Shown piece by piece: positions 1 through 64,000 of a stretch of DNA of 64,000 nucleotides. The stretch comes from Desulfoscipio gibsoniae DSM 7213. GTDB taxonomy: Bacteria > Bacillota > Desulfotomaculia > Desulfotomaculales > Desulfallaceae. The notes below the pieces were generated by a model, which saw only the letters and a program-made list of their open reading frames with translations, ran no database searches and was not told where the DNA came from. The stretch spans positions 1,822,001 to 1,886,000 of the forward strand of contig NC_021184.1 of the NCBI RefSeq assembly GCF_000233715.2, given 5' to 3'. Position numbers and translations under genes: made by a program. How positions within the stretch are numbered: position 1 is the stretch's first letter; every line of letters begins with the position of its first letter.

Positions 1-380
1 TGGGATTGGCCATCATTCCGGGAGGCGGGGGCACCCAGCTGCTGCCGCGGGTGATCGGCCGGGCCCGGGCCAAGGAACTTATTTTCACCGGCCGCCGCAT
101 TCCGGCCCAGGAAGCTTACCGGCTGGGCCTGGCCAACCACGTAGTGCCGCCGGAAAAATTGATGGAAAAGACAATGGAAATAATGCGCGAGATTACCAAG
201 AACGGTCCCATTGCTCTGCAGCAGGCCAAGCGTTCTATCAACCTGGGAGTGGAACTGGAACTAAATACAGCCCTGGCCCTGGAAGCAGAGTGCTACAATG
301 TTTGCCTGGCCACGGAGGACAGGGACGAGGGGCTGAGGGCGTTTAACGAGAAACGAAAGCCGGTTTACCGGGCCAGGTAA
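1..380 (+). CDS. Enoyl-CoA hydratase/isomerase (crotonase family), C-terminal part, cut by window edge
   Basis: The reading frame is open from the first bases, so the start lies upstream of the window; the TTG at 6 is internal. The visible 125 or so residues carry the crotonase oxyanion-region signature IPGGGGTQLLPR followed by the usual helices (GRxxxAxEAxxLGLxNxVVP) and the C-terminal EDxxEGLRAFNEKRKP tail that closes the active site of neighbouring subunits. The family hydrates 2-enoyl-CoA or carries out related isomerisations in the cytosol. Position upstream of an HMG-CoA-lyase-like enzyme and acetoacetyl-CoA synthetase suggests acyl-CoA or ketone-body type degradation; the exact substrate cannot be read from this fragment. 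Confidence 0.9.
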   Translation, partial: GLAIIPGGGGTQLLPRVIGRARAKELIFTGRRIPAQEAYRLGLANHVVPPEKLMEKTMEIMREITKNGPIALQQAKRSINLGVELELNTALALEAECYNVCLATEDRDEGLRAFNEKRKPVYRAR

Positions 381-472
381 GAAAACCTCTTCAGCTAAGA
401 AATCCTGTGTTTTAAAAAAGTACTTTGCCAATTAGTAGTTGGAAAATTAATTAATTAAAAGGTGGGGATTTT

Positions 473-1489
473 TTGTTTTCACTGAATTATCCAAAAAAAG
501 TGGTTATTGGAGATATCACCGTGCGGGACGGCTTTCAGCATGAAGAAAAATTTATTCCCACCCGGGCTAAGCTCTGGTGCCTGGAAGAGCTGATCCTGGC
601 AGGGTTCAAGCGCATCGAGGTTTCAAACTTTGGCAACCCCAAGGGGATGCCCCAGTTCGCCGATGCCAACGAACTCTTCAAAGCTATCCACACCAGCAAG
701 CGGGTAAAGGATAAACTGGACGATGTGGAAATGACCGCCATCACCATCCGGGAAAGAGCGGTGGACCGGGCTATCGAGGCCAAAAAGGAGGGCTACGGAC
801 CTAATCGCATTTTAATGATGGTATCCACATCGCCCTCTCACATGATCAAAAACTCCGGCCTGGATCATAAGGAATACTGGGCCGAAAGCGAACGCTGCAT
901 TAAAAAGGCCCATGATGCCGGAATAAAGGTCTGCGGCACGGTGAGCACTATCTGGGGCTGCCCCATCGAGGGTCCCACCGAACTGAAAAAGGCGGTGGAA
1001 TTTACAAAGTATTACTTGGATATTGGCGCCGACGACATTGAGCACGCGGATCACGACGGCTCGGCGCCCCCTGACAAGGTTTATGAATACTTTTCCATGA
1101 TTATGGATGCTCTCCCCACCCCCGAACTGCACGTGGCCCATTTCCACGTTACCCGGGGCTGGGGCCTGGCCAACGTCCTGGCGGCTCTGCAGGCCGGTAT
1201 AACCCACTTTGAGGGCACTATGGGCGGAATAGGCGGCCAGCCCACCAACTTCATCGGCGGCTGCCCCGTGGCCGGTACGGGCGACTATTACTACCAGGAT
1301 CCCAACATCGTCGGCCTGGTATCCACTGAGGACATGGTGGTAATGATGGACGAGATGGGCATCGACACCGGGGTAGACGTAAACCGGGTGCTGGAAATAG
1401 GCCGCACCATGGAAAAGATTGTGGGGCGCCGGCTGCGGAGCGAATGCATCAAGACCGGGCGTATTCCCAAGGAGCCCACCGGGTTTTAG
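473..1489 (+). CDS. HMG-CoA-lyase-like DRE-TIM metallolyase
   Basis: This 338-aa protein belongs to the DRE-TIM barrel family (HMG-CoA lyase, isopropylmalate synthase and relatives). It has the metal/substrate RDG at residues 18-20, the paired metal-binding histidines in HFH (223-225) and the catalytic-loop cysteine in GGCP (Cys264), as in true HMG-CoA lyases. The normally DGLQNE motif reads DGFQHE and the GG-rich loop is longer (GGIGGQPTNF), so this is a divergent branch and may use a substrate other than HMG-CoA. The TTG start at 473 follows an AGGTGGGG ribosome-binding site. It lies between a crotonase and acetoacetyl-CoA synthetase. Membership is certain, exact substrate is not. Confidence 0.82.
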   Translation: MFSLNYPKKVVIGDITVRDGFQHEEKFIPTRAKLWCLEELILAGFKRIEVSNFGNPKGMPQFADANELFKAIHTSKRVKDKLDDVEMTAITIRERAVDRAIEAKKEGYGPNRILMMVSTSPSHMIKNSGLDHKEYWAESERCIKKAHDAGIKVCGTVSTIWGCPIEGPTELKKAVEFTKYYLDIGADDIEHADHDGSAPPDKVYEYFSMIMDALPTPELHVAHFHVTRGWGLANVLAALQAGITHFEGTMGGIGGQPTNFIGGCPVAGTGDYYYQDPNIVGLVSTEDMVVMMDEMGIDTGVDVNRVLEIGRTMEKIVGRRLRSECIKTGRIPKEPTGF

Positions 1490-1537
1490 CCGGGAATGTG
1501 CGATACGATTCTTCAATGAAAAGGAGGTATATAATTC

Positions 1538-3490
1538 ATGAAAAAGCTGCTTTGGGAACCGTCCGAACAGCACATTAAGCAGGCCAATATGACCCGTTTC
1601 ATCAGATTTGTCAATGAAAAATTCGGGCTGGAGCTTAAAACTTATGCAGACCTTTACCAGTGGTCCGTCACCAGTATCCCCGACTTCTGGGAGGCCATGT
1701 GGGAATTCGGTGACATCAGGGCTTCCCGGGACTATGACACCGTCGTGGAAAATTTGGATGATATGCTTGGCTCCAGGTGGTTTAAGGGCGCCGAACTGAA
1801 CTTTGCCCAGAACCTGCTCCGTTACCGGGATGACCGGACCGCCATAATCTTCAAAAGTGAAAAGCAGGACCCGGTACGGTTGTCCTATGCCGAGCTGTAT
1901 GACAATGTGGCCCGCCTGGCCCGCTCGCTGCGGGACATGGGTGTTCAAAAGGGAGACCGGGTGGCCGGTTTCCTGCCCAACATGATGGAAACCGTTATTG
2001 CCATGCTGGCCACCACCAGCATTGGAGCCATCTGGTCCTCATGCTCCCCGGATTTCGGCATCAAAGGGGTGCTGGATCGATTCGGGCAAATCGAACCCCG
2101 GGTGCTGTTTACAGCCAATGGTTATTTCTATAACGGCAAGTCCTTTAACTCCCTAGGGCGAATCGCCGGCTTTTTAAAAGACATCCCGTCCATCGAAAAG
2201 GTGGTAGTTGTCCCCTTCATAGAAGAAAAACCCGACATCAGCGGAGTACCCAACGCAGTATATTTCCAGGATTTTATGGCCCCGGAATCAGGGCTGGAAA
2301 TAGAGTTTGAACAATTACCCTTCGATCACCCGCTGTACATCATGTACTCCTCCGGTACCACAGGTGTACCCAAGTGCATCGTGCACGGGGCCGGCGGCAC
2401 CCTGATCCAGCACCTGAAGGAACACATCCTGCACACCGACATAAAAAGGGAGGACAACATCTTTTACTTCACCACCTGTGGCTGGATGATGTGGAACTGG
2501 CTGGTAAGCGCCCTTGCCGTGGGGGCTACCATCACTCTTTTCGACGGCTCGCCCTTTTATCCCGGTCCCGGCGCGCTGTTTAAACTGGCCCAGGATGAAA
2601 AGATAAGTGTTTTCGGGACCAGCGCCAAGTACCTGGCCTCCCTGGAAAAGGAGGGCTTTAAGCCAGGGCAGGAATACAACCTTGACCACCTGCGGGCCAT
2701 TCTTTCCACGGGCTCTCCTCTTGCCGCGGAAACCTTTGAGTACGTGTACCGGGACATTAAGAAGGACCTGTGCCTTTCCTCCATCTCGGGCGGCACGGAC
2801 ATCATTTCCTGCTTTGCCCTGGGCAATCCCATTGGGCCGGTCTACGCCGGGGAACTGCAGTGCAGGGGACTGGGTATGAAGGTAGAGTCCTTCAGTCTCG
2901 AAGGAAAACCGGAAATAAACCAGAAAGGTGAACTGGTATGCACGGCACCATTCCCCTCCATGCCTATAGGCTTCTGGAACGACCCGGAACAGGAGAAGTT
3001 CAGGGGCGCCTATTTCGACGTTTACCCCAATGTGTGGCATCACGGGGACTATATCGAAATTACTGAAACGGGCGGAGTAATCATTTACGGGCGTTCCGAC
3101 GCTACACTCAACCCGGGCGGTGTGCGGATAGGCACGGCTGAAATTTACCGCCAGGTAGAGACCCTACCCGAGATTTTAGACAGCCTGGTGGTGGGCCAGG
3201 ATTGGGACGGCGACGTGCGGGTGATATTATTTGTCAAACTGGCTGACGGATACGAGTTAACCAGTGAATTCGTTAAGAAAATTAAAAAGGTTATCAGGGA
3301 AAATGCCACCCCGCGCCACGTACCGGCCAAAATTGTGAGCATAAAGGACATTCCCAATACCATAAATGGCAAGAAAGTGGAACTTGCCGTGAGAAATGTA
3401 ATTCACAACCGGCCCGTTTTGAACAAGGACGCGTTTGCCAACCCGGAGGCGCTGGATTATTATAAAGATATCCCTGAGTTGCAGAATTAG
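1538..3490 (+). CDS. Acetoacetyl-CoA synthetase (AMP-forming)
   Basis: This 650-aa adenylate-forming enzyme activates acetoacetate (or a similar short 3-oxo acid) to its CoA ester at the cost of ATP to AMP. The length and the N-terminal extension before the AMP-binding domain are typical of the acetoacetyl-CoA synthetase branch. The P-loop-like A3 motif MYSSGTTGVPK is at residues 269-279, the GWMMWNW segment follows, and the C-terminal INGKK supplies the catalytic A10 lysine around 613. Start ATG 1538 sits behind AAAAGGAGG. It follows the HMG-CoA-lyase-like gene by 48 bp and precedes a broken mvaB, so the cluster looks designed around HMG-CoA, acetoacetate and acetoacetyl-CoA. Confidence 0.88.
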   Translation: MKKLLWEPSEQHIKQANMTRFIRFVNEKFGLELKTYADLYQWSVTSIPDFWEAMWEFGDIRASRDYDTVVENLDDMLGSRWFKGAELNFAQNLLRYRDDRTAIIFKSEKQDPVRLSYAELYDNVARLARSLRDMGVQKGDRVAGFLPNMMETVIAMLATTSIGAIWSSCSPDFGIKGVLDRFGQIEPRVLFTANGYFYNGKSFNSLGRIAGFLKDIPSIEKVVVVPFIEEKPDISGVPNAVYFQDFMAPESGLEIEFEQLPFDHPLYIMYSSGTTGVPKCIVHGAGGTLIQHLKEHILHTDIKREDNIFYFTTCGWMMWNWLVSALAVGATITLFDGSPFYPGPGALFKLAQDEKISVFGTSAKYLASLEKEGFKPGQEYNLDHLRAILSTGSPLAAETFEYVYRDIKKDLCLSSISGGTDIISCFALGNPIGPVYAGELQCRGLGMKVESFSLEGKPEINQKGELVCTAPFPSMPIGFWNDPEQEKFRGAYFDVYPNVWHHGDYIEITETGGVIIYGRSDATLNPGGVRIGTAEIYRQVETLPEILDSLVVGQDWDGDVRVILFVKLADGYELTSEFVKKIKKVIRENATPRHVPAKIVSIKDIPNTINGKKVELAVRNVIHNRPVLNKDAFANPEALDYYKDIPELQN

Positions 3491-3525
3491 AAAATTTTTC
3501 ACAATGATCTTCAGGGGGTGGGAAG

Positions 3526-3645
3526 GTGCAGTGGCCTGATTACGTAAAAATAAGAGAAGTTGGCCCCAGAGACGGGTTGCAGAATGAAGACAGGTTCGTT
3601 CCCAGTTTCCCACTTAAAATGATTATTAGCTCAATTATAATCTAA
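3526..3645 (+). pseudogene. Truncated HMG-CoA lyase (mvaB) remnant, N-terminal part only
   Basis: A GTG at 3526 behind GGGGGTGGGAAG opens a 39-codon frame whose first residues read VKIREVGPRDGLQNE and then DRFVPS, the canonical N-terminus of bacterial HMG-CoA lyase including the catalytic Arg-Asp of the RDGLQNE motif. After about 30 residues the resemblance stops abruptly, and the frame runs into a TAA at 3643-3645. The complete enzyme is about 300 residues, so more than 85 percent is missing. It stands 35 bp after acetoacetyl-CoA synthetase, as expected for the last gene of a ketone-body or leucine-type operon. The loss of the rest coincides with a fall in GC content, pointing to a deletion or insertion junction near 3610. 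Confidence 0.8.
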
Positions 3646-3666
3646 GCAAGCTTTTTGTTTGCCATC

Positions 3667-3699
3667 ATAATAAGCCGGGCATTTAGCTCGGCTTATTAT
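3667..3699 (-). terminator. Hairpin, probable terminator of a minus-strand gene remnant
   Basis: An 11-bp perfect stem (ATAATAAGCCG with CGGCTTATTAT) encloses an 11-nt loop. There is no clear T run on the + side. Read on the minus strand it comes just after the TAG of the short minus-strand remnant at 3702-3770, so it more likely served that gene. It could act on both strands. Confidence 0.45.
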
Positions 3700-3701
3700 T
3701 G

Positions 3702-3770
3702 CTACATCAAATTTTCCTTGATCCAGTTATTTACCTCATCATTGGCGTCTGCATCACTTATGCAATACCC
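3702..3770 (-). pseudogene. Possible C-terminal remnant of a minus-strand gene
   Basis: Read on the minus strand, 22 codons are open and end in TAG, giving a tail that reads SDADANDEVNNWIKENLM. The composition is that of a real protein C-terminus (acidic, amphipathic helix, few rare residues). A stop lies directly upstream, and the nadE promoter overlaps that side, so nothing longer survives. A strong hairpin follows its stop within a few bases. I do not recognise the parent protein. Confidence is low because 22 codons can be open by chance. Confidence 0.3.
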
Positions 3771-3780
3771 TTATACTCAT

Positions 3781-3810
3781 TTGCCTAATTTCAAAAAAAT
3801 GTGATAAAAT
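3781..3810 (+). promoter_or_regulatory. Probable vegetative promoter of nadE
   Basis: TTGCCT (3781-3786) and TAAAAT (3805-3810) are separated by 18 bp. Transcription would start near 3817, which excludes the upstream in-frame GTG at 3817 and supports the ATG at 3853 as the nadE start. Confidence 0.55.
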
Positions 3811-3852
3811 ACTATCGTGCGTGTATATATGCCTTTGAATGGGGGTCAAATT

Positions 3853-4581
3853 ATGCTGATTAATGACCTGGCTAAGAAAATTGAGAATTGGTTACAGGAA
3901 CAAATCAAAGATAGAGATGCCAGGGGTTTTGTTGTCGGGTTGAGCGGTGGTATAGACTCAGCAGTTACAGCGGCATTGTGCCGGAATGTTTGTCCAGAAA
4001 CTACTTTCGGTGTGATTATGCCCTGCTATAGTAATACCGAAGATGCTCAGCATGCTGAATTACTGGCTAAATCAATCGGTATAGAATACGAAACAATTAA
4101 ATTGGATAAACCCTTTGCGGAAATGGTGAAACTGCTTACTGGTGAAGATTATAACCCTGAAAAAAAAGATTTGGTGGTTGCCAATATTAAGCCGCGGCTT
4201 AGAATGACAACCCTTTATTATTTTGCAGCCAGAAGGCAAAGCCTGGTGGTGGGTACTGGAAATCGCAGTGAGCTCACTGTGGGCTATTTTACTAAACACG
4301 GAGACGGTGGTGTAGATTTGCTGCCCATCGCTAATTTGGTTAAAAAACAAGTTGTTGAACTTGCCAGGTTTTTGGAAATTCCCGCCCCTATTATTGATAA
4401 GCCACCTTCGGCTGGTTTATGGGAAGGACAAAGTGACGAAAAAGAAATGGGTATCACCTACGAAGAGTTGGACAGATATATTTTGACCGGGCAGGCTGAA
4501 GACCGGGTGAGAAAAAGAGTGGATGACATGGCTATGAAGAGTCTTCATAAAAAGCAATTGCCGGCTATGCCTCCATTATAG
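3853..4581 (+). CDS. nadE: NAD+ synthetase, ammonia-dependent type
   Basis: NadE amidates nicotinic acid adenine dinucleotide to NAD+ in the last step of NAD synthesis. The 242-residue length without a nitrilase-type glutaminase domain marks the short, ammonia-using form. The PP-loop ATP motif SGGIDS is at residues 31-36, and the family motif GTGNRSE followed by GYFTKHGDGGVD appears in the second third. The C-terminal PPSAGLWEGQSDEKEMGITYEELD block is also typical. I chose ATG 3853 because GGGGGTC precedes it and the promoter at 3781-3810 places +1 near the alternative GTG 3817. It is a single gene, more AT-rich than the genes upstream of 3645. Confidence 0.93.
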   Translation: MLINDLAKKIENWLQEQIKDRDARGFVVGLSGGIDSAVTAALCRNVCPETTFGVIMPCYSNTEDAQHAELLAKSIGIEYETIKLDKPFAEMVKLLTGEDYNPEKKDLVVANIKPRLRMTTLYYFAARRQSLVVGTGNRSELTVGYFTKHGDGGVDLLPIANLVKKQVVELARFLEIPAPIIDKPPSAGLWEGQSDEKEMGITYEELDRYILTGQAEDRVRKRVDDMAMKSLHKKQLPAMPPL

Positions 4582-4626
4582 AATAGAATTTGTTATGCGA
4601 ACACGCATTTAAAGGAGATGAATCAG

Positions 4627-5364
4627 GTGTCTGGGCATTCTAAATGGTCAACTATAAAAAGAAAAAAAGCCAAAGTAGATTCGCAGCGGGGAAAAGTTTT
4701 TACTAAAATTGCTAAGGAAATAATTGCGGCTGCCAGGCAGGGCGGTGGTGATCCGGAAGCTAATTTACGACTTAAGAACGCCATTGCCAAAGCCAAAGAA
4801 GAAAATATACCTAACGATAACATCCAGCGAGCCATTAAGCGGGGCACCGGTGAACTGGGCGGTGCTAATTATGAAGAATTAACTTATGAAGGTTACGGGC
4901 CCGGGGGAGTGGCCGTTATGATAGACATTATGACGGATAATCGTAACCGCACGGCCGGTGAAATAAGACATTTGTTCTCCAAATACGGCGGGAACCTCGG
5001 TGAAACCGGTTGTGTTTCCTGGATGTTTGATACCCGCGGGGTACTGATTATTGAAAAGGCTAACTTGAAAGTGGACAGTGATGAGTTTTTACTTACCGCC
5101 CTTGATGCAGGGGCTTTGGATGTCAAAGAGGAAGACGACAGTTTGGAAGTTATTACTGAGCCTGATGCTATAAATCAGGTGGCTGATACACTGGCGGTGG
5201 AAGGGGTAATCATAAGCCACTCTGAAATATCCAGAATACCTCAAAATACGGTGGTGCTTACCGGCAGCCAGCAGGAGCAAATGCTTAAGCTAATGGATAT
5301 GCTGGAGGATCATGACGATGTGCAGGATGTATACGCTAATTTTGATATAGTGGATGAAGAATAG
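4627..5364 (+). CDS. YebC/PmpR-family translation or transcription regulator
   Basis: The product (245 aa) begins MSGHSKW, the invariant start of the YebC/TACO1 family, and contains the family block [22 protein letters not shown] near residue 55 and [10 protein letters not shown] near 95. Members have been described both as DNA-binding regulators and as factors that relieve ribosome stalling at proline stretches; which applies here cannot be told. The upstream ATG at 4618 overlaps the AAAGGAG ribosome-binding site (4611-4617), so the GTG at 4627 is the better start and gives the canonical N-terminus. In many Firmicutes it lies next to ruvC, as here with one gene between. A terminator overlaps its stop codon. 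Confidence 0.92.
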
Positions 5365-5397
5365 GTTGCTGTTTTTAGCAACCTATGTTATTTTTTT
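5361..5397 (+). terminator. Rho-independent terminator after yebC
   Basis: A 10-bp perfect stem (ATAGGTTGCT with AGCAACCTAT) is followed by TGTTATTTTTTT. The stem includes the yebC stop codon. Confidence 0.9.
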
Positions 5398-5508
5398 GCA
5401 TAAATATGGCAATAATCCTTGTATTAAACTATATGGGTGCAGTGGTAACATAAGTCAAATCTGCACTGCGTACCATAGGTCCAATATAAATAACAAAGGA
5501 GTATTGCT

Positions 5509-6129
5509 ATGTTAAATAAGCTATTTGGTATGATAGCAGCAGCTGTGCTGGTATTTTTAGTTGCCATAGCAGTGTATTTTACTTTAAGTACTGTCAGCGA
5601 CCCGGCAATGAAGCCCATATTCACCGGTGACAAGGTGGAACCGCTAATTAATTCTAACACCATTATCCGCCAGGAGAATAAATATAGCGCCTGCGGTGAT
5701 GTGGAGATATATTACCGGGGTCCGGCTACGCATGATTTAATTGGTTTGGATGAGCAGCGCCTGCAGATGAAGTTTCCACGGCAGGACGGATGGGATGTTG
5801 CTGTGCAAGGCGATGAAGTGGTTATAACCAAACAGATAGAAGGATTGTGTGGTATGCATAAAGAGTACAGACATTTAGGCATTACTGATGATCAGCTGGC
5901 TGTTTATCAGGGGCCTCTGGGCTATGACGACATATTGTTACGCTTGGAGACAAGCATAAATATTAACCTTTTGCCCGAATCGTTTCTGAATAAGCTAAAA
6001 AAGAGTAATGACTTTGCAAGTTTGAACGCTGATGAAAGGCTCGATCTACAAAACGCATTGGAGTTCACCGATGAGCAATCGCTGAATACATTGCTGGAAA
6101 ACTTTGATGAGTATAGGATTCATCAATAG
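5509..6129 (+). CDS. BofC-like protein with N-terminal membrane anchor
   Basis: This 206-aa protein has one hydrophobic segment at residues 8-27 and an otherwise hydrophilic body, so it should be anchored with its domain outside the membrane. Around residues 120-140 it has YRHLGITDDQLAVYQGP, which resembles the C-terminal domain of BofC, the forespore-secreted regulator of the SpoIVB checkpoint in Bacillus. Location between yebC and ruvC matches BofC-like genes in spore-forming Clostridia. The resemblance is limited to the C-terminal domain and the checkpoint role is inferred by analogy. ATG 5509 follows AAAGGAG. Confidence 0.65.
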   Translation: MLNKLFGMIAAAVLVFLVAIAVYFTLSTVSDPAMKPIFTGDKVEPLINSNTIIRQENKYSACGDVEIYYRGPATHDLIGLDEQRLQMKFPRQDGWDVAVQGDEVVITKQIEGLCGMHKEYRHLGITDDQLAVYQGPLGYDDILLRLETSININLLPESFLNKLKKSNDFASLNADERLDLQNALEFTDEQSLNTLLENFDEYRIHQ

Positions 6130-6197
6130 CACAAATGTTGTGGTTATAAGGCCATTGTGTTACTATTTTACTAATTATAGAGATGCGGAGTGATTAA

Positions 6198-6683
6198 ATG
6201 CGTGTTTTGGGGGTAGACCCCGGCATCGCCATTACCGGTTATGGAATAGTAGATTTTGCCGGCGGCAAATTTAGGCCGGTGACCTATGGTTGCATACGCA
6301 GTGCGGCGGATATGTCGCCGCATTTAAGGTTAAATAAATTATATAATGAATTAAAAGACTTAATAGTTAAATACCATCCTCAATGTTTGGCGGTGGAGGA
6401 ATTATTTTTTAACCGTAACGTACGCACCGCCATGTCTGTGGGCCAGGCCCGGGGGGTGATTATACTGGCTGCCGCCCGGGCCGGTCTGGCAGTATATGAA
6501 TATACCCCTCTACAGGTGAAACAGGCTGTGGTGGGGCGTGGACGGGCTGATAAACAACAGGTACAGTATATGATAAAGATGATACTGAATTTACCTGCGG
6601 TTCCCCGGCCTGATGATGTGGCGGACGCGCTGGCCGTGGCTGTATGCCATGTAAATAAAAACAGTGGTTTAGCTATAAAGTAG
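6198..6683 (+). CDS. ruvC: Holliday junction endonuclease RuvC
   Basis: RuvC cuts Holliday junctions symmetrically as part of the RuvABC resolvasome. The 161-residue protein shows the RNase H-like fold signature with four acidic catalytic positions, Asp7 in GVDPG, Glu67 in AVEELFF, and Asp140 and Asp143 in [10 protein letters not shown]. Length is normal for the family (about 160-170). ruvA follows after 70 bp and ruvB after that, giving the complete ruvCAB set, which is usual for Clostridia. Confidence 0.97.
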
Positions 6684-6753
6684 GGCTGTCCATTGCTTAA
6701 CTAGATAGACAAGGTTTTATATTTTATATTAGACGTTAGGTGGGCGACACTGT

Positions 6754-7368
6754 ATGATAGCGTTTTTAAGGGGTACTGTAGCCAGTGTGGAAATTGAAGC
6801 AGTAGTGCTTGATGTGCATGGAGTGGGCTACAAGGTTAACGTAACCGCTGCGTGCGCTGCCAGTTTATCAGGCATGGTTGATCAAGAAGTATCACTACAT
6901 ACGCATATGATTGTCCGGGAAGATGATATGCAGCTATATGGTTTCTTTAGCACCGAGGAAATAAATGTTTTTCTGTTGTTATTAGGAGTGAACGGCGTTG
7001 GGCCACGGGCTGCTCTGGGTGTTTTGTCACACTTAACGCCGCAGGGATTGGCCCGTGCTGTGACAATTGAGGACATATCGGCACTTACCAAGGTGCCGGG
7101 GGTGGGCAAAAAGATCGCCCAGCGGATTGTCTTGGAGTTAAAGGATAAATTTAAAAAGTTAGGAATTAAATCGGCTGAAACGCCGTCGCAGCCTGATGAA
7201 ACAGCGGTGGCCGGTGCTTTGGATGATGCTCTGGCCGGTCTTTTGGCACTGGGCTACGGTGCCGGTGAGGCACGGGATGCCGTACAGAGGGCAATGGAGT
7301 TAGGTAAATCAGCCAGTGTGTCAGAGTTAATTAAGCTAGCGCTGCGTTTTTTGGATAAATCTAAATAA
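6754..7368 (+). CDS. ruvA: Holliday junction DNA-binding subunit RuvA
   Basis: RuvA binds the four-way junction as a tetramer and recruits the RuvB motors. The 204-residue product opens with the OB-fold sequence MIAFLRGTVASVE, then the tandem helix-hairpin-helix region (LLGVNGVGPRAALGVLS and LTKVPGVGKKIAQRIVLELKDK, residues about 71-130), an acidic linker and the C-terminal RuvB-binding domain (DALAGLLALGYGAGEARDAVQ). All three domains are intact. It is preceded by TTAGGTGGG and lies between ruvC and ruvB. Confidence 0.97.
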   Translation: MIAFLRGTVASVEIEAVVLDVHGVGYKVNVTAACAASLSGMVDQEVSLHTHMIVREDDMQLYGFFSTEEINVFLLLLGVNGVGPRAALGVLSHLTPQGLARAVTIEDISALTKVPGVGKKIAQRIVLELKDKFKKLGIKSAETPSQPDETAVAGALDDALAGLLALGYGAGEARDAVQRAMELGKSASVSELIKLALRFLDKSK

Positions 7369-7550
7369 TGATTGCGTGCACTTGGCTGCACATCTACGTT
7401 TAAACCGAGATAACTATTGAAATAAAAGGAGGGGCGGGCGCCGGGCGGACGTTTTCCAAAAGCGTGGCACATTAAATGTTCTTTTAAATCTGTGGTAAAG
7501 GTACTATTGTTAACATAGACTTAATGTCTGTCTGGCGCCCGGAGTGTGGT

Positions 7551-8582
7551 ATGGGGGATCTAAATCAAGAAAGAATAATAACAGCTGCTCTAAGAGAAGA
7601 AGATACGGATACCGAGCTTAGCCTGCGGCCGCGTAAGCTGAGTGAATATATTGGCCAGGATAAGGTTAAGGAGACTATTAGTATATTTATTCAAGCCGCC
7701 CTGCAGCGTGGCGAAACGTTGGATCATGTGCTTTTATTCGGGCCGCCCGGTTTGGGTAAAACTACACTGGCTAACATTATTTCCAACGAGTTGGGAGTCA
7801 ATATTCGTACTACCTCCGGGCCGGCCATCGAACGTCCCGGAGATTTGGCGGCTATTTTAACCAACCTGCAGCAGGGTGATGTGTTATTTATTGACGAGGT
7901 GCACCGGTTGAGCCGTACGGTGGAGGAAATACTGTACCCGGCCATGGAGGACTTTTCCCTGGATATTATTATTGGCAAGGGACCCGGGGCCCGTTCCATA
8001 AGAATTGATTTACCTCGTTTTACACTGATTGGTGCTACCACCAGAGCTGGTTTAATGACTACCCCCTTGAGGGATCGGTTTGGCGTGATCAGCAGGCTGG
8101 ATTATTATCGTACCGGTGATCTGGTAACCATTATAACCAGGGCTGCTCAAATTTTAGGTGTGCTAATTGATGGCGGCGGTGCGGAGGAAATCGCCCGCCG
8201 GTCCCGCGGCACCCCCCGCATTGCCAATCGCCTGCTGAAGCGGGTGCGCGATTATGCCCAGGTCAAGGCCGACGGTGAGATTAAACGGGCGGTGGCCGAT
8301 GAGGCGTTGGAGTTTTTTGAAGTTGATCCGTTGGGACTGGATCAGGCTGACCGCCGGGTGCTGCTGGCGATAATTACTAAGTTTGCCGGTGGGCCCGTGG
8401 GAGTTGAAACTATTGCAGCTGCTACCGGCGAAGAGGCAGACACTGTGGAGGATGTTTATGAGCCCTACTTGTTACAATTGGGGCTGCTGGCCCGTACCCC
8501 GCGCGGTCGGGTGGTCACTCCCGCTGCTTATAAACACCTGGGTGTGGAAATGCCCGGAGCAAAACAGCCCACGTTGTGGTAA
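7551..8582 (+). CDS. ruvB: Holliday junction branch-migration helicase RuvB
   Basis: RuvB is the hexameric AAA+ motor that drives branch migration. With the start at ATG 7551 (GGAG at 7541-7544) it is 343 residues, the family norm, and begins MGDLNQERI; an ATG at 7524 would add nine residues without a ribosome-binding site. Walker A GPPGLGKT is at residues 64-71, Walker B appears as LFIDEVHRL near 115, and the sensor [18 protein letters not shown] lies near 165. The C-terminal winged helix reads [15 protein letters not shown]. The 182-bp spacer after ruvA is unusually long and contains a strong Shine-Dalgarno-like stretch without an ORF. Confidence 0.96.
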
Positions 8583-8602
8583 CGAAGGAGTAAGGTAAGG
8601 TC

Positions 8603-9166
8603 ATGAAAATTTTATTGCATACCTGTTGTGGTCCCTGTACCATTTACCCGTTAAAGGTATTAAGAGCTGATAGTCATGAGGTATACGGTTATTTTAATAA
8701 CCCCAATATTCACCCCTATACCGAGTGGCAAAAAAGGAAAGAAACCCTGCTGGATTATGCCCGGGACAACGATTTACAGGTAATTGTCAACGAAAATTAT
8801 GATTTGGAAGGCTACCTGCGGGAAGTGGTGCACCGGGAAAGTGTGCGCTGCAAGTATTGCTATACTATGCGTCTGCGGCAGGCGGCCAAGGTGGCACGGC
8901 ATGGTAAATTCGATGCTTTCAGTACCACTTTGCTGGTAAGTCCATTTCAAAAACACGATTTAATTGCTGAAATCGGCAGGGCTGTGGGTGAGGAAGCAGG
9001 GGTACCTTTCTATTATAACGATTTCAGGCCGGGTTTTCGGGAAGCTACGGAGGTGTCCCGGTCCCTCAACATGTACAGGCAGCAGTATTGTGGTTGCATA
9101 TACAGTGAAAGGGAACGCTATGACAAGCAATTAAGAAAAAAGTCCAATAAAACCGGGGGACATTGA
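8603..9166 (+). CDS. queH: Epoxyqueuosine reductase QueH
   Basis: QueH carries out the last step of queuosine synthesis, reduction of epoxyqueuosine in tRNA to queuosine, and is the unrelated alternative to QueG. The 187-aa protein has the complete cysteine set of the family: Cys8-Cys9 with Cys12 (HTCCGPC), CKYC at 83-86, and QQYCGC near 160-165, which together hold an iron-sulfur cluster and an additional iron. It opens MKILLHTCCGPC, which is diagnostic. Together with queA and tgt about 2-3 kb downstream it forms a queuosine group; queCDEF are not in the window. Confidence 0.93.
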   Translation: MKILLHTCCGPCTIYPLKVLRADSHEVYGYFNNPNIHPYTEWQKRKETLLDYARDNDLQVIVNENYDLEGYLREVVHRESVRCKYCYTMRLRQAAKVARHGKFDAFSTTLLVSPFQKHDLIAEIGRAVGEEAGVPFYYNDFRPGFREATEVSRSLNMYRQQYCGCIYSERERYDKQLRKKSNKTGGH

Positions 9167-9190
9167 AACACAGGCTGAGGGGGGATAATA

Positions 9191-9415
9191 ATGGATTCCC
9201 TGACGGGTTTGGGGAAGCTTATTTTAATGTTAGGTCTATTTATGGTGATTATTGGTGGTCTTTTGATGGTGGTGGGCAAAATACCCGGACTGGGCAGGCT
9301 GCCCGGTGATATATTCGTGCAGAGGGGTAATTTTACTTTTTATTTTCCGGTGGTCACCATGATCATTGTCAGCCTTGTGTTAACCTTGCTGTTGAACGTA
9401 CTATTTAGAAGATAG
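9191..9415 (+). CDS. Small DUF2905 membrane protein
   Basis: The 74-residue product has two predicted transmembrane helices (about 8-28 and 52-72) separated by the family motif GKIPGLGRLPGDIFVQRGNFTFYFP. This is the DUF2905 family, a two-helix membrane protein of unknown function widespread in Firmicutes and often near ruvB or queA. ATG 9191 follows GAGGGGG. No function can be assigned. Confidence 0.85.
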   Translation: MDSLTGLGKLILMLGLFMVIIGGLLMVVGKIPGLGRLPGDIFVQRGNFTFYFPVVTMIIVSLVLTLLLNVLFRR

Positions 9416-9547
9416 CTGTGCTTTGATAATATTCCATTAGATATTAATTGCGCTATATATACAGATGAACATTGTGCGAGCCGGCAGGAATAAATTCTTT
9501 TTTGTCGAACTTTCCACGATATGGTTATGCGGGGAGGTTCTTTTTTT

Positions 9548-10960
9548 ATGGTGGGTGGTATTAAAACTAAATATCGTTGTGCAGGTTTTTGGATGCTGGC
9601 GGCATTTCTGCTGGTTGTTTTATGGCCGGGTGGTTCGGCTTGGTGTGATGTGCAGGTGGTTCCCCAAACCGTGCGGGTTGGTCTCATGCAAAATACGCCA
9701 CAGGTTTCGTTTGTACTGCAAGGTGCATACAAGGTGATTAACGTTAATACCGGCCAGGTGATTGCCGAGGACGGGGAGGGACAGTGGACTGTTGAATATG
9801 CTGCCGGTCTGTGCCGGGTAACTAAAGATGGCCAGGATGTGGGGTTATATAACGGCCCCATTAAAGCTGAAGGTCTTAATGCCTCTGTAAAAGCGATATT
9901 ATCAGGCGGCGATATACTGCTGCAAAAGGAATCCCTGGCGGGCCTGACGGTACAGGGTGGCGATGTGCATTACATATATGAAAATCAGGCCAACTGTTAT
10001 GCACTTGCCGAAAAAGACCGGCTTAAACAGCTATCCTGGGGGGGATTAAATATTGTTGGCCTTGAAGAGGGCGGTCAGGTAAAACGTTACCGGGGAAATT
10101 TAGAGATCAGGACCTCTGAAAACTACCTGACTGTGATAAACGAATTACCCATTGAGCAGTACTTGTATGGCGTAGTCCCGGCGGAGATGCCTGTGTCGTT
10201 TCCCTCCGAAGCGTTGAAAGCACAGGCGGTGGTGGCACGCAGTTATTTACATGCCCAGCTGGGCAGTTACGCAAGTTTCGGTTTTGATGTGCTGGATAAC
10301 CAGTCCAACCAGGTCTACCAGGGGTATGATGGAGAAAACCCGGTGGCCAGCGGAGCGGTAGACGCTACCAGCGGCATGGTGCTGGCCTATTGTGGCCAGC
10401 CCATTGCAGCGTTTTTCCATTCCTCCAGCGGCGGTTTCACTGAAAATAGTGAAGATGTCTGGTTTGAGACACTTAATTTTATCCGCAGTAAAGAAGATCC
10501 TTACGATAATAACGGCAAACATTATGACTGGTCAGTTACCTATTCGACCGGTGAACTGGTTGCATTAATTAACCAACAGTTGAAAAAGTATATACCAAGC
10601 AGTGAATTTATAGAATTGGCCTCGATAACAGATTTAAAGGAATTGGAACGTACTGCTTCAGGACAAAGAGTTAAAATATTGTTAATTGAGGGTATTGACG
10701 CCGGGGGCAGCCCCCGAGTATATACTATTGCCAATGCCGACCGGGTGCGCAATGTTCTCGGGTTGCGCAGTGCATTATTTACCATGCAAAAGCAAACTGA
10801 CCCCGACGAAGGGATTAGCGGTGTTACATTCAACGGCAGTGGTTCGGGGCACGGGTTGGGCATGTCCCAGTATGGTGCGGCCGGCTGGGCGGGCCAAGGT
10901 TATAGTTTCCAGGACATTTTGCAATACTATTATACAGGCGTTGAGCTAATTAAATATTAA
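9548..10960 (+). CDS. SpoIID/LytB-domain secreted protein
   Basis: With the ATG at 9548 (GGGGAGG at 9531-9537) this is a 470-residue protein with a signal peptide or membrane anchor at residues 10-35. The central and C-terminal part is a SpoIID/LytB domain: [30 protein letters not shown] is spread over residues about 207-235, followed by [18 protein letters not shown] and the C-terminal [17 protein letters not shown]. SpoIID is a lytic transglycosylase that strips glycan during engulfment, and LytB-type relatives modulate cell-wall hydrolases. The protein is larger than SpoIID itself and has an extra N-terminal beta-rich region, so it is a SpoIID-like paralogue rather than certain SpoIID. queA follows 10 bp later. 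Confidence 0.88.
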
Positions 10961-10970
10961 GGGGTACTAC

Positions 10971-11993
10971 ATGAGGGTAGCTGATTTTGATTACTACTTG
11001 CCCGATGAATTAATTGCCCAGGAGCCTGCGCCCGTGCGGGATGAATCCAGGCTGATGGTGCTGCATAAAAACGGTGGAGAGCCTGAACACAGGCTGTTTA
11101 AAGATATTGTTGAATATCTTGAACCCCGGGATCTGCTGGTGGTAAATGATACCAAGGTAATTCCGGCACGTCTTTGGGGTAAAAAAGAGGGTACCGGGAC
11201 AACGATAGAAGTACTGTTGCTGACCCGCCGGGATGAGCACACCTGGGAAACGTTGGTGCGTCCCGGGCGGCGCGTACCACCCGGCACCAACATTATATTT
11301 GGCGATGCCATGACAGGTACTGTAATGGCTGTGGTGGATGAAGGGTGCCGTCTGATCAAGTTTCATCATCAAGGTGTATTTGAGGAGTTGCTGGACAGGT
11401 TGGGAGTCATGCCCCTGCCACCATACATAAAAAAACAGCCTGCGGACCCCGGGCGCTATCAGACGGTATATGCCCGGGATCCCGGCTCAGCTGCCGCACC
11501 CACTGCAGGGTTGCATTTTACACCTGAACTGCTGCAAAAGATAAGGGAAAAGGGCATATCAATTGTTCCTGTGCTGTTGCATGTGGGACTGGGTACTTTC
11601 AGGCCGGTTAAAGTGGACGAGGTAACCAGTCACCAGATGCATGCCGAGTATTATTCCGTGCCTGAAGAAACGGCCCGTGTGATTAATGAGACCAAAGCCC
11701 GGGGTGGCCGGGTGATTGCGGTGGGTACCACCACCACCAGGTGCTTGGAAACAGCAGCTCGGGATGATGGTAATGTAAATTCAGGAGCGGGGTGGACTGA
11801 AATATTTATTTATCCCGGCTACAATTTTAAGGCTATAGACGGGCTGGTCACTAATTTTCATTTGCCCCGCAGTACATTGCTAATGATGGTGAGTGCGCTG
11901 GTAGACCGGGAACGGCTGCTGGACGCCTATGCCCGGGCAGTGCGGATGCGCTACCGGTTCTTTAGTTTTGGCGATGCTATGTTAATAATATGA
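10971..11993 (+). CDS. queA: tRNA preQ1(34) S-adenosylmethionine ribosyltransferase-isomerase
   Basis: QueA transfers and isomerises the ribosyl part of S-adenosylmethionine onto preQ1 in tRNA, making epoxyqueuosine, the substrate of QueH. The 340-aa protein begins with the family hallmark [24 protein letters not shown] and has [19 protein letters not shown] and [17 protein letters not shown] in order. Length is typical. It is 10 bp after the SpoIID-like gene and 18 bp before tgt, almost certainly one transcript with tgt and probably with yajC. Confidence 0.97.
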
Positions 11994-13124
<1,131 letters not shown>

Positions 13125-13235
13125 ATAAACTATTTTACATTAAATTACAATAGGAAAATAAAAAAAGGGAAATGAATAATAATAAAGAATTAGTACATGT
13201 TTGATTTATAATTGGGAAGGAGGGAGAAAAACACA

Positions 13236-13526
13236 GTGAATGAAACCACTATCGGCATTTTATATATAGTCGGTTTATTTGCCTTGCTCTGGTTCCTAAT
13301 GATTAGGCCCCAGCAGCAGCGTCAAAAAAAGCACGCGCAAATGGTGTCCAACATTAAGGTAAATGACCGCATTGTTACAGTGGGTGGCATCTATGGTACC
13401 ATTATCAAGGTTAAGGAAGACACTTTTATTTTAAGAATAGCTGAAAGCGTGCGTATCGAAATACTGAAAAGTGCTGTTGCACAAATTGTTTCGAGCGGCG
13501 ATGACAGCGATAATAACAAGGATTAA
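13236..13526 (+). CDS. yajC: Preprotein translocase accessory subunit YajC
   Basis: The 96-residue protein has one N-terminal transmembrane helix (about 6-23) followed by the signature MIRPQQQRQKKHAQM and a small soluble domain with VNDRIVTVGGIYGTI. YajC associates with SecDF in the holotranslocon. The start is GTG 13236, placed ten bases after GAAGGAGGGA. A terminator follows directly, so secDF expression needs read-through or a separate promoter. Confidence 0.94.
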   Translation: MNETTIGILYIVGLFALLWFLMIRPQQQRQKKHAQMVSNIKVNDRIVTVGGIYGTIIKVKEDTFILRIAESVRIEILKSAVAQIVSSGDDSDNNKD

Positions 13527-13533
13527 TTATTGG

Positions 13534-13557
13534 GAGTAGACCCGGTCTACTCTTTTT
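13534..13557 (+). terminator. Rho-independent terminator after yajC
   Basis: An 8-bp stem GAGTAGAC/GTCTACTC with a three-base loop is followed by TTTTTG. Confidence 0.85.
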
Positions 13558-13594
13558 GTTGATTATTTTTGCAGCATGGGGAGGGCAATTGTGT

Positions 13595-14254
13595 TTGATA
13601 ACCGTTGATGATGTAAAAAAGAATCCCATATTGGACAGTTTTATTCGCAAGGGTAACGAATTTTTGGGTGCTATGGGTTATACAGAACACAGTTACCGGC
13701 ATATTAACCTGGTATCCAGTATTTCCAAGAATATTCTGGACAAGCTGGGCTACAGTAAGCGGGAGGCTGAACTGGCGGCCATTGCGGGTTATTTGCATGA
13801 CGTGGGTAATGTGGTGAGCAGAAACGATCACGGTATCTCAGGTGCCACTATATGCTGTCCCATATTGTTACAAATGGGCATGAATCCCGATGAAGTGGCC
13901 ATTGTTATATCAGCTATCGCCAATCACGAGGAGCAATACGGACAGCCCGTCAGCACAGTTGCGGCGGCCCTGATACTGGCGGACAAGTCAGACGTGCACC
14001 GCTCCCGGGTGCGCAACCAGGAATTTGCCACCTTTGATATACACGACCGGGTTAATTATGCCGTGGAAAACTCCCTTGTTTGGGTGGACGAAAAGAAGCG
14101 GACTGTTACCATGGAGCTGACTATCAATATAGAAATAACACCTGTGATGGAGTATTTCGAAATTTTTTTAACCAGAATGATATTATGCAGAAGGGCGGCG
14201 GTATTTTTAAACTGTGTATTTGAGCTGGTGGTCAACGGAGCCAAGTTACTGTAA
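13595..14254 (+). CDS. HD-domain phosphohydrolase between yajC and secD
   Basis: The 219-residue protein contains an HD domain: His32 in EHSYRH, the His68-Asp69 pair in GYLHDVGN, His79 in DHG and a further histidine in IANHEEQYG near 110. The pattern YTEHSYRHINLV...LHDVGNV resembles HD proteins acting on nucleotides or phosphoesters; substrate is unknown. No start ATG is available; TTG 13595 (or 13589) lies just after GGGGAGGG. It stands alone between the yajC terminator and secD, a position seen for such HD proteins in Desulfotomaculum-type genomes as far as I recall. The C-terminal region (residues 130-219) has no motif I recognise. Confidence 0.8.
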   Translation: MITVDDVKKNPILDSFIRKGNEFLGAMGYTEHSYRHINLVSSISKNILDKLGYSKREAELAAIAGYLHDVGNVVSRNDHGISGATICCPILLQMGMNPDEVAIVISAIANHEEQYGQPVSTVAAALILADKSDVHRSRVRNQEFATFDIHDRVNYAVENSLVWVDEKKRTVTMELTINIEITPVMEYFEIFLTRMILCRRAAVFLNCVFELVVNGAKLL

Positions 14255-14277
14255 TTGAGCTAAGGGGGAGAGACAAA

Positions 14278-15519
14278 ATGAGATGGAGTAAGCTATTGAC
14301 CATGGCCGCCATTATACTGGTCATCGCAGCCTTGGGTATAACAGCGGCGGTACCGCTGCCGATCTTCAAGGATGTGACATGGCTGCCCTGGGGCAAGGAC
14401 ATTATCCTTGGTCTTGATTTGCAGGGCGGGGTGCATGTGGTGTTGGAGGCTAAGGACACGCCCAATGCCGAAGTTAACGATGAAAGTATGAAAAGGGCGC
14501 AGGCTGTATTAGAAAGAAGGATTAATGAAACCGGGGTAGCTGAGCCCGTTATCCAACGCCAGGGCGATCGAAGAATCATTGTGGAGCTTGCGGGGATAGA
14601 TGACCCCGAAAAGGCTGTTATAGATTTAATACAGCCGGCTTATCTGGAATTTAAAAATGAGCTGGGCCAGACCATTATAACAGGTGCAGATTTAAAGGAC
14701 GCCCTGGAGGCCCGGGATCCCAATACAGGTCAGGTTGAGGTAGACCTGACGTTTACATCCGAGGGTACCCGAAAATTTGCCCAGGCTACCATGGCCAACG
14801 TAGATAAGCCCATCGGCATATACTTGGATGAACAGTTGCTGCAAAACCCGGTGGTCTCGGAGCCTATCACAAATGGCCAGGCTAGAATCACAGGTTATGA
14901 AAACCTGGAAGAGGCGCATACCATTGCTATACTGCTGCGCTCCGGTGCATTACCTGTGCAGCTTGATGTGATGGAAAAGCGGACTGTGGGCCCGCAGTTG
15001 GGCAAGGATTCCCTGGATAGATCCATTAATGCAGGTATCGTGGGTATTGTGGCTATTTTGGTGTTTATGCTTGTTTATTATCGTATCCCCGGCTTAATTG
15101 CCGATTTGGCGCTGATTTTTTATGCACTGGTTGTGTTGGCCATATTTATCGGCATCCATGCCACTATGACGCTGCCCGGCATTGCTGGTTTTCTATTATC
15201 CCTGGGTATAGCTGTGGACGCCAATGTAATTATCTTCGAGCGGATTAAGGAAGAACTGCGTACCGGTAAAAGTATTCGTTCCGCCATTGATTCAGGCTTT
15301 AAGCGGGGCTTTGTGGCCGTTTTCGATGCCAATGTCACCACGTTGATTGGCGCCGCTGTGTTATATTTTTTCGGCACCAGTTTAATCCGTGGTTTTGCCG
15401 TGACGCTTAGCATTGGTATTCTGGTCAGTATGTTCACAGCCATCACCATGACCAGGTGGATGCTGCACCTGGCCGCTGCCAGCAATTCAGTTAAAGATCC
15501 TCGCTATTATGGCGCTTAA
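14278..15519 (+). CDS. secD: Protein translocase subunit SecD
   Basis: SecD is the larger half of the proton-driven SecDF complex that helps pull secreted proteins across the membrane. The 413-residue product has an N-terminal helix (9-29), the D1 motif GLDLQGGVHVVLEA (about 43-56), the periplasmic-type P1 region and five C-terminal helices, ending with the conserved GIAVDANVIIFERIKEELRTGKS segment near 310-333. The length is at the short end for SecD, normal for Clostridia. secF follows after 14 bp. Confidence 0.96.
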   Translation: MRWSKLLTMAAIILVIAALGITAAVPLPIFKDVTWLPWGKDIILGLDLQGGVHVVLEAKDTPNAEVNDESMKRAQAVLERRINETGVAEPVIQRQGDRRIIVELAGIDDPEKAVIDLIQPAYLEFKNELGQTIITGADLKDALEARDPNTGQVEVDLTFTSEGTRKFAQATMANVDKPIGIYLDEQLLQNPVVSEPITNGQARITGYENLEEAHTIAILLRSGALPVQLDVMEKRTVGPQLGKDSLDRSINAGIVGIVAILVFMLVYYRIPGLIADLALIFYALVVLAIFIGIHATMTLPGIAGFLLSLGIAVDANVIIFERIKEELRTGKSIRSAIDSGFKRGFVAVFDANVTTLIGAAVLYFFGTSLIRGFAVTLSIGILVSMFTAITMTRWMLHLAAASNSVKDPRYYGA

Positions 15520-15533
15520 GGGGGGCGGGACAA

Positions 15534-16400
15534 ATGTTTAACTTTATGAAGCACAGAAAGATTTGGTATATTATTTCGTTGTTGATTATATTGCCGGGAC
15601 TGTTCTCTATAGCGACGCGGGGTTTCAACCTGGGCATTGATTTCACCGGTGGTAATCTTGTGGAAGTTCGGCTGGAGCAGGACGTCAAGATTGATCAAGT
15701 GCGCAGTGTAGTTGAGGAGTTGGGTTTCGCGGCTGCCCGCAACATACAGAAAAGTGGTACCAACGATTATATGATTAGAACCCGGGAGCTTACCGAAGAA
15801 GAAAGCGCTACTTTAATTTCGACCTTGGAGCAAAAGGTGGGAGAGGTTAATTTACTGCGCAATGACCGGGTGGGGCCGGTGATCGGCAGGGAATTAACCA
15901 TGAATGCAATTTGGGCCTTGCTGATTGCAGCGGCGCTGATGATTGTATATATGACCTTTCGCTTTGAATTTAAACAGGGTGTGGCGGCAGTAACCGGATT
16001 ACTTCATGACGTGCTGGTAGTTTTGGGGATATTCTCCATATTGCAGATTGAAGTGGATAGCGCCTTTGTGGCAGCTATATTGACCATCGTTGGTTATTCC
16101 ATTAATAACACGATTGTTATTTTTGACCGTGTCAGGGAAAATTTGAGGACGCGCAAGAAAGGTGAAGCTCTGGAGGATTTGGTCAACGTTAGTTTGTGGC
16201 AAACCATGGCCCGTTCCATTAATACTGTAGTGGCGGTGTTATTTGTGCTGTTGGCCTTGTATCTGCTGGGTGGCACTACCATTAAAAATTTTGTACTGGC
16301 CTTGATAATAGGTGTGACCAGCGGTTTCTATTCTTCAATGCTTACTGCCAGCCCGTTATGGGTTGAATTAAGGTTAATGGAAAAAAAGACAGGTAAGTAA
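15534..16400 (+). CDS. secF: Protein translocase subunit SecF
   Basis: SecF pairs with SecD. The 288-residue protein has an N-terminal helix (residues 12-28), the D1-like motif GIDFTGGNLVEVR (34-46), and five helices in the C-terminal half with the conserved VGYSINNTIVIFDRVRENLR near 187-206. It is a separate gene rather than a SecDF fusion as in Bacillus. No gene follows for 235 bp, and a terminator is found at 16459. Confidence 0.96.
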   Translation: MFNFMKHRKIWYIISLLIILPGLFSIATRGFNLGIDFTGGNLVEVRLEQDVKIDQVRSVVEELGFAAARNIQKSGTNDYMIRTRELTEEESATLISTLEQKVGEVNLLRNDRVGPVIGRELTMNAIWALLIAAALMIVYMTFRFEFKQGVAAVTGLLHDVLVVLGIFSILQIEVDSAFVAAILTIVGYSINNTIVIFDRVRENLRTRKKGEALEDLVNVSLWQTMARSINTVVAVLFVLLALYLLGGTTIKNFVLALIIGVTSGFYSSMLTASPLWVELRLMEKKTGK

Positions 16401-16458
16401 AGAGGCTGAGTTTGTTTGACGTACAATGGATATATGATAATAAGATAATAAGTGAGAT

Positions 16459-16503
16459 AGCGTCTTGGTAGGGTTAAATACATGTCCAGGACGCTTTTTT
16501 TTT
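16459..16503 (+). terminator. Rho-independent terminator after secF
   Basis: A 10-bp stem with one G-T pair (AGCGTCTTGG with CCAGGACGCT) is followed by nine T residues. Confidence 0.88.
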
Positions 16504-16635
16504 GGTTTTTTTCAGGTGTTATAGTCTATTGGGTCCATTTTATAGTTGCTAAGGGTATAATAAAAGGTTTTTACTCAACGTTTATTTTTTTGTCTGGCCC
16601 TGGGCAAATTAAAAATAGTTTGGAGGGTTAAGGAA

Positions 16636-17001
16636 ATGATTAAACAAAAGCTCAAATCACGCAAGTATTTTTTGGCACCAGGCGTGATTGGACAATGGGA
16701 ACCGGGAAAACAGGATAAAGTTTTACAATCTCTAGAAAATAAGATTAAAGAGCTGGCTATTAACATGGAAAAGATGAAACTGGCCGAATATGTGGAATTG
16801 CTGGAAAAACCTTATAAGCTGATGTATGTTAATTTTATTAGTGGTATTGCCAGGGGGTTGGGTATTGCCATTGGTTTTGCCATTTTGGGGGCGATAATTG
16901 TTTTAATTTTGCAAAGGCTGGTGGCGTTAAATCTGCCTGTCATTGGCGACTTCATTGCCGATTTAGTAAAAATAGTGCAATTGCAGCTGGGTAAAAAATA
17001 A
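16636..17001 (+). CDS. DUF5665-type small membrane protein
   Basis: This 121-aa protein has an extended polar N-terminus (residues 1-50, basic with a short coiled segment), then the family block KLAEYVELLEKPYKLMYVNFISGIARGLGIAIGF spread over about 55-85, one long hydrophobic helix (77-97) and an amphipathic C-terminus. That arrangement matches DUF5665, a family of unknown function common in spore-forming Firmicutes. It precedes the YteA-like gene by 14 bp, so the two are probably cotranscribed. No function is known to me. Confidence 0.75.
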   Translation: MIKQKLKSRKYFLAPGVIGQWEPGKQDKVLQSLENKIKELAINMEKMKLAEYVELLEKPYKLMYVNFISGIARGLGIAIGFAILGAIIVLILQRLVALNLPVIGDFIADLVKIVQLQLGKK

Positions 17002-17015
17002 CAGGAGGTGTAGCG

Positions 17016-17717
17016 ATGGAACAGGGATTATTGGATGATTTCAAAAGTCAATTAGAGCAGGATAAAAACAATTTAATGCAAACTATTAACTATATTGACG
17101 ATGGTGGGTTGGGCGTATCTCTATCGGAATCTGTGGAGGAGCTGTCCACCTATGACCAGCACCCTGCGGACGTGGGCACCGAAGTTTTTGAGCGTAGTAA
17201 AGACTTTGCTCTACGTGAGGACGCTATGATTAAAGTGCAGGCCATCGATCATGCCATGCAAAGAATGGAAAACGGAACTTATGGTGTATGTGAAGTATGC
17301 GGCAAGGCAATACCCCTGGAAAGGCTGCGGGCAGTGCCTTATACTACCCAGTGTGTCCAATGCCGGGCGCAGGTTGAAGAACCTTCTCACAGAAAAAATG
17401 TACGCCCGGTAGAGGAGGATGTTTTGGAGCCGCCCTTTGCTCGTACTTTTAATGACCCTACCGATAAAAGTGGTTATGACGGAGAAGACGCCTGGCAGGA
17501 TGTGGCTAGATGGCAGGAACACTCGCCCCTGTCCGGGGCCGGTGCTTACTATGGTAGTGGCGAGTTTGGCGGGGATGATGCCGGTGATACTGATTTAATT
17601 GACCATGTACCCTATGAGGTGGGTAGCGACGGCAATTTCTATGAAAGTACACGGAATATGGATGACGAAACCGATCCTGCAGAAACAATCGATGTTGGTA
17701 TGGAAGATAAAGAATAG
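17016..17717 (+). CDS. YteA-type DksA/TraR zinc-finger protein
   Basis: The 233-residue product starts with an acidic coiled-coil-prone region and has a DksA/TraR-type four-cysteine zinc finger, Cys92/Cys95 (YGVCEVCGKAI) and Cys113/Cys116 (QCVQC), followed by a long acidic tail with few recognisable motifs. This is the layout of Bacillus YteA, a sporulation-associated protein. DksA relatives bind RNA polymerase through the secondary channel, but that activity has not been shown for YteA-type proteins to my knowledge. RBS AGGAGGTG precedes ATG 17016. Confidence 0.85.
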   Translation: MEQGLLDDFKSQLEQDKNNLMQTINYIDDGGLGVSLSESVEELSTYDQHPADVGTEVFERSKDFALREDAMIKVQAIDHAMQRMENGTYGVCEVCGKAIPLERLRAVPYTTQCVQCRAQVEEPSHRKNVRPVEEDVLEPPFARTFNDPTDKSGYDGEDAWQDVARWQEHSPLSGAGAYYGSGEFGGDDAGDTDLIDHVPYEVGSDGNFYESTRNMDDETDPAETIDVGMEDKE

Positions 17718-17834
17718 TAGGGATAAATTCCTATTGTCATTGAAACGGGCTCCGACATATGATATATTAAAAATAACTATAAAGTCAGGCTGGAAAATTA
17801 TATTTCACAGCCGGGCCTTAAGGCAGCGGATATG

Positions 17835-17890
17835 CCCGCGGGACTTCATCTTGGCTCTTAAGATGATGGGCCCCCGGGTATTATTTTTGC
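17835..17890 (+). terminator. Long hairpin with T-rich tail between yteA-like gene and CDF transporter gene
   Basis: CCCGCGGGACTTCATCTT pairs with AAGATGATGGGCCCCCGGG with a few mismatches, forming an extended stem that ends in TATTATTTTT. It can terminate the upstream operon, or it may be an attenuator for the downstream transporter because it sits only 50 bp before that start. Confidence 0.7.
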
Positions 17891-17938
17891 CGGTAAAAAA
17901 GCGTTGTGGGTGCTGGATTATATAGGGGGAAGGATAAT

Positions 17939-18901
17939 ATGTATGCTGAAGAGAAAATAAAAGTAGCTCGTCTTTCCATCATTTCCAATTCCATATTAAC
18001 AGCTGGCAAATTAGGCGTTGGATTGTCCATGAATTCAATCAGCGTAATATCCGAGGCCATTCATTCGGGGTTGGACTTAATAGCGGCCCTGATCGCCTTT
18101 GCGTCAGTACGGGAATCCAATAAACCGGCTGATGACATGCACAGGTATGGTCACGGTAAATTTGAAAACCTGGCGGCCATCATTGAAGCGGTTTTAATAC
18201 TGGTGGCTGCTGGCTTTATTATTAATGAAGCAATCACTAAAATACATGAAACCGCGCAAATTAAGTCGCTGGGTCTGGGTGCCGTAATCATGGGCGTATC
18301 AGCATTAATGAATCTTTTTGTTTCTTCCAAATTGATGAAAGTTGCCAAAAAGTCTGATTCTCCAGCACTGGCTGCTGATGCCTGGCACTTGCGTACCGAT
18401 GTTTTAACGTCACTGGGTGTATTAGCGGGTATAGGTCTAATAAAGCTAACCGGCTGGCATATAGTTGACCCGTTAATTGCTATTTTGGTGGCTCTATTAA
18501 TCTTAAAGGCGGCCTATGATTTGTTGAGGGAATCCCTGGGCAGTATGCTGGACGTTCGGTTGCCCGACAGCGAAGAACAAGTGATTAGAGAAGTACTACA
18601 TTCCTATGCTGACCGGTTTGTTGACTACCGAAATCTTCGCACCCGTAAGGCAGGACCGCAGCGATATATGGATTTTAATTTAATTGTGCCGCGGGGGAAA
18701 AAGATCATTACTACCCATACTTTGTGTGACAGTATTGAACGGGATTTGCACCAGCATTTGCCGGGGGTGGAAGTAATTATTCATGTCGAACCTTGTGTAC
18801 CTGAGGCGGGTGATTGTGATATTTGCCGGGCGCGTATAAAATTTCAAACGGAAGATATTAATTGTTCTTGCAAGGTATGTGATAAATGCTATGATAGATA
18901 A
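17939..18901 (+). CDS. Cation diffusion facilitator metal efflux protein with Cys-rich C-terminal tail
   Basis: CDF transporters exchange divalent metal ions for protons across the inner membrane. The 320-aa protein has six hydrophobic segments and the paired metal sites HxxxD at residues 42-46 (HSGLD) and 150-154 (HLRTD), the second being typical of zinc/cadmium or iron/manganese groups with His rather than DxxxD. The cytoplasmic domain follows from about 210. The last 35 residues are odd: seven cysteines in a CVPEAGDCDIC and CSCKVCDKC pattern, which could bind metal or a cluster. Start ATG 17939 was chosen over GTG 17906 because GGGGGAAGG precedes it. Confidence 0.9.
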   Translation: MYAEEKIKVARLSIISNSILTAGKLGVGLSMNSISVISEAIHSGLDLIAALIAFASVRESNKPADDMHRYGHGKFENLAAIIEAVLILVAAGFIINEAITKIHETAQIKSLGLGAVIMGVSALMNLFVSSKLMKVAKKSDSPALAADAWHLRTDVLTSLGVLAGIGLIKLTGWHIVDPLIAILVALLILKAAYDLLRESLGSMLDVRLPDSEEQVIREVLHSYADRFVDYRNLRTRKAGPQRYMDFNLIVPRGKKIITTHTLCDSIERDLHQHLPGVEVIIHVEPCVPEAGDCDICRARIKFQTEDINCSCKVCDKCYDR

Positions 18902-19006
18902 TGTTTTTAGTTTGGTTACCCCTTAATAAACTGATTATTCCCGTATAGTAAAGAAAAGATTTACTTTGGGAAGGAGCGATGGAAGCACCAGAGGGAGTGT
19001 GGCAGT

Positions 19007-19735
19007 GTGCTATTTGGGGATGAAGTGGAAGTTTGTTTGCAAAGAATTAGGGAAGGTGACGAATTATCCAGGGAAAAATTAATTACGGATGCCCAACCCT
19101 TTATCGCCGGGGTGGTAGGTCGCTTGTGCGGCCGCAGTTTGAGCTGGGACCGGGACGATGAACTCAGTATAGGCCTGATAGCCTTTAATGAGGCAATTGA
19201 ACGTTTTAAGGGAAAAATGGGGGTACCTTTTACCGCCTTTGCACGCATAGTGATCAGGAGTCGGGTGACTGACTATTTGCGCAAAGAAGCAAAATGGAAC
19301 CGGGTGGATTTGCATATGTCGGGAATTCCACCGGAAGGTAACATTAGCCAGGCGGAAAACAATGCTTCCTGGGATCAATACATAGAAGAAATTGCTAAAC
19401 GCGAAAGAGTAGAAGAAATCAATAATTACAACGAAAAAATAAGCAAACTGGGTATTACATTTCGAGATCTTGTCAAGTCGTCACCCAAGCACCAGGATAC
19501 CCGGCAAACATTAATTAGAGCTGCCTGTTATATTGTGGAGCATAGTTCATTATATGATGCATTGCTGGCCAGCAATAGGTTACCCATGCGAGAATTGGAA
19601 ATGGGGACGGGCATAAGTCGCAAGGTTCTGGAGCGGGGACGCAAATACATTATAGGTATAGCCACCTTATTATATTATCGTGAAGAGTTCATTTATTTGA
19701 ATTCATATGTTAGGTTACCGCAGGGAGAGTGTTGA
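19007..19735 (+). CDS. sigI: RNA polymerase sigma-I factor
   Basis: SigI is a sigma-70-family factor first found for heat response in Bacillus and multiplied in cellulolytic Clostridia, where each copy is held by an RsgI anti-sigma factor. The 242-aa protein has the SigI-type region 2 (DDELSIGLIAFNEAIERFKGKMGVPFTAFA, about residues 46-75, split by a helix turn) and the SigI C-terminal domain with LGITFRDLVKSSPKH near 150. GTG 19007 follows GAGGGAG. The rsgI start codon abuts the sigI stop, as in known sigI-rsgI operons. Confidence 0.92.
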   Translation: MLFGDEVEVCLQRIREGDELSREKLITDAQPFIAGVVGRLCGRSLSWDRDDELSIGLIAFNEAIERFKGKMGVPFTAFARIVIRSRVTDYLRKEAKWNRVDLHMSGIPPEGNISQAENNASWDQYIEEIAKRERVEEINNYNEKISKLGITFRDLVKSSPKHQDTRQTLIRAACYIVEHSSLYDALLASNRLPMRELEMGTGISRKVLERGRKYIIGIATLLYYREEFIYLNSYVRLPQGEC

Positions 19736-20995
19736 ATGATGGGGCTGAACCGGGGATTGGTTTTGGAAGTTAAAAAAAGAAGTTGCGTTGTGATTACCGG
19801 TGACGGTCAATTTCTGGAGGTCCCCAGACCTTGCGATGGTGCGGCGGTGGGACAGGAGATAGTATATACCCGGCCGACCTTGTACCGGTTTAAAGCCACT
19901 TATTTGGCAGTGGCTTCAATAATGGTGGCTGTCTTAGCCTGGTGGGTTTTTAATGCCATGCTCCCCCGGGCAGTGGCTTACGTTGCCCTTGATATCAACC
20001 CCAGCATGGAACTGGGGATTAATGAAGCAAAGGAGATAGTTACTGCAAGGGGCATTAATGATGCTGGTCAAGAACTACTACAAAAGGTAGCGGTAGTGCA
20101 TGATCCACTGGCTGAAGGTGTACAGAAAATCATTGCTGGTTGTATTGAATATCAATATATAATACCAGGGCAAGAAAATCTTGTACTGGTCACAGTTACT
20201 GATACCCAGGGAAATGAATCAAATCGGGATATAAAAGAAATTGAAAGTCAGGGCATAAAAGAAAGTAAAGCTAGTAAAGAGATTGAAGATGTCCATGATT
20301 GTATATATACTTCTATAAAAAATGTTATAAATGAATCCGGGCTGGATGTAGAATTGATTGTAGCCGATACTGATATGGATACTATGAACAAGGCCCGCGA
20401 TAACGGTGTTACCCCTGGTCGATATCTATTGCAGAAGGAAGCGCAGAAAAACGGGGTGCAAATAACCGACCAGGAATTAAGGGAAGAACGCATTCGTAAA
20501 CTGGAAATTAAGAAAAACTTTCGGGCTGGTGATTTGATACAAGAACAAATCACAACTAGTTTATCAGATGAACCTGATAAACCTGATAAACCAGATGAAC
20601 CTGATAAACCTGATAAACCTGATAAACCTGATAAACCTGATAAACCTGATAAACCTGATAAACAGCGTAAAGCTGATGGGCCGGGAAACTATAGTAAGGA
20701 TGATATCACTAGTAATAATGACCGGTTGGATAAATTTGATGAAACTACAAAACCGGTATCATTATCACCGGGGGAGGAAAATGCGAACATAAACAATCAA
20801 GCGGAACATAATGCAAATAATAGAAATAACGATGCCCGGGGAAAGCAGTCTGTTCCGCGGGATAATGGCGATTTTTTGGAAAGTAGCGGGTCGAATTCAA
20901 GGGACAAACAATTAGATAACAAAGATAATGTTAAACAAAATAAACCCAGCCGCAATGAAAGGAAGGAAACTACTGATATGGCTCCCCCGCAATAG
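19736..20995 (+). CDS. RsgI-type anti-sigma factor with proline-lysine-aspartate repeat domain
   Basis: The 419-residue protein has an N-terminal cytoplasmic RsgI domain (residues 3-50, GLVLEVKKRSCVVIT), one transmembrane helix (54-77) and an exterior domain starting YVALDINPSMELGIN (81-95), the conserved RsgI extracellular motif. Residues about 280-311 are a tandem Asp-Lys-Pro repeat, then comes a polar Asn/Asp/Lys-rich tail to the end. In Clostridia the external domain senses polysaccharide through a binding module or mediates site-2 cleavage; here there is no carbohydrate-binding module, and the repeat is probably a wall-spanning spacer. It holds SigI at the membrane and is cotranscribed with it. 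Confidence 0.88.
   Translation: MMGLNRGLVLEVKKRSCVVITGDGQFLEVPRPCDGAAVGQEIVYTRPTLYRFKATYLAVASIMVAVLAWWVFNAMLPRAVAYVALDINPSMELGINEAKEIVTARGINDAGQELLQKVAVVHDPLAEGVQKIIAGCIEYQYIIPGQENLVLVTVTDTQGNESNRDIKEIESQGIKESKASKEIEDVHDCIYTSIKNVINESGLDVELIVADTDMDTMNKARDNGVTPGRYLLQKEAQKNGVQITDQELREERIRKLEIKKNFRAGDLIQEQITTSLSDEPDKPDKPDEPDKPDKPDKPDKPDKPDKPDKQRKADGPGNYSKDDITSNNDRLDKFDETTKPVSLSPGEENANINNQAEHNANNRNNDARGKQSVPRDNGDFLESSGSNSRDKQLDNKDNVKQNKPSRNERKETTDMAPPQ
20571..20663 (+). repeat. Tandem 9-bp repeats encoding Asp-Lys-Pro in rsgI
   Basis: Ten or so near-identical 9-bp units (CCTGATAAA, some CCAGATGAA or CCTGATGAA) encode DKP/DEP. The near-perfect nucleotide identity suggests recent slippage and a length-variable wall spacer. 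Confidence 0.92.
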
Positions 20996-21010
20996 CGGGG
21001 GATTATTCTT
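20983..21010 (+). terminator. Rho-independent terminator of sigI-rsgI
   Basis: A GC-rich 8-bp stem TCCCCCGC/GCGGGGGA with a four-base loop carrying the rsgI stop codon is followed by TTATTCTT. Confidence 0.75.
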
Positions 21011-21047
21011 AAGTTGCTTACAGAAATTGCATCCGGAGTGTATTAGG

Positions 21048-21076
21048 TTGATTTTTTAAGCATAATTAAGTATAAT
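21048..21076 (+). promoter_or_regulatory. Strong vegetative promoter upstream of the DUF4198-selenoglutaredoxin genes
   Basis: TTGATT (21048-21053) and TATAAT (21071-21076) are separated by exactly 17 bp. Predicted +1 is near 21083, 80 bp before the internal terminator hairpin. Confidence 0.7.
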
Positions 21077-21082
21077 TTTCCA

Positions 21083-21211
21083 AGGTGCACGAGAGACTCG
21101 GAGCAATTGCTGTTTAGGGCTACAGTAGCTTATACATGCATATACTATGAATATCTACGTAAGCCATGAAGGCATCCGGTCAATGATATGACAGGTGTTC
21201 ATGGTTTTTTT
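21083..21211 (+). ncRNA. Candidate short terminated leader transcript (small RNA or attenuator)
   Basis: Between the predicted start site at 21083 and a terminator ending at 21211 lies about 130 nt with local stems (CTGT/ACAG around 21109-21125 and GCTTA/TAAGC around 21127-21163) and no ORF. It may be the terminated form of the leader of the downstream genes, or a free-standing small RNA. It does not match a class I know. Confidence 0.35.
21164..21211 (+). terminator. Intrinsic terminator within the leader of the DUF4198 gene
   Basis: CCATGAA pairs with TTCATGG, an inner stem continues with a small bulge (CATC/GGTG, GTCA/TGAC), and seven T residues follow directly. A competing pairing TCCGGT/ACCGGA overlaps the stem, consistent with conditional termination. 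Confidence 0.75.
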
Positions 21212-21396
21212 GTAACCGGACGTAAGCGCTAATATCAGCTATGTTGTTTATTGATTAGCAGGGTTGTGTGTTATAACTGTGGATGGGAAGGAAAAGATAT
21301 CTTATATATTATACTAATAAGCAACTTTGTTTAACTATTGTCCATAGCTCGTTTAAGTAAAACGGGCAAGAGAATATAAGGAAGGTGACTTGGAAA

Positions 21397-22026
21397 ATGA
21401 CAGAACAAGCTAAAGTCAGGCACGCCATTTGGCTGGAGCCCACCCACCTGCATTTTCACCATGGTGATAACATTGAAGTTAAAGTATTGTGGGGTCTGGC
21501 AATGCATAGTGAAGGTGGCGTGAATCCCGATTTATTGAAAGGATATGTAATAGATCCCAACGGCGTTGAACTGCCGGCGCAAATTACCCCTGCCCCGGAT
21601 GGTTTACATTATGTGCTTGCTTTTAGCTGTGGACACGAGGGTATGTACACTGTACAGGTGGAAAGTGACGCTGCTTCCGGGCAGTGGGCACGGGTACTTG
21701 TGCCCGTTGGACACCATGTGCACGGCCATGGTAAGGCCCTTAACCGGGGTATGGAAATTGTGCCGGGCACTTATGGAGAATTCCACCCTGGGGATGCCGT
21801 TGTCTTAACCGTACTAAATAACGGTATACCAATGGCCGGGGCTAGGGTACGGGCAACTTACCACCTTTATGAGGGAACCGGGTTTGCCCACAGTTTAACG
21901 GCTGACGATCAGGGCAGGGTGCAATTTGTTTTTGATGCCCGGGGGCATTGGTTGTTCCAGGTGGATAGTGTCATGGATAATCGTCAAATTACAGCCACGT
22001 TAGTTATACCCGGAGTCAGGGGGTAA
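21397..22026 (+). CDS. DUF4198-type histidine-rich protein
   Basis: With ATG 21397 (AAGGAAGG about ten bases upstream) the protein has 209 residues and no signal peptide, so it should be cytoplasmic. It begins with the DUF4198 pattern HAIWLEPTHLHFHHGDNIEVKVLWG and has a second beta-sandwich half, MEIVPGTYGEFHPGDAVVLTVLNNG (about 121-145). The joining loop is very rich in histidine (VGHHVHGHGK). DUF4198 proteins have been linked to nickel/cobalt uptake, but those are usually exported. Seven bases separate it from the selenoglutaredoxin gene, so they are cotranscribed. Its function is unknown; the histidines make metal binding plausible. Confidence 0.7.
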   Translation: MTEQAKVRHAIWLEPTHLHFHHGDNIEVKVLWGLAMHSEGGVNPDLLKGYVIDPNGVELPAQITPAPDGLHYVLAFSCGHEGMYTVQVESDAASGQWARVLVPVGHHVHGHGKALNRGMEIVPGTYGEFHPGDAVVLTVLNNGIPMAGARVRATYHLYEGTGFAHSLTADDQGRVQFVFDARGHWLFQVDSVMDNRQITATLVIPGVRG

Positions 22027-22033
22027 TTGATAA

Positions 22034-22258
22034 ATGAGCGATGTTGTGATTTACACCAAGACGGGTTGTCCTTATTGTCAAAAGGCAGTGGAGGATTACC
22101 GCGCGAAGGGCATTATTTTTAAAGAAGTTAATATCAGTGTAGATACCGCGGCGAAACAAATGGTCAAAGAAAAACTCGGTGCCCGTAAAGTGCCTGTGAT
22201 TGTGGAAGATGGCAAATTAACCAGCACGGGGTATAACGGTGGCGGGTGAGGAGTTTAA
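22034..22258 (+). CDS. Uxx-star glutaredoxin-like selenoprotein (in-frame UGA read as Sec)
   Basis: A thioredoxin-fold protein of 74 residues opens VVIYTKTGCPYCQKAVEDY, with the glutaredoxin CPYC at residues 12-15 and the cis-proline segment KVPVIV near 55. The first stop is a TGA at 22247-22249, but the frame goes on with GGA GTT TAA, so the protein would end Gly-Sec-Gly-Val-stop. That is exactly the tail that defines Uxx-star glutaredoxin-like (seleno)proteins, selenocysteine three residues from the end. A SECIS-like hairpin starts six bases after the TGA. A Cys-only reading would end at 22249 with an odd GGG tail. Selenocysteine decoding also needs selA, selB, selC and selD, which are outside this window. 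Confidence 0.85.
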
Positions 22259-22283
22259 GAGCACCGGCGTCTGCCGGTCTTAA
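22255..22283 (+). promoter_or_regulatory. Bacterial SECIS element of the Uxx-star selenoprotein gene
   Basis: A hairpin of outer stem TTAAG/CTTAA, a three-base 5' bulge (AGC) and inner stem ACCGGC/GCCGGT closes a four-base GTCT loop at 22269-22272. The loop lies 19 nt after the TGA, inside the 16-37 nt range known for bacterial SECIS elements, and the loop resembles the GGTCT of fdhF. It contains the TAA stop. Confidence 0.75.
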
Positions 22284-22285
22284 TG

Positions 22286-22315
22286 CCACGCCGTAGGGCG
22301 TGGTTTATTGTTTTG
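22286..22315 (+). terminator. Rho-independent terminator after the selenoprotein gene
   Basis: CCACGCC/GGCGTGG with a GTAG loop is followed by TTTATTGTTTT. It lies just beyond the SECIS hairpin and is distinct from it. Confidence 0.85.
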
Positions 22316-22360
22316 CCGTAGATTGGGTGATATACTTTTTAATTGGGAGGTATGAAAGGT

Positions 22361-23311
22361 TTGCTACCTGTATATCAAATGGTTATTCCAACTCCTTATC
22401 CCGTGGGGCCGGTGAATGCATATTTAATCAAAGGTGACCCCATTACACTGGTCGATGTCGGCCCTGATATGCCGCAGGCCTATAAAGTCTTAAGGGATAT
22501 GTTGTCATCATTGGACTGCCGGATTGAAGATATAAAAAGGATTGTAATTACCCACTCTCATCCCGACCACTGTGGCCTGGCGGCCCAAGTTGCTAAAGAG
22601 GCCAATGCAGTGGTGCTTATTCATTCTTTGGAAGAGAGTAAGTTAAGTGGTGAACCGAATTTTTTTAAAGAGCGAATTTCCTTTGTTTTGGAAACCGGCA
22701 TTCCGCCGGAGGTAATACAGGAGATAATGGCAGATAGGGACAAGTTGCCCCATCCTTCTGTTCAAGGTGTGCATACCAGGTTAATCAACGGGGGGGAAAG
22801 TATAGATTTTGACGGGGGCGAATTGCAGGTTATGCATCTTCCCGGGCACAGTCCCGGGCATCTTTGCTTGTATAACCCGGAGCAAAAGTTCCTTTTCTCG
22901 GGGGACTTTTTACTGCCTCATATTACCCCCAACCCGCTGATGGAGCCTGACCATGATAAACCTGGCTGTCGCTTGCCGGCTCTCAAACAATACCTGTCCG
23001 GGCTGGATACGCTGGAGAAGATGGATATTGCCATGGTGTTTCCCGGCCACGGAGGCACTTTTAACGATTTTAACAGTGTAATCAACGTGGGGCGCAGGCA
23101 CCACAATGCCCAGTTTGAACGAATTAAAGATAAACTGCGGGCGGGAGAACTTAATGCCTTTCAATTAAGCAGGACCATATATCCCGGCCTGCGAGGCTGG
23201 CAGGTTTTCTTGGGTTTGTCAGAAATACAGGCCCACCTGGATTTGCTGGTGGAAAAGGGGCAAATCAACTGCTCCCAAAGTCAAGGTGTTAATTACTACA
23301 GTATTTCATAG
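22361..23311 (+). CDS. MBL-fold metallo-hydrolase
   Basis: The 316-residue protein has the metallo-beta-lactamase metal site HSHPDH (residues 65-70), a second metal histidine in HLPGHSPGH (near 153-161) and an aspartate in FSGDFLLP near 178, with PGHGG near 224. The C-terminal third (RIKDKLRAGELNAFQLSRTIYPGLRGWQVFLGLSEIQAHLDLL) is a helical winged region found in glyoxalase II-like and LACTB2-like members. The natural substrate is unknown; a hydrolase of thioesters or RNA is possible. The best ribosome-binding site GGGAGG (22345-22350) supports TTG 22361; ATG 22352 is too close to it. Confidence 0.82.
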   Translation: MLPVYQMVIPTPYPVGPVNAYLIKGDPITLVDVGPDMPQAYKVLRDMLSSLDCRIEDIKRIVITHSHPDHCGLAAQVAKEANAVVLIHSLEESKLSGEPNFFKERISFVLETGIPPEVIQEIMADRDKLPHPSVQGVHTRLINGGESIDFDGGELQVMHLPGHSPGHLCLYNPEQKFLFSGDFLLPHITPNPLMEPDHDKPGCRLPALKQYLSGLDTLEKMDIAMVFPGHGGTFNDFNSVINVGRRHHNAQFERIKDKLRAGELNAFQLSRTIYPGLRGWQVFLGLSEIQAHLDLLVEKGQINCSQSQGVNYYSIS

Positions 23312-23352
23312 CAGGCATAAATATAATATTTTAACTAACACGAGGTAACGGC

Positions 23353-24771
23353 ATGTATCTGCGATTAATTGTAGCCTTGGTGGCGGCTAAAATGGCTATG
23401 TACTTGAGCAGGTTGACGGGCCGGGGACGGGGCTCGTCCCTTCCTGGTATGCTGGCGCTGCGCATTTACCCTGAATTATTAAAGCATTACCAGGGCCAGC
23501 CCCGCAAGGGTGTAATTATGACTACCGGCACCAACGGAAAAACTACCACGAGCAATATGCTGGCCGATATTCTGGAAAAAACCGGCTCCCGGGTGGTGAC
23601 CAACCGGGAGGGAGCCAATTTAATTACGGGGGTGGCAACGGCATTTATTAAATCCAGTACACTATCATCTAAGTTAAACAGTGATTATGTAGTGCTGGAA
23701 GTGGACGAGGCCGCTTTTCCCGTGGTGACACAGTGGATAAAGCCTGACCGGGTGATAGTAACTAATTTTTTCAGGGATCAGTTGGATCGTTATGGTGAGC
23801 TGGATACCACCGTTGGCAAAGTGTTGGATGCTTTAAAAAAACTCCCGCGGGATGTTGAATTAATTTTAAATGCGGATGATCCCCTGGTAGCTCGCTTAGC
23901 CAGGGAAACAGGTTGGACTACCATATATTACGGGGTGCGCCCGGACGCATCAATATCCAGTACGGCGGCCTACAGCCGGGAGGCTAAGTTCTGCCCTTTT
24001 TGCGGCGGAACGCTTGTTTACAACGTTTACCTTTATAGCCAGCTGGGCGATTTTAAATGTCCCCAATGCGGGTTTGCCCGTCCGCAGCCCAATATAGAAG
24101 CGATAGATGTTATAAGCGATGCAACGGGCACCAGAGCGACTACACGTGTCAGCAGTGACTCATACAGGGGTATATGGCCACTGTTCATACCGGTTCAGGG
24201 TATTTATAATATTTACAATGGACTGGCTGCCTTTGCCACGGCTTTATCGCTGGGGGTGGTGCCGGAAAAGGCTGTCCTTAGCTTAACATCTTTTACCCCG
24301 GCTACAGGGCGTATGGAATTATTTCGTTATGGCAATAAACGGGTTACTTTAACCCTGGTAAAGAACCCCACCGGTTTTAACCAGGCACTGACAGGGCTGT
24401 TGGCACAAAATGAGAGGCAGGATGTCATGATTGCCATAAACGATAACGATGCGGATGGCCGTGATATTTCATGGCTCTGGGATGTGGATTTTGAAGTGCT
24501 GGCACGGAACCCGGAGAGGTTTTCCCGCTTTATCTGTTCCGGACAGCGGGCCGAGGATATGGCCTTGCGATTGAAATACGCCGGGGTATCACCTTCGCTG
24601 CTGATAACGGAAAAAGATTACCTGCGGGCTGTAGAGATGGCATTGTGTGGGGAAGGTGCGGCGGTGGGTATGCTGGCTACTTATACGGCCTTGTGGCCGG
24701 TGGAAAAAATTCTGGGTCAAAAGGCCGAGAGGGTGAGTTTTAGTGCTGACCGTGTGCCATCTGTATCCTGA
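23353..24771 (+). CDS. murT: Lipid II isoglutaminyl synthase subunit MurT
   Basis: MurT with GatD amidates the alpha-carboxylate of D-glutamate in lipid II using glutamine-derived ammonia. The 472-residue protein has a short hydrophobic N-terminus, a Mur-ligase ATP site TGTNGKTTT at residues 58-66 and a four-cysteine zinc ribbon CPFCGG...CPQCG around 216-240, the hallmark that separates MurT from MurE-like ligases. The DUF1727 C-terminal domain follows. It overlaps the gatD start by 29 bp, typical of a coupled pair. Confidence 0.94.
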   Translation: MYLRLIVALVAAKMAMYLSRLTGRGRGSSLPGMLALRIYPELLKHYQGQPRKGVIMTTGTNGKTTTSNMLADILEKTGSRVVTNREGANLITGVATAFIKSSTLSSKLNSDYVVLEVDEAAFPVVTQWIKPDRVIVTNFFRDQLDRYGELDTTVGKVLDALKKLPRDVELILNADDPLVARLARETGWTTIYYGVRPDASISSTAAYSREAKFCPFCGGTLVYNVYLYSQLGDFKCPQCGFARPQPNIEAIDVISDATGTRATTRVSSDSYRGIWPLFIPVQGIYNIYNGLAAFATALSLGVVPEKAVLSLTSFTPATGRMELFRYGNKRVTLTLVKNPTGFNQALTGLLAQNERQDVMIAINDNDADGRDISWLWDVDFEVLARNPERFSRFICSGQRAEDMALRLKYAGVSPSLLITEKDYLRAVEMALCGEGAAVGMLATYTALWPVEKILGQKAERVSFSADRVPSVS

Positions 24772-25465
24772 TTTATTAAACTTGTACGGCGATCGCGGTA
24801 ATGTAATGGCCTTTGTCAAACGCTGCAGCTGGCGGGGTTTGCCCGTGCAGGTTAAGGAGGTCAATCTCGGTGACCAGGTGGAATTTGATGAGTATGACTT
24901 TATATTTATCGGCGGCGGCTCCGACCGGGAACAGGCATTGATGGCCGCGGATCTAAAAGCCCGTGTTGATGCTTTTTGCACTGCGGTGGATAACGGTCTG
25001 GTGGTGCTGGCCATTTGTGGCGGCTACCAGTTGTTAGGACGTTATTACCGTACCCCCGAAGGACGGGAGATTACCGGACTAGGCTTGCTGGACATATATA
25101 CCGAAGCGGGGGATAAACGACTAATCGGTAATGTGGTTTTAGAAACAGAGCTGGCCGGTAGAAAAATAAAATTGGTGGGTTTCGAAAACCATGGAGGTAA
25201 AACCTATATAAACGGCCTTGAGCCGCTGGGTAGTGTTTTATATGGTCATGGCAATAATGGTCAGGATGGATTGGAGGGTGCTCGCTATAAAAACGTTTTT
25301 TGCTCCTATTTGCACGGCCCCATTTTACCTAAAAACCCTGTACTGACAGATCATTTAATCGCTCTGGCTCTGGCAAAGAAAGGCTATTCATCCCAACTAA
25401 CTGCGCTTGATGATGGTATAGAGAATATGGCTAACCAAGCGATGGTAAAAAGGCTGTTAGGCTAA
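24743..25465 (+). CDS. gatD: Lipid II isoglutaminyl synthase glutaminase subunit GatD
   Basis: GatD is the class I glutamine amidotransferase that feeds ammonia to MurT. The 240-residue product has nucleophile Cys92 in the elbow AICGGYQLLG and the catalytic histidine in YLHGPILPKNP near 188. LNLYGDRGN (13-21) marks the CobB/CobQ-like glutaminase branch. The start codon GTG 24743 lies within murT, so translation is likely coupled. Two intrinsic terminators follow. Confidence 0.94.
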   Translation: MLTVCHLYPDLLNLYGDRGNVMAFVKRCSWRGLPVQVKEVNLGDQVEFDEYDFIFIGGGSDREQALMAADLKARVDAFCTAVDNGLVVLAICGGYQLLGRYYRTPEGREITGLGLLDIYTEAGDKRLIGNVVLETELAGRKIKLVGFENHGGKTYINGLEPLGSVLYGHGNNGQDGLEGARYKNVFCSYLHGPILPKNPVLTDHLIALALAKKGYSSQLTALDDGIENMANQAMVKRLLG

Positions 25466-25498
25466 ACAAATAAATAGTTGCCGGAGTGGATTAATCGT

Positions 25499-25538
25499 AT
25501 CCCGGTTTGGTTTTTTTTCTAAAACTACCACACCGGGA
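25499..25538 (+). terminator. First of two hairpins after gatD
   Basis: TCCCGGTTTGGT pairs with ACCACACCGGGA with one mismatch across a T-rich 16-base loop. The tail CTTTTATG is weak. Confidence 0.5.
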
Positions 25539-25547
25539 CTTTTATGG

Positions 25548-25585
25548 GGACAGGCGGTTTTTTTAAAGCCGCTTGTCCTTTTTTT
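25548..25585 (+). terminator. Rho-independent terminator after gatD
   Basis: GGACAGGCGG pairs with CCGCTTGTCC (one G-T pair) and seven T residues follow at 25579-25585. Confidence 0.9.
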
Positions 25586-25833
25586 GTGTATGCTCGCTGA
25601 CGATGACTCATGGTAAAAATTTTTTATAACCCTTGAACAGCACTAAATACATACAGTAAGCTGTCGATTTCAAACAAAAATAGTCTATTATGACAAATCA
25701 GTCGAATACTCATTTTAACATTACTGCATATAAATATAGTACTTGTTTATTGTTGTGGAGAAGTTGGTTGCTTAACCATAAGATAGTTAAAAACCCAATA
25801 ATAAATACTAACAGTAGAGGGAGTGTGAAATAA

Positions 25834-27732
25834 GTGAATTTTGTCAAGAGATTGGAAGAATTCCGCTCTCTGGAAAAAAAGCATAAATGGGAGGGCACAT
25901 TTTACGACTATCTGGATTTAGTAAAGGAAAAACCAATAATATCTCAATTAGCTCACGCCAGGATTTATAACATGCTGCATGATGCAGGAGTTGAGGAATT
26001 GAAGTACGGCGGTAAACGTTACAAGTTTTTCAGCCAGGAAATCTTTGGTCTGGATAAAACGCTGGAAAAATTAGTGGAAGAGTATTTTCACCCTGCGGCC
26101 CGGCGCCTTGATGTACGTAAGCGAATTTTGCTCTTAATGGGTCCGGTAAGCGGTGGTAAGTCCACTCTGGTAGCTATGCTGAAAAGAGGGCTGGAGCTGT
26201 ATAGCAAGGAGGATCGCGGTGCGGTTTATGCCATTAAAAACTGTCCCATGCACGAAGAACCACTGCACCTTATCCCTAAGGAATTACGCGCTGATTTTGA
26301 AAAAGAGTATGGAGTTTACATTGAAGGAGAGTTATGTCCCTCCTGCCGGATGATGTTGGAAAATGAGTACGGCGGCAACATAGAGAACGTACTGGTGGAG
26401 AGAATTATTCTTTCTGAAGACCATCGCGTGGGTATAGGTACATTTACTCCGTCCGATCCCAAGTCCCAGGATATTGCTGATCTAACAGGCAGTATTGATT
26501 TTAGTACCATTAGCGAATACGGGTCGGAATCGGACCCCCGGGCCTACCGGTTTGACGGTGAGCTGAATATAGCTAACCGGGGGATCATGGAGTTTCAGGA
26601 AATGCTGAAATGTGATGAAAAATTTCTTTGGAATTTGCTTAGCCTGTCGCAGGAAGGGAATTTCAAAGCAGGACGCTTTGCTTTAATTTATGCCGACGAA
26701 ATGATTGTTGCCCATACCAACGAAAATGAGTACAAGGCTTTTATTAGCAATAAGAAAAATGAGGCACTACAGTCCCGAATTATTGTTATGAAGGTACCTT
26801 ATAACCTTAAAGTTAGTGAAGAAGTTAAGATATATGACAAGTTAATTAAGCAAAGTGACCTAAAGGATATCCACATTGCACCTCACGCTTTAAAGGTGGC
26901 CAGTATTTTCTCTGTACTCAGCCGCTTAAAAGAAAGTAAAAAGCAGGGTATGGATTTGGTTAAAAAAATGAAGCTTTATGATGGTGAAGATGTGGAGGGC
27001 TTTAAACAAAAGGATTTAACCGAATTACAAAATGAATATACTGATGAAGGTATGAGCGGGGTGGACCCTCGTTATGTAATTAACCGTCTCAGTTCGGCAC
27101 TAATCCGCACCTCCACCCGCTGTATCAACCCGCTTGATGTGTTGAGAGCTTTAAAGGACGGGCTGGATCAGCATCCTTCCATTTCCAAAGAGGAAAGGGA
27201 GCGGTTGTTAAACTTTATATCGGAGGCCCGTAAACAATACGATGAACTGGCCAAAAAAGAGGTTCAGAAAGCTTTCGTCTATTCATATGAAGAATCGGCC
27301 CGGGTGTTGTTCGACAACTATTTGGATAATGTGGAGGCGTATTGTAACGGCGTGAAACTAAAGGATCCCATTACTGATGAAGAAATTGATCCCGATGAAA
27401 AACTAATGCGCTCCATTGAAGAGCAAATTGGCGTTTCGGAAAGTGGTAAGAAAAGTTTCCGGGAAGAGATATTGATTAGACTATCCAGTTATGCCCGTAA
27501 AGGGAAACGTTTTGATTATAAGTCTCATGAAAGATTACGGGAAGCAGTAGAGAAAAAGCTGTTTGCTGATTTAAAGGATGTGGTTAAAATCACCACTTCC
27601 ACCAAGACACCTGATAAAGAACAGCTTAAGCGCATTAACGAAGTTAGTGCTAAATTGATTGATGAATACGGGTATTGCAGCATATGTGCCAATGAATTAT
27701 TAAAATATGTAGGCAGCTTGTTAAACAGGTAG
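25834..27732 (+). CDS. prkA: PrkA-type AAA+ serine protein kinase
   Basis: PrkA (YeaG in E. coli) has an AAA+ N-terminal domain followed by a kinase-like C-terminal domain, and it has been reported both as a kinase and as an AAA+ protease needed for sporulation and starvation response. The 632-residue protein has a Walker A-like GPVSGGKST at residues 103-111, and TGSIDFSTISEYGSESDPRAY follows near 218. Residues LSRL...MDLVKK lie in the C-terminal region. GTG 25834 has AGAGGGAG ahead of it. yhbH and spoVR follow as the conserved three-gene operon. Confidence 0.93.
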   Translation: MNFVKRLEEFRSLEKKHKWEGTFYDYLDLVKEKPIISQLAHARIYNMLHDAGVEELKYGGKRYKFFSQEIFGLDKTLEKLVEEYFHPAARRLDVRKRILLLMGPVSGGKSTLVAMLKRGLELYSKEDRGAVYAIKNCPMHEEPLHLIPKELRADFEKEYGVYIEGELCPSCRMMLENEYGGNIENVLVERIILSEDHRVGIGTFTPSDPKSQDIADLTGSIDFSTISEYGSESDPRAYRFDGELNIANRGIMEFQEMLKCDEKFLWNLLSLSQEGNFKAGRFALIYADEMIVAHTNENEYKAFISNKKNEALQSRIIVMKVPYNLKVSEEVKIYDKLIKQSDLKDIHIAPHALKVASIFSVLSRLKESKKQGMDLVKKMKLYDGEDVEGFKQKDLTELQNEYTDEGMSGVDPRYVINRLSSALIRTSTRCINPLDVLRALKDGLDQHPSISKEERERLLNFISEARKQYDELAKKEVQKAFVYSYEESARVLFDNYLDNVEAYCNGVKLKDPITDEEIDPDEKLMRSIEEQIGVSESGKKSFREEILIRLSSYARKGKRFDYKSHERLREAVEKKLFADLKDVVKITTSTKTPDKEQLKRINEVSAKLIDEYGYCSICANELLKYVGSLLNR

Positions 27733-27744
27733 GTGGTATTAAAA

Positions 27745-28902
27745 ATGTCTGGTGAATATACGGTTTCCCGGGAAGACTGGTCGCTACACCGCAAAGGTGA
27801 AATTGATCGGGAACGCCACCGGGAAAAGGTTAGAGAAGCCATTAAAAAAAATTTGGCGGATGTAGTCAGTGAAGAAAGTATTATTTTATCGGATGGACGC
27901 AAGGTAGTTAAGGTGCCCATCCGATCCCTGGAGGAATATCACTTCCGTTTTGACAGTGGTAAACGTAAACATGGCGGGCAGGGCCAGGGTGGCACTAAAA
28001 AAGGGGATGTGCTGGGCAGCGACCAGAAGCAAGCCGCTGGCCCGGGCAAAGGTAAAGGTGCTGGAGAAGAACCGGGGGTCGATTATTACGAGGCCGAAAT
28101 TACTATTGATGAATTAGCCCAGCTGATTTTTGAGGATTTAGGATTGCCTAATTTGCAGCAAAAGAAAAAGCCTGAACTGGCTTCCGAGGCTTTTGAGTTT
28201 AAAGATATCAGGAAAAAGGGTATTTCCAGTAACATAGACCGCAAAAGGACTATTTTGGAAGCCCTAAGGCGCAATGCCAGACAGGGGCAACCAGGCATTG
28301 GCAAGATAACCAGGGATGATTTACGCTATAAAACCTGGGACATCACATATAAGTATGAAAGCAATGCTGTAGTGCTGGCTATGATGGATACGTCGGGTTC
28401 AATGGGGCCATACGAAAAATACATTGCCCGTAGCTTTTTCTTTTGGATGGTACGATTTTTACGCACTAAGTATCAAAATGTGCAAATAGTTTTTTTGGCG
28501 CACCATGTGGAAGCCAAGGAAACCACTGAGGAGGAGTTTTTTACCAAGGGGGCCAGTGGGGGCACCCGTTGTTCCTCGGTATACAAACTTGCTCTGGAGA
28601 TAATAGAAAATCGCTATAATCCACAGGATTATAACATTTATGCTTTTCATTTTTCCGATGGAGATAACCTGACTTCGGATAATGAAAAGTGTGTAAAATA
28701 TGTGAGTGAATTGCTAAACGTATGTAATTTGGTTGGCTACGGAGAAATTGAAGGGCCCTATTATTATACCAGTACGTTACGGACCGCTTTTAAAAAATTA
28801 GTCGACCCCAAGTTTACCAGCGTGGGTATCAAGGGTAAAAGCGATGTATATCCTGCCCTGAAAACTTTTTTTAATCCCCATCCGGAAAACAAAGCGCAGT
28901 AA
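27745..28902 (+). CDS. yhbH: YhbH/DUF444 VWA-domain sporulation protein
   Basis: The 385-residue product is a DUF444 protein: N-terminal EDWSLHRKGEIDRERHREKVREAI, a disordered basic/glycine-rich linker (residues about 75-110) and a von Willebrand A-like domain with the metal-coordinating DTSGSMG at 215-221 and further FLAHHVEAKE and GGTRCSS. It is always found with PrkA and SpoVR; the E. coli counterpart is YeaH. Start ATG 27745 is preceded by AGGTGG; the GTG at 27733 abuts the prkA stop. The molecular role is unknown. Confidence 0.92.
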   Translation: MSGEYTVSREDWSLHRKGEIDRERHREKVREAIKKNLADVVSEESIILSDGRKVVKVPIRSLEEYHFRFDSGKRKHGGQGQGGTKKGDVLGSDQKQAAGPGKGKGAGEEPGVDYYEAEITIDELAQLIFEDLGLPNLQQKKKPELASEAFEFKDIRKKGISSNIDRKRTILEALRRNARQGQPGIGKITRDDLRYKTWDITYKYESNAVVLAMMDTSGSMGPYEKYIARSFFFWMVRFLRTKYQNVQIVFLAHHVEAKETTEEEFFTKGASGGTRCSSVYKLALEIIENRYNPQDYNIYAFHFSDGDNLTSDNEKCVKYVSELLNVCNLVGYGEIEGPYYYTSTLRTAFKKLVDPKFTSVGIKGKSDVYPALKTFFNPHPENKAQ

Positions 28903-28916
28903 GGGGAGGTGTAGAT

Positions 28917-30422
28917 TTGCATCCAAAAGAAGAAATTAAATTACTGGAAAAAGCTATTGAGGAAATAACTGCTATAGCTAAAAAGTTTAATCTGGATTTC
29001 TATAACATGTACTTTGAAATTTGTCCGCCGGAAATCATTTATTCATTTGGTTCTTACGGTATGCCCACCCGTTTCTCGCACTGGACCTTCGGCAAGGCGT
29101 ATCACAAAATGAAAACGCAATATGATTATAATCTTAGCCGGATATATGAAATGGTTATCAACACTGATCCCTGTTACGCTTTTTTGCTGGAAGGAAATTC
29201 GCTGGTGCAAAATAAAATGGTTATTGCCCATGTTTTGGCGCACTGCGACTTTTTTAAAAACAACTATTATTTTAGCAGAACATCCAGAAAAATGGTGGAA
29301 AGTATGTCGGCGGCTGCTGACCGCATCAGGAGTTACGAATTTAAATACGGGCGGGATAAGGTGGAAGGTTTTTTGGATGCGGTGATTTCATTACAAGAAA
29401 ATGTAGACCCCGAACGGCATATTGATCCAGACGGAGGCAAAAATAAAAAACGTAAAACAAAAACCCAGACTTGTTGCCAGGGGCCGACCTGTTCCGGTGG
29501 TAAATGCTGTCAGGATGGCTGCCGCCAAGATGGTCACCAGCAAAATAGTTCAGACCTGAGCACCCCTTATGATGATTTGTGGGATTTGGATAATCGTGAA
29601 TACAGTAGTAAACGCGGGGAAGTAGAAGACGAGGTAAGAAGAATTCCTGAGCAGCCGGAAAAGGACCTGTTGCTGTTTATGATGAATTACGGACGGGATT
29701 TATATGAGTGGCAAAAGGATATAATTTCCATTATCAGGGAAGAAATGTTGTATTTCTGGCCTCAGATGCAGACAAAAATTATGAACGAAGGTTGGGCTAC
29801 CTACTGGCATATGCGTATTATGCGGGAAATGGATTTAACTGGAGATGAAGCGGTGGAGTTTGCTAAGACCCACTCAGGGGTTATCCAGCCGTCAAAATAT
29901 GGTATCAACCCCTATTATTTAGGACTGAAGATGTTTGAAGATATTGAAAAAAGATGGGATAACCCCAATGATGAAGAAAAGAAAAGATACGGGCGCCCAG
30001 GTGGTGAAGGTAAACGGAAAATTTTTGAGGTCCGTGAAACCGAGAACGACTTGTCTTTTATACGCAACTATTTGACCAGGGAACTAGTCGAAGAACAAGA
30101 TCTGTATTTGTTTAAAAAAGTTGGTTATGACTGGAAGGTTACTGATAAGGATTGGGAACAAGTGCGGGATGGTTTGGTGGCGAATCTGTATAATTGCGGA
30201 CTGCCGTATATTGTAGTGGAGAACGGTGATTTTGGCAAGCGGGGGGAAATCTACTTAAAGCATGTACATGAAGGATCGGATCTGGATATTTATTATCTGG
30301 AAAGAACACTGCCCCATGTATTTAAAATTTGGGGGCGGACGGTGCATCTGGAAACAGTAGTGGATGGTAAGAAAGTGCTGTTTACCCATAATGGAGATAA
30401 AGTAAGTAAAAAAGTTATTTAA
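28917..30422 (+). CDS. spoVR: SpoVR family protein with a Cys-rich insertion
   Basis: SpoVR is needed for normal spore cortex formation in Bacillus; the E. coli homologue is YcgB. The 501-aa protein has the family core FGSYGMPTRFSHWTFGKAY (44-62), FFKNNYYFSRTSRKM and the strongly conserved QMQTKIMNEGWATYWHMRI in the second half. Between residues about 175 and 210 there is a lysine-rich and cysteine-rich segment with six cysteines (CC, C, CC, C) that I do not know from SpoVR of Bacillus. TTG 28917 follows GGGGAGGTG 14 bp after yhbH. Confidence 0.92.
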   Translation: MHPKEEIKLLEKAIEEITAIAKKFNLDFYNMYFEICPPEIIYSFGSYGMPTRFSHWTFGKAYHKMKTQYDYNLSRIYEMVINTDPCYAFLLEGNSLVQNKMVIAHVLAHCDFFKNNYYFSRTSRKMVESMSAAADRIRSYEFKYGRDKVEGFLDAVISLQENVDPERHIDPDGGKNKKRKTKTQTCCQGPTCSGGKCCQDGCRQDGHQQNSSDLSTPYDDLWDLDNREYSSKRGEVEDEVRRIPEQPEKDLLLFMMNYGRDLYEWQKDIISIIREEMLYFWPQMQTKIMNEGWATYWHMRIMREMDLTGDEAVEFAKTHSGVIQPSKYGINPYYLGLKMFEDIEKRWDNPNDEEKKRYGRPGGEGKRKIFEVRETENDLSFIRNYLTRELVEEQDLYLFKKVGYDWKVTDKDWEQVRDGLVANLYNCGLPYIVVENGDFGKRGEIYLKHVHEGSDLDIYYLERTLPHVFKIWGRTVHLETVVDGKKVLFTHNGDKVSKKVI

Positions 30423-30472
30423 ACAAGTAATACTTTACAAAACGATACCGCCATGTTGGCGACTTTCAACAT

Positions 30473-30498
30473 ATACCCCGCTATGGGGTATCTTTTTT
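30473..30498 (+). terminator. Rho-independent terminator of prkA-yhbH-spoVR
   Basis: ATACCCC/GGGGTAT with a five-base loop is followed by CTTTTTT. Confidence 0.88.
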
Positions 30499-30559
30499 GG
30501 GCAAAATCTCTTATGTCAGCAGGGTGATCGTTTAAGATATTTCCAGTAATGTTAAAGTA

Positions 30560-30588
30560 TTGACTTCAATTCTTTAGTTAGTTAAACT
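30560..30588 (+). promoter_or_regulatory. Vegetative promoter of the amino-acid ABC transporter operon
   Basis: TTGACT (30560-30565) and TAAACT (30583-30588) are separated by 17 bp, and the leader to the TTG start is about 35 nt. Confidence 0.65.
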
Positions 30589-30631
30589 ATATGAAGTAGA
30601 ATGTTATAACTTGTCGAAGGAGATGAAATAA

Positions 30632-31489
30632 TTGTGTAGAACCAAATATTTATGGCTGGTGGTGCTGGTACTGGGCCTGGCGCTGGTAGTGGCAGGTTGC
30701 GGCGGCGATTCGACGGATAAATCTGATGGACAAGCTATGAACGAGGATACCGAAAAAACCACCTGGGAACTGATTCAAGAAAAGGGCGTCATGACCGTTG
30801 GTTTAGACGACACTTTCCGCCCTATGGGATTCCGGGATGAACAGGGCAATTTGGTTGGTTTCGACATTGACATGGGCGAGGAATTTGAGAAACGCCTGGG
30901 CATTACCGTAGAGTGGATTCCAACCGACTGGAGCGGTGTGAATGGTGCATTAAATGCCAAGAAATTTGACGTAGTTATTAACGGTATGAGTATAACTGAA
31001 AAGCGCAAAGCGGAAATTGATTTCTCCATACCATACGTTAATGCCAGTATCGGTATGGCGGTGCTCACGGACAATATGGACATTAACACTAAAGATGATT
31101 TACAAGGTATAGTAGTGGCCACTCAGGCCGGAAGTTCCGGATATGAAGCCTGTAAATCATTGGTGGAAGAGGGTATCATTGAGGAGGATAGCCTTAAACA
31201 GTACAACCAGTACCCTGAAGCCTTTTTGGATCTATCCATTGGGAGGGTTAATGTGGTAGTGGTTGATGTGACCACAGCCGAAGATTATATCAGCCAAAAG
31301 CCGGATACGTACAAAATCGTTGAACAGCCTTTGGTGGAAGATATGTACGCTATAGGTCTACGGAAAGAAGATCAGGATTTGAAGGAAGTACTGGATAAAA
31401 CTTTAACAGAAATGATGGAAGATGGCACATTGACCGAGATTTCGAAAAAATGGTTTGATGGTAAAGACATGATTGCTATGCCGGAATAA
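30632..31489 (+). CDS. Polar amino-acid ABC transporter, substrate-binding lipoprotein
   Basis: The 285-residue protein begins with a lipoprotein signal: a hydrophobic core from residue 8, the lipobox VVAGC with Cys23 as the first mature residue, then a Ser/Gly/Asp-rich spacer. The body is a family 3 solute-binding protein (VMTVGLDDTFRPMGFRDEQGNLVGFDIDMGEE near 53-84). This family carries polar amino acids such as glutamine, cystine or arginine to the permease. Start TTG 30632 follows AAGGAGA. A stable hairpin separates it from the permease gene. The substrate is not determinable by eye. Confidence 0.92.
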   Translation: MCRTKYLWLVVLVLGLALVVAGCGGDSTDKSDGQAMNEDTEKTTWELIQEKGVMTVGLDDTFRPMGFRDEQGNLVGFDIDMGEEFEKRLGITVEWIPTDWSGVNGALNAKKFDVVINGMSITEKRKAEIDFSIPYVNASIGMAVLTDNMDINTKDDLQGIVVATQAGSSGYEACKSLVEEGIIEEDSLKQYNQYPEAFLDLSIGRVNVVVVDVTTAEDYISQKPDTYKIVEQPLVEDMYAIGLRKEDQDLKEVLDKTLTEMMEDGTLTEISKKWFDGKDMIAMPE

Positions 31490-31495
31490 CAATAC

Positions 31496-31516
31496 AGGGC
31501 GCGAATTTCGCGCCCT
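31496..31516 (+). terminator. Intra-operon hairpin between binding-protein and permease genes
   Basis: A 9-bp perfect stem AGGGCGCGA/TCGCGCCCT with a three-base loop and no T run lies between the two genes. Such hairpins often protect the mRNA of the abundant binding protein or partially stop transcription; which applies is uncertain. Confidence 0.4.
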
Positions 31517-31551
31517 ATCAAGCTTTAAGCTGATTAACGGGGTGTATAATA

Positions 31552-32226
31552 TTGCGCATCGGCCCAATCGACGTGGAATTTTTGCTGGCCATAATGCCGA
31601 TTCTATTTAAAGGTGCATTAATGACCATTGAACTAACTGTGCTGGCCATATTTTTCGGCACAATTATCGGATTATTTGTTGCGCTAATGAAAATTTCTCG
31701 CTTTAAATTGCTATCTGTTATAGGTAGTTTTTATACCTGGGTTGTCCGCGGCATACCGTTATTAGTGCAGTTATTTATTTTGTACTATGGTTTGGCACAA
31801 TACCTTGACATTCAACTAACCCCAAAGGCCGCGGCGGTGCTGGGGTTAAGCATTTGTGGCGGCGCGTATATTGCGGAAATCATCAGGGCGGGAATTCAAT
31901 CTATAGACAAGGGCCAGATGGAAGCTGCCTTATCCCTGGGTATGTCCTCCGCCCAGGCCATGCGCAGAATAATTTTGCCCCAGGCCTACCGGCGTCTTTT
32001 GCCGCCCATGGGCAATGAATTTATTGCCTTGATGAAAGATACATCGCTGGTTTCGGTGATAACAATGGTGGAACTGATGCGCAGTGGTATACTGCTTAAT
32101 ACTACCTACTTTCGTTCTATGGAAATATATTTAACAGTGGGTATTATATATTTAATTATGACTACTTTTTTTATCTATATTATCAGTCGCCTGGAAAAAC
32201 GTCTGGCTATATCCGATGGTGATTAA
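31552..32226 (+). CDS. Polar amino-acid ABC transporter, permease subunit
   Basis: The 224-aa HisM-type permease has about five transmembrane helices. The EAA motif that contacts the ATPase reads EAALSLGMSSAQAMRRIILPQAYRRLLPPMGNEF (about 124-158), and GTIIGLFVALMK is typical of the first half. A single permease gene implies a homodimeric pore. TTG 31552 is the likely start. The ATPase gene follows after 16 bp. Confidence 0.93.
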   Translation: MRIGPIDVEFLLAIMPILFKGALMTIELTVLAIFFGTIIGLFVALMKISRFKLLSVIGSFYTWVVRGIPLLVQLFILYYGLAQYLDIQLTPKAAAVLGLSICGGAYIAEIIRAGIQSIDKGQMEAALSLGMSSAQAMRRIILPQAYRRLLPPMGNEFIALMKDTSLVSVITMVELMRSGILLNTTYFRSMEIYLTVGIIYLIMTTFFIYIISRLEKRLAISDGD

Positions 32227-32242
32227 CGGAAGGTGAAATGAT

Positions 32243-32998
32243 GTGATAGTTGCGGAGCGCGTTAATAAATATTTTGATAAGCTGCATGTTTTAAAGGATG
32301 TCAGTCTTACTGTGGACAGAGGTGAAGTGGTAGTCATCATCGGTCCCAGCGGCTCCGGCAAGAGCACCTTCTTGCGCTGTTTGAATTACCTGGAAACCAT
32401 TGATGACGGTTATATTACCATGGAGGGCCAGCCCATCGGCAAAAGGAAACTACCCGATGGCCGGTTGGTGGATGACAGTAGAAAAAATATCTACCGTTTA
32501 CGAAGCCGCATGGGCATGGTCTTTCAGCGGTTTAATTTGTTCCCGCACCAGACGGCTTTGCAAAATGTGATGGAGGGACCTATTACGGTGTCTAAAACTC
32601 CGTTTGCTGAAGCAAAGGTTCGGGCTGTAACATTACTGGCCAAGGTAGGGTTATCCGATAAGGCCGACGTTTACCCTGTGCAGCTGTCAGGCGGGCAGCA
32701 GCAGCGGGTGGCCATTGCCCGGGCGTTGGCCATGCAACCACAGGTTATGTTGTTTGATGAACCTACCAGCGCCTTGGACCCTGAATTGGTGGGTGAGGTG
32801 CTGGAGGTGATTAAGGATCTAGCTCGAGATGGTATGACCATGGTGGTGGTTACTCATGAAATGAGTTTTGCCCGGGAGGTGGCTGATCGGGTCATTTTTA
32901 TGGATGATGGTAGGATCTTGGAAGATGCCAGCCCGCAAAAGATTTTCTCCAACCCAGCCCACCCCCGTGCCAAAGAATTCTTGAGCAAAATATTGTAG
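32243..32998 (+). CDS. Polar amino-acid ABC transporter, ATP-binding subunit
   Basis: The 251-aa ATPase has Walker A GPSGSGKS (34-41), the signature [10 protein letters not shown] (148-157), Walker [14 protein letters not shown] (168-180) and the switch histidine in VVVTHEMSF. This is the GlnQ/HisP class. The internal segment [39 protein letters not shown] is slightly longer than in GlnQ, as in cystine or histidine transporters. GTG 32243 is the best start (GGAAGGTG upstream). Confidence 0.94.
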
Positions 32999-33063
32999 CT
33001 AAATATCCTATTATTTTTTATATGGTGGCAATTCATAACCAGATACACTAATAGCAGGAACAA

Positions 33064-33095
33064 TTTACCCCCTTATGTACGGGGTTATTTTTTTT
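33064..33095 (+). terminator. Rho-independent terminator of the ABC operon
   Basis: ACCCC/GGGGT with a loop of nine bases is followed by TATTTTTTTTG. The stem is short. Confidence 0.7.
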
Positions 33096-33178
33096 GTTTA
33101 AAATCAATAATAAAATTGATGCAGCTTTTTTGTAACTGTTATGTTCATATTTCGGTATTTCCCAAGGACGGTGAAATT

Positions 33179-33997
33179 ATGCGGGCTCTTTGGAAAGGTG
33201 CAATTACTTTTGGGCTAATTTATGTTCCCGTGAAAATGTATGCCGCCACCGAAAAAAAAGATGTTAAGTTTAACTATTTACATGCCCAGTGCCACACCCC
33301 GCTGCGTTACGTACGCTATTGTCCTCACTGTAACAAAGAAGCAAAAACCGATGAAATAGTGCGGGGTTATGAATATGAAAAGGGCCAGTATATAACCGTT
33401 ACAGAAGATGAACTGGCCGGCTTGTCAGGAGAAAAAAATCGAAGCGTGGATATTATTGATTTTGTTGATATGCAAAAAATTGATCCGGTTTATTTTGACC
33501 GCTCCTATTATTTGGGCCCGGGGGAAGGCGGTAAAAAAGTGTACGAACTATTAAGACAATCCATGCTTGAGACAAACCGGGCGGCTATCGCACTAATCAC
33601 TATCAGGAACAGGGAGTCTTTGGCTGTTATCAGGCCTACCCAGCAGGCTTTAATTATGGAAACTATGTTTTATGCTGATGAAGTGCGTTCGGTTGAACAA
33701 GTTGAGGAAATTGGAGGTCAGGTTAACCTGCATGAGAATGAAGTAAAGATGGCGGTAAATTTAATTGATAACTTGTCCACAGATTTTGAACCAGGTAAGT
33801 ATACCAGTGTTTACCGTGAAAAGCTACATGAAATAATCAGGGCTAAAATTGCCGGTGATGCTGTGGTGGAGAAACCGGCTGCCCCTGCAGCAGAAAATGT
33901 AGTTGATCTTATGTCCGCGCTTAAAGCCAGCATTGAAATAGCCAAGGAAGAACGTGGTAACCGGAAAAGGCGCCAGGCGGCGGGAAAAGGATCATGA
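33179..33997 (+). CDS. ku: Non-homologous end-joining protein Ku
   Basis: Bacterial Ku homodimers bind DNA ends and recruit LigD. The 272-aa protein begins MRALWKGAITFGLIYVPVKMYAA, the family's N-terminus, and carries the bridge and pillar region with FNYLHAQCHTPLRYVRYCPHC (28-48; two cysteines and a histidine-type zinc remnant) and a short basic tail from 255 (RGNRKRRQAAGKGS), which helps load onto DNA. ATG 33179 gives the family start; 33116 would add an unrelated extension. It overlaps the ligase start by four bases. NHEJ genes are common in spore formers, where repair happens at germination. Confidence 0.95.
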   Translation: MRALWKGAITFGLIYVPVKMYAATEKKDVKFNYLHAQCHTPLRYVRYCPHCNKEAKTDEIVRGYEYEKGQYITVTEDELAGLSGEKNRSVDIIDFVDMQKIDPVYFDRSYYLGPGEGGKKVYELLRQSMLETNRAAIALITIRNRESLAVIRPTQQALIMETMFYADEVRSVEQVEEIGGQVNLHENEVKMAVNLIDNLSTDFEPGKYTSVYREKLHEIIRAKIAGDAVVEKPAAPAAENVVDLMSALKASIEIAKEERGNRKRRQAAGKGS

Positions 33998-34962
33998 ATT
34001 CAGTTGTTAATAGCGTTCTTCCACTGGTAAAACCAATGCTGGCGGTCCCCGCCCAACCCTTTGATGATCCCGATTACTTTTTTGAAATCAAATGGGATGG
34101 TTATCGCTGCCTGGCCTATTTGGATGGTCAAACCAATCTGGTTTCTAGAAATCTTAAGAATATTACCGGTACCTTTCCGGACCTGGGTGGTTTATGCCAC
34201 TGCGTAAATGATAAACCAATGGTGCTGGATGGTGAAATTATTGTATTAGATGGCGGTAAACCATCCTTTGACGCTTTGCAGTCCCGGGCCAAGCTGGTGG
34301 ACAAACACCGGGTCGGGCGAGCGGCCAATAACCTGCCCGCTATTTATGTAGCTTTTGATATTTTATATCGCCGGGGTAAATCAATGATGCAGTTTTCTTT
34401 AAGCGAACGCCGAGATTGTCTGCAAGCCATTGCTAAGACAGATAATAATTTTATAATTTCCGAGCCGGTGCGTGGGGGAGGCGTTGCATTTTACCAGGCC
34501 TGTGTTGATAGGGGGCTGGAAGGGGCCGTTGCCAAAAAGATTGACAGCAAGTACAGACCCGGTACTCGCTCGGTATACTGGAAAAAACTGCGACATACCC
34601 GTGTGGCTGATTTTGTTATCTGTGGATACCGGCAAGGGCGGGGTGGTAGAATGCTGGGTTCACTGGTGCTAGCCGCCTGGAACGGAACAAGTTTTATTTA
34701 CCAGGGTATGGTGGGCAGCGGTCTCAGCTGGGATGAAGAGGTTTTTTTGCTAAAAAAACTAGTCCATCTTGGCACGCCCAATCCTCCTTTTAAAGGCAAC
34801 CCGGTACCGGTGCGGGATGTACAGTGGCTACGGCCCCGGCTAGTCTGTCAGGTGGAGTATTTAACTCTCACCCGGGGGGGCATTTTGCGGCATCCGGTAT
34901 ATAAAGGTCTGCGTGCGGATAAGGCACCCGAGGAATGCGCGCCGGCCGGGCAACAAAATTAA
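33994..34962 (+). CDS. ligD: LigD-type ATP-dependent DNA ligase (stand-alone ligase domain)
   Basis: This 322-aa protein is the ligase domain of LigD: adenylation motif I EIKWDGYR with the nucleophile Lys33, motif III (LDGEIIVLDG), motif IV (AVAKKIDSKYRPGTRSVYWKK, with motif V KK) and an OB-fold C-terminus. In Pseudomonas or Mycobacterium LigD also includes a polymerase and a phosphoesterase in one chain; here the polymerase is a separate gene 105 bp later. It overlaps ku by four bases. No 3'-phosphoesterase domain is visible. Confidence 0.94.
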   Translation: MNSVVNSVLPLVKPMLAVPAQPFDDPDYFFEIKWDGYRCLAYLDGQTNLVSRNLKNITGTFPDLGGLCHCVNDKPMVLDGEIIVLDGGKPSFDALQSRAKLVDKHRVGRAANNLPAIYVAFDILYRRGKSMMQFSLSERRDCLQAIAKTDNNFIISEPVRGGGVAFYQACVDRGLEGAVAKKIDSKYRPGTRSVYWKKLRHTRVADFVICGYRQGRGGRMLGSLVLAAWNGTSFIYQGMVGSGLSWDEEVFLLKKLVHLGTPNPPFKGNPVPVRDVQWLRPRLVCQVEYLTLTRGGILRHPVYKGLRADKAPEECAPAGQQN

Positions 34963-35067
34963 TTTAAAATGTACGTATATATAATAAACCTGGTAGTACA
35001 TGTTTTTCCAATTTATTTATAGAGCATATATGGTAATTATAGCCATTTGTAAGGAGGTGGTGTCCCA

Positions 35068-36021
35068 GTGGCCGAGATAAGGCGGGAAATGGTAGAGATA
35101 CATGGGCGAGTATTGACCCTTACTAACCTTGATAAGCCTTTTTGGCCTGAAATGGGCTTAACCAAAGCTCATTTAATAAAATACTACCTTGATATGGCAC
35201 CTTATATTTTGCCATACATTTATAACCGGCCGCTGGTCATGAAAAGATATCCCGATGGTATAAAAGGAGATTTTTTTTATCAAAAGGAATGCCCTTCATA
35301 CGCGCCTGAATGGGTGGAAACTTACCCGGTTCGGCATACCGGTAAAATTACCAATTATGTGGTGTGTAATGACACTGCAACCCTGATTTGGTTAGCCAAC
35401 CAGGGTTGCGTGGAAATTCACGCCTGGCTAAGCCGGATAGAGGACGTTGATTATCCGGATCTGGCCATATTTGATTTAGATCCCGCTGAAGGGGTGTCCT
35501 TTGCCGAGGTGTTGAAAGTGGCCCTATTGGTGCGGGATATGCTGGTTGAATTCGCCTTAACCGGATTTCCCAAAACATCAGGCTCAAGCGGGCTGCATAT
35601 TTTTATTCCCTTGACGAAAAGGTATACCTTTGCTGAAATAACTGAAGCCATGAAAAGTATGGCCGAAATAATCGTCAGGGCCTATCCCGAAAGGGTAACC
35701 ACGCAAAGAAGTATTTCCAAGCGTAAAGGGAAGGTTTATCTTGACTATCTACAAAACGGTCGGGGTAAAACCATGGCTTTTATATACAGCCTCAGGCCGC
35801 TGCCGGGAGCCCCCGTATCCACACCTTTAACCTGGGCGGAAGTGGAAGAAAAAAATATTAAGCCGGGTTGTTTTAATATGGAGAATATTTTAAAGCGAGT
35901 GAAAGCTGTCGGTGATTTATTTAACGGCTTTATGGAAACAAAAAATAACATTGATTTGTTTGTCGAAAAAAGGAAACCATTAATACTTGATGCTAATACT
36001 ATTGATTCAGATCCTTTTTAA
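35068..36021 (+). CDS. LigD-type primase-polymerase (PrimPol) for end joining
   Basis: This 317-residue AEP-family polymerase fills gaps at broken ends during end joining. The catalytic aspartates are in IFDLDPAEG (Asp136 and Asp138), and SGSSGLHIF (171-179) and YLDYLQNGRGKTMA (near 226-240) are the family motifs. The N-terminal FLKYYLDMAPYILPYI-like region matches LigD PolDom. GTG 35068 has AAGGAGGTGG ahead of it. It is a stand-alone protein, so the NHEJ toolkit here is split. Confidence 0.93.
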   Translation: MAEIRREMVEIHGRVLTLTNLDKPFWPEMGLTKAHLIKYYLDMAPYILPYIYNRPLVMKRYPDGIKGDFFYQKECPSYAPEWVETYPVRHTGKITNYVVCNDTATLIWLANQGCVEIHAWLSRIEDVDYPDLAIFDLDPAEGVSFAEVLKVALLVRDMLVEFALTGFPKTSGSSGLHIFIPLTKRYTFAEITEAMKSMAEIIVRAYPERVTTQRSISKRKGKVYLDYLQNGRGKTMAFIYSLRPLPGAPVSTPLTWAEVEEKNIKPGCFNMENILKRVKAVGDLFNGFMETKNNIDLFVEKRKPLILDANTIDSDPF

Positions 36022-36029
36022 AGTATAAT
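36002..36029 (+). promoter_or_regulatory. Probable dprA promoter
   Basis: TTGATT (36002-36007) and TATAAT (36024-36029) with a 16-bp spacer lie across the end of the primase-polymerase gene, separating dprA from the NHEJ operon. Confidence 0.6.
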
Positions 36030-36122
36030 GGACAATAGAGTTTTTGGAACAAGCAGGAAAAATCCTGTCGATCTTGAACATGATGCTGTAATGGTATTGA
36101 AAATGACCCGGGTGGTGATCGG

Positions 36123-37217
36123 ATGAATGAAAAAATATACTGGCTTGCCTGGCATATTATCTTGGCTGGGCAAGCCCGCAAGTTTTGGACAATCATGGAG
36201 CACTTCGGCACAGCTAAGCATGCTTGGTGTGCCCCTGACAGTGATTTTAATTACCTGGCGGGTTCACGCCAGGGAAATAACGGGGCAATGCTAGTGCGCC
36301 GAAAACAATGTGATTTATCCAAAGTGGCTAGCTATTTGGATGATAAAGATACTAGCGTTATCTTTTATCATGATGCCGAATACCCCGGGCAGTTAAAAAA
36401 TATTTATGACCCACCGCCGGTTTTATTTTTACGCGGCAGCGAGGATTGTCTGGAAAGTGTCTCCGTGGCCTTGGTGGGCGCAAGAAAAGCTACTCCCTAT
36501 GGATTAAGTGTGGCGGAGAAACTGGCCGGGGATTTGGCCGGGGCCGGGGTAGCTGTGGTTAGCGGCATGGCCCGGGGAATAGATGCTGCCGCTCACCGCG
36601 GGGCACTAGATGCCGGAGGTAGTACTATTGCTGTGCTGGGTTGTGGGGTTGATGTGATTTACCCCAGGGAAAACGGCAGGCTAAAGAGTAGCATTATGCA
36701 AAACGGTGTGGTAATTAGCGAATTCCCACCGGGCACCCCGCCGGATTCCTGGCATTTTCCGGTACGGAACCGGGTGATTAGCGGTCTGTGTAAGGTAGTG
36801 GTTGTTGTAGAGGCCGCAGAGAGGAGCGGTGCATTAATAACTGCTCATGTTGCGCTGGAGCAGGGCCGGGATGTGATGGCGGTGCCGGGAAATATTACAT
36901 CCAAGCTGAGCAAAGGTCCCAATGCACTGATTAAGCAGGGAGCGGCACCAGTGCTGGGTGCAGGTGATATTGTAGAGGAATTGGGCCTGGCATTAATTAA
37001 ACAGCCTTTACCCAGCGATTCCGCAAATGGTTTAAAATTAAACGATCATGAAAAACTATTGCTTAAACTACTAAATTATGAAGCTGTTTCCCTGGAAGTA
37101 ATCGTTCAAAAGTCGGGGCTTGCGGCCGGGGAGGTAATGTCGGCATTAATGTTTCTGGAAGTGAAGGGATTGATCAGACAAATGCCCGGCAGGTTATACG
37201 CGCTGTCCGGTAAATAA
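36123..37217 (+). CDS. dprA: DNA processing protein DprA
   Basis: DprA loads RecA on incoming single-stranded DNA during transformation. The 364-residue product has an N-terminal SAM-like region, the Rossmann-like DNA-binding fold with SVALVGARKATPYGLSVAEKLAGDLA and VVSGMARGIDAAAHRGALDAG (about 146-174), PPGTPPDSWHFPVRNRVISGL and a C-terminal winged helix (305-360) of the DprA-WH type. dprA upstream of topA is the classical Bacillus order. The start is ATG 36123, with no strong ribosome-binding site but a good family N-terminus (YWLAWHI). Confidence 0.93.
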   Translation: MNEKIYWLAWHIILAGQARKFWTIMEHFGTAKHAWCAPDSDFNYLAGSRQGNNGAMLVRRKQCDLSKVASYLDDKDTSVIFYHDAEYPGQLKNIYDPPPVLFLRGSEDCLESVSVALVGARKATPYGLSVAEKLAGDLAGAGVAVVSGMARGIDAAAHRGALDAGGSTIAVLGCGVDVIYPRENGRLKSSIMQNGVVISEFPPGTPPDSWHFPVRNRVISGLCKVVVVVEAAERSGALITAHVALEQGRDVMAVPGNITSKLSKGPNALIKQGAAPVLGAGDIVEELGLALIKQPLPSDSANGLKLNDHEKLLLKLLNYEAVSLEVIVQKSGLAAGEVMSALMFLEVKGLIRQMPGRLYALSGK

Positions 37218-37315
37218 TGTTCTAAAAAACAGTGCTTTAGGATAGATTTTATAAAACGGTATCCGGTAGGGTTATTGTTTACCGGTTATTGAACCTAAGA
37301 CTTGAGGTGAACTGT

Positions 37316-39463
37316 GTGGCAAAAACTTTAGTAATTGTGGAATCACCGGCCAAGGCTAAAAGCCTGGGCAAGTTTCTTGGCAAAAAATATACAGTTAAAG
37401 CGTCAATGGGGCATGTGAGGGATCTGCCAAAAAGTCAATTCGGGGTTGATATACAAGAAGGTTTTAAACCCAAGTATATAACTATTAGAGGTAAGGGCGA
37501 TATAATTAAAGAATTAAAGGCTGCCACCAAAAAGGCTGATAAAGTACTGCTGGCCTCCGACCCTGACCGGGAAGGGGAAGCCATTGCCTGGCACCTGGCC
37601 AATGTGTTAAATATTAATGAACAAGATCCGTGCCGGATTGCATTTAATGAAATTACCAAGCAAGCGGTACAGCAGGCTGTCAAGCACCCGCGCCCTGTTG
37701 ACAGGCGCAAAGTGGATGCCCAGCAGGCCAGGCGCATTCTGGACAGGTTAGTTGGCTATAATTTAAGCCCGCTGCTATGGCGCAAGGTTAAAAAAGGCTT
37801 AAGCGCCGGGCGGGTGCAATCGGTGGCTATGCGTTTGATTTGTGACCGTGAAGAGGAAATTCAGGCTTTTGAACCGGAGGAATACTGGTCTCTAGCCGCT
37901 AAACTGGTCAAGGGGAGAACGGGCAGTCTGGTGGCTAAATTACATAAAATTGACGGGCAAAAAGCGCATATTCCAGATGAAGCGCATGTCAATGAAATTA
38001 GAGATGATTTGCAAAAAGAATCATTTGAAGTAGCTAAAATTACCCGGCGGGAGAAAAAGAGGCAGCCTGCTCTACCCTTTACCACCAGCAGTATGCAGCA
38101 AGAAGCCTATCGTAAATTAAATTTTACGGCCAGGAAGACTATGATGGTGGCCCAGCAGCTTTATGAAGGTCTGGATTTGGGTAAAGAAGGCCCGGTGGGC
38201 TTGGTTACTTATATCCGTACCGATTCCACCCGGATAGCCGAAACCGCGGAGCAAGAAGCAGATTCCTTTATTGTCGAGCGCTTTGGTGCCGGATATGTCC
38301 CTGCCGAGAAAAGGCGTGTGGCACCCAAGGGCCGGTCCCAGGATGCCCATGAGGGTATCAGGCCCACCTCTGTGCTGAGGGAACCGGATAATATTAAACA
38401 ATTTTTAACCCGCGATCAATACAGGTTATACAAGTTGATTTGGGAAAGATTTGTGGCCAGCCAGATGAGTCCTGCGATTATTGATACCACCAGCGTGGAT
38501 GTTCGGGCGGGAAAGTACATTTTCAGGGCCAATGGTTCCATTATTAAATTTCCCGGTTTTATGCAGGTTTATATTGAGGGGCGAGACGATGAAGAGGAAA
38601 CCGGCGAAAGTAAAACATTGCCGGAGCTGCAGGAAGGTGAGCAATTAAAACTACGTGCCCTGGTACCTAAACAGCACTTTACCCAGCCACCGCCCAGGTT
38701 TACTGATGCCACCTTAATAAAAACCTTGGAGGAGAAGGGTATTGGCCGGCCAAGTACTTATGCGCCCATTGTTGATACTATACTTAAAAGAGGCTATGTA
38801 GTAAGGGAAAAGAAAAATTTTTATCCCACCGAGCTTGGTTTAGTGGTGGTGGACTTGCTGAAAAAATATTTTTACAATATTATTGATGTTGAGTTCACAG
38901 CAGCAATGGAGCAGAAATTAGACGATATCGAAGAAGGGGATGTAAACTGGGTCAGTATTCTCGAAGATTTTTACATGCCCTTTGAAGAACTGCTGGAGGT
39001 AGCGGACAAGGAGATAGAACAGATTCAGGTGGAGGACGAGGTTACTGACGAAGTATGCGAGCTGTGTGGTAGAAATATGGTCATTAAAATGGGTAGATAC
39101 GGAAAGTTTTTGGCTTGCCCGGGGTTTCCGGAATGTAGGAATGCCAGACCATTACTGGAGCCCACCGGTGTATCTTGCCCCAATTGCAGCGGCGAGCTGG
39201 TTTTAAGACGCAGTAAAAAGGGAAGAAAATTTTATGGTTGCAGTAATTACCCGGAATGTGAATTCGTGGTTTGGGACCAGCCTACCAATCGTAAATGTCC
39301 TATTTGTGGCAGCATGATGGTTTTAAAGGAAAATAAAAAGGGCCAGGTGTATCACTGCACCAATAAGGAGTGCGGGGCTAAGGTCGAAGCAGTAGATGAA
39401 GAAGAAGGAGACAATCATAATGCTTCCGCAGGTGAGGCGAATGATTCGGTTAACGCCTACTAA
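37316..39463 (+). CDS. topA: DNA topoisomerase I
   Basis: Type IA topoisomerase that relaxes negative supercoils. The product (715 aa) begins [24 protein letters not shown]-type Toprim fold; acidic pair is in [15 protein letters not shown]; the catalytic tyrosine is in [12 protein letters not shown] near residue 300. The C-terminus holds three four-cysteine zinc ribbons (CELCGRN...CPGFPEC, CPNCSGE...CSNYPEC, CPICGSM...CTNKEC). GTG 37316 follows GAGGTGA and gives the canonical start. A short acidic tail of 20 residues after the third finger is not conserved as far as I know. Confidence 0.96.
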
Positions 39464-39498
39464 ATGCGGTATACAGCTTAATTACAGAGGTGGCGATA

Positions 39499-40806
39499 TT
39501 GCAAAATCCATTAATCATTATCGGTGCAGGTCTAGCCGGGTCCGAGGCGGCCTGGCAGGCGGCCCGCAGGGGTATACGGGTACATCTTTATGAAATGCGG
39601 CCTCAAAAGAGCACACCGGCGCATCAAACCGGTTATTTTGCCGAACTTGTTTGCAGCAACTCGCTGAGGGCCCGGGCATTGGAAAACGCAGTTGGTTTAT
39701 TAAAGGAAGAAATGCGCAGGCTGGATTCCATTATCATGCAGTGTGCCGATAGCCACAGCGTGCCGGCTGGGGGCGCGCTGGCTGTGGACCGGGAGGATTT
39801 TGCCCTTGCTGTTACCGGTATGCTGGAAGAACATCCGTTAATTACGGTATACAGGGAGGAATGTACTGATATAACTAGCGGTGTTGTGCTTGTGGCCTCG
39901 GGTCCTTTGACTTCTGACCGGCTGGCGGAGAGAATCAGGGAGTTTACAGGGCAAGAATATTTATATTTTCATGATGCCGTGGCTCCTATAGTTAGTCTGG
40001 AATCAATTAATATGGATAAAGTTTTCTGGTCTTCCCGCTATGGCAAGGGTGAGGACGACTATATGAACTGTCCCATGAATGAGTACGAGTATACAGCCTT
40101 CCAGCAAGCTTTGGCCACTGCCGAGCGGGCACACCGCAAGGATTTTGATCAAGAAATCAATTTCGAAGGCTGTATGCCCATCGAGGTGCTGGCCCGGCGG
40201 GGAGAGGATACCATGCGATTCGGGCCGCTGAAACCTGTGGGGTTGATTGATCCGCGTACAGGTAAAAGACCATATGCCGTGGTACAGTTGCGCAGGGATA
40301 ATGCAGCCGGAACTATGCTAAATATCGTTGGCTTTCAAACCCATCTCAAATGGAGCGAACAAAAACGCGTGTTCAGTATGATACCTGGTTTAGAACAGAC
40401 CGAGTTTATGCGCTATGGAGTAATGCACCGCAATACATATATCAATTCTCCAGTGTTGTTAAAACCGACCTATCAGTGCAAATTGAAGGAGGATTTATTT
40501 TTTGGCGGGCAGATAACGGGGGTAGAGGGGTACGTGGAATCTGCCGCTTCGGGGTTGGTGGCAGGTATAAACGCCGCTTTACTGATTCAAGGCCGTCAGC
40601 CGGTGGTTTGGCCGGCCCAAACAGCCCACGGCGCTTTGGCTCATTACATAACATCAGCAGATGCCCGTCATTTCCAGCCCATGAATATTACTTTCGGCCT
40701 TTTCCCACCACTGGCAGAGAAGGTGCGGGATAAAAAGAAGCGCTATGCTATGTATGCCAGCCGGGCGCTGGAAAAAATGGAACAATTGCAGGCACTGATA
40801 CAATAA
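39499..40806 (+). CDS. trmFO: Folate-dependent tRNA (uracil-54-C5)-methyltransferase TrmFO
   Basis: TrmFO uses methylenetetrahydrofolate and FAD to make ribothymidine at position 54 in tRNA, the Firmicutes alternative to TrmA. The 435-residue protein begins with the FAD-binding [16 protein letters not shown] and contains [24 protein letters not shown] (a cysteine in the active region, near 51-60) and [13 protein letters not shown] 39499 has the AGAGGTGG site six bases upstream; GTG 39490 overlaps that site. It keeps the topA-trmFO-xerC gene order of Bacillus. Confidence 0.94.
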
Positions 40807-40821
40807 AAAGAGGTGGCCCAA

Positions 40822-40866
40822 ATGTTGGTTGGCTGGATAGAAATCATATCGGCAGTATATTCATAA
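40822..40866 (+). CDS. Possible leader peptide (14 aa) ahead of xerC-hslVU-codY
   Basis: An ATG at 40822 with a good AGAGGTGG site (40809-40816, five bases away) opens a 14-codon frame, M-L-V-G-W-I-E-I-I-S-A-V-Y-S, then TAA. Six of fourteen residues are branched-chain (Leu, Val, Ile). An 8-bp hairpin (40852-40877) overlaps its stop. The gene order downstream ends with codY, whose product senses isoleucine, valine and leucine. No U tract follows, so a classical attenuator is not evident. This could be chance; experimental support is needed. Confidence 0.3.
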   Translation: MLVGWIEIISAVYS

Positions 40867-40922
40867 GGGTATACTGCACGTGTACATAACGTAAAGTAAT
40901 ATGACCATTGTGAGGTAAAATA

Positions 40923-41831
40923 ATGTACGCTTATATGGATGGGTTTTTTGTATATTTGCAGACGGAAAAAAATGCATCACCAAATACTATCAAAAATTAT
41001 GATAACGATTTATATGATGGACTGATATTTTTTGCCCGGGCTCTAGCCAAGGATGACTATAGTATTCACCCTGCCCAGATTACAAAAAATCTTTTTAGAA
41101 GCTACCTGGCGGACATGCATGCGCGGCAAAAATCCGGTGCCACTATCGCCAGGCGGATGTCGACCTGGCGGTCATTTTTCAAGTACCTGTGCAGGGAGGG
41201 GGTACTTGAGGATAATCCTCTCGTCAGAGTCAATACTCCCAAGCGTGACAGAAGATTGCCAATCTTTTTGGCGGAAGAGGAAATGAAGCAGTTAGTGGAA
41301 TGTCCCCCGCAGCAAAAACTATTGGGTGCCCGGGATCACGCTATTCTTGAAACTTTATACAGCGCAGGTATTAGAGTCAGTGAACTGGTGGGTATTAATA
41401 TTAGTGATATTGATCTGAATACGGGGACAATAAAAGTTACTGCCAAGGGGGATCGGGAACGACTGGTTCCTCTGGGTAGCTACGCCTTGGAAGCTATACG
41501 TTTTTATATGAATCAGGTGCGTCCGCAGTTAATTGATGTAAATCAAGGGCGCCAGGATGCTCTTTTTTTAAATAATAAAGGTGGCCGGCTTACGGACCGG
41601 GGGGTGCGCTGGCTGGTTAAGCGATATGTCCAACAGTTGCGTATACATATAAAAACCAGCCCCCATACATTTCGGCATTCATACGCCACTCATCTATTGG
41701 ACAACGGGGCTGATTTGCGTTCGGTGCAGGAACTGCTCGGACACGCGCGGCTTTCCACCACCCAGATTTACACTCATTTAAGCAAGGAACGCGTAAAGCG
41801 TGTTTATGATCAATGTCACCCCAGGGCGTGA
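40923..41831 (+). CDS. xerC: Tyrosine recombinase XerC
   Basis: XerC with XerD resolves chromosome dimers at dif; the Bacillus counterpart is CodV. The 302-residue protein has an N-terminal SAM-like DNA-binding domain (1-90) and a C-terminal catalytic domain with the arginine in YSAGIRVSELVG, the His-x-x-Arg in SPHTFRHSYATHLLDNGAD, the histidine in LLGHARLSTTQ and the nucleophile tyrosine in IYTHL. Every catalytic residue is present. It lies between trmFO and hslV as in Bacillus. Confidence 0.95.
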   Translation: MYAYMDGFFVYLQTEKNASPNTIKNYDNDLYDGLIFFARALAKDDYSIHPAQITKNLFRSYLADMHARQKSGATIARRMSTWRSFFKYLCREGVLEDNPLVRVNTPKRDRRLPIFLAEEEMKQLVECPPQQKLLGARDHAILETLYSAGIRVSELVGINISDIDLNTGTIKVTAKGDRERLVPLGSYALEAIRFYMNQVRPQLIDVNQGRQDALFLNNKGGRLTDRGVRWLVKRYVQQLRIHIKTSPHTFRHSYATHLLDNGADLRSVQELLGHARLSTTQIYTHLSKERVKRVYDQCHPRA

Positions 41832-41863
41832 TAGAAAAATTTGCTCTAAAAGGAGAATGACAA

Positions 41864-42394
41864 ATGTTTCATGCCACCACTATAGTGGCCGTTAAGCAAG
41901 GTAAAGAAGTGGCAATGGCCGGCGACGGTCAGGTAACCCTCGGACAAAATACAGCACTAAAACATAATGCCCGCAAATTGCGCCGCTTGCATGGCGGAGC
42001 TGTACTAGCCGGATTTGCCGGTTCGGTGGCCGATGCTATTACTTTATTTGAAAAGTTTGAGGGTAAACTTGAATCATACCAGGGTAACATGAAGAGGGCA
42101 GCGGTTGAATTGGCCAAAGAATGGCGAACAGATAAATATTTGCGCCGCCTGGAGGCACTGCTGCTTGTGGCCGATAAAGAATGTATACTGGTTATTAGTG
42201 GCAGCGGTGAAGTCATTGAGCCTGATGACGGGGTGGTTGCTATTGGTTCCGGTGCGCCATACGCTATGGCGGCTGCCCGTGCGCTGGTCAAACATGCCAA
42301 ACTGAGTGCCGCAGAAGTGGTTCGGGAAGCTATGTTCATAGCAGCTGAAATTTGTGTGTATACCAATGATCATATAACTGTAGAGACATTATAA
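41864..42394 (+). CDS. hslV: ATP-dependent protease proteolytic subunit HslV
   Basis: HslV (ClpQ) is the proteasome-like peptidase of the HslVU protease. The 176-aa product starts [10 protein letters not shown], and the mature enzyme would expose Thr5 as the catalytic N-terminal threonine after removal of four residues. [25 protein letters not shown] (about 24-48) and the C-terminal [14 protein letters not shown] are conserved. hslU follows after 17 bp. Confidence 0.96.
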
Positions 42395-42411
42395 AAACGG
42401 AGGTTTTCAGT

Positions 42412-43812
42412 ATGAATTCGCTAACTCCCAGGCAAATTGTTGCGGAACTTGATAAATACGTCGTTGGTCAAAACCAGGCAAAAAAGGCGGTAGCCATTGC
42501 GCTGCGCAACAGGTACCGGAGGAGTAAACTGCCCGAAGATTTGCGGGATGAAGTTATGCCTAAAAATATATTGATGATCGGCCCAACGGGTGTGGGTAAA
42601 ACTGAAATAGCGCGCAGGCTGGCTAAACTGGTTAAGGCGCCGTTGGTAAAAGTGGAGGCTACCAAGTTTACTGAAGTGGGCTACGTAGGCCGGGATGTTG
42701 AGTCGATGGTACGCGATCTGGTGGAAACATCTATTCGCATAGTGCGCAGCGAAAGGATGGCTATGGTAGAAGAAAAAGCTGAAAGAATGGCCAACGAACG
42801 AATTATAGAGCTGCTGGCCCCCCTGCCCAGGGAAGATAAGCCGCTGCGTAACCCCCTGGAAATGCTGTTTGGTGCCGGTCGGCAGCCGGATCAAACGGAA
42901 AATGTCCAGTATCAGCAAATGGCCAGCCGGGTTAAATTTGAGAGGGAAACCTTGCGGGAGAAGCTGGCTAGGGGTGAGCTGGAAGGAGAATACGTGGAAA
43001 TTGAGGTTGAAGACAGCAGGCCACCCATGATGGAAGTATTTACGGGCTCGGGCGTGGAAGAGATGGGTGTTAATATAAGTGATATGCTGGGCAACATTTT
43101 CCCCAAGAAAAAGCGCCCACGCAGGTTAACAGTTACTGAAGCACGCAAGATTTTAACTCAGCAGGAGGCTCAAAAGCTAATTGACATGGACGAGGTGACG
43201 TCATCTGCCATACAGCTGGCGGAAAACGATGGTATTATATTTCTGGATGAAATAGATAAAATTGCTATGCGTGAGGGGGGCGCCGGTCCTGATGTTTCCC
43301 GGGGCGGTGTGCAGCGGGACATACTGCCCATAGTGGAGGGATCCACGGTGATGACTAAGTACGGCCCTGTTAAGACAGATCATATATTGTTTATTGCAGC
43401 CGGTGCCTTTCACATGTCTAAACCGTCAGATTTGATCCCCGAACTCCAGGGACGTTTTCCCATTAGGGTGGAACTGGCTAGCCTTACTAAGGACGATTTC
43501 TGGCAAATATTAGTTGAGCCAAAAAATTCTTTAATCAGGCAATATGTTGAACTATTGCGCACTGAAGGGGTTGAGGTTATATTTTCGTCAAACTCTCTTG
43601 TGAAAATTGCCGAAATCGCTTATACTGTAAATGAGCAAACAGAAAATATCGGTGCCAGGCGGTTGCACACTATCATGGAAAAGCTGCTGGAAGATATATC
43701 TTTTGATGCTACAGAGATTGAGAATAAGTCGTTTAGTATTGATGAACATTATGTGGTTAAAAAGCTTGGTGATGTAGTTAAGGATCAAGATCTGAGTAGG
43801 TATATACTTTAA
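42412..43812 (+). CDS. hslU: ATP-dependent protease ATPase subunit HslU
   Basis: HslU (ClpY) is the AAA+ unfoldase that feeds HslV. The 466-residue protein starts [34 protein letters not shown], has Walker [10 protein letters not shown] near residues 58-66, an intermediate I-domain (about 110-230) and Walker [13 protein letters not shown] near 277-288, then sensor [10 protein letters not shown] and the C-terminal family tail IARYIL-like (DLSRYIL). The tail residues ending in leucine contact HslV. Length is as expected. Confidence 0.97.
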
Positions 43813-44004
43813 TTCACAAGTTATCATAAAATATAGGCAACTTCTTTATAATACGCCATGGAAGGTTTGACCGAATGTTTAAAGGGCTATGCGCTTTAAG
43901 CTATGCGATTTGCTGCAATGATTACAGCCGGTCAAAAAATATTTGCTGTTATATATTTAAAAAGTATTAGCAATTGAATTAGTATAAGAAAGAGGCGATG
44001 TAGC

Positions 44005-44787
44005 TTGCGTAATTTACTTGGTAAAACCCGATCTATTAACAAGGTTTTACAAAAATCTGCGGGTTATCCGGTTGATTTTAAGGAAATATCGGCAATATTA
44101 AGTGAGATTATAGAATGTAGTGTTTATATATTGGATCGCCGGGGAAAGGTGCTAGGGTTCAGTTATTTAAGAGGATTTGTCTGTGATATTATGGAAAACA
44201 TTGTTGAATCACCGGCGGGTTTTCCGCGCGATTATAATGAAAACCTGCTGCGCATTAATGAAACGCATGCTAATATATGTCAAACTGTTAATGCATGCGC
44301 CTTTAACCATGAGATTAAGTGTGAATATAACAAAATAACCACTGTTGTGCCAATTGTGGGTGCAGGTGCCAGGTTGGGGACACTGGTACTGGCTAAATAT
44401 GAGGAAAACTTTGCTGATGAGGATTTGATTTTAGCTGAACTTGGCGCTACTGTTGTGGGGATGGAAATACTGCGAGCCCGCCAGGATCGTATGGAAGAGG
44501 AGGCCAGGAAACGAGCTGCTGTGCAAATTGCCATAGGCACCCTGTCCTATTCTGAACTCGATGCAGTACACCACATATTCAAACAGCTTGACGGCGATGA
44601 GGGATTGTTGGTGGCCAGTAAAATAGCGGACCGGGTTGGCATTACTAGATCTGTAATTGTAAATGCTCTGCGTAAGTTTGAAAGTGCCGGCGTTATTGAA
44701 TCAAAATCTCTGGGTATGAAGGGTACTTTTATAAAAGTATTAAATGACCGTTTGCTGGAAGAATTAGATAGAATTAAGGAACATTAA
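44005..44787 (+). CDS. codY: GTP- and branched-chain amino-acid-sensing repressor CodY
   Basis: CodY represses stationary-phase and nitrogen genes while GTP and Ile/Leu/Val are abundant. The 260-residue protein has the N-terminal GAF-like ligand domain (about 1-150) and the C-terminal winged helix [43 protein letters not shown] (about 203-245), the most conserved CodY block. TTG 44005 follows AAAGAGGCG. It is the last gene of the xerC-hslVU-codY run. The flagellar operon that follows codY in Bacillus is absent, and rpsB is next. Confidence 0.96.
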
Positions 44788-44821
44788 AATAAAAGGCCAA
44801 CATATAACTAAGATCCACGAA

Positions 44822-44854
44822 AGGTAGCCATTGAGGAAGTGGCTACTTTTTTTT
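44822..44854 (+). terminator. Rho-independent terminator after codY
   Basis: GTAGCCA/TGGCTAC (44824-44830 with 44840-44846) is followed by eight T residues. Confidence 0.9.
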
Positions 44855-44875
44855 ATCTGTATTTAATAGGCAGCC

Positions 44876-44904
44876 TTGTCACGGGTTAAACTTTATGTTA
44901 GAAT
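44876..44904 (+). promoter_or_regulatory. Promoter of rpsB
   Basis: TTGTCA (44876-44881) and TAGAAT (44899-44904) are separated by 17 bp. The predicted leader to the rpsB start is about 110 nt and holds a long-range stem CGCTGCC (44927-44933) with GGCAGCG (44980-44986). Confidence 0.75.
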
Positions 44905-44926
44905 ACATCCTGGTGTTAAATACACA

Positions 44927-44986
44927 CGCTGCCGGATTTTGCGCAGGTGGTTCCCCGTGGGGGCCCTGGGAGAGATGATGGCAGCG
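44927..44986 (+). promoter_or_regulatory. Structured 5' leader of rpsB
   Basis: A 7-bp stem CGCTGCC/GGCAGCG closes about 46 nt of GC-rich sequence with an internal CCCC/GGGG pairing, directly upstream of the ribosome-binding site. Autoregulation of rpsB-tsf by S2 is known in proteobacteria; a Firmicutes equivalent here is my inference. Confidence 0.4.
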
Positions 44987-45023
44987 GAGGAAAAAACCGG
45001 CGGGGGAGGAGGTGTTAATACCA

Positions 45024-45722
45024 GTGGCCGTAATATCTATGAAACAACTGCTCGAGGCGGGTGTTCATTTTGGACACCAAACCCGGAGATGGAACCCCAA
45101 AATGGCTCCTTACATTTTTACAGATCGTAATGGCATTTATATTATTGACTTGCAAAAAACTGTAAAAAAAGTCGAGGAAGCATATAACTTCGTCAAATCT
45201 ACCGTTCAGGAAGGCGGCAATATCCTTTTTGTCGGTACTAAAAAACAGGCTCAGGAATCAGTTCGAGAAGAAGCTGAACGATGCGGTATGTTTTATGTCA
45301 ATCAGCGCTGGCTTGGTGGCATGTTGACTAATTTCCAGACCATCCGCAGGCGGATTGACAGGCTGCATGAACTTGAAAAGATGGAGCAGGATGGGACAAT
45401 GGATAAGTTGCCTAAAAAAGAAGTGGCAGAGCTATTGCATGAAAAAGAAAGATTAGCTAAGTTTTTAGGCGGTATTAAGGAAATGCGTCGTTTGCCCCAG
45501 GCATTGTTTGTTATTGACCCGCGCAAAGAGCGCATTGCCGTTGCAGAAGGGCGTAAATTAGGCATCCCTATTGTAGCTATCGTGGATACCAATTGTGATC
45601 CTGACGAAGTTGACTATATTATACCCGGTAATGATGATGCCATTAGGGCGGTCAGGCTTTTAACCGCAAAAATGGCTGATGCCGTGATTGAAGGCAACCA
45701 GGGTGAACAAACTGCTGAATAA
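45024..45722 (+). CDS. rpsB: 30S ribosomal protein S2
   Basis: S2 (232 aa) binds late in 30S assembly between head and body. The N-terminus [26 protein letters not shown], spread over residues 2-27, is invariant, and [32 protein letters not shown] near 180-212 closes the protein. GTG 45024 follows GGGAGGAGGTG and gives the canonical start; the ATT-type upstream extension at 45012 is less likely. A terminator-like hairpin separates it from tsf. Confidence 0.97.
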
Positions 45723-45729
45723 CTTGTTG

Positions 45730-45768
45730 GCGGGGGATTAGCCTGGGAAGGTAACCCCTGCTTTTTTT
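45730..45768 (+). terminator. Attenuator-like terminator between rpsB and tsf
   Basis: GCGGGGGATTA pairs with TAACCCCTGC with one bulge and seven T residues follow. It may be partial, letting part of the transcript continue into tsf. Confidence 0.7.
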
Positions 45769-45835
45769 CTATTTGCTTAAATTTTTGGATATAATAGTAC
45801 ATTACAATAAAAAACATGTATAGGGGGGTTATTAA

Positions 45836-46489
45836 ATGGCCGAAATAACTGCGGCAATGGTAAAGGAACTACGGGAAAGATCCGGTGCAGGTATGATGGA
45901 CTGTAAAAAAGCACTGTTAGCGACAGAGGGTAATATTGAAAAGGCCATTGATTTTCTACGTGAAAAAGGTTTAGCTTCCGCAGCTAAAAAATCCGGCAGA
46001 ATTACTGCAGAGGGCCTTGTCGAGTCCTATATTCATGCCGGGGGGAAAATTGGTGTATTGGTAGAAGTAAACTGTGAAACTGATTTCGTAGCTAAAACCG
46101 ATGAGTTCAAAGAGTTGGTGCGGGATATTGCTATGCAGATTGCTGCTGCTCGCCCCCAATACGTAGCTAGGGAAGAAGTACCCGAGAGCATGGTTGTTAA
46201 GGAAAGGGAAATTTTAGCTGCCCAGGCGGCAAATGAAGGAAAACCCGAAAAAATTATTGAAAAAATGGTAGAAGGTAGGATTGAGAAGTTTTATAAAGAG
46301 ATTTGTCTGCTGGAACAGCCTTTTATTAAAGATCCGGACAAAACCATTAAGCAGCTGGTGACTGAAAAAATAGCTAAAATCGGAGAAAATATTTCGGTGC
46401 GCAGGTTTGTTCGCTATGAGCTTGGCGAGGGACTGGAAAAAAGGCAGGATGATTTCGCTGCGGAAGTAATGGCACAGGCAGGAAAATAA
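45836..46489 (+). CDS. tsf: Elongation factor Ts
   Basis: EF-Ts exchanges GDP for GTP on EF-Tu. The 217-aa protein opens with the TDF-type N-terminal module [35 protein letters not shown] and carries [24 protein letters not shown] near 74-97. It is the short form lacking one core subdomain repeat, as in many thermophiles and Clostridia. AGGGGGG before ATG 45836 serves as ribosome-binding site. Confidence 0.96.
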
Positions 46490-46554
46490 TATAGGTACAA
46501 AAAGGAATTTTAATATTTACGTAGAATAATTAAAATGAAGTGACGGGAGGTTAT

Positions 46555-47301
46555 ATGGCCCCAATGGATGCACCCAAGTATAAAAGGGTCGTATTAAAGC
46601 TTAGCGGTGAGGCATTGGCCGGGACCATGGGATATGGTATAGACCCGGAGGTTGCATATTCAATAGCGGTTCAGATAAAAGAAGTGGTCCAACTGGGCGT
46701 TGAGGTGGCAGTGGTTGTTGGCGGCGGCAATATATGGCGCGGTGTAGCGGGTAGCACCAAGGGAATGGACAGGGCCACAGCTGATTATATGGGCATGCTG
46801 GCCACAGTAATCAACTCCTTGGCCTTACAGGACGCTTTGGCTAAACATGAAGTTGACACCAGGGTGCAAACTGCCATTGAAATGCGTGAAGTGGCTGAGC
46901 CATATATCCGCCGGCGAGCTATCAGACACCTGGAAAAGGGGCGGGTGGTAATTTTTGCAGCTGGTACGGGAAATCCGTACTTTTCTACGGATACCACCGC
47001 TGCTTTGCGGGCTGCTGAAATAGAGGCCGAGGTGATTTTAATGGCCAAGCGGGTTGACGGTGTTTATGATTCTGACCCGCTGAAGAATGAGAATGCTATT
47101 AAATTTGGTCAGCTAAGTTATATTGATTTGTTAAATAAAGGGCTTGGCGTAATGGATTCAACAGCTACCTCCCTGTGTATGGACAACCGCATTCCATTGC
47201 TTGTTTTTGGGCTTAATGAGCCGGGAAATATTAACCGGGCTGTTTTAGGCGAAAATGTTGGAACATATGTTGGAGGTGATTTGAATGACACTTCTGTCTG
47301 A
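46555..47301 (+). CDS. pyrH: UMP kinase
   Basis: PyrH phosphorylates UMP to UDP and belongs to the amino-acid kinase fold. The 248-residue product has [11 protein letters not shown] near 10, [11 protein letters not shown] near 56-66 and the substrate-binding [26 protein letters not shown] (about 140-166). ATG 46555 follows GGGAGG at 46544-46550. frr begins within the last 17 bases of pyrH, so they are translationally coupled. Confidence 0.97.
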
Positions 47302-47836
47302 CACCGAGAAAAATATGAAAAAAACGGTGGAAGTAGTTAACAAAGAGTTTGCTTCTTTACGTGCAGGAAGGGCTACTCCTGCTTTATTGGATAAAATTAT
47401 GGTGACGTACTATGGTACCCCCACACCGATAAACCAGCTGGCTAATATTACCACTCCAGAAGCGCGATTGCTTGTTATCCAGCCATGGGATAAGACTGCG
47501 ATGCCTGAGATCGAAAAAGCTATTTTAAAATCTGATTTGGGGATTACACCGGCCAGTGACGGTAACATTATCAGGTTGGCCGTACCGCAGTTGACCAAGG
47601 AAAGAAGAGCCGAGCTGGTTAAAGTGATTAAGAAGAAGGCAGAAGAAGGCCGTGTTGCCGTACGTAATTTGCGCAGGGATGCCAATGATGGATTAAAAAG
47701 CCAGCAAAAAAACGGAGATATTTCTGAAGATGAATTGCGGCGTTTGCAAGATGAAGTGCAAAAACTTACTGATAAATACATAAAGGAAATCGATGCATTA
47801 TTTGCTGCCAAGGAAAAGGAGATTTTAACAGTTTAG
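47285..47836 (+). CDS. frr: Ribosome recycling factor
   Basis: RRF with EF-G splits post-termination ribosomes. The 183-residue protein has the complete three-helix and beta/alpha/beta two-domain plan: [26 protein letters not shown] (13-38), [30 protein letters not shown] and the C-terminal helix [23 protein letters not shown]. Length matches the family. It overlaps pyrH by 17 bp. Confidence 0.97.
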
Positions 47837-47933
47837 ACTCTTTTACTGGTATATGAATGAATTATTGGACAGACTGTCCAAGTGACTATTACGATGTTTT
47901 TTGGTGACTTAGAAGTAATTCGCGGTGATAAAT

Positions 47934-48137
47934 ATGAAAATTAACGACCTCTTGACTTTGGAACTTGATACAGCATTGGAGCTATGCCGTTCGACGGGTT
48001 GGCGGGTTGAGGTGGAATTTACATCGCCACCCCGTGGTGAAATGACAGGACGGTACAGGGTACTTCGTGGACGTGAGCTTCCCGGCAGCATTGTTATGCT
48101 AACGGTGGCTAAAGATGTTCCAGGGAAGGAGGTGTAA
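47934..48137 (+). CDS. Small protein of unknown function between frr and a ferredoxin gene
   Basis: A 67-aa acidic-to-neutral protein, MKINDLLTLELDTALELCRSTG at its N-terminus followed by a likely beta-sheet (WRVEVEFTSPPRG and GRYRVLRGRELPGSIVML). It has no signal peptide or cysteine pair (one Cys). It ends two bases before the ferredoxin start, so the two are translated from one mRNA. The pair stands in an otherwise conserved frr-uppS interval. I do not recognise the family; it resembles small hypothetical proteins of Clostridia in the same place. Confidence 0.7.
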   Translation: MKINDLLTLELDTALELCRSTGWRVEVEFTSPPRGEMTGRYRVLRGRELPGSIVMLTVAKDVPGKEV

Positions 48138-48139
48138 CG

Positions 48140-48307
48140 TTGGCATATAGAATTACCGATGATTGTCTGGCATGTGGTACTTGTCTGGAATCCTGCCCTA
48201 ATGACGCGATTATAGAAGGCGATATATATAAGATTGATGCAGACAAATGCGAGAATTGTGGAACTTGTATTGAGGAATGCCCCACCGGAGCCATTATTGA
48301 AGAATAA
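48140..48307 (+). CDS. Minimal 2[4Fe-4S] ferredoxin
   Basis: This 55-aa protein (below the usual length cut-offs) has two complete CxxCxxC...CP cluster motifs: C9-A-C-G-T-C15..C19-P and C37-E-N-C-G-T-C43..C47-P, each with the four cysteines that hold one 4Fe-4S cluster, in clostridial ferredoxin order. Start TTG 48140 follows AAGGAGGTG. It is small, highly acidic and soluble, so it is an electron carrier. A terminator begins four bases after its stop. Its redox partner is not in the neighbourhood. Confidence 0.93.
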   Translation: MAYRITDDCLACGTCLESCPNDAIIEGDIYKIDADKCENCGTCIEECPTGAIIEE

Positions 48308-48310
48308 TGG

Positions 48311-48343
48311 AACAACCCCCTCGTTTCCGGAGGGGGTTGTTTT
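48311..48343 (+). terminator. Rho-independent terminator after the ferredoxin gene
   Basis: An 11-bp perfect stem AACAACCCCCT/AGGGGGTTGTT with a nine-base loop is followed by TT and an AT-rich run. uppS starts 24 bp later. Confidence 0.85.
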
Positions 48344-48366
48344 ATAATAAGAAAGGGGAACCCGGA

Positions 48367-49167
48367 ATGTTTAAACGGCTGTTAGGCAACCGTCCCAAAA
48401 ATGCTGTTTCCACGAAAAAGAGTATTAGTGAAGACGAATTATTGAAACAGCTGGATATTGCCAAACTGCCGGTTCATGTAGCGATTATCATGGACGGCAA
48501 TGGGCGGTGGGCCATCCGGCGGGGGGCACCCAGGTCGTTTGGGCACAGGACCGGCGTCAATGCTTTGCGTCAGGTGGTAAAACTTTGCGTGGAACTCAAG
48601 TTAAAGCATTTAACGGTGTATGCCTTTTCCACTGAGAACTGGAAAAGGCCGCACGAGGAAGTTAACATATTGATGAATCTATTGGTCGAGTACCTTAATA
48701 AAGAAATTGATGAATTGTGCGCCAATAACGTGCGGGTACATCCTATGGGCATATTATCCGATCTCCCGGACAAAGCCCGGGAGGCTGTGGATATGGCCGC
48801 CCGGCGCAGCAAAAATAATACCGGGCTTGTTTTTAACGTAGCCCTTAATTACGGTGGTAGATCCGAACTGCTTAAAGCTGTGCAGGAAATTGGGCAAAAA
48901 ATTAGCAGTGGTGATTTAAAAGTGGAGGAAATTAATGAGCAAGTTATCGCTGATCATTTATATACAGCGGGCCAACCTGATCCCGATTTGTTAATCAGGC
49001 CGGCAGGTGATTATCGGGTGAGCAACTTTCTACTGTGGCAGTTGGCCTATACAGAATTCTGGCTTACAAATACCTTGTGGCCGGATTTTGGCAGAAAGGA
49101 ACTATTACAGGCTTTACTGGATTTTCAGCGACGGGAAAGGCGCTTTGGTGGGCTGTTGAAAAATTAA
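48367..49167 (+). CDS. uppS: Undecaprenyl (isoprenyl) diphosphate synthase
   Basis: UppS makes the C55 lipid carrier for cell-wall synthesis from farnesyl diphosphate and isopentenyl diphosphate. The 266-aa cis-prenyltransferase has MDGNGRWA with Asp43, the RSFGHRTGV segment, TVYAFSTENWKRP and the C-terminal RPAGDYRVSNFLLWQLAYTEFW. ATG 48367 follows GAAAGGGGAA. The extra N-terminal 30 residues are polar and probably not essential. cdsA follows after about 65 bp. Confidence 0.95.
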   Translation: MFKRLLGNRPKNAVSTKKSISEDELLKQLDIAKLPVHVAIIMDGNGRWAIRRGAPRSFGHRTGVNALRQVVKLCVELKLKHLTVYAFSTENWKRPHEEVNILMNLLVEYLNKEIDELCANNVRVHPMGILSDLPDKAREAVDMAARRSKNNTGLVFNVALNYGGRSELLKAVQEIGQKISSGDLKVEEINEQVIADHLYTAGQPDPDLLIRPAGDYRVSNFLLWQLAYTEFWLTNTLWPDFGRKELLQALLDFQRRERRFGGLLKN

Positions 49168-49234
49168 CTGTTAACTGTATAGACTGTAACTTGTAGTAAA
49201 ATATGGATAGATTTTATCCCGGGCTGGTGATTTG

Positions 49235-50023
49235 GTGTTTTGGCAGAGGGTATTGAGTGCAATCATTGGAGTTCCTATTTTATTTGCTGCGGTGTGGTAT
49301 GGTGGCGTTGTCTTATTGATCGTAACCGCAGTATTGATGTTATTAGGAGCCCGGGAAATTAGTATGATATTTTCCAGGCTGGAAATGCAAGTGCCCCAAA
49401 TTATGATTATACCGGGTTGTCTTTTTTTGGCCGCTGCGGCATATCAATATAAAGGGGGCTATCCGGCTGATGCTTTGATAATAATTTTAATATTTTATCT
49501 GGTGCTTATGACCGCGTTTTACCCGAGGTTTACTCCTATCGATGTGGCGATATCCTTTTTTGGTACTATATATGTAGGATTACTTATTTTTCTTTTTTTA
49601 ATCAGTACATTGCCAAACGGCCTAATATGGCTGGTATTAGTGCTGGTTTGTACCTGGTCCAGCGATACTCTGGCTTATTTAGTCGGTCGCCGGTGGGGTA
49701 AGCGGCGTATGGCCCCTGAGCTAAGTCCCGGCAAGACATTGGAAGGGGCTGTGGGAGGTGTACTGGGCAGTACCATTGCGGCTTGGGTGGTAGTAATGTC
49801 TTATAGTCCGCTACCGTTATGGCCGGTGTTGTCACTAGGGTTTATCACCGGGCTGGCGGCTCAGATCGGTGATTTAGTAGAGTCCGCTATTAAGCGTCTG
49901 GCTGGTATTAAGGACGCCGGCAATCTGATACCCGGTCACGGGGGTGTCCTGGATCGTTTCGACAGTATGCTGTTCACAGCTCCACTGGTATATTATTATG
50001 TGGTCTTAATATTACATAATTGA
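49235..50023 (+). CDS. cdsA: Phosphatidate cytidylyltransferase
   Basis: CdsA forms CDP-diacylglycerol from phosphatidate and CTP, the branch point of phospholipid synthesis. The 262-aa membrane protein has eight or so hydrophobic segments and the CDP-alcohol-type signature KRLAGIKDAGNLIPGHGGVLDRFDSM near 218-243, with WSSDTLAYLVGRRWGK (about 140-155). Start is GTG 49235 or TTG 49232. It is between uppS and a YtvI-like permease. Confidence 0.93.
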   Translation: MFWQRVLSAIIGVPILFAAVWYGGVVLLIVTAVLMLLGAREISMIFSRLEMQVPQIMIIPGCLFLAAAAYQYKGGYPADALIIILIFYLVLMTAFYPRFTPIDVAISFFGTIYVGLLIFLFLISTLPNGLIWLVLVLVCTWSSDTLAYLVGRRWGKRRMAPELSPGKTLEGAVGGVLGSTIAAWVVVMSYSPLPLWPVLSLGFITGLAAQIGDLVESAIKRLAGIKDAGNLIPGHGGVLDRFDSMLFTAPLVYYYVVLILHN

Positions 50024-50033
50024 GGTGAATTAG

Positions 50034-51113
50034 TTGCCGCGGACGGTAATAAAAATTTTATATGTGCTGGCGGGTGCGGTGACGCTGCTGGCCATTTACC
50101 TTGCTGCGAAATATGCGGTACCCGAAATGCTAGCGTGGTTATTATATTTACTGGCCGTATTATTTCCGTTCTTGCTGGCGATTATTTTTAGTATTTTTAT
50201 GGAACCACTGGTGGTTTTTTTTAGTCGTAACGGAAAGTATTCCCGATCAATTACCGTGCCTGTTAGTATGTTGGTTTTTTTTGGAAGCATTGGCACTGTA
50301 CTAACTTGGATTATTTTAAGGTTGGTTAAGGAATTGAGTGACCTTTCCGTGACGCTGCCCCAAAGGGTTGAAAAAACGCAACAGTTTATTGATTTGTGGG
50401 TGAAAAAAGGAGTTTTATTTTACGGTACTTTGCCGAAAAGTGTAACGGATAATTTGAAGGAATCTTTGAATAGCTTAACCAATACCATGCAGCACTGGGC
50501 CGGTGAACTAGTTAGTGTTTTACTTACTATAATAAGCGGTATTCCAAGTGCTATTATGATTTTACTGTTTTGTTTAATAGCCACTTATTTTTTCAGTAGA
50601 GATAGAGAAAAAATAGCCCGGCTTTGGTTGAGGATAGTACCTCCACCGTGGGGTGCGCAAGTTTTGGAAGTAAGCCGGCAGGTAGCCTTGGCATTTCAGT
50701 CATATGTACGGGCTCAATTTATTTTAGTCTCCATTACAGCTTTTCTAAGCATTATTGGCCTGTATTTCATAGGAGCAAGTTATGCCCTGACTATAGGTTT
50801 GTTGATTGGTTTTTTGGATATGATACCGGTATTGGGCCCGGGTACTATTTATATCCCTTGGGCTATTTGGGCTTTTATCACCGGCGATATGCTGTTGGGT
50901 GCTAAGCTTATAGTGCTTTATTTGCTGGTGATGGTTATAAGGGGCGTACTTGAGGCCAAAGTGGTAGCTGCTAATTTGGGGCTTCATCCCTTAGCCGTAT
51001 TGATTGCCATGTTTGTAGGATTGAAAACCGTAGGAGTACTCGGGCTTGTATTAGGCCCCATGCTGGTTATTGCCATACAGGCGGCAGTAAAAGCGGGAAG
51101 TTCTAGTAAGTAA
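50034..51113 (+). CDS. YtvI/AI-2E-family sporulation membrane protein
   Basis: The 359-residue protein has about eight transmembrane helices and belongs to the AI-2E transporter (PerM) superfamily: the C-terminal segment LLIGFLDMIPVLGPGTIYIPWAIWAFITGD and GVLEAKVVAANLGLHPLAVLIAMFVGLKTVG GVLG are typical. In spore formers this branch is called YtvI. Function as a transporter is unproven. TTG 50034 follows TTGAGGTG ten bases from cdsA. dxr follows after 26 bp. Confidence 0.88.
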   Translation: MPRTVIKILYVLAGAVTLLAIYLAAKYAVPEMLAWLLYLLAVLFPFLLAIIFSIFMEPLVVFFSRNGKYSRSITVPVSMLVFFGSIGTVLTWIILRLVKELSDLSVTLPQRVEKTQQFIDLWVKKGVLFYGTLPKSVTDNLKESLNSLTNTMQHWAGELVSVLLTIISGIPSAIMILLFCLIATYFFSRDREKIARLWLRIVPPPWGAQVLEVSRQVALAFQSYVRAQFILVSITAFLSIIGLYFIGASYALTIGLLIGFLDMIPVLGPGTIYIPWAIWAFITGDMLLGAKLIVLYLLVMVIRGVLEAKVVAANLGLHPLAVLIAMFVGLKTVGVLGLVLGPMLVIAIQAAVKAGSSSK

Positions 51114-51139
51114 ATGAATACAATAAAGTGGAGAATATC

Positions 51140-52291
51140 ATGAAGCAACTAGCAATTTTAGGTAGTACCGGATCCATTGGCCGCCAGGCTTTACAGGTCT
51201 TGGATGATTTCCCTGATGATATTCAGCTGATGGCACTTGCCGCCGGAAATAATAAGCAATTGCTATTGGAACAGGTTAAAAAATACAAGCCACTTTTAGT
51301 TTCTCTTCAAAAGGAAGATGATGCGCTATGGCTGCGGCAACAGCTGGACGGGCGGCAGAAAATAGAAATACATTATGGCCTTGAGGGCCTACTTGCGGTG
51401 GCTGCTTTTTCCGGCGCTGATACTGTTTTAACCGCTATATCTGGTGCGGTGGGTCTTTTACCCACCGTGGAGGCTATCAAGGCTGGTAAAAACATTGCCT
51501 TGGCCAATAAGGAAACACTGGTGGCGGCCGGTGAATTAGTCATGCGTATGGCTGGGGAATATGGCGTTACCATTTTGCCGGTGGACAGCGAGCATTCGGC
51601 CATTTGGCAGTGCATAAACGGTGAAGATAGACATAATGTGGCCAGGATCTTGCTTACTGCCTCCGGGGGACCATTTCGCAATTATAAACCCGATCAAATG
51701 GCCGGTATAACTCCCTCCAGAGCCCTTAATCATCCCAACTGGCAGATGGGCGCTAAAATAACAGTGGACTCGGCTACATTAATGAATAAAGGCCTTGAGG
51801 TTATCGAGGCCAGGTGGTTGTTTGACGTTGCTTATGATAATATAAAAGTGGTGATACACCCACAGAGCATTATCCACTCCATGGTGGAATATATAGATGG
51901 CTCTGTGCTGGCCCAAATGGGCGTTCCAGATATGCGTCTACCCATTCAGTACGCTCTTTTTTATCCCCGTCGGTTGGCGGGAGGTGCACCAAGGTTACAG
52001 TGGCCCATTGGTAACTTGACCTTTGAAGAACCGGATATTGCACGGTTTCCATCACTGGAACTTGCTTTTCAGGCGGGGCGGGTGGGAAAAACTATGCCAG
52101 CGGTGTTAAATGCCGCTAACGAAGTGGCTGTACACGCTTTTTTGGCTGGAAAAGTTGAATTTACAGCTATTCCTAAGTTAGTGGCAAAAGTTATGGAAGG
52201 GCATAGCCCGGTTACATTCGCTTCCTTGGAAGATATACTGGAGGCGGATCGCTGGGCACGCCGTCGGGTGGAAGAAATAATTATCCAATAA
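51140..52291 (+). CDS. dxr: 1-deoxy-D-xylulose 5-phosphate reductoisomerase
   Basis: Dxr carries out the second MEP-pathway step, forming MEP from DXP with NADPH. The 383-residue protein opens AILGSTGSIGRQAL (NADPH site), has NKETLVAAGELVM near 123 and the metal/substrate region VDSEHSAIWQC near 148-158, and ASGGPF...MGAKITVDSATLMNKGLEVIEA. Start ATG 51140 has the AGTGGAGA site. The second MEP gene, ispG, is two genes on. Confidence 0.96.
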   Translation: MKQLAILGSTGSIGRQALQVLDDFPDDIQLMALAAGNNKQLLLEQVKKYKPLLVSLQKEDDALWLRQQLDGRQKIEIHYGLEGLLAVAAFSGADTVLTAISGAVGLLPTVEAIKAGKNIALANKETLVAAGELVMRMAGEYGVTILPVDSEHSAIWQCINGEDRHNVARILLTASGGPFRNYKPDQMAGITPSRALNHPNWQMGAKITVDSATLMNKGLEVIEARWLFDVAYDNIKVVIHPQSIIHSMVEYIDGSVLAQMGVPDMRLPIQYALFYPRRLAGGAPRLQWPIGNLTFEEPDIARFPSLELAFQAGRVGKTMPAVLNAANEVAVHAFLAGKVEFTAIPKLVAKVMEGHSPVTFASLEDILEADRWARRRVEEIIIQ

Positions 52292-52417
52292 GACATTATC
52301 TTGCTGGAATAGGTTCTATACCAATGGTTGAGTACCTTTTTGTAAGCACCTTTTTGCTTACTGTTAAGTTTTTAATTGTAATGCAACATGCTAAAAATAA
52401 AATAAAGGATGGTCTGT

Positions 52418-53440
52418 ATGGCTACCTTCTGGGCATCAGTTTTTGTTTTTGCTATATTGATATTTTTTCATGAGCTGGGTCATTTTGCCGTGGCCAAAGC
52501 GGTGGGTATAAAAGTTCATGAGTTCAGCTTGGGATTTGGACCTAAATTATTTGGCCAAAACCGTGGAGGCACTGATTACAACTTGCGGTTATTACCTTTG
52601 GGCGGATTTGTGCGCATGGCCGGTATGGATCCCGAAGAAGAGGACGTAGAGGAAGGCAAGGGTTTTAACGATAAATCTGTACTGCAGCGTATGGCGGTAA
52701 TAATAGCTGGTCCGCTGATGAACTTTTTACTGGCGGCGGTATTGATGGCAGTTACATTTATGTTGCAGGGTATGCCTGTGTCGGGCACAACCGTTGCCAG
52801 CGTTATGCCCGGGCAGCCGGCTGAGCAAGCGGGTATTAAGTCTGGTGACCAAATTTATTCCATAGCGGGTAAAAAGGTTGCAGACTGGGAAGAAATTATA
52901 TCAACCATTAGCAGTCGACCCGGTCAGCCCACTGATTTGGTGATTATAAGAGATAATCAAAGGATAGAGCTAACTATCACTCCCGTCGTAGGTGAAGAGG
53001 GTAGGGCCATGATCGGCATCTCCCGTGTACAAAAATTAAACCCGCTGGCTGCGCTTGCCAATGGCTTCAAGCTTACTTTCCAGGTAACAGTATTGATAGT
53101 GGAATTTGTCGGTAAGATGATCGTTGGCCAGGCACCTGCGGATTTGGGCGGACCGGTGAGGATGGTTTGGGAAATTGACCGGGCGGTGGATACGGGTTTC
53201 TACTACTTGTTGTATTTGGCTGCCTTTTTAAGTATCAATCTGGGGTTATTCAATTTGTTCCCCATTCCTGCGTTGGACGGCAGTAGAATAATGTTCCTTG
53301 GTTTGGAAGGTTTACGAGGGCGTCCCGTAGATCCCTCCAAGGAGAATTTTATACACATGGTGGGGTTTGGGTTGCTGCTATTACTGGTTGTTTTTGTCAC
53401 CTATAATGATGTTTTACAGCTGTTTAACCAAAGTCCCTAA
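52418..53440 (+). CDS. rseP: Site-2 intramembrane metalloprotease RseP
   Basis: RseP (RasP) is a zinc metalloprotease in the membrane that cuts anti-sigma factors and signal peptides. The 340-aa protein has HELGH at residues 18-22 with the second zinc ligand in NLFPIPALDGSR near 280-290, a PDZ domain at about 115-195 and hydrophobic helices at both ends. ATG 52418 follows AAAGGA; ATG 52409 overlaps it. RsgI of the same window is a possible substrate by analogy only. Confidence 0.94.
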   Translation: MATFWASVFVFAILIFFHELGHFAVAKAVGIKVHEFSLGFGPKLFGQNRGGTDYNLRLLPLGGFVRMAGMDPEEEDVEEGKGFNDKSVLQRMAVIIAGPLMNFLLAAVLMAVTFMLQGMPVSGTTVASVMPGQPAEQAGIKSGDQIYSIAGKKVADWEEIISTISSRPGQPTDLVIIRDNQRIELTITPVVGEEGRAMIGISRVQKLNPLAALANGFKLTFQVTVLIVEFVGKMIVGQAPADLGGPVRMVWEIDRAVDTGFYYLLYLAAFLSINLGLFNLFPIPALDGSRIMFLGLEGLRGRPVDPSKENFIHMVGFGLLLLLVVFVTYNDVLQLFNQSP

Positions 53441-53535
53441 ATATTATGTAATGTTAATCAGTATTTAAATCATGACAAAAACCCCGGTGCTAGGTATAGC
53501 TGCCGGGGTAAAAATTTGGGCTCGGAGCGGGTCCC

Positions 53536-53565
53536 TTGGAAAAACTTTTACCAAAATGTTATAAT
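53536..53565 (+). promoter_or_regulatory. Promoter of ispG
   Basis: TTGGAA (53536-53541) and TATAAT (53560-53565) are separated by 18 bp, in a 215-bp gap after rseP. Confidence 0.6.
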
Positions 53566-53659
53566 ATATTTGGTTTGTTAATGCAGTTATAAAAAAAATA
53601 TGATTTTATATACAATATATACATATTATAAAAGTTAATTTCTATTGGGGGATAAATAT

Positions 53660-54733
53660 ATGCAGCGTAGGAAAAGCAGGCCGGTACGCCTGGGTGCTGT
53701 CACGGTGGGTGGTGACGCACCGGTGTCAGTACAGTCCATGACTAATACCGATACCTGTGATGTTGTAGCCACCCGGGCGCAAATCGGGCGGCTTGTTGAA
53801 GCCGGCTGTGAAATTATAAGGGTGGCGGTACCTGACCAGCGGGCGGCCCGGGCATTGCCGGACATAATGCGGGGGCTGGAAGTTCCTCTAGTTGCGGACA
53901 TTCATTTTGATTATCGATTGGCCCTGGCGGCTATCGATGCGGGAGTGGACGGGCTGCGGATCAATCCGGGCAACATTGGCAGCCGTGATAAGGTTGTGGC
54001 GGTGGTTCAGGCGGCCCGGCAGAAGAATGTGCCAATACGTATCGGCGTTAATGCCGGATCATTGGAAAAGGATTTGCTCCGGGAAGGGGTAACCCCTGAG
54101 GCTTTGGTGCAGAGCGCTTTGCGCCATGTATCCATACTAGAGGAACTGGGATTTTATGAAATTAAAATTTCCCTTAAGGCGTCAGATGTACCTCTTATGT
54201 TAACCGCTTACCACATGCTGGCCGATAAAGTAGATTACCCGTTTCACATTGGGGTTACCGAAGCGGGTACTTTGTTTGCAGGAAGCATTAAGTCGGCGGT
54301 AGGTATAGGGGCATTGCTGTGGGAAGGCCTGGGTGATACAGTTCGGGTTTCTTTGACCGGTGATCCTGTACAGGAGGTACGGGCGGCCTACGAGATATTG
54401 AAGGCACTGGGCTTAAGGCGCCGGGGAGCGGAGCTGATATCCTGCCCCACCTGTGGTCGAACGCGCATTGATTTGGTTAGAATTGCCAGCGAAGTTGAAC
54501 AGCGTTTGGCGGCCATTAAGCAACCGCTTAAAGTTGCGGTGATGGGCTGCGTTGTCAATGGTCCCGGGGAGGCCAGACATGCCGATGTGGGTATTGCCGG
54601 CGGTATTGGAGAAGGTCTTATTTTTCGTAAAGGACAGGTAATTAGAAAAGTACAGGAAAGCTTACTGGTTGAAGAGCTGATGAAGGAAATTGATCATATT
54701 ATTCAAGGGAGGAACGGGGATGAGGGTGTCTAA
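53660..54733 (+). CDS. ispG: 4-hydroxy-3-methylbut-2-en-1-yl diphosphate synthase (IspG/GcpE)
   Basis: IspG is the [4Fe-4S] enzyme converting MEcPP to HMBPP. The 357-aa protein has the TIM-barrel start [29 protein letters not shown], and the three cysteine ligands in [12 protein letters not shown] (two) and [17 protein letters not shown] (one) near 265-305, with the glutamate ligand nearby. ATG 53660 follows TTGGGGGGAT. It overlaps proS by 14 bases. Confidence 0.96.
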
Positions 54734-56435
54734 TTTGCTGGTGCCGACACTGCGGGAGGTGCCTGCAGAAGCTGAGGTGATCAGTCACCAGCTGCTGCTG
54801 CGAGCTGGTTTTATGCGTAAGGCGGCAGCAGGTGTGTACACATTGCTGCCCTTGGCCTGGCGGGTAATTCTCAAAATCGAACGCATTATTAGAGAAGAAA
54901 TGGACAGGCAGGGCGGCCAGGAGATAATGATGCCCATTATCCAGCCGGCAGAGTTGTGGCAGGAATCCGGGCGCTGGGATGTGTATGGTCCCGAGTTGTT
55001 CAGATTTAAGGACAGGCATGGCCGGGATTTTTGCTTGGGGCCAACCCATGAGGAAATTATTACTACCCTGGTTAAAGGAGAGATAAATTCATATAAGCAG
55101 TTGCCGCTGCTGCTGTATCAAATTCAAAACAAATACCGGGATGAACGCCGCCCACGGTTTGGCTTGATGCGTGGCAGGGAATTTATCATGAAAGATTTAT
55201 ACTCCTTTGATCGTGATGAAGCGGGGCTGGATGCCAGTTATAACAAAATGTATGAAGCGTATACTAATGTATTTCGCCGCTGTGGTTTACAGTTTAGGCC
55301 GGTGGTGGCAGATTCGGGAGCCATTGGTGGTAGTGACACTCATGAGTTTATGGTGCTGGCTGAGTCAGGGGAAGCCACCGTACTTTATTGCGCTGATGAA
55401 AAGTGCGGTTATGCGGCCAACCAGGAACGGGCTGAGGCAGTTCATTCGCTTGCCAGTAACATTGACGTGCCCGGAGAGTTGCAAAAGGTGTCTACGCCGG
55501 GCTGCCGCAGTGTTAGTGAAGTAACCGAATATTTAAACGTGCCCCCGGAAAAAGTGATCAAAACCGTTATCTACACCACCGATAAGGAAAATGTTGCGGT
55601 GATGATCAGGGGTGACCGGGAAATAAATGAGATCAAGCTATATAATGTCCTGGGCTGTGTCAGGCTGGACCTGGCTGATGAGCAGACTGTGCGCGGGGTA
55701 ACCGGAGCTCCGGTGGGCTATGCCGGTCCGGTGGGATTGAACGGGGTAAAGCTGGTGGCCGACTCGGAGGTAATGAGTTTGGTTAATGCCGTATGCGGGG
55801 CCAATGAAAAAGAGCAGCACCTGGTTAATGTTAACCCGCAGCGGGATACCAAGCCGGATTTAATTACGGATATTCGTTTGGTAAAAGCGGGTGAGCCCTG
55901 CCCTCAATGCGGTGCTGAATTGCTAGAGGCCAAAGGAATTGAGGTTGGTCAGGTTTTTAAACTTGGTACTAAATACAGTAAAGCACTGGGGGGCACTTTT
56001 TTGGATGAAAGCGGTAAGGCCAGGCCGTTTGTTATGGGTTGTTACGGTATTGGCGTTACCAGGACGATGGCTGCCGCCGTTGAGCAAAATTATGATGAGC
56101 GTGGGATTATCTGGCCGGTACAAATAGCGCCTTATCATGTAATAGTAGTGCCGGTGAGCAGCAAAGATCAGAATCTTATGCAAGCCGCAGAAACAATATA
56201 TAATGATCTTAATGATGCAGGAGTGGAGACTGTTATTGATGACCGGCCGGAGCGGGCAGGGGTAAAGTTTAATGATGCGGACCTGGTGGGGTATCCTCTG
56301 CGCGTTACCGTGGGGTCTAAGGGATTAGCGAACGGCCAAGTGGAGCTTTACATGCGGCGCAACGGTGAAACAGTGCTTGTGCCGCAAGATGATGTGGTGA
56401 ATGCTGTAAAGACAAAGCTAAGGGATATTGGTTAA
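54720..56435 (+). CDS. proS: Prolyl-tRNA synthetase
   Basis: Class II synthetase for proline. The 571-residue protein starts [15 protein letters not shown], has motif 1 [22 protein letters not shown], motif 2 [23 protein letters not shown] (about 139-161), the editing (INS) domain of bacterial ProRS (about 225-400) and motif 3 [17 protein letters not shown] (near 445-460). The C-terminal anticodon domain is intact. ATG 54720 lies inside ispG, behind AAGGGAGG. In Bacillus polC follows; here it is absent. Confidence 0.96.
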
Positions 56436-56771
56436 AGGGGTAATTTAGACTCTTTAAGGATGGCCAAACATGATGCATGATTGTGTTCACCTTGTCAAAC
56501 GCTCCCTTTTATGATAATATTAATTTGCTTTTGTGCCTATTCGCTATTTTGGTGGTTTTTAAGGTCGTTTATGTAATAGATCTCCACGGTGCTTAAATGC
56601 GGTTTTAGGGAGATCGAGAGGATTGCCCCTGTGGTCCAGTAGTGATGACCGGCATTGAAAATGACCACTAAAGACTATTTATGTAGACCTGTTATTGAAG
56701 GAGTGGGTATTGCCCACTCTTTCGTATTATACTAAGGGAAACTAGTAAGTTTAGCTGGGGAGGACAAAGAA
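56436..56771 (+). other. Gene-free 336-bp stretch between proS and rimP
   Basis: No plausible ORF is found. Several pairings are visible: GATCTCC with GGAGATC (56580-56615), TAGTG with CACTA (near 56639-56675) and a strong hairpin GAGTGGG/CCCACTC at 56701-56719 with TTTC behind it. The order in Bacillus has polC here. It could be a structured leader of the rimP-nusA-infB operon or a scar of lost DNA. No known class matched. Confidence 0.45.
56701..56723 (+). terminator. Hairpin upstream of the rimP operon
   Basis: GAGTGGG/CCCACTC with a five-base loop is followed by TTTCGT, a weak T run. It may terminate proS transcripts or regulate entry into the operon. Confidence 0.5.
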
Positions 56772-57233
56772 ATGAATAGTAGTAAAACAGTAAAAGCCAT
56801 AGCACAAATCATTACCCCCAAACTGGTTGAACTAGGTGTTGAACTGGTGGATATAAAATACACCAGGGAAGGGGGGCGCTGGTTTTTAAGGATTTTTATT
56901 GATAAGCCCGCCGGTGTGGGCCTCGAAGACTGCCAGTTGGTTTCCGAGAATATAGACCCGCTGTTGGATGAACACGATCCTATACCGCATGCGTACACTC
57001 TGGAGGTCTCATCACCTGGTCTGGACAGACCGCTGAACAAACCGGCCGACTTTGCTAGATTTGCCGGCGAGCAAATAAAATTAACTACATTTAATCCGGT
57101 GGAAGGCAGACGCAAGTTTAAAGGAAAAATTATCGCTGCCGAAGACCGGTCGGTAACCCTTGATGTGGACGGCACCAGTGTTATTCTGTCTTTGGATCAG
57201 GTTGCTTCTGCTCGTTTGTCACCTGAGTTTTAA
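56772..57233 (+). CDS. rimP: Ribosome maturation factor RimP
   Basis: RimP helps 30S subunit assembly. The 153-residue protein has the N-terminal alpha/beta domain with YTREGGRWFLRIFIDKPAGVGLEDCQLVSE near 36-65 and VSSPGLDRPL near 87-96, and the C-terminal SH3-like domain (KGKIIAAEDRSVTLDVDG). It is the first gene of the rimP-nusA-rnpM-ylxQ-infB operon, preceded by GGGGAGGA. Confidence 0.95.
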   Translation: MNSSKTVKAIAQIITPKLVELGVELVDIKYTREGGRWFLRIFIDKPAGVGLEDCQLVSENIDPLLDEHDPIPHAYTLEVSSPGLDRPLNKPADFARFAGEQIKLTTFNPVEGRRKFKGKIIAAEDRSVTLDVDGTSVILSLDQVASARLSPEF

Positions 57234-57311
57234 GGACAGTATGATCACTATTTGTGGGCTTTAAATATATTGTAATATTGTATGGAATAGTTTTTGTGGA
57301 GGGACACGGTA

Positions 57312-58394
57312 ATGAATACCGAATTTTTGGAAGCCCTGAAGGATCTTGAAAGAGAAAAGGGGATTTCCGCTAATGTTTTGCTGGAGGCGATAGAGGCTGC
57401 GCTGCTTTCAGCGTATAAAAGAAATTTTGGATCACTGCAAAATGCCAAGGTGCTTTTGGACAGGGAATCAGGCGATTGTAAAGTCTACGCCCAGAGGAAT
57501 GTTGTTGAAGAGGTACTCGATCCACGCCTCGAAATATCGCTATCTGAGGCCAGGGCCATTGATCCCCTATACAATTTGGGTGATGTGGTGGAGACGGAGG
57601 TTACGCCGCGTAATTTTGGACGGATAGCGGCCCAAACAGCCAAGCAGGTGGTGGTGCAGCGGATTCGCGAAGCCGAGCGCAACATAATATATGAGCAATT
57701 CGCCAACCGGGAAGGTGACATTATAAGCGGCGTGGTGCAGCGGATTGAACAAAAGAACGCTTTTATTGAACTGGGCAAAACAGAGGCTATATTAACACCA
57801 GCGGAGCAAATACCAGGTGAAACCTATGCTCAGGGTGATCGGGTGAAGGCCTACATAGTGGAGGTGAAAAAAACCACCAAGGGGCCGCAAATCTTTGTTT
57901 CCCGGACGCACCCCGGACTTTTAAAAAGACTCCTTGAACTGGAGGTTCCTGAACTGCAGGAAGGTGTTGTGGAGTTGAAATCTGTAGCTCGTGAGGCAGG
58001 CTATCGCTCTAAAATAGCTGTTTTTTCCAGAGATGAAAACGTGGATCCAGTGGGAGCATGTGTCGGTCCAAAGGGGATGCGTGTGCAGACCATAGTTAAT
58101 GAACTGCACGGTGAAAAATTGGATATCATTAAATGGGACCCTGAGCCATCTAAATTTGTGGCTAGCTCACTTAGCCCGGCCAAAGTAGTGGCCGTTGAGA
58201 TTTGGGAAGATGAAAAGGTGGCCCGGGTCATTGTACCTGATTACCAGCTTTCCTTAGCTATTGGAAAAGAAGGGCAAAATGCTCGCTTGGCTGCTAAGTT
58301 GACGGGTTGGAAGATAGATATAAAAAGTGAGAGCCAAATGGCTGAATTATATCCTGATTATAAAGATTTGTTTGCCGAGGAATTTATTGAATAG
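57312..58394 (+). CDS. nusA: Transcription termination/antitermination factor NusA
   Basis: NusA binds RNA polymerase and RNA hairpins. The 360-residue protein has the N-terminal polymerase-binding domain (1-125), an S1 domain beginning [27 protein letters not shown] (about 135-160) and two KH domains ([22 protein letters not shown] and [27 protein letters not shown]). The acidic C-terminal repeats of E. coli NusA are absent, as in Firmicutes. Start ATG 57312 follows GGAGGG. Confidence 0.96.
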
Positions 58395-58405
58395 GGGGTT
58401 TCGGC

Positions 58406-58675
58406 TTGCCTAAAGTGAGAAAAATACCGGAAAGAATGTGTATAGGCTGCCAGGAAATGAAGCCCAAAAAAACATTAATTCGAGTTGTACGCACGCCTGA
58501 GGAGACTATTGAGGTAGATCGCACCGGTAAGCGTTCGGGGCGGGGTGCATACATTTGTCCAAATGAAGAGTGCCTGGATAAGGCATTAAAAGGTAAAAGA
58601 CTCGAAAAGGCTTTAAAGCATGCCATTACCGAGGAAATTAAAGAAAGTCTGCTGAAAAGGGTGGACCAGCCATGA
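58406..58675 (+). CDS. rnpM: RNase P modulator RnpM (YlxR)
   Basis: The 89-residue YlxR protein has CIGCQ near 17 and a second cysteine pair in YICPNEECLDKALKGKRLEKALK near 53-75, and the family's central KRSGRGAYIC. YlxR was renamed RnpM for its effect on RNase P in Bacillus. It is TTG-started (58406) and overlaps the ylxQ gene by four bases. Confidence 0.92.
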   Translation: MPKVRKIPERMCIGCQEMKPKKTLIRVVRTPEETIEVDRTGKRSGRGAYICPNEECLDKALKGKRLEKALKHAITEEIKESLLKRVDQP

Positions 58676-58998
58676 ACGATGCAGTGGCCAATTTGCTTGG
58701 TTTGTGCAGGCGGGCCGGAAAGGTGATCAGCGGCGAAACCGCCGTGCAAAATGCTTTTTTAAAAAACGAAATAAAATTGCTGATTCTAGCTAGTGATGCA
58801 TCAAAACGCAGTCAAGAAAAGTTTATGCAGTTGGCTAAAGAAAATAGTGTTCCTGCTTTTTGCTACTCTTCCAAGAATGAACTGGGTTTTTTGCTGGGAA
58901 AGGCGCCCCGTACAGCGGTGGCGATAATAGATGAACAGCTTGCCCGGGGTATCGCCGGAGCGATGGAAAGGGGAGAGGTTGACTTGTGTACGTTTTAA
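58672..58998 (+). CDS. L7Ae-family K-turn RNA-binding protein YlxQ
   Basis: The 108-aa L7Ae-type protein has the alpha-beta-alpha fold with NLLGLCRRAGKVISGETAVQNA (near 8-29) and ILASDASKRSQEKF. It probably binds kink-turn RNA. ATG 58672 overlaps rnpM (ATGA overlap), and infB follows after 18 bp. Confidence 0.92.
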   Translation: MNDAVANLLGLCRRAGKVISGETAVQNAFLKNEIKLLILASDASKRSQEKFMQLAKENSVPAFCYSSKNELGFLLGKAPRTAVAIIDEQLARGIAGAMERGEVDLCTF

Positions 58999-59016
58999 TT
59001 ATTCGGAGGTGATTGT

Positions 59017-61719
59017 ATGGTAAAAAAACGTGTTCATGAACTTGCCAAGGAGCTTAATATAGAAAGTAAGGATATGCTGCGGAAACTTAATCAAATGGGT
59101 ATTAATGTAAAGTCCCATATGAGCACCCTGGAGGAAAACGAAATAGTAAGGATAAGGAACCATTACCAGAGTGCTGGCGGATCCAGTAAGATAACTAAGT
59201 CACCGCAGCCTAAAAATGAAAAACACGGAAGCTTAAAGGCCGCCGGTGGCAGGGATCGCCAAGACCGTGGTCCCGGTTTGGTTGATCGGGTTCCCGACCG
59301 CCCACCCGATCGTGTTTTTACAGAAAAAACGGCTGGTAATTTTCCCAGTGACAAGGGTCGTGGAAGTGAGTCGAGGTACAAAAAACAAGACGATCAACAC
59401 AAAAACAATCAACCAAAAGGTAACCAGCCCAGGGGTAGCCAACCCAGGAACAATCAGCCCAGGAGTAACCAACCTAGAAGTAACCAACCCAGAAAGGAAA
59501 ACGGTCAGCAGGGTAGAGTGCCTGCCGAACGTCAGCATGCACAGGCTGAGAATCGTGGGATGGTTCATAAGCCCGAGCAAAACAGAGGCCAGTCCCATGC
59601 TTTTCGCGACCGCAACAAACCGGGCGACCATAACCGTCCGGCAGGCCAACAACGACCGGCGAAACCATTTGACCGGGGTGCCAAAAAAGGAGGCCACGCA
59701 CCACACACTGATGCTGGCGGTGGTCTGGCTAAGATGGCCCAAAAGAGTATGCCGGACCAGGTAAAAGCACTGGAGAAAAATAAAGCTCAGGAGCGCTCTA
59801 AGCAGGTTGAAAAACATACCTTTAAAGGAAAAAATACCAAGGACAACAGGTTTGTCAAAGATGCCTCCAAGAAAGAGCGTGACTTTAGAAATAGTCCGAA
59901 CAAAAAATTTAATAGAGGTCCTCGTAAGAAAACCCAGCCGGTACCAACGGTGGAGAAAAAGCCTATTACTATTGGTGAAACTATTACTGTTAAGTCGCTG
60001 GCCGAAAAGATGCGCATTAGTGCCGGCGAGGTAATCAAAAAATTAATGGAGCTTGGTACACTGGCTACTATAAATCAGGAAATTGACTCTGATACAGCAA
60101 CCATTGTGGCTAATGAGATGGGTTTTGAGGTGCAGGTAAAGATTGAGCTGGATAAAGAAGCCCAGTTGATGATGCAGGAACCTGAAGATGATGCTAGTAA
60201 TTTGAAATCGCGCCCACCGGTAGTTACTATCATGGGGCACGTGGACCACGGTAAAACTTCACTTTTAGATGCTATCCGTCATGCCAATGTGACTGCCTCC
60301 GAGGCAGGTGGTATTACGCAGCATATCGGTGCTTACCAGGTTGAGCACAAAGGCAAGAAAATTACATTTGTTGATACGCCCGGGCACGCGGCATTTACCG
60401 CTATGCGAGCCAGGGGAGCCAAAGTAACTGATATTGCCATATTGGTAATAGCCGCTGACGATGGTGTAATGCCCCAGACTGTTGAGGCGATTAACCACGC
60501 CCGGGCTGCGGAGGTACCTATCATTGTGGCTGTGAATAAAATTGATAAGCCCGATGCTGACCCGGAAAAAGTGAAGCGTGAATTGACAGAGTATAACCTC
60601 ATACCGGAAGAATGGGGTGGGGATACAATCTTCGTTGAGGTTTCGGCCAAGGAAAGACAAAACCTTACAGATCTTTTAGAAATGATTCTGCTGGTGGCGG
60701 AAATTGGTGAATATAAAGCCAATCCAAGCCGGACGGCCCGGGGAACGGTAATTGAGGCTGAGCTTGATAAGGGCCGTGGGCCGGTGGCCACTGTACTGGT
60801 GCAAAATGGCACCCTGCGGGTTGGAGATTTCATTATTGCTGGTGTTGCTTATGGGAAAGTCAGGGCGATGATGGACTATACCGGCCGGAGGGTGAATAAA
60901 GCAGGCCCGTCCATGCCGGTTGAAGTACTGGGTTTTTCAGCAGTGCCGCCGGCCGGGGAATTGTTTTATACAGTGGAAGATGAAAAGTTTGGCAAGCAAA
61001 TTATCGATGAACGAGCTAATAAAAAACGGGAGGAAGAGCTTAAGCTATCCGCACCGAAAGTCTCGCTGGATGATTTATTTAATCAAATTAAAGAAGGCCA
61101 GGTTAAAGAACTTAGCATAATTATTAAGGCAGATGTGCAGGGCTCAGTGGAAGCCGTGCGCCAGGCATTGGAGCAAATTGGAACTGATGAAGTTAGAGTT
61201 AACGTCATCCATGGTGGTGTTGGTGCCATTACAGAGTCTGACATTATGCTGGCATCGGCCTCCAATGCTATAGTTATTGGATTTAATGTGCGGCCTGACG
61301 TGAATGCTCGTAACGCTGTGGAAACAGAAAAAGTGGATATCCGGTTATACAGGATTATTTACGACGCCATAGATGATATAAAGGCGGCCATGAGCGGCCT
61401 TTTAGAGCCTGAGTATAAAGAAGTGGTTTTGGGAAGGGCTGAAGTTCGCAAGACATTTAAAGTGACCAAGGTGGGCACAATAGCAGGGTGCTATGTAACT
61501 GAAGGCAAGGTAACTAGAGATGCAGGTGTCCGGGTAATCAGGGATGGAATTGTAATTCATGAGGGCCATCTGGATTCGCTAAAAAGGTTTAAAGATGATG
61601 CTCGGGAAGTGATGCAGGGTTACGAGTGCGGTATCACTGTGGAAAAATTCAATGATATCAGAGAAGGCGACCAAATAGAGGTCTATACTGTGGAGGCTAT
61701 CAAAAGGGAACTGGCCTGA
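59017..61719 (+). CDS. infB: Translation initiation factor IF-2
   Basis: IF-2 delivers initiator tRNA. The 900-residue protein has an N-terminal IF2-N domain (1-55), a long disordered linker (about 55-320) rich in Asn, Gln, Pro, Arg and Lys with repeated NQPR units, a second IF2-N domain (about 325-375) and the G domain with G1 GHVDHGKT at residues 407-414, G2 and G3 [16 protein letters not shown] and SAKERQNL, followed by domains II-IV. The core is intact. Confidence 0.96.
59424..59495 (+). repeat. Imperfect tandem 15-bp repeats encoding NQPR in infB
   Basis: About five units of 15 bp encode (N/S)NQPR variants in the disordered linker of IF-2. The nucleotide similarity suggests slippage; the repeats are not in a conserved domain. 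Confidence 0.75.
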
Positions 61720-61751
61720 TTATAGTACTATAACCGCAAGGGGGGATTGTT

Positions 61752-62099
61752 ATGTCCCACCGGCCGGAAAGGTTGGCCGAGGCTGTAAAAAAGGAAATGT
61801 CCGACCTGTTATTAAATGAATTAAAAGACCCGCGGGTTGGTTTTGCCACCATAACCGGGGTAGATGTGTCAGGCGATCTGAAATATGCCAAAATTTATGT
61901 TAGCGTTTTAGGTAATCACGAGCAAAGGCACAATACCATGCTGGCCCTAAAAAAAGCGCAGGGGTTTATTCGTACAGAACTGGGGCGCCGTATCAGGCTG
62001 AGACATGTGCCTGAGATATCTTTCCATCTTGATGAATCTTTGGATCACGGTGTCCGGGTTATGGAATTGTTGGATGAGGTTAAGGGTAAAGATGTTTGA
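61752..62099 (+). CDS. rbfA: Ribosome-binding factor A
   Basis: RbfA matures 30S subunits, particularly in the cold. The 115-aa KH-type protein has [49 protein letters not shown] (about 3-51) and [31 protein letters not shown] (70-100). AAGGGGGG before ATG 61752. Its last eight bases overlap nrnA. Confidence 0.95.
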
Positions 62100-63072
62100 T
62101 AATAAACAGCTTTTCTCCTCGGTGGTTAATGAATTTAATAAAGCGGAAAGCATAGCACTTTGCGGTCACGTCATGCCCGATGGCGATTGTTTGGGGGCTA
62201 TGCTGGCCTTGGGGCTGGCTCTACGGCAAATGGGCAAAAGGGTGGTGTTTTGCAGTCCCGACCCAGTGCCGGCAGTATATGGCTTTCTACCCTGCGCGGG
62301 TGAAGTGCAGTTAGAGCTTAACAAACAGTGGCGATTTGATTTATTTGTTTCTGTGGATTGCTCGGTGCCCGACCGGTTGGGGCATTTTAAGGAACTGCTC
62401 GACCGGGCGGGCCGGGTGGTCGTATTAGATCATCATGCTGGTTCAGTTGTCTTTGGTGATGTATATTTAAACATACCTGCTTGCGCAGCTGCGGGCGAGA
62501 TCGTTTACGATTTGTTACCTTTGTTGCCGGTGGTTTTTGATGAAGATATAGCTACTTGTTTGTATGTAGCTATTGTTACTGATACCGGTTCTTTTCGCTA
62601 TGACAATACAGGACCCATGACCCATCTTAGGGTGGCTGACTTAATGAAACTAGGTGTTCCGGCGGCACGAGTTAATAAACTCCTTTATGAAGAAAAGCCA
62701 CTGGTTAGCCTGCGGATATTAAACGCTGTTTTACAAACACTGGGTATAAGTGATTGCGGTCGAGTGGCGTGGATGTATGTGAAAAGGGATACGTTGCGCA
62801 GCTTAGATGCATCTGATGAACATGTAGACGGCGTAATTAATTATCCACGTATGATTAAAGGTGTTGAATTGGCATTATTCTTCCGCGAATTGGAGGACGG
62901 CAAATATAAAGTTAGTTTGAGATCCAAATACTATTTGGATGTTAATAAACTGGCAGCTCGTTTTGGAGGAGGTGGCCATCCCCGGGCGTCCGGCTGTTTG
63001 ATAGAGGGTGATTTGGAGGATATTAAAGGCCGTTTACTGCAAGCCGCTCTAAAGGCTTTAAGGGATGAATGA
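62092..63072 (+). CDS. nrnA: DHH-family oligoribonuclease/pAp phosphatase NrnA
   Basis: NrnA degrades short RNA oligonucleotides and dephosphorylates pAp. The 326-residue protein has the DHH metal motifs [12 protein letters not shown] (near 23-34), VSVDCS and [13 protein letters not shown] (near 114-126, with DHH), and the DHHA1 domain with the substrate loop [11 protein letters not shown] near 299-309. ATG 62092 lies inside the end of rbfA. truB overlaps its stop by four bases. Confidence 0.93.
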
Positions 63073-63989
63073 GTATGGATGGTATTTTAAATGTTCTTAA
63101 ACCCCCGGGCATGACCAGTCATGATGTGGTAGGTTATGTCAGAAAAGTCACCGGTCAAAAAAAAACGGGCCATACGGGGACATTAGACCCGGGGGCTGCT
63201 GGTGTGCTGCCTGTTTGCCTGGGAAAGGCTACTAAGATTATACAGTTTCTGCCGGATGACAAATGTTACCGAGCGGAAATAACCTTTGGTAAATCCACCA
63301 GCACCCAGGATTCTTTTGGCGATGTACTTAAATCGGACGGCGCGTATGGTATAAATGCTACTGATATAGAACAAGAATTAAAGAGTTTTAAAGGGTGGAT
63401 TAATCAAATACCACCAATGACATCGGCCATCAAACACCATGGCAAAAAACTTTATGAACTGGCTAGGGCTGGTATTGAAGTGGAAAGGAAGCCTCGTACT
63501 GTTTACATACATGAAATTGCGCTGATGAATTTTAATGATGATAAGATATTCCCCAGCGCTATTTTGCATATTCATTGTTCAGCGGGCACTTATGTGCGCA
63601 CAATTTGCCATGATCTGGGGGAGAAGCTGGGTTGTGGCGCTTATATGTCTTTTTTGTTACGTACCCGGGCGGGGGTGTTTGCATTGGAGGATACTATTAC
63701 CCTGGAGCAGCTGACCGAGCCTAGCGGGCTGGATATGGAAACATTGCTGGTGCCCATGGGCAGAGCGCTGGCTTACATTCCCGTAGTTGATCTTGATAAC
63801 AGATCAGCAAGAGCTATTAGCTGCGGCAACAGTATTACGCTGCCAGTTCATATCTTGGCAAGCCGGCTGGTTGCCAAGCAGTTGGTTCGCCTGGAAAGGG
63901 CAGGCGTATTAATTGCCCTGGCGGCTGTTAAAGATGACCCTAACATGTCGGAGCATTATATGCTTCAACCGGTTAAAGTACTGGTTTAA
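63069..63989 (+). CDS. truB: tRNA pseudouridine(55) synthase TruB
   Basis: TruB makes pseudouridine 55 in tRNA. The 306-residue protein has GILNVLKPPGMTSHDVV (4-20), GHTGTLDPGAAGVLPVCLG with the catalytic Asp40 at 34-52, and the KCYRAEITFGKST segment. The C-terminal PUA-like domain is present. ATG 63069 overlaps nrnA (ATGA). A further ATG at 63075 would also serve. Only 11 bp remain to the end of the window. Confidence 0.95.
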   Translation: MSMDGILNVLKPPGMTSHDVVGYVRKVTGQKKTGHTGTLDPGAAGVLPVCLGKATKIIQFLPDDKCYRAEITFGKSTSTQDSFGDVLKSDGAYGINATDIEQELKSFKGWINQIPPMTSAIKHHGKKLYELARAGIEVERKPRTVYIHEIALMNFNDDKIFPSAILHIHCSAGTYVRTICHDLGEKLGCGAYMSFLLRTRAGVFALEDTITLEQLTEPSGLDMETLLVPMGRALAYIPVVDLDNRSARAISCGNSITLPVHILASRLVAKQLVRLERAGVLIALAAVKDDPNMSEHYMLQPVKVLV

Positions 63990-64000
63990 ACACAAAATGT

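Follow-up and report, generated by a model that had tools for sequence, protein, structure and literature searches.

A short Uxx-star glutaredoxin-like gene with a predicted C-terminal selenocysteine codon and a candidate SECIS hairpin lying mostly behind its stop codon

Ordinary glutaredoxins extend into a last helix, and the mammalian thioredoxin reductase, an unrelated flavoenzyme, carries a C-terminal GCUG tail. The Uxx-star family of glutaredoxin-like proteins, in which two residues stand between a selenocysteine (Sec) or Cys and the stop, is already described in databases (NCBIfam NF041212, Uxx_star), so that the gene reported here is a corrected gene end and not a new kind of gene. For the bacterial SECIS, the legend to Fig. 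2 of a recent review (PMC13188914) gives a loop of 3–9 nt, a stem of 4–16 bp, a G among the first two loop bases, a distance of 16–37 nt from the UGA, and a minimum free energy of at most −7.5 kcal/mol; a passage of the same review suggests that the Sec of Uxx-star proteins may be a metal ligand.

Within the window, that is, the whole stretch of 64,000 nucleotides analyzed, an earlier note had pointed to a Uxx-star frame running through a TGA, and on re-reading the sequence the coordinates of the frame, the TGA, and the Gly-Val-stop tail proved exact. The gene itself comprises the following features:

22018..22023, + strand: likely ribosome-binding site AGGGGG, 10 nt 5' of the ATG (direct sequence reading)
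22034..22258, + strand: uxx-star gene, predicted 74-aa glutaredoxin-like selenoprotein with Sec72 (translation, NF041212, PF00462)
22067..22078, + strand: CPYC motif, residues 12–15 (translation, alignment of relatives)
22247..22249, + strand: TGA, predicted Sec codon, residue 72 (30 TGA and 2 Cys among 32 members)
22256..22258, + strand: predicted true stop TAA, within the lower hairpin stem (sequence, family tails)

The purine-rich AGGGGG is located just 5' of the stop codon of the upstream gene. From the ATG at 22034 the protein begins MSDVVIYTKTGCPYC, with CPYC at residues 12–15 as previously placed, and the TGA forms codon 72, after which GGA GTT TAA follows in frame at 22250–22258; translated with UGA as Sec, the C-terminal tail reads Gly-Gly-Gly-Sec-Gly-Val-stop. 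Mechanical ORF calling returned 71 aa against 74 aa with U72, which bears out the truncation foreseen for standard gene calling, and residue 72 is lost because the mechanical call stops at 22249. The uxx-star gene at 22034–22258 is real, and its UGA at codon 72 is very probably decoded as Sec and not as a stop. The explanation that we hold with high confidence joins three elements, namely, a short Uxx-star glutaredoxin-like selenoprotein, a SECIS that would direct the insertion of Sec72, and a predicted Cys12–Sec72 pair.

The match to NF041212 scored 78.8 bits (curated cut-off 66) and aligned residues 4–74 with positions 1–70 of the 70-position profile, reaching its last residue, and the window gene exhibits the predicted Sec, the two residues, and the stop that mark the family. 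A match to the Pfam Glutaredoxin profile (PF00462; 56.0 bits, cut-off 22.9) assigns the protein to the glutaredoxin fold. Membership in the named subfamilies was rejected for UXX-star family 1 (NF041114; 63.3 bits, cut-off 72), family 2 (NF041211; 53.2 bits, cut-off 100), and family 3 (NF047338; 47.6 bits, cut-off 97). The Uxx-star identity proposed beforehand thus stands for the general model and not for subfamilies 1, 2, and 3, and because all three subfamily scores fall below their cut-offs, the clade of the window gene carries the general name only. Three relatives from the same taxonomic family (L013, L014, and L018) also scored above the Uxx_star cut-off and below that of family 1.

The Uxx_star profile was run against 101 genomes of the class, the own genome among them, and produced some match in 78 genomes and matches above the cut-off in 27, the latter totaling 29. 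These 29, together with the next four matches with loci (64.6–65.5 bits), make up the 33 loci that were read, own gene included. A TGA followed by two codons and a stop was found in 30 of them, a count free of tail-conditioned selection except for the tail of L047, which came from a tail-conditioned pattern. Two loci (L044 and L045) have TGT or TGC at the TGA column, then two codons and the stop, and the last one (L060) is a glutaredoxin of another kind that lacks the tail. Cys at the TGA position in relatives had been named in advance as a check on the Sec reading, and these two loci supply it; homologues ending at the glycine before the TGA without Sec or Cys, named in advance as evidence against that reading, numbered none among the 33. 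Further down the score list, nine of 16 loci were read on the correct strand (L022 aside), and all nine are other glutaredoxins. Six of these nine (L023, L024, L026, L027, L030, and L031) are glutaredoxins with a TGA in the active site, T-P/K-T-Sec-P-H-C.

The alignment of 32 members contains four invariant columns: 12, P54, G66, and 72. Residue 12 is scored as Cys in all 32 (TGA-encoded in three), column 72 holds TGA in 30 (own included) and a Cys codon in two, and position 15 is Cys in 18 and Ser or Thr in 14. Three members (L046, L047, and L048) have two TGA codons before the stop, combining a UPYT active site with the tail Sec. The invariance of columns 12 and 72, the variable Cys15, and the UPYT relatives indicate that the conserved chemistry would involve residue 12 with residue 72 and not the second Cys. 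The AlphaFold2 model of the window protein has a mean pLDDT of 87.7, and its best 17 PDB rows (Z 10.0–11.9) comprise glutaredoxins, NrdH-type redoxins, the thioredoxin-like BC3987, and hybrid Prx5. In 49 of the best 50 rows the structural alignment extends to residue 69 or 70 and stops short of the Sec, and a profile search of solved chains (52 sequences) gave no best stretch past profile position 70. We infer from these comparisons that Cys12 and Sec72 could form a selenenylsulfide or a metal-bridged pair.

The gene's neighborhood bears on which of these chemistries prevails and adds one further feature:

21385..22026, + strand: His-rich DUF4198-domain gene, probable operon partner (PF10670, 62.6 bits, cut-off 34)

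This gene ends 7 nt 5' of the uxx-star ATG. A DUF4198 neighbor accompanies 11 of the 12 uxx-star genes of the GGG-Sec-G type (own included; L056 is without it), and in those 11 the same metallo-beta-lactamase-fold gene lies behind the uxx-star gene. Of the 16 His of the DUF4198 protein, six are unchanged across 11 sequences, in motifs that include WLEP..LHFH and GHH..G. A cation-efflux gene is found at 17906–18901, with about 2.5 kb between it and the DUF4198 gene downstream, and four other genomes whose stretch reached that far also have one near the DUF4198 gene. At 19007–20995 the window additionally contains a sigma-70 region 2 gene followed by an RsgI-like anti-sigma gene with a C-terminal DKP-rich repeat. 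The conserved linkage of the DUF4198 and Sec glutaredoxin genes fits, but does not prove, a partnership in metal handling. That Sec72 acts mainly as a soft-metal or metalloid ligand, in a chaperone or in sequestration, and not as a catalytic redox residue is quite conceivable, if short of probable: the His-rich neighbor, the nearby cation-efflux genes, and the suggestion in the review (PMC13188914) speak in its favor, whereas the protein shares its fold with redox-active glutaredoxins and NrdH, and only the GGG-Sec-G type showed the DUF4198 link. This alternative concerns the chemistry only, and Sec decoding is common to it and to the explanation that we prefer.

The decoding machinery was sought in the complete genome (4,855,529 bases, one contig). 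A tRNA-Sec with a UCA anticodon was detected at C1:2125971-2126065 (67.9 bits, gathering score 47), and selB (2156121–2158004) and selA (2158043–2159422) stand side by side about 30 kb away from it; among the 10 ORFs scanned beside the tRNA-Sec, mostly heme genes, there were no sel genes. Two selD genes scored above the cut-off, and in both the matched stretch has a single in-frame TGA, at its codon 11. These copies (L065 at C1:1367415 and L066 at C1:4308884) read GUAAK and GUACK, and both TGA codons are followed by SECIS-like hairpins, whose loops lie at distances of 33 and 32 nt, the second copy having in addition a slightly stronger hairpin with the loop UGC at 17 nt. The genome accordingly has the complete set that characterizes a bacterial selenoprotein genome, selA, selB, selD, and tRNA-Sec, as a search for these genes proposed beforehand was meant to establish. 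Since selB scored above the cut-off in 99 of the 101 genomes of the class, and thus in nearly all, a selB co-occurrence test is powerless across the class.

Three tRNA-Cys genes with long variable arms also matched the tRNA-Sec model, which is why we considered that the UGA might be translated as Cys by an unusual tRNA-Cys of the selC* type; such tRNAs, some with UCA anticodons, occur in anaerobes according to PMC7609411. This reading is very improbable and was rejected, for none of the three has a UCA anticodon (they read GCA, ACA, and GCA), the one tRNA with UCA in the loci of the best six of 19 matches (ARAGORN) is of the tRNA-Sec form, its CCA preceded by G, and selA, selB, and selD are all present. 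The three genes (L003:1500-1593, L005:1501-1592, and L006:1501-1596, the first two at C1:1322398 and C1:2999043 of the own genome) resemble the selC* type as presented in that paper, and genes similar to the tRNA-Cys of L006 occur in 56 of the 101 genomes. The two diverged copies immediately precede an ORF with a Pfam Sulf_transp domain or lie at its start, and one of them carries the unusual anticodon ACA; a role in regulation or decoding is possible.

Returning to Sec insertion, the tails themselves carry a coding signature. In the 12 GGG-Sec-G-type genes the bases after the TGA follow GG(N) (A/G)T(T/C/A) T(A/G)A, so that the first and second codon positions are nearly fixed and the third is free: the codon after the TGA has an invariant GG with four different third bases, and the next one has [AG]T with three. 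For a second set, 80 loci were picked from named genomes with a pattern in the CPYC region that excluded the tail; 57 were read, of which 53 have a TGA and, a few codons later, a stop, and four (L106, L108, L131, and L145) are other glutaredoxins. These tails span Firmicutes, Zixibacteria, Chloroflexi, Actinomycetes, and others, and are slightly longer in Acidobacteria. Pooling yielded 78 distinct TGA genes from several phyla, with the next stop at codon 3 (64 genes), 4 (three), 5 (eight), or 6 (three). This pool retained only genes with the TGA 8–24 residues past the VP motif, after removal of duplicates, and it speaks for TGA-containing genes alone and says nothing about relatives without the TGA. 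As a control for chance, in none of ten TGA-terminated window ORFs of at least 150 aa was the third codon past the TGA a stop.

Behind the gene, two hairpins were delimited:

22255..22283, + strand: candidate SECIS hairpin, mostly 3' of the stop codon (apical hairpin −10.0 kcal/mol, published bacterial SECIS limits)
22285..22304, + strand: terminator-like hairpin with T-rich tail (two in the region against a shuffle mean of 1.7, weak alone)

The 5' arm of the first consists of TTAAG (22255–22259), a 3-nt bulge AGC (22260–22262), and ACCGGC (22263–22268), the loop is GTCT (22269–22272), and the 3' arm is formed by GCCGGT (22273–22278) and CTTAA (22279–22283), giving a 6-bp apical stem ACCGGC/GCCGGT above a 5-bp lower stem that encloses the stop codon. 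The GUCU loop starts 19 nt past the TGA, the distance already reported in the earlier note, whose positions for this hairpin were confirmed on the sequence. With a 4-nt loop, a 6-bp stem, this 19-nt distance, and −10.0 kcal/mol, the hairpin falls within the limits of the review. The separate terminator claimed to follow is indeed present, and it starts at 22285, one base before the claimed 22286; a similar hairpin occupies the same place in several relatives (e.g., L014, L018, and L022). Rfam at its gathering threshold returned no match over 20900–22450.

On its own the window hairpin stands out only a little (z = −1.28, with 22 of 200 shuffles folding equally well), and the case for Sec rests on the comparative evidence. 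The 30 TGA genes, window included, were scanned with a strict contiguous stem and all published limits, and a fitting hairpin at −7.5 kcal/mol or below was found in 18, against 168 of 3000 dinucleotide shuffles and none of the 10 window ORFs; at −5 kcal/mol the corresponding numbers were 23, 465, and three of the 10 ordinary TGA-ended window ORFs. Under this contiguous-stem rule, 12 of the 30 genes were without a fitting hairpin at −7.5 kcal/mol and seven at −5. When neither the G nor the distance was demanded, one of the 78 pooled genes gave no hairpin at all, and the most stable hairpin of the other 77 had its loop 16–25 nt after the TGA in 65, at 41–45 nt in nine (the terminator, for the window gene), and elsewhere in three; in 70 of the 77 a G occupied the first or second loop position. 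The covariation term was small (−0.34 kcal/mol over five pairs, four of which vary on both sides) in an imperfect MAFFT alignment. That the TGA is an ordinary stop, with the gene ending at Gly71 and Gly-Val-TAA and the hairpin accidental or part of a terminator region, would agree with the 71-aa ORF and the mildly unusual hairpin but is hardly credible given the two-codon tail in 30 of 33 loci with Cys at the same column in two, tail variation nearly all at third codon positions, a distinct terminator-like hairpin downstream of the SECIS hairpin, and no locus ending at the glycine, and the relatives' tails led us to reject a chance tail.

Under the Sec reading, to which both the comparison and the machinery point, the ribosome would meet the UGA at codon 72, the hairpin would recruit SelB with Sec-tRNA(UCA), and Sec would be inserted, followed by Gly and Val and by termination at the UAA. 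Because translation would end at this UAA, two codons past the Sec, the SECIS would lie mostly in the 3' untranslated region. The product is expected to be a thioredoxin fold that ends after its last strand and continues into a Gly-rich Sec tail. Its functional pair would comprise residue 12, the first Cys of CPYC, and Sec72: the two could form a reversible selenenylsulfide or jointly bind a soft metal or metalloid, and Cys15 would be an optional resolving thiol. In the window clade, the protein would probably handle metal jointly with the His-rich DUF4198 protein of the likely operon.

In 18 of the 64 distinct genes with a stop at codon 3 that stop is itself TGA, as in 10 of the 30 of the class set; the window gene has TAA. 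In those ten (L015, L020, L021, L029, L048, L049, L051, L052, L055, and L057) the Sec-UGA and the stop-UGA are 9 nt apart, start to start, and in frame. The 18 genes have this spacing too, and in most of them the second UGA is 7–12 nt from the loop, below the published 16-nt limit. Past the second TGA the tails vary in length and no shared sequence was seen beyond the hairpin region, for which reason the second TGA was taken as the stop; since the two UGAs are only 9 nt apart, a single hairpin would have to serve the first while leaving the second alone. Such paired UGAs, apparently read differently, offer a clean measure of the minimum SECIS distance in living cells. It is a tentative and rather doubtful proposal that Uxx-star mRNAs are natural rulers of SECIS reach and that, jointly, the window clade represents an undescribed two-part metal or metalloid unit of a DUF4198 protein and a Sec-tailed glutaredoxin. 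The location of the SECIS mostly behind the stop codon is a testable feature of the wider Uxx-star set, and mechanical calling drops residue 72, one of the four invariant columns among 32 members. What merits further study is not the family or its decoding, both of which are on record, but the clade, the likely operon, and the paired UGA codons.

Compared with known systems, the mammalian thioredoxin reductase would operate on a similar principle, with a mobile Gly-rich Sec tail facing a CxxC, and its GCUG tail has no family relation to Uxx-star. The glutaredoxins cGrx1 (7c10) and cGrx2 (4tr0), presumably from Clostridium oremlandii, share the fold (1.8 and 1.4 Å over 67 and 68 residues; 33% and 40% sequence identity), but their chains are longer (84 and about 92 residues) and the alignments end at residue 69 of the window protein, short of the Sec tail. 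UXX-star family 1 (NF041114) has an architecture in common with the window protein, and the relatives L041 (Sec, 114.0 bits) and L044 (Cys, 100.7 bits) exceed the family cut-off with CPYT and CSYT, respectively, where the window protein has CPYC. Against the general NF041212 family no differing defining feature was found, and the window protein shares with it the score class, the full-length alignment, and the predicted Sec three residues from the C-terminus.
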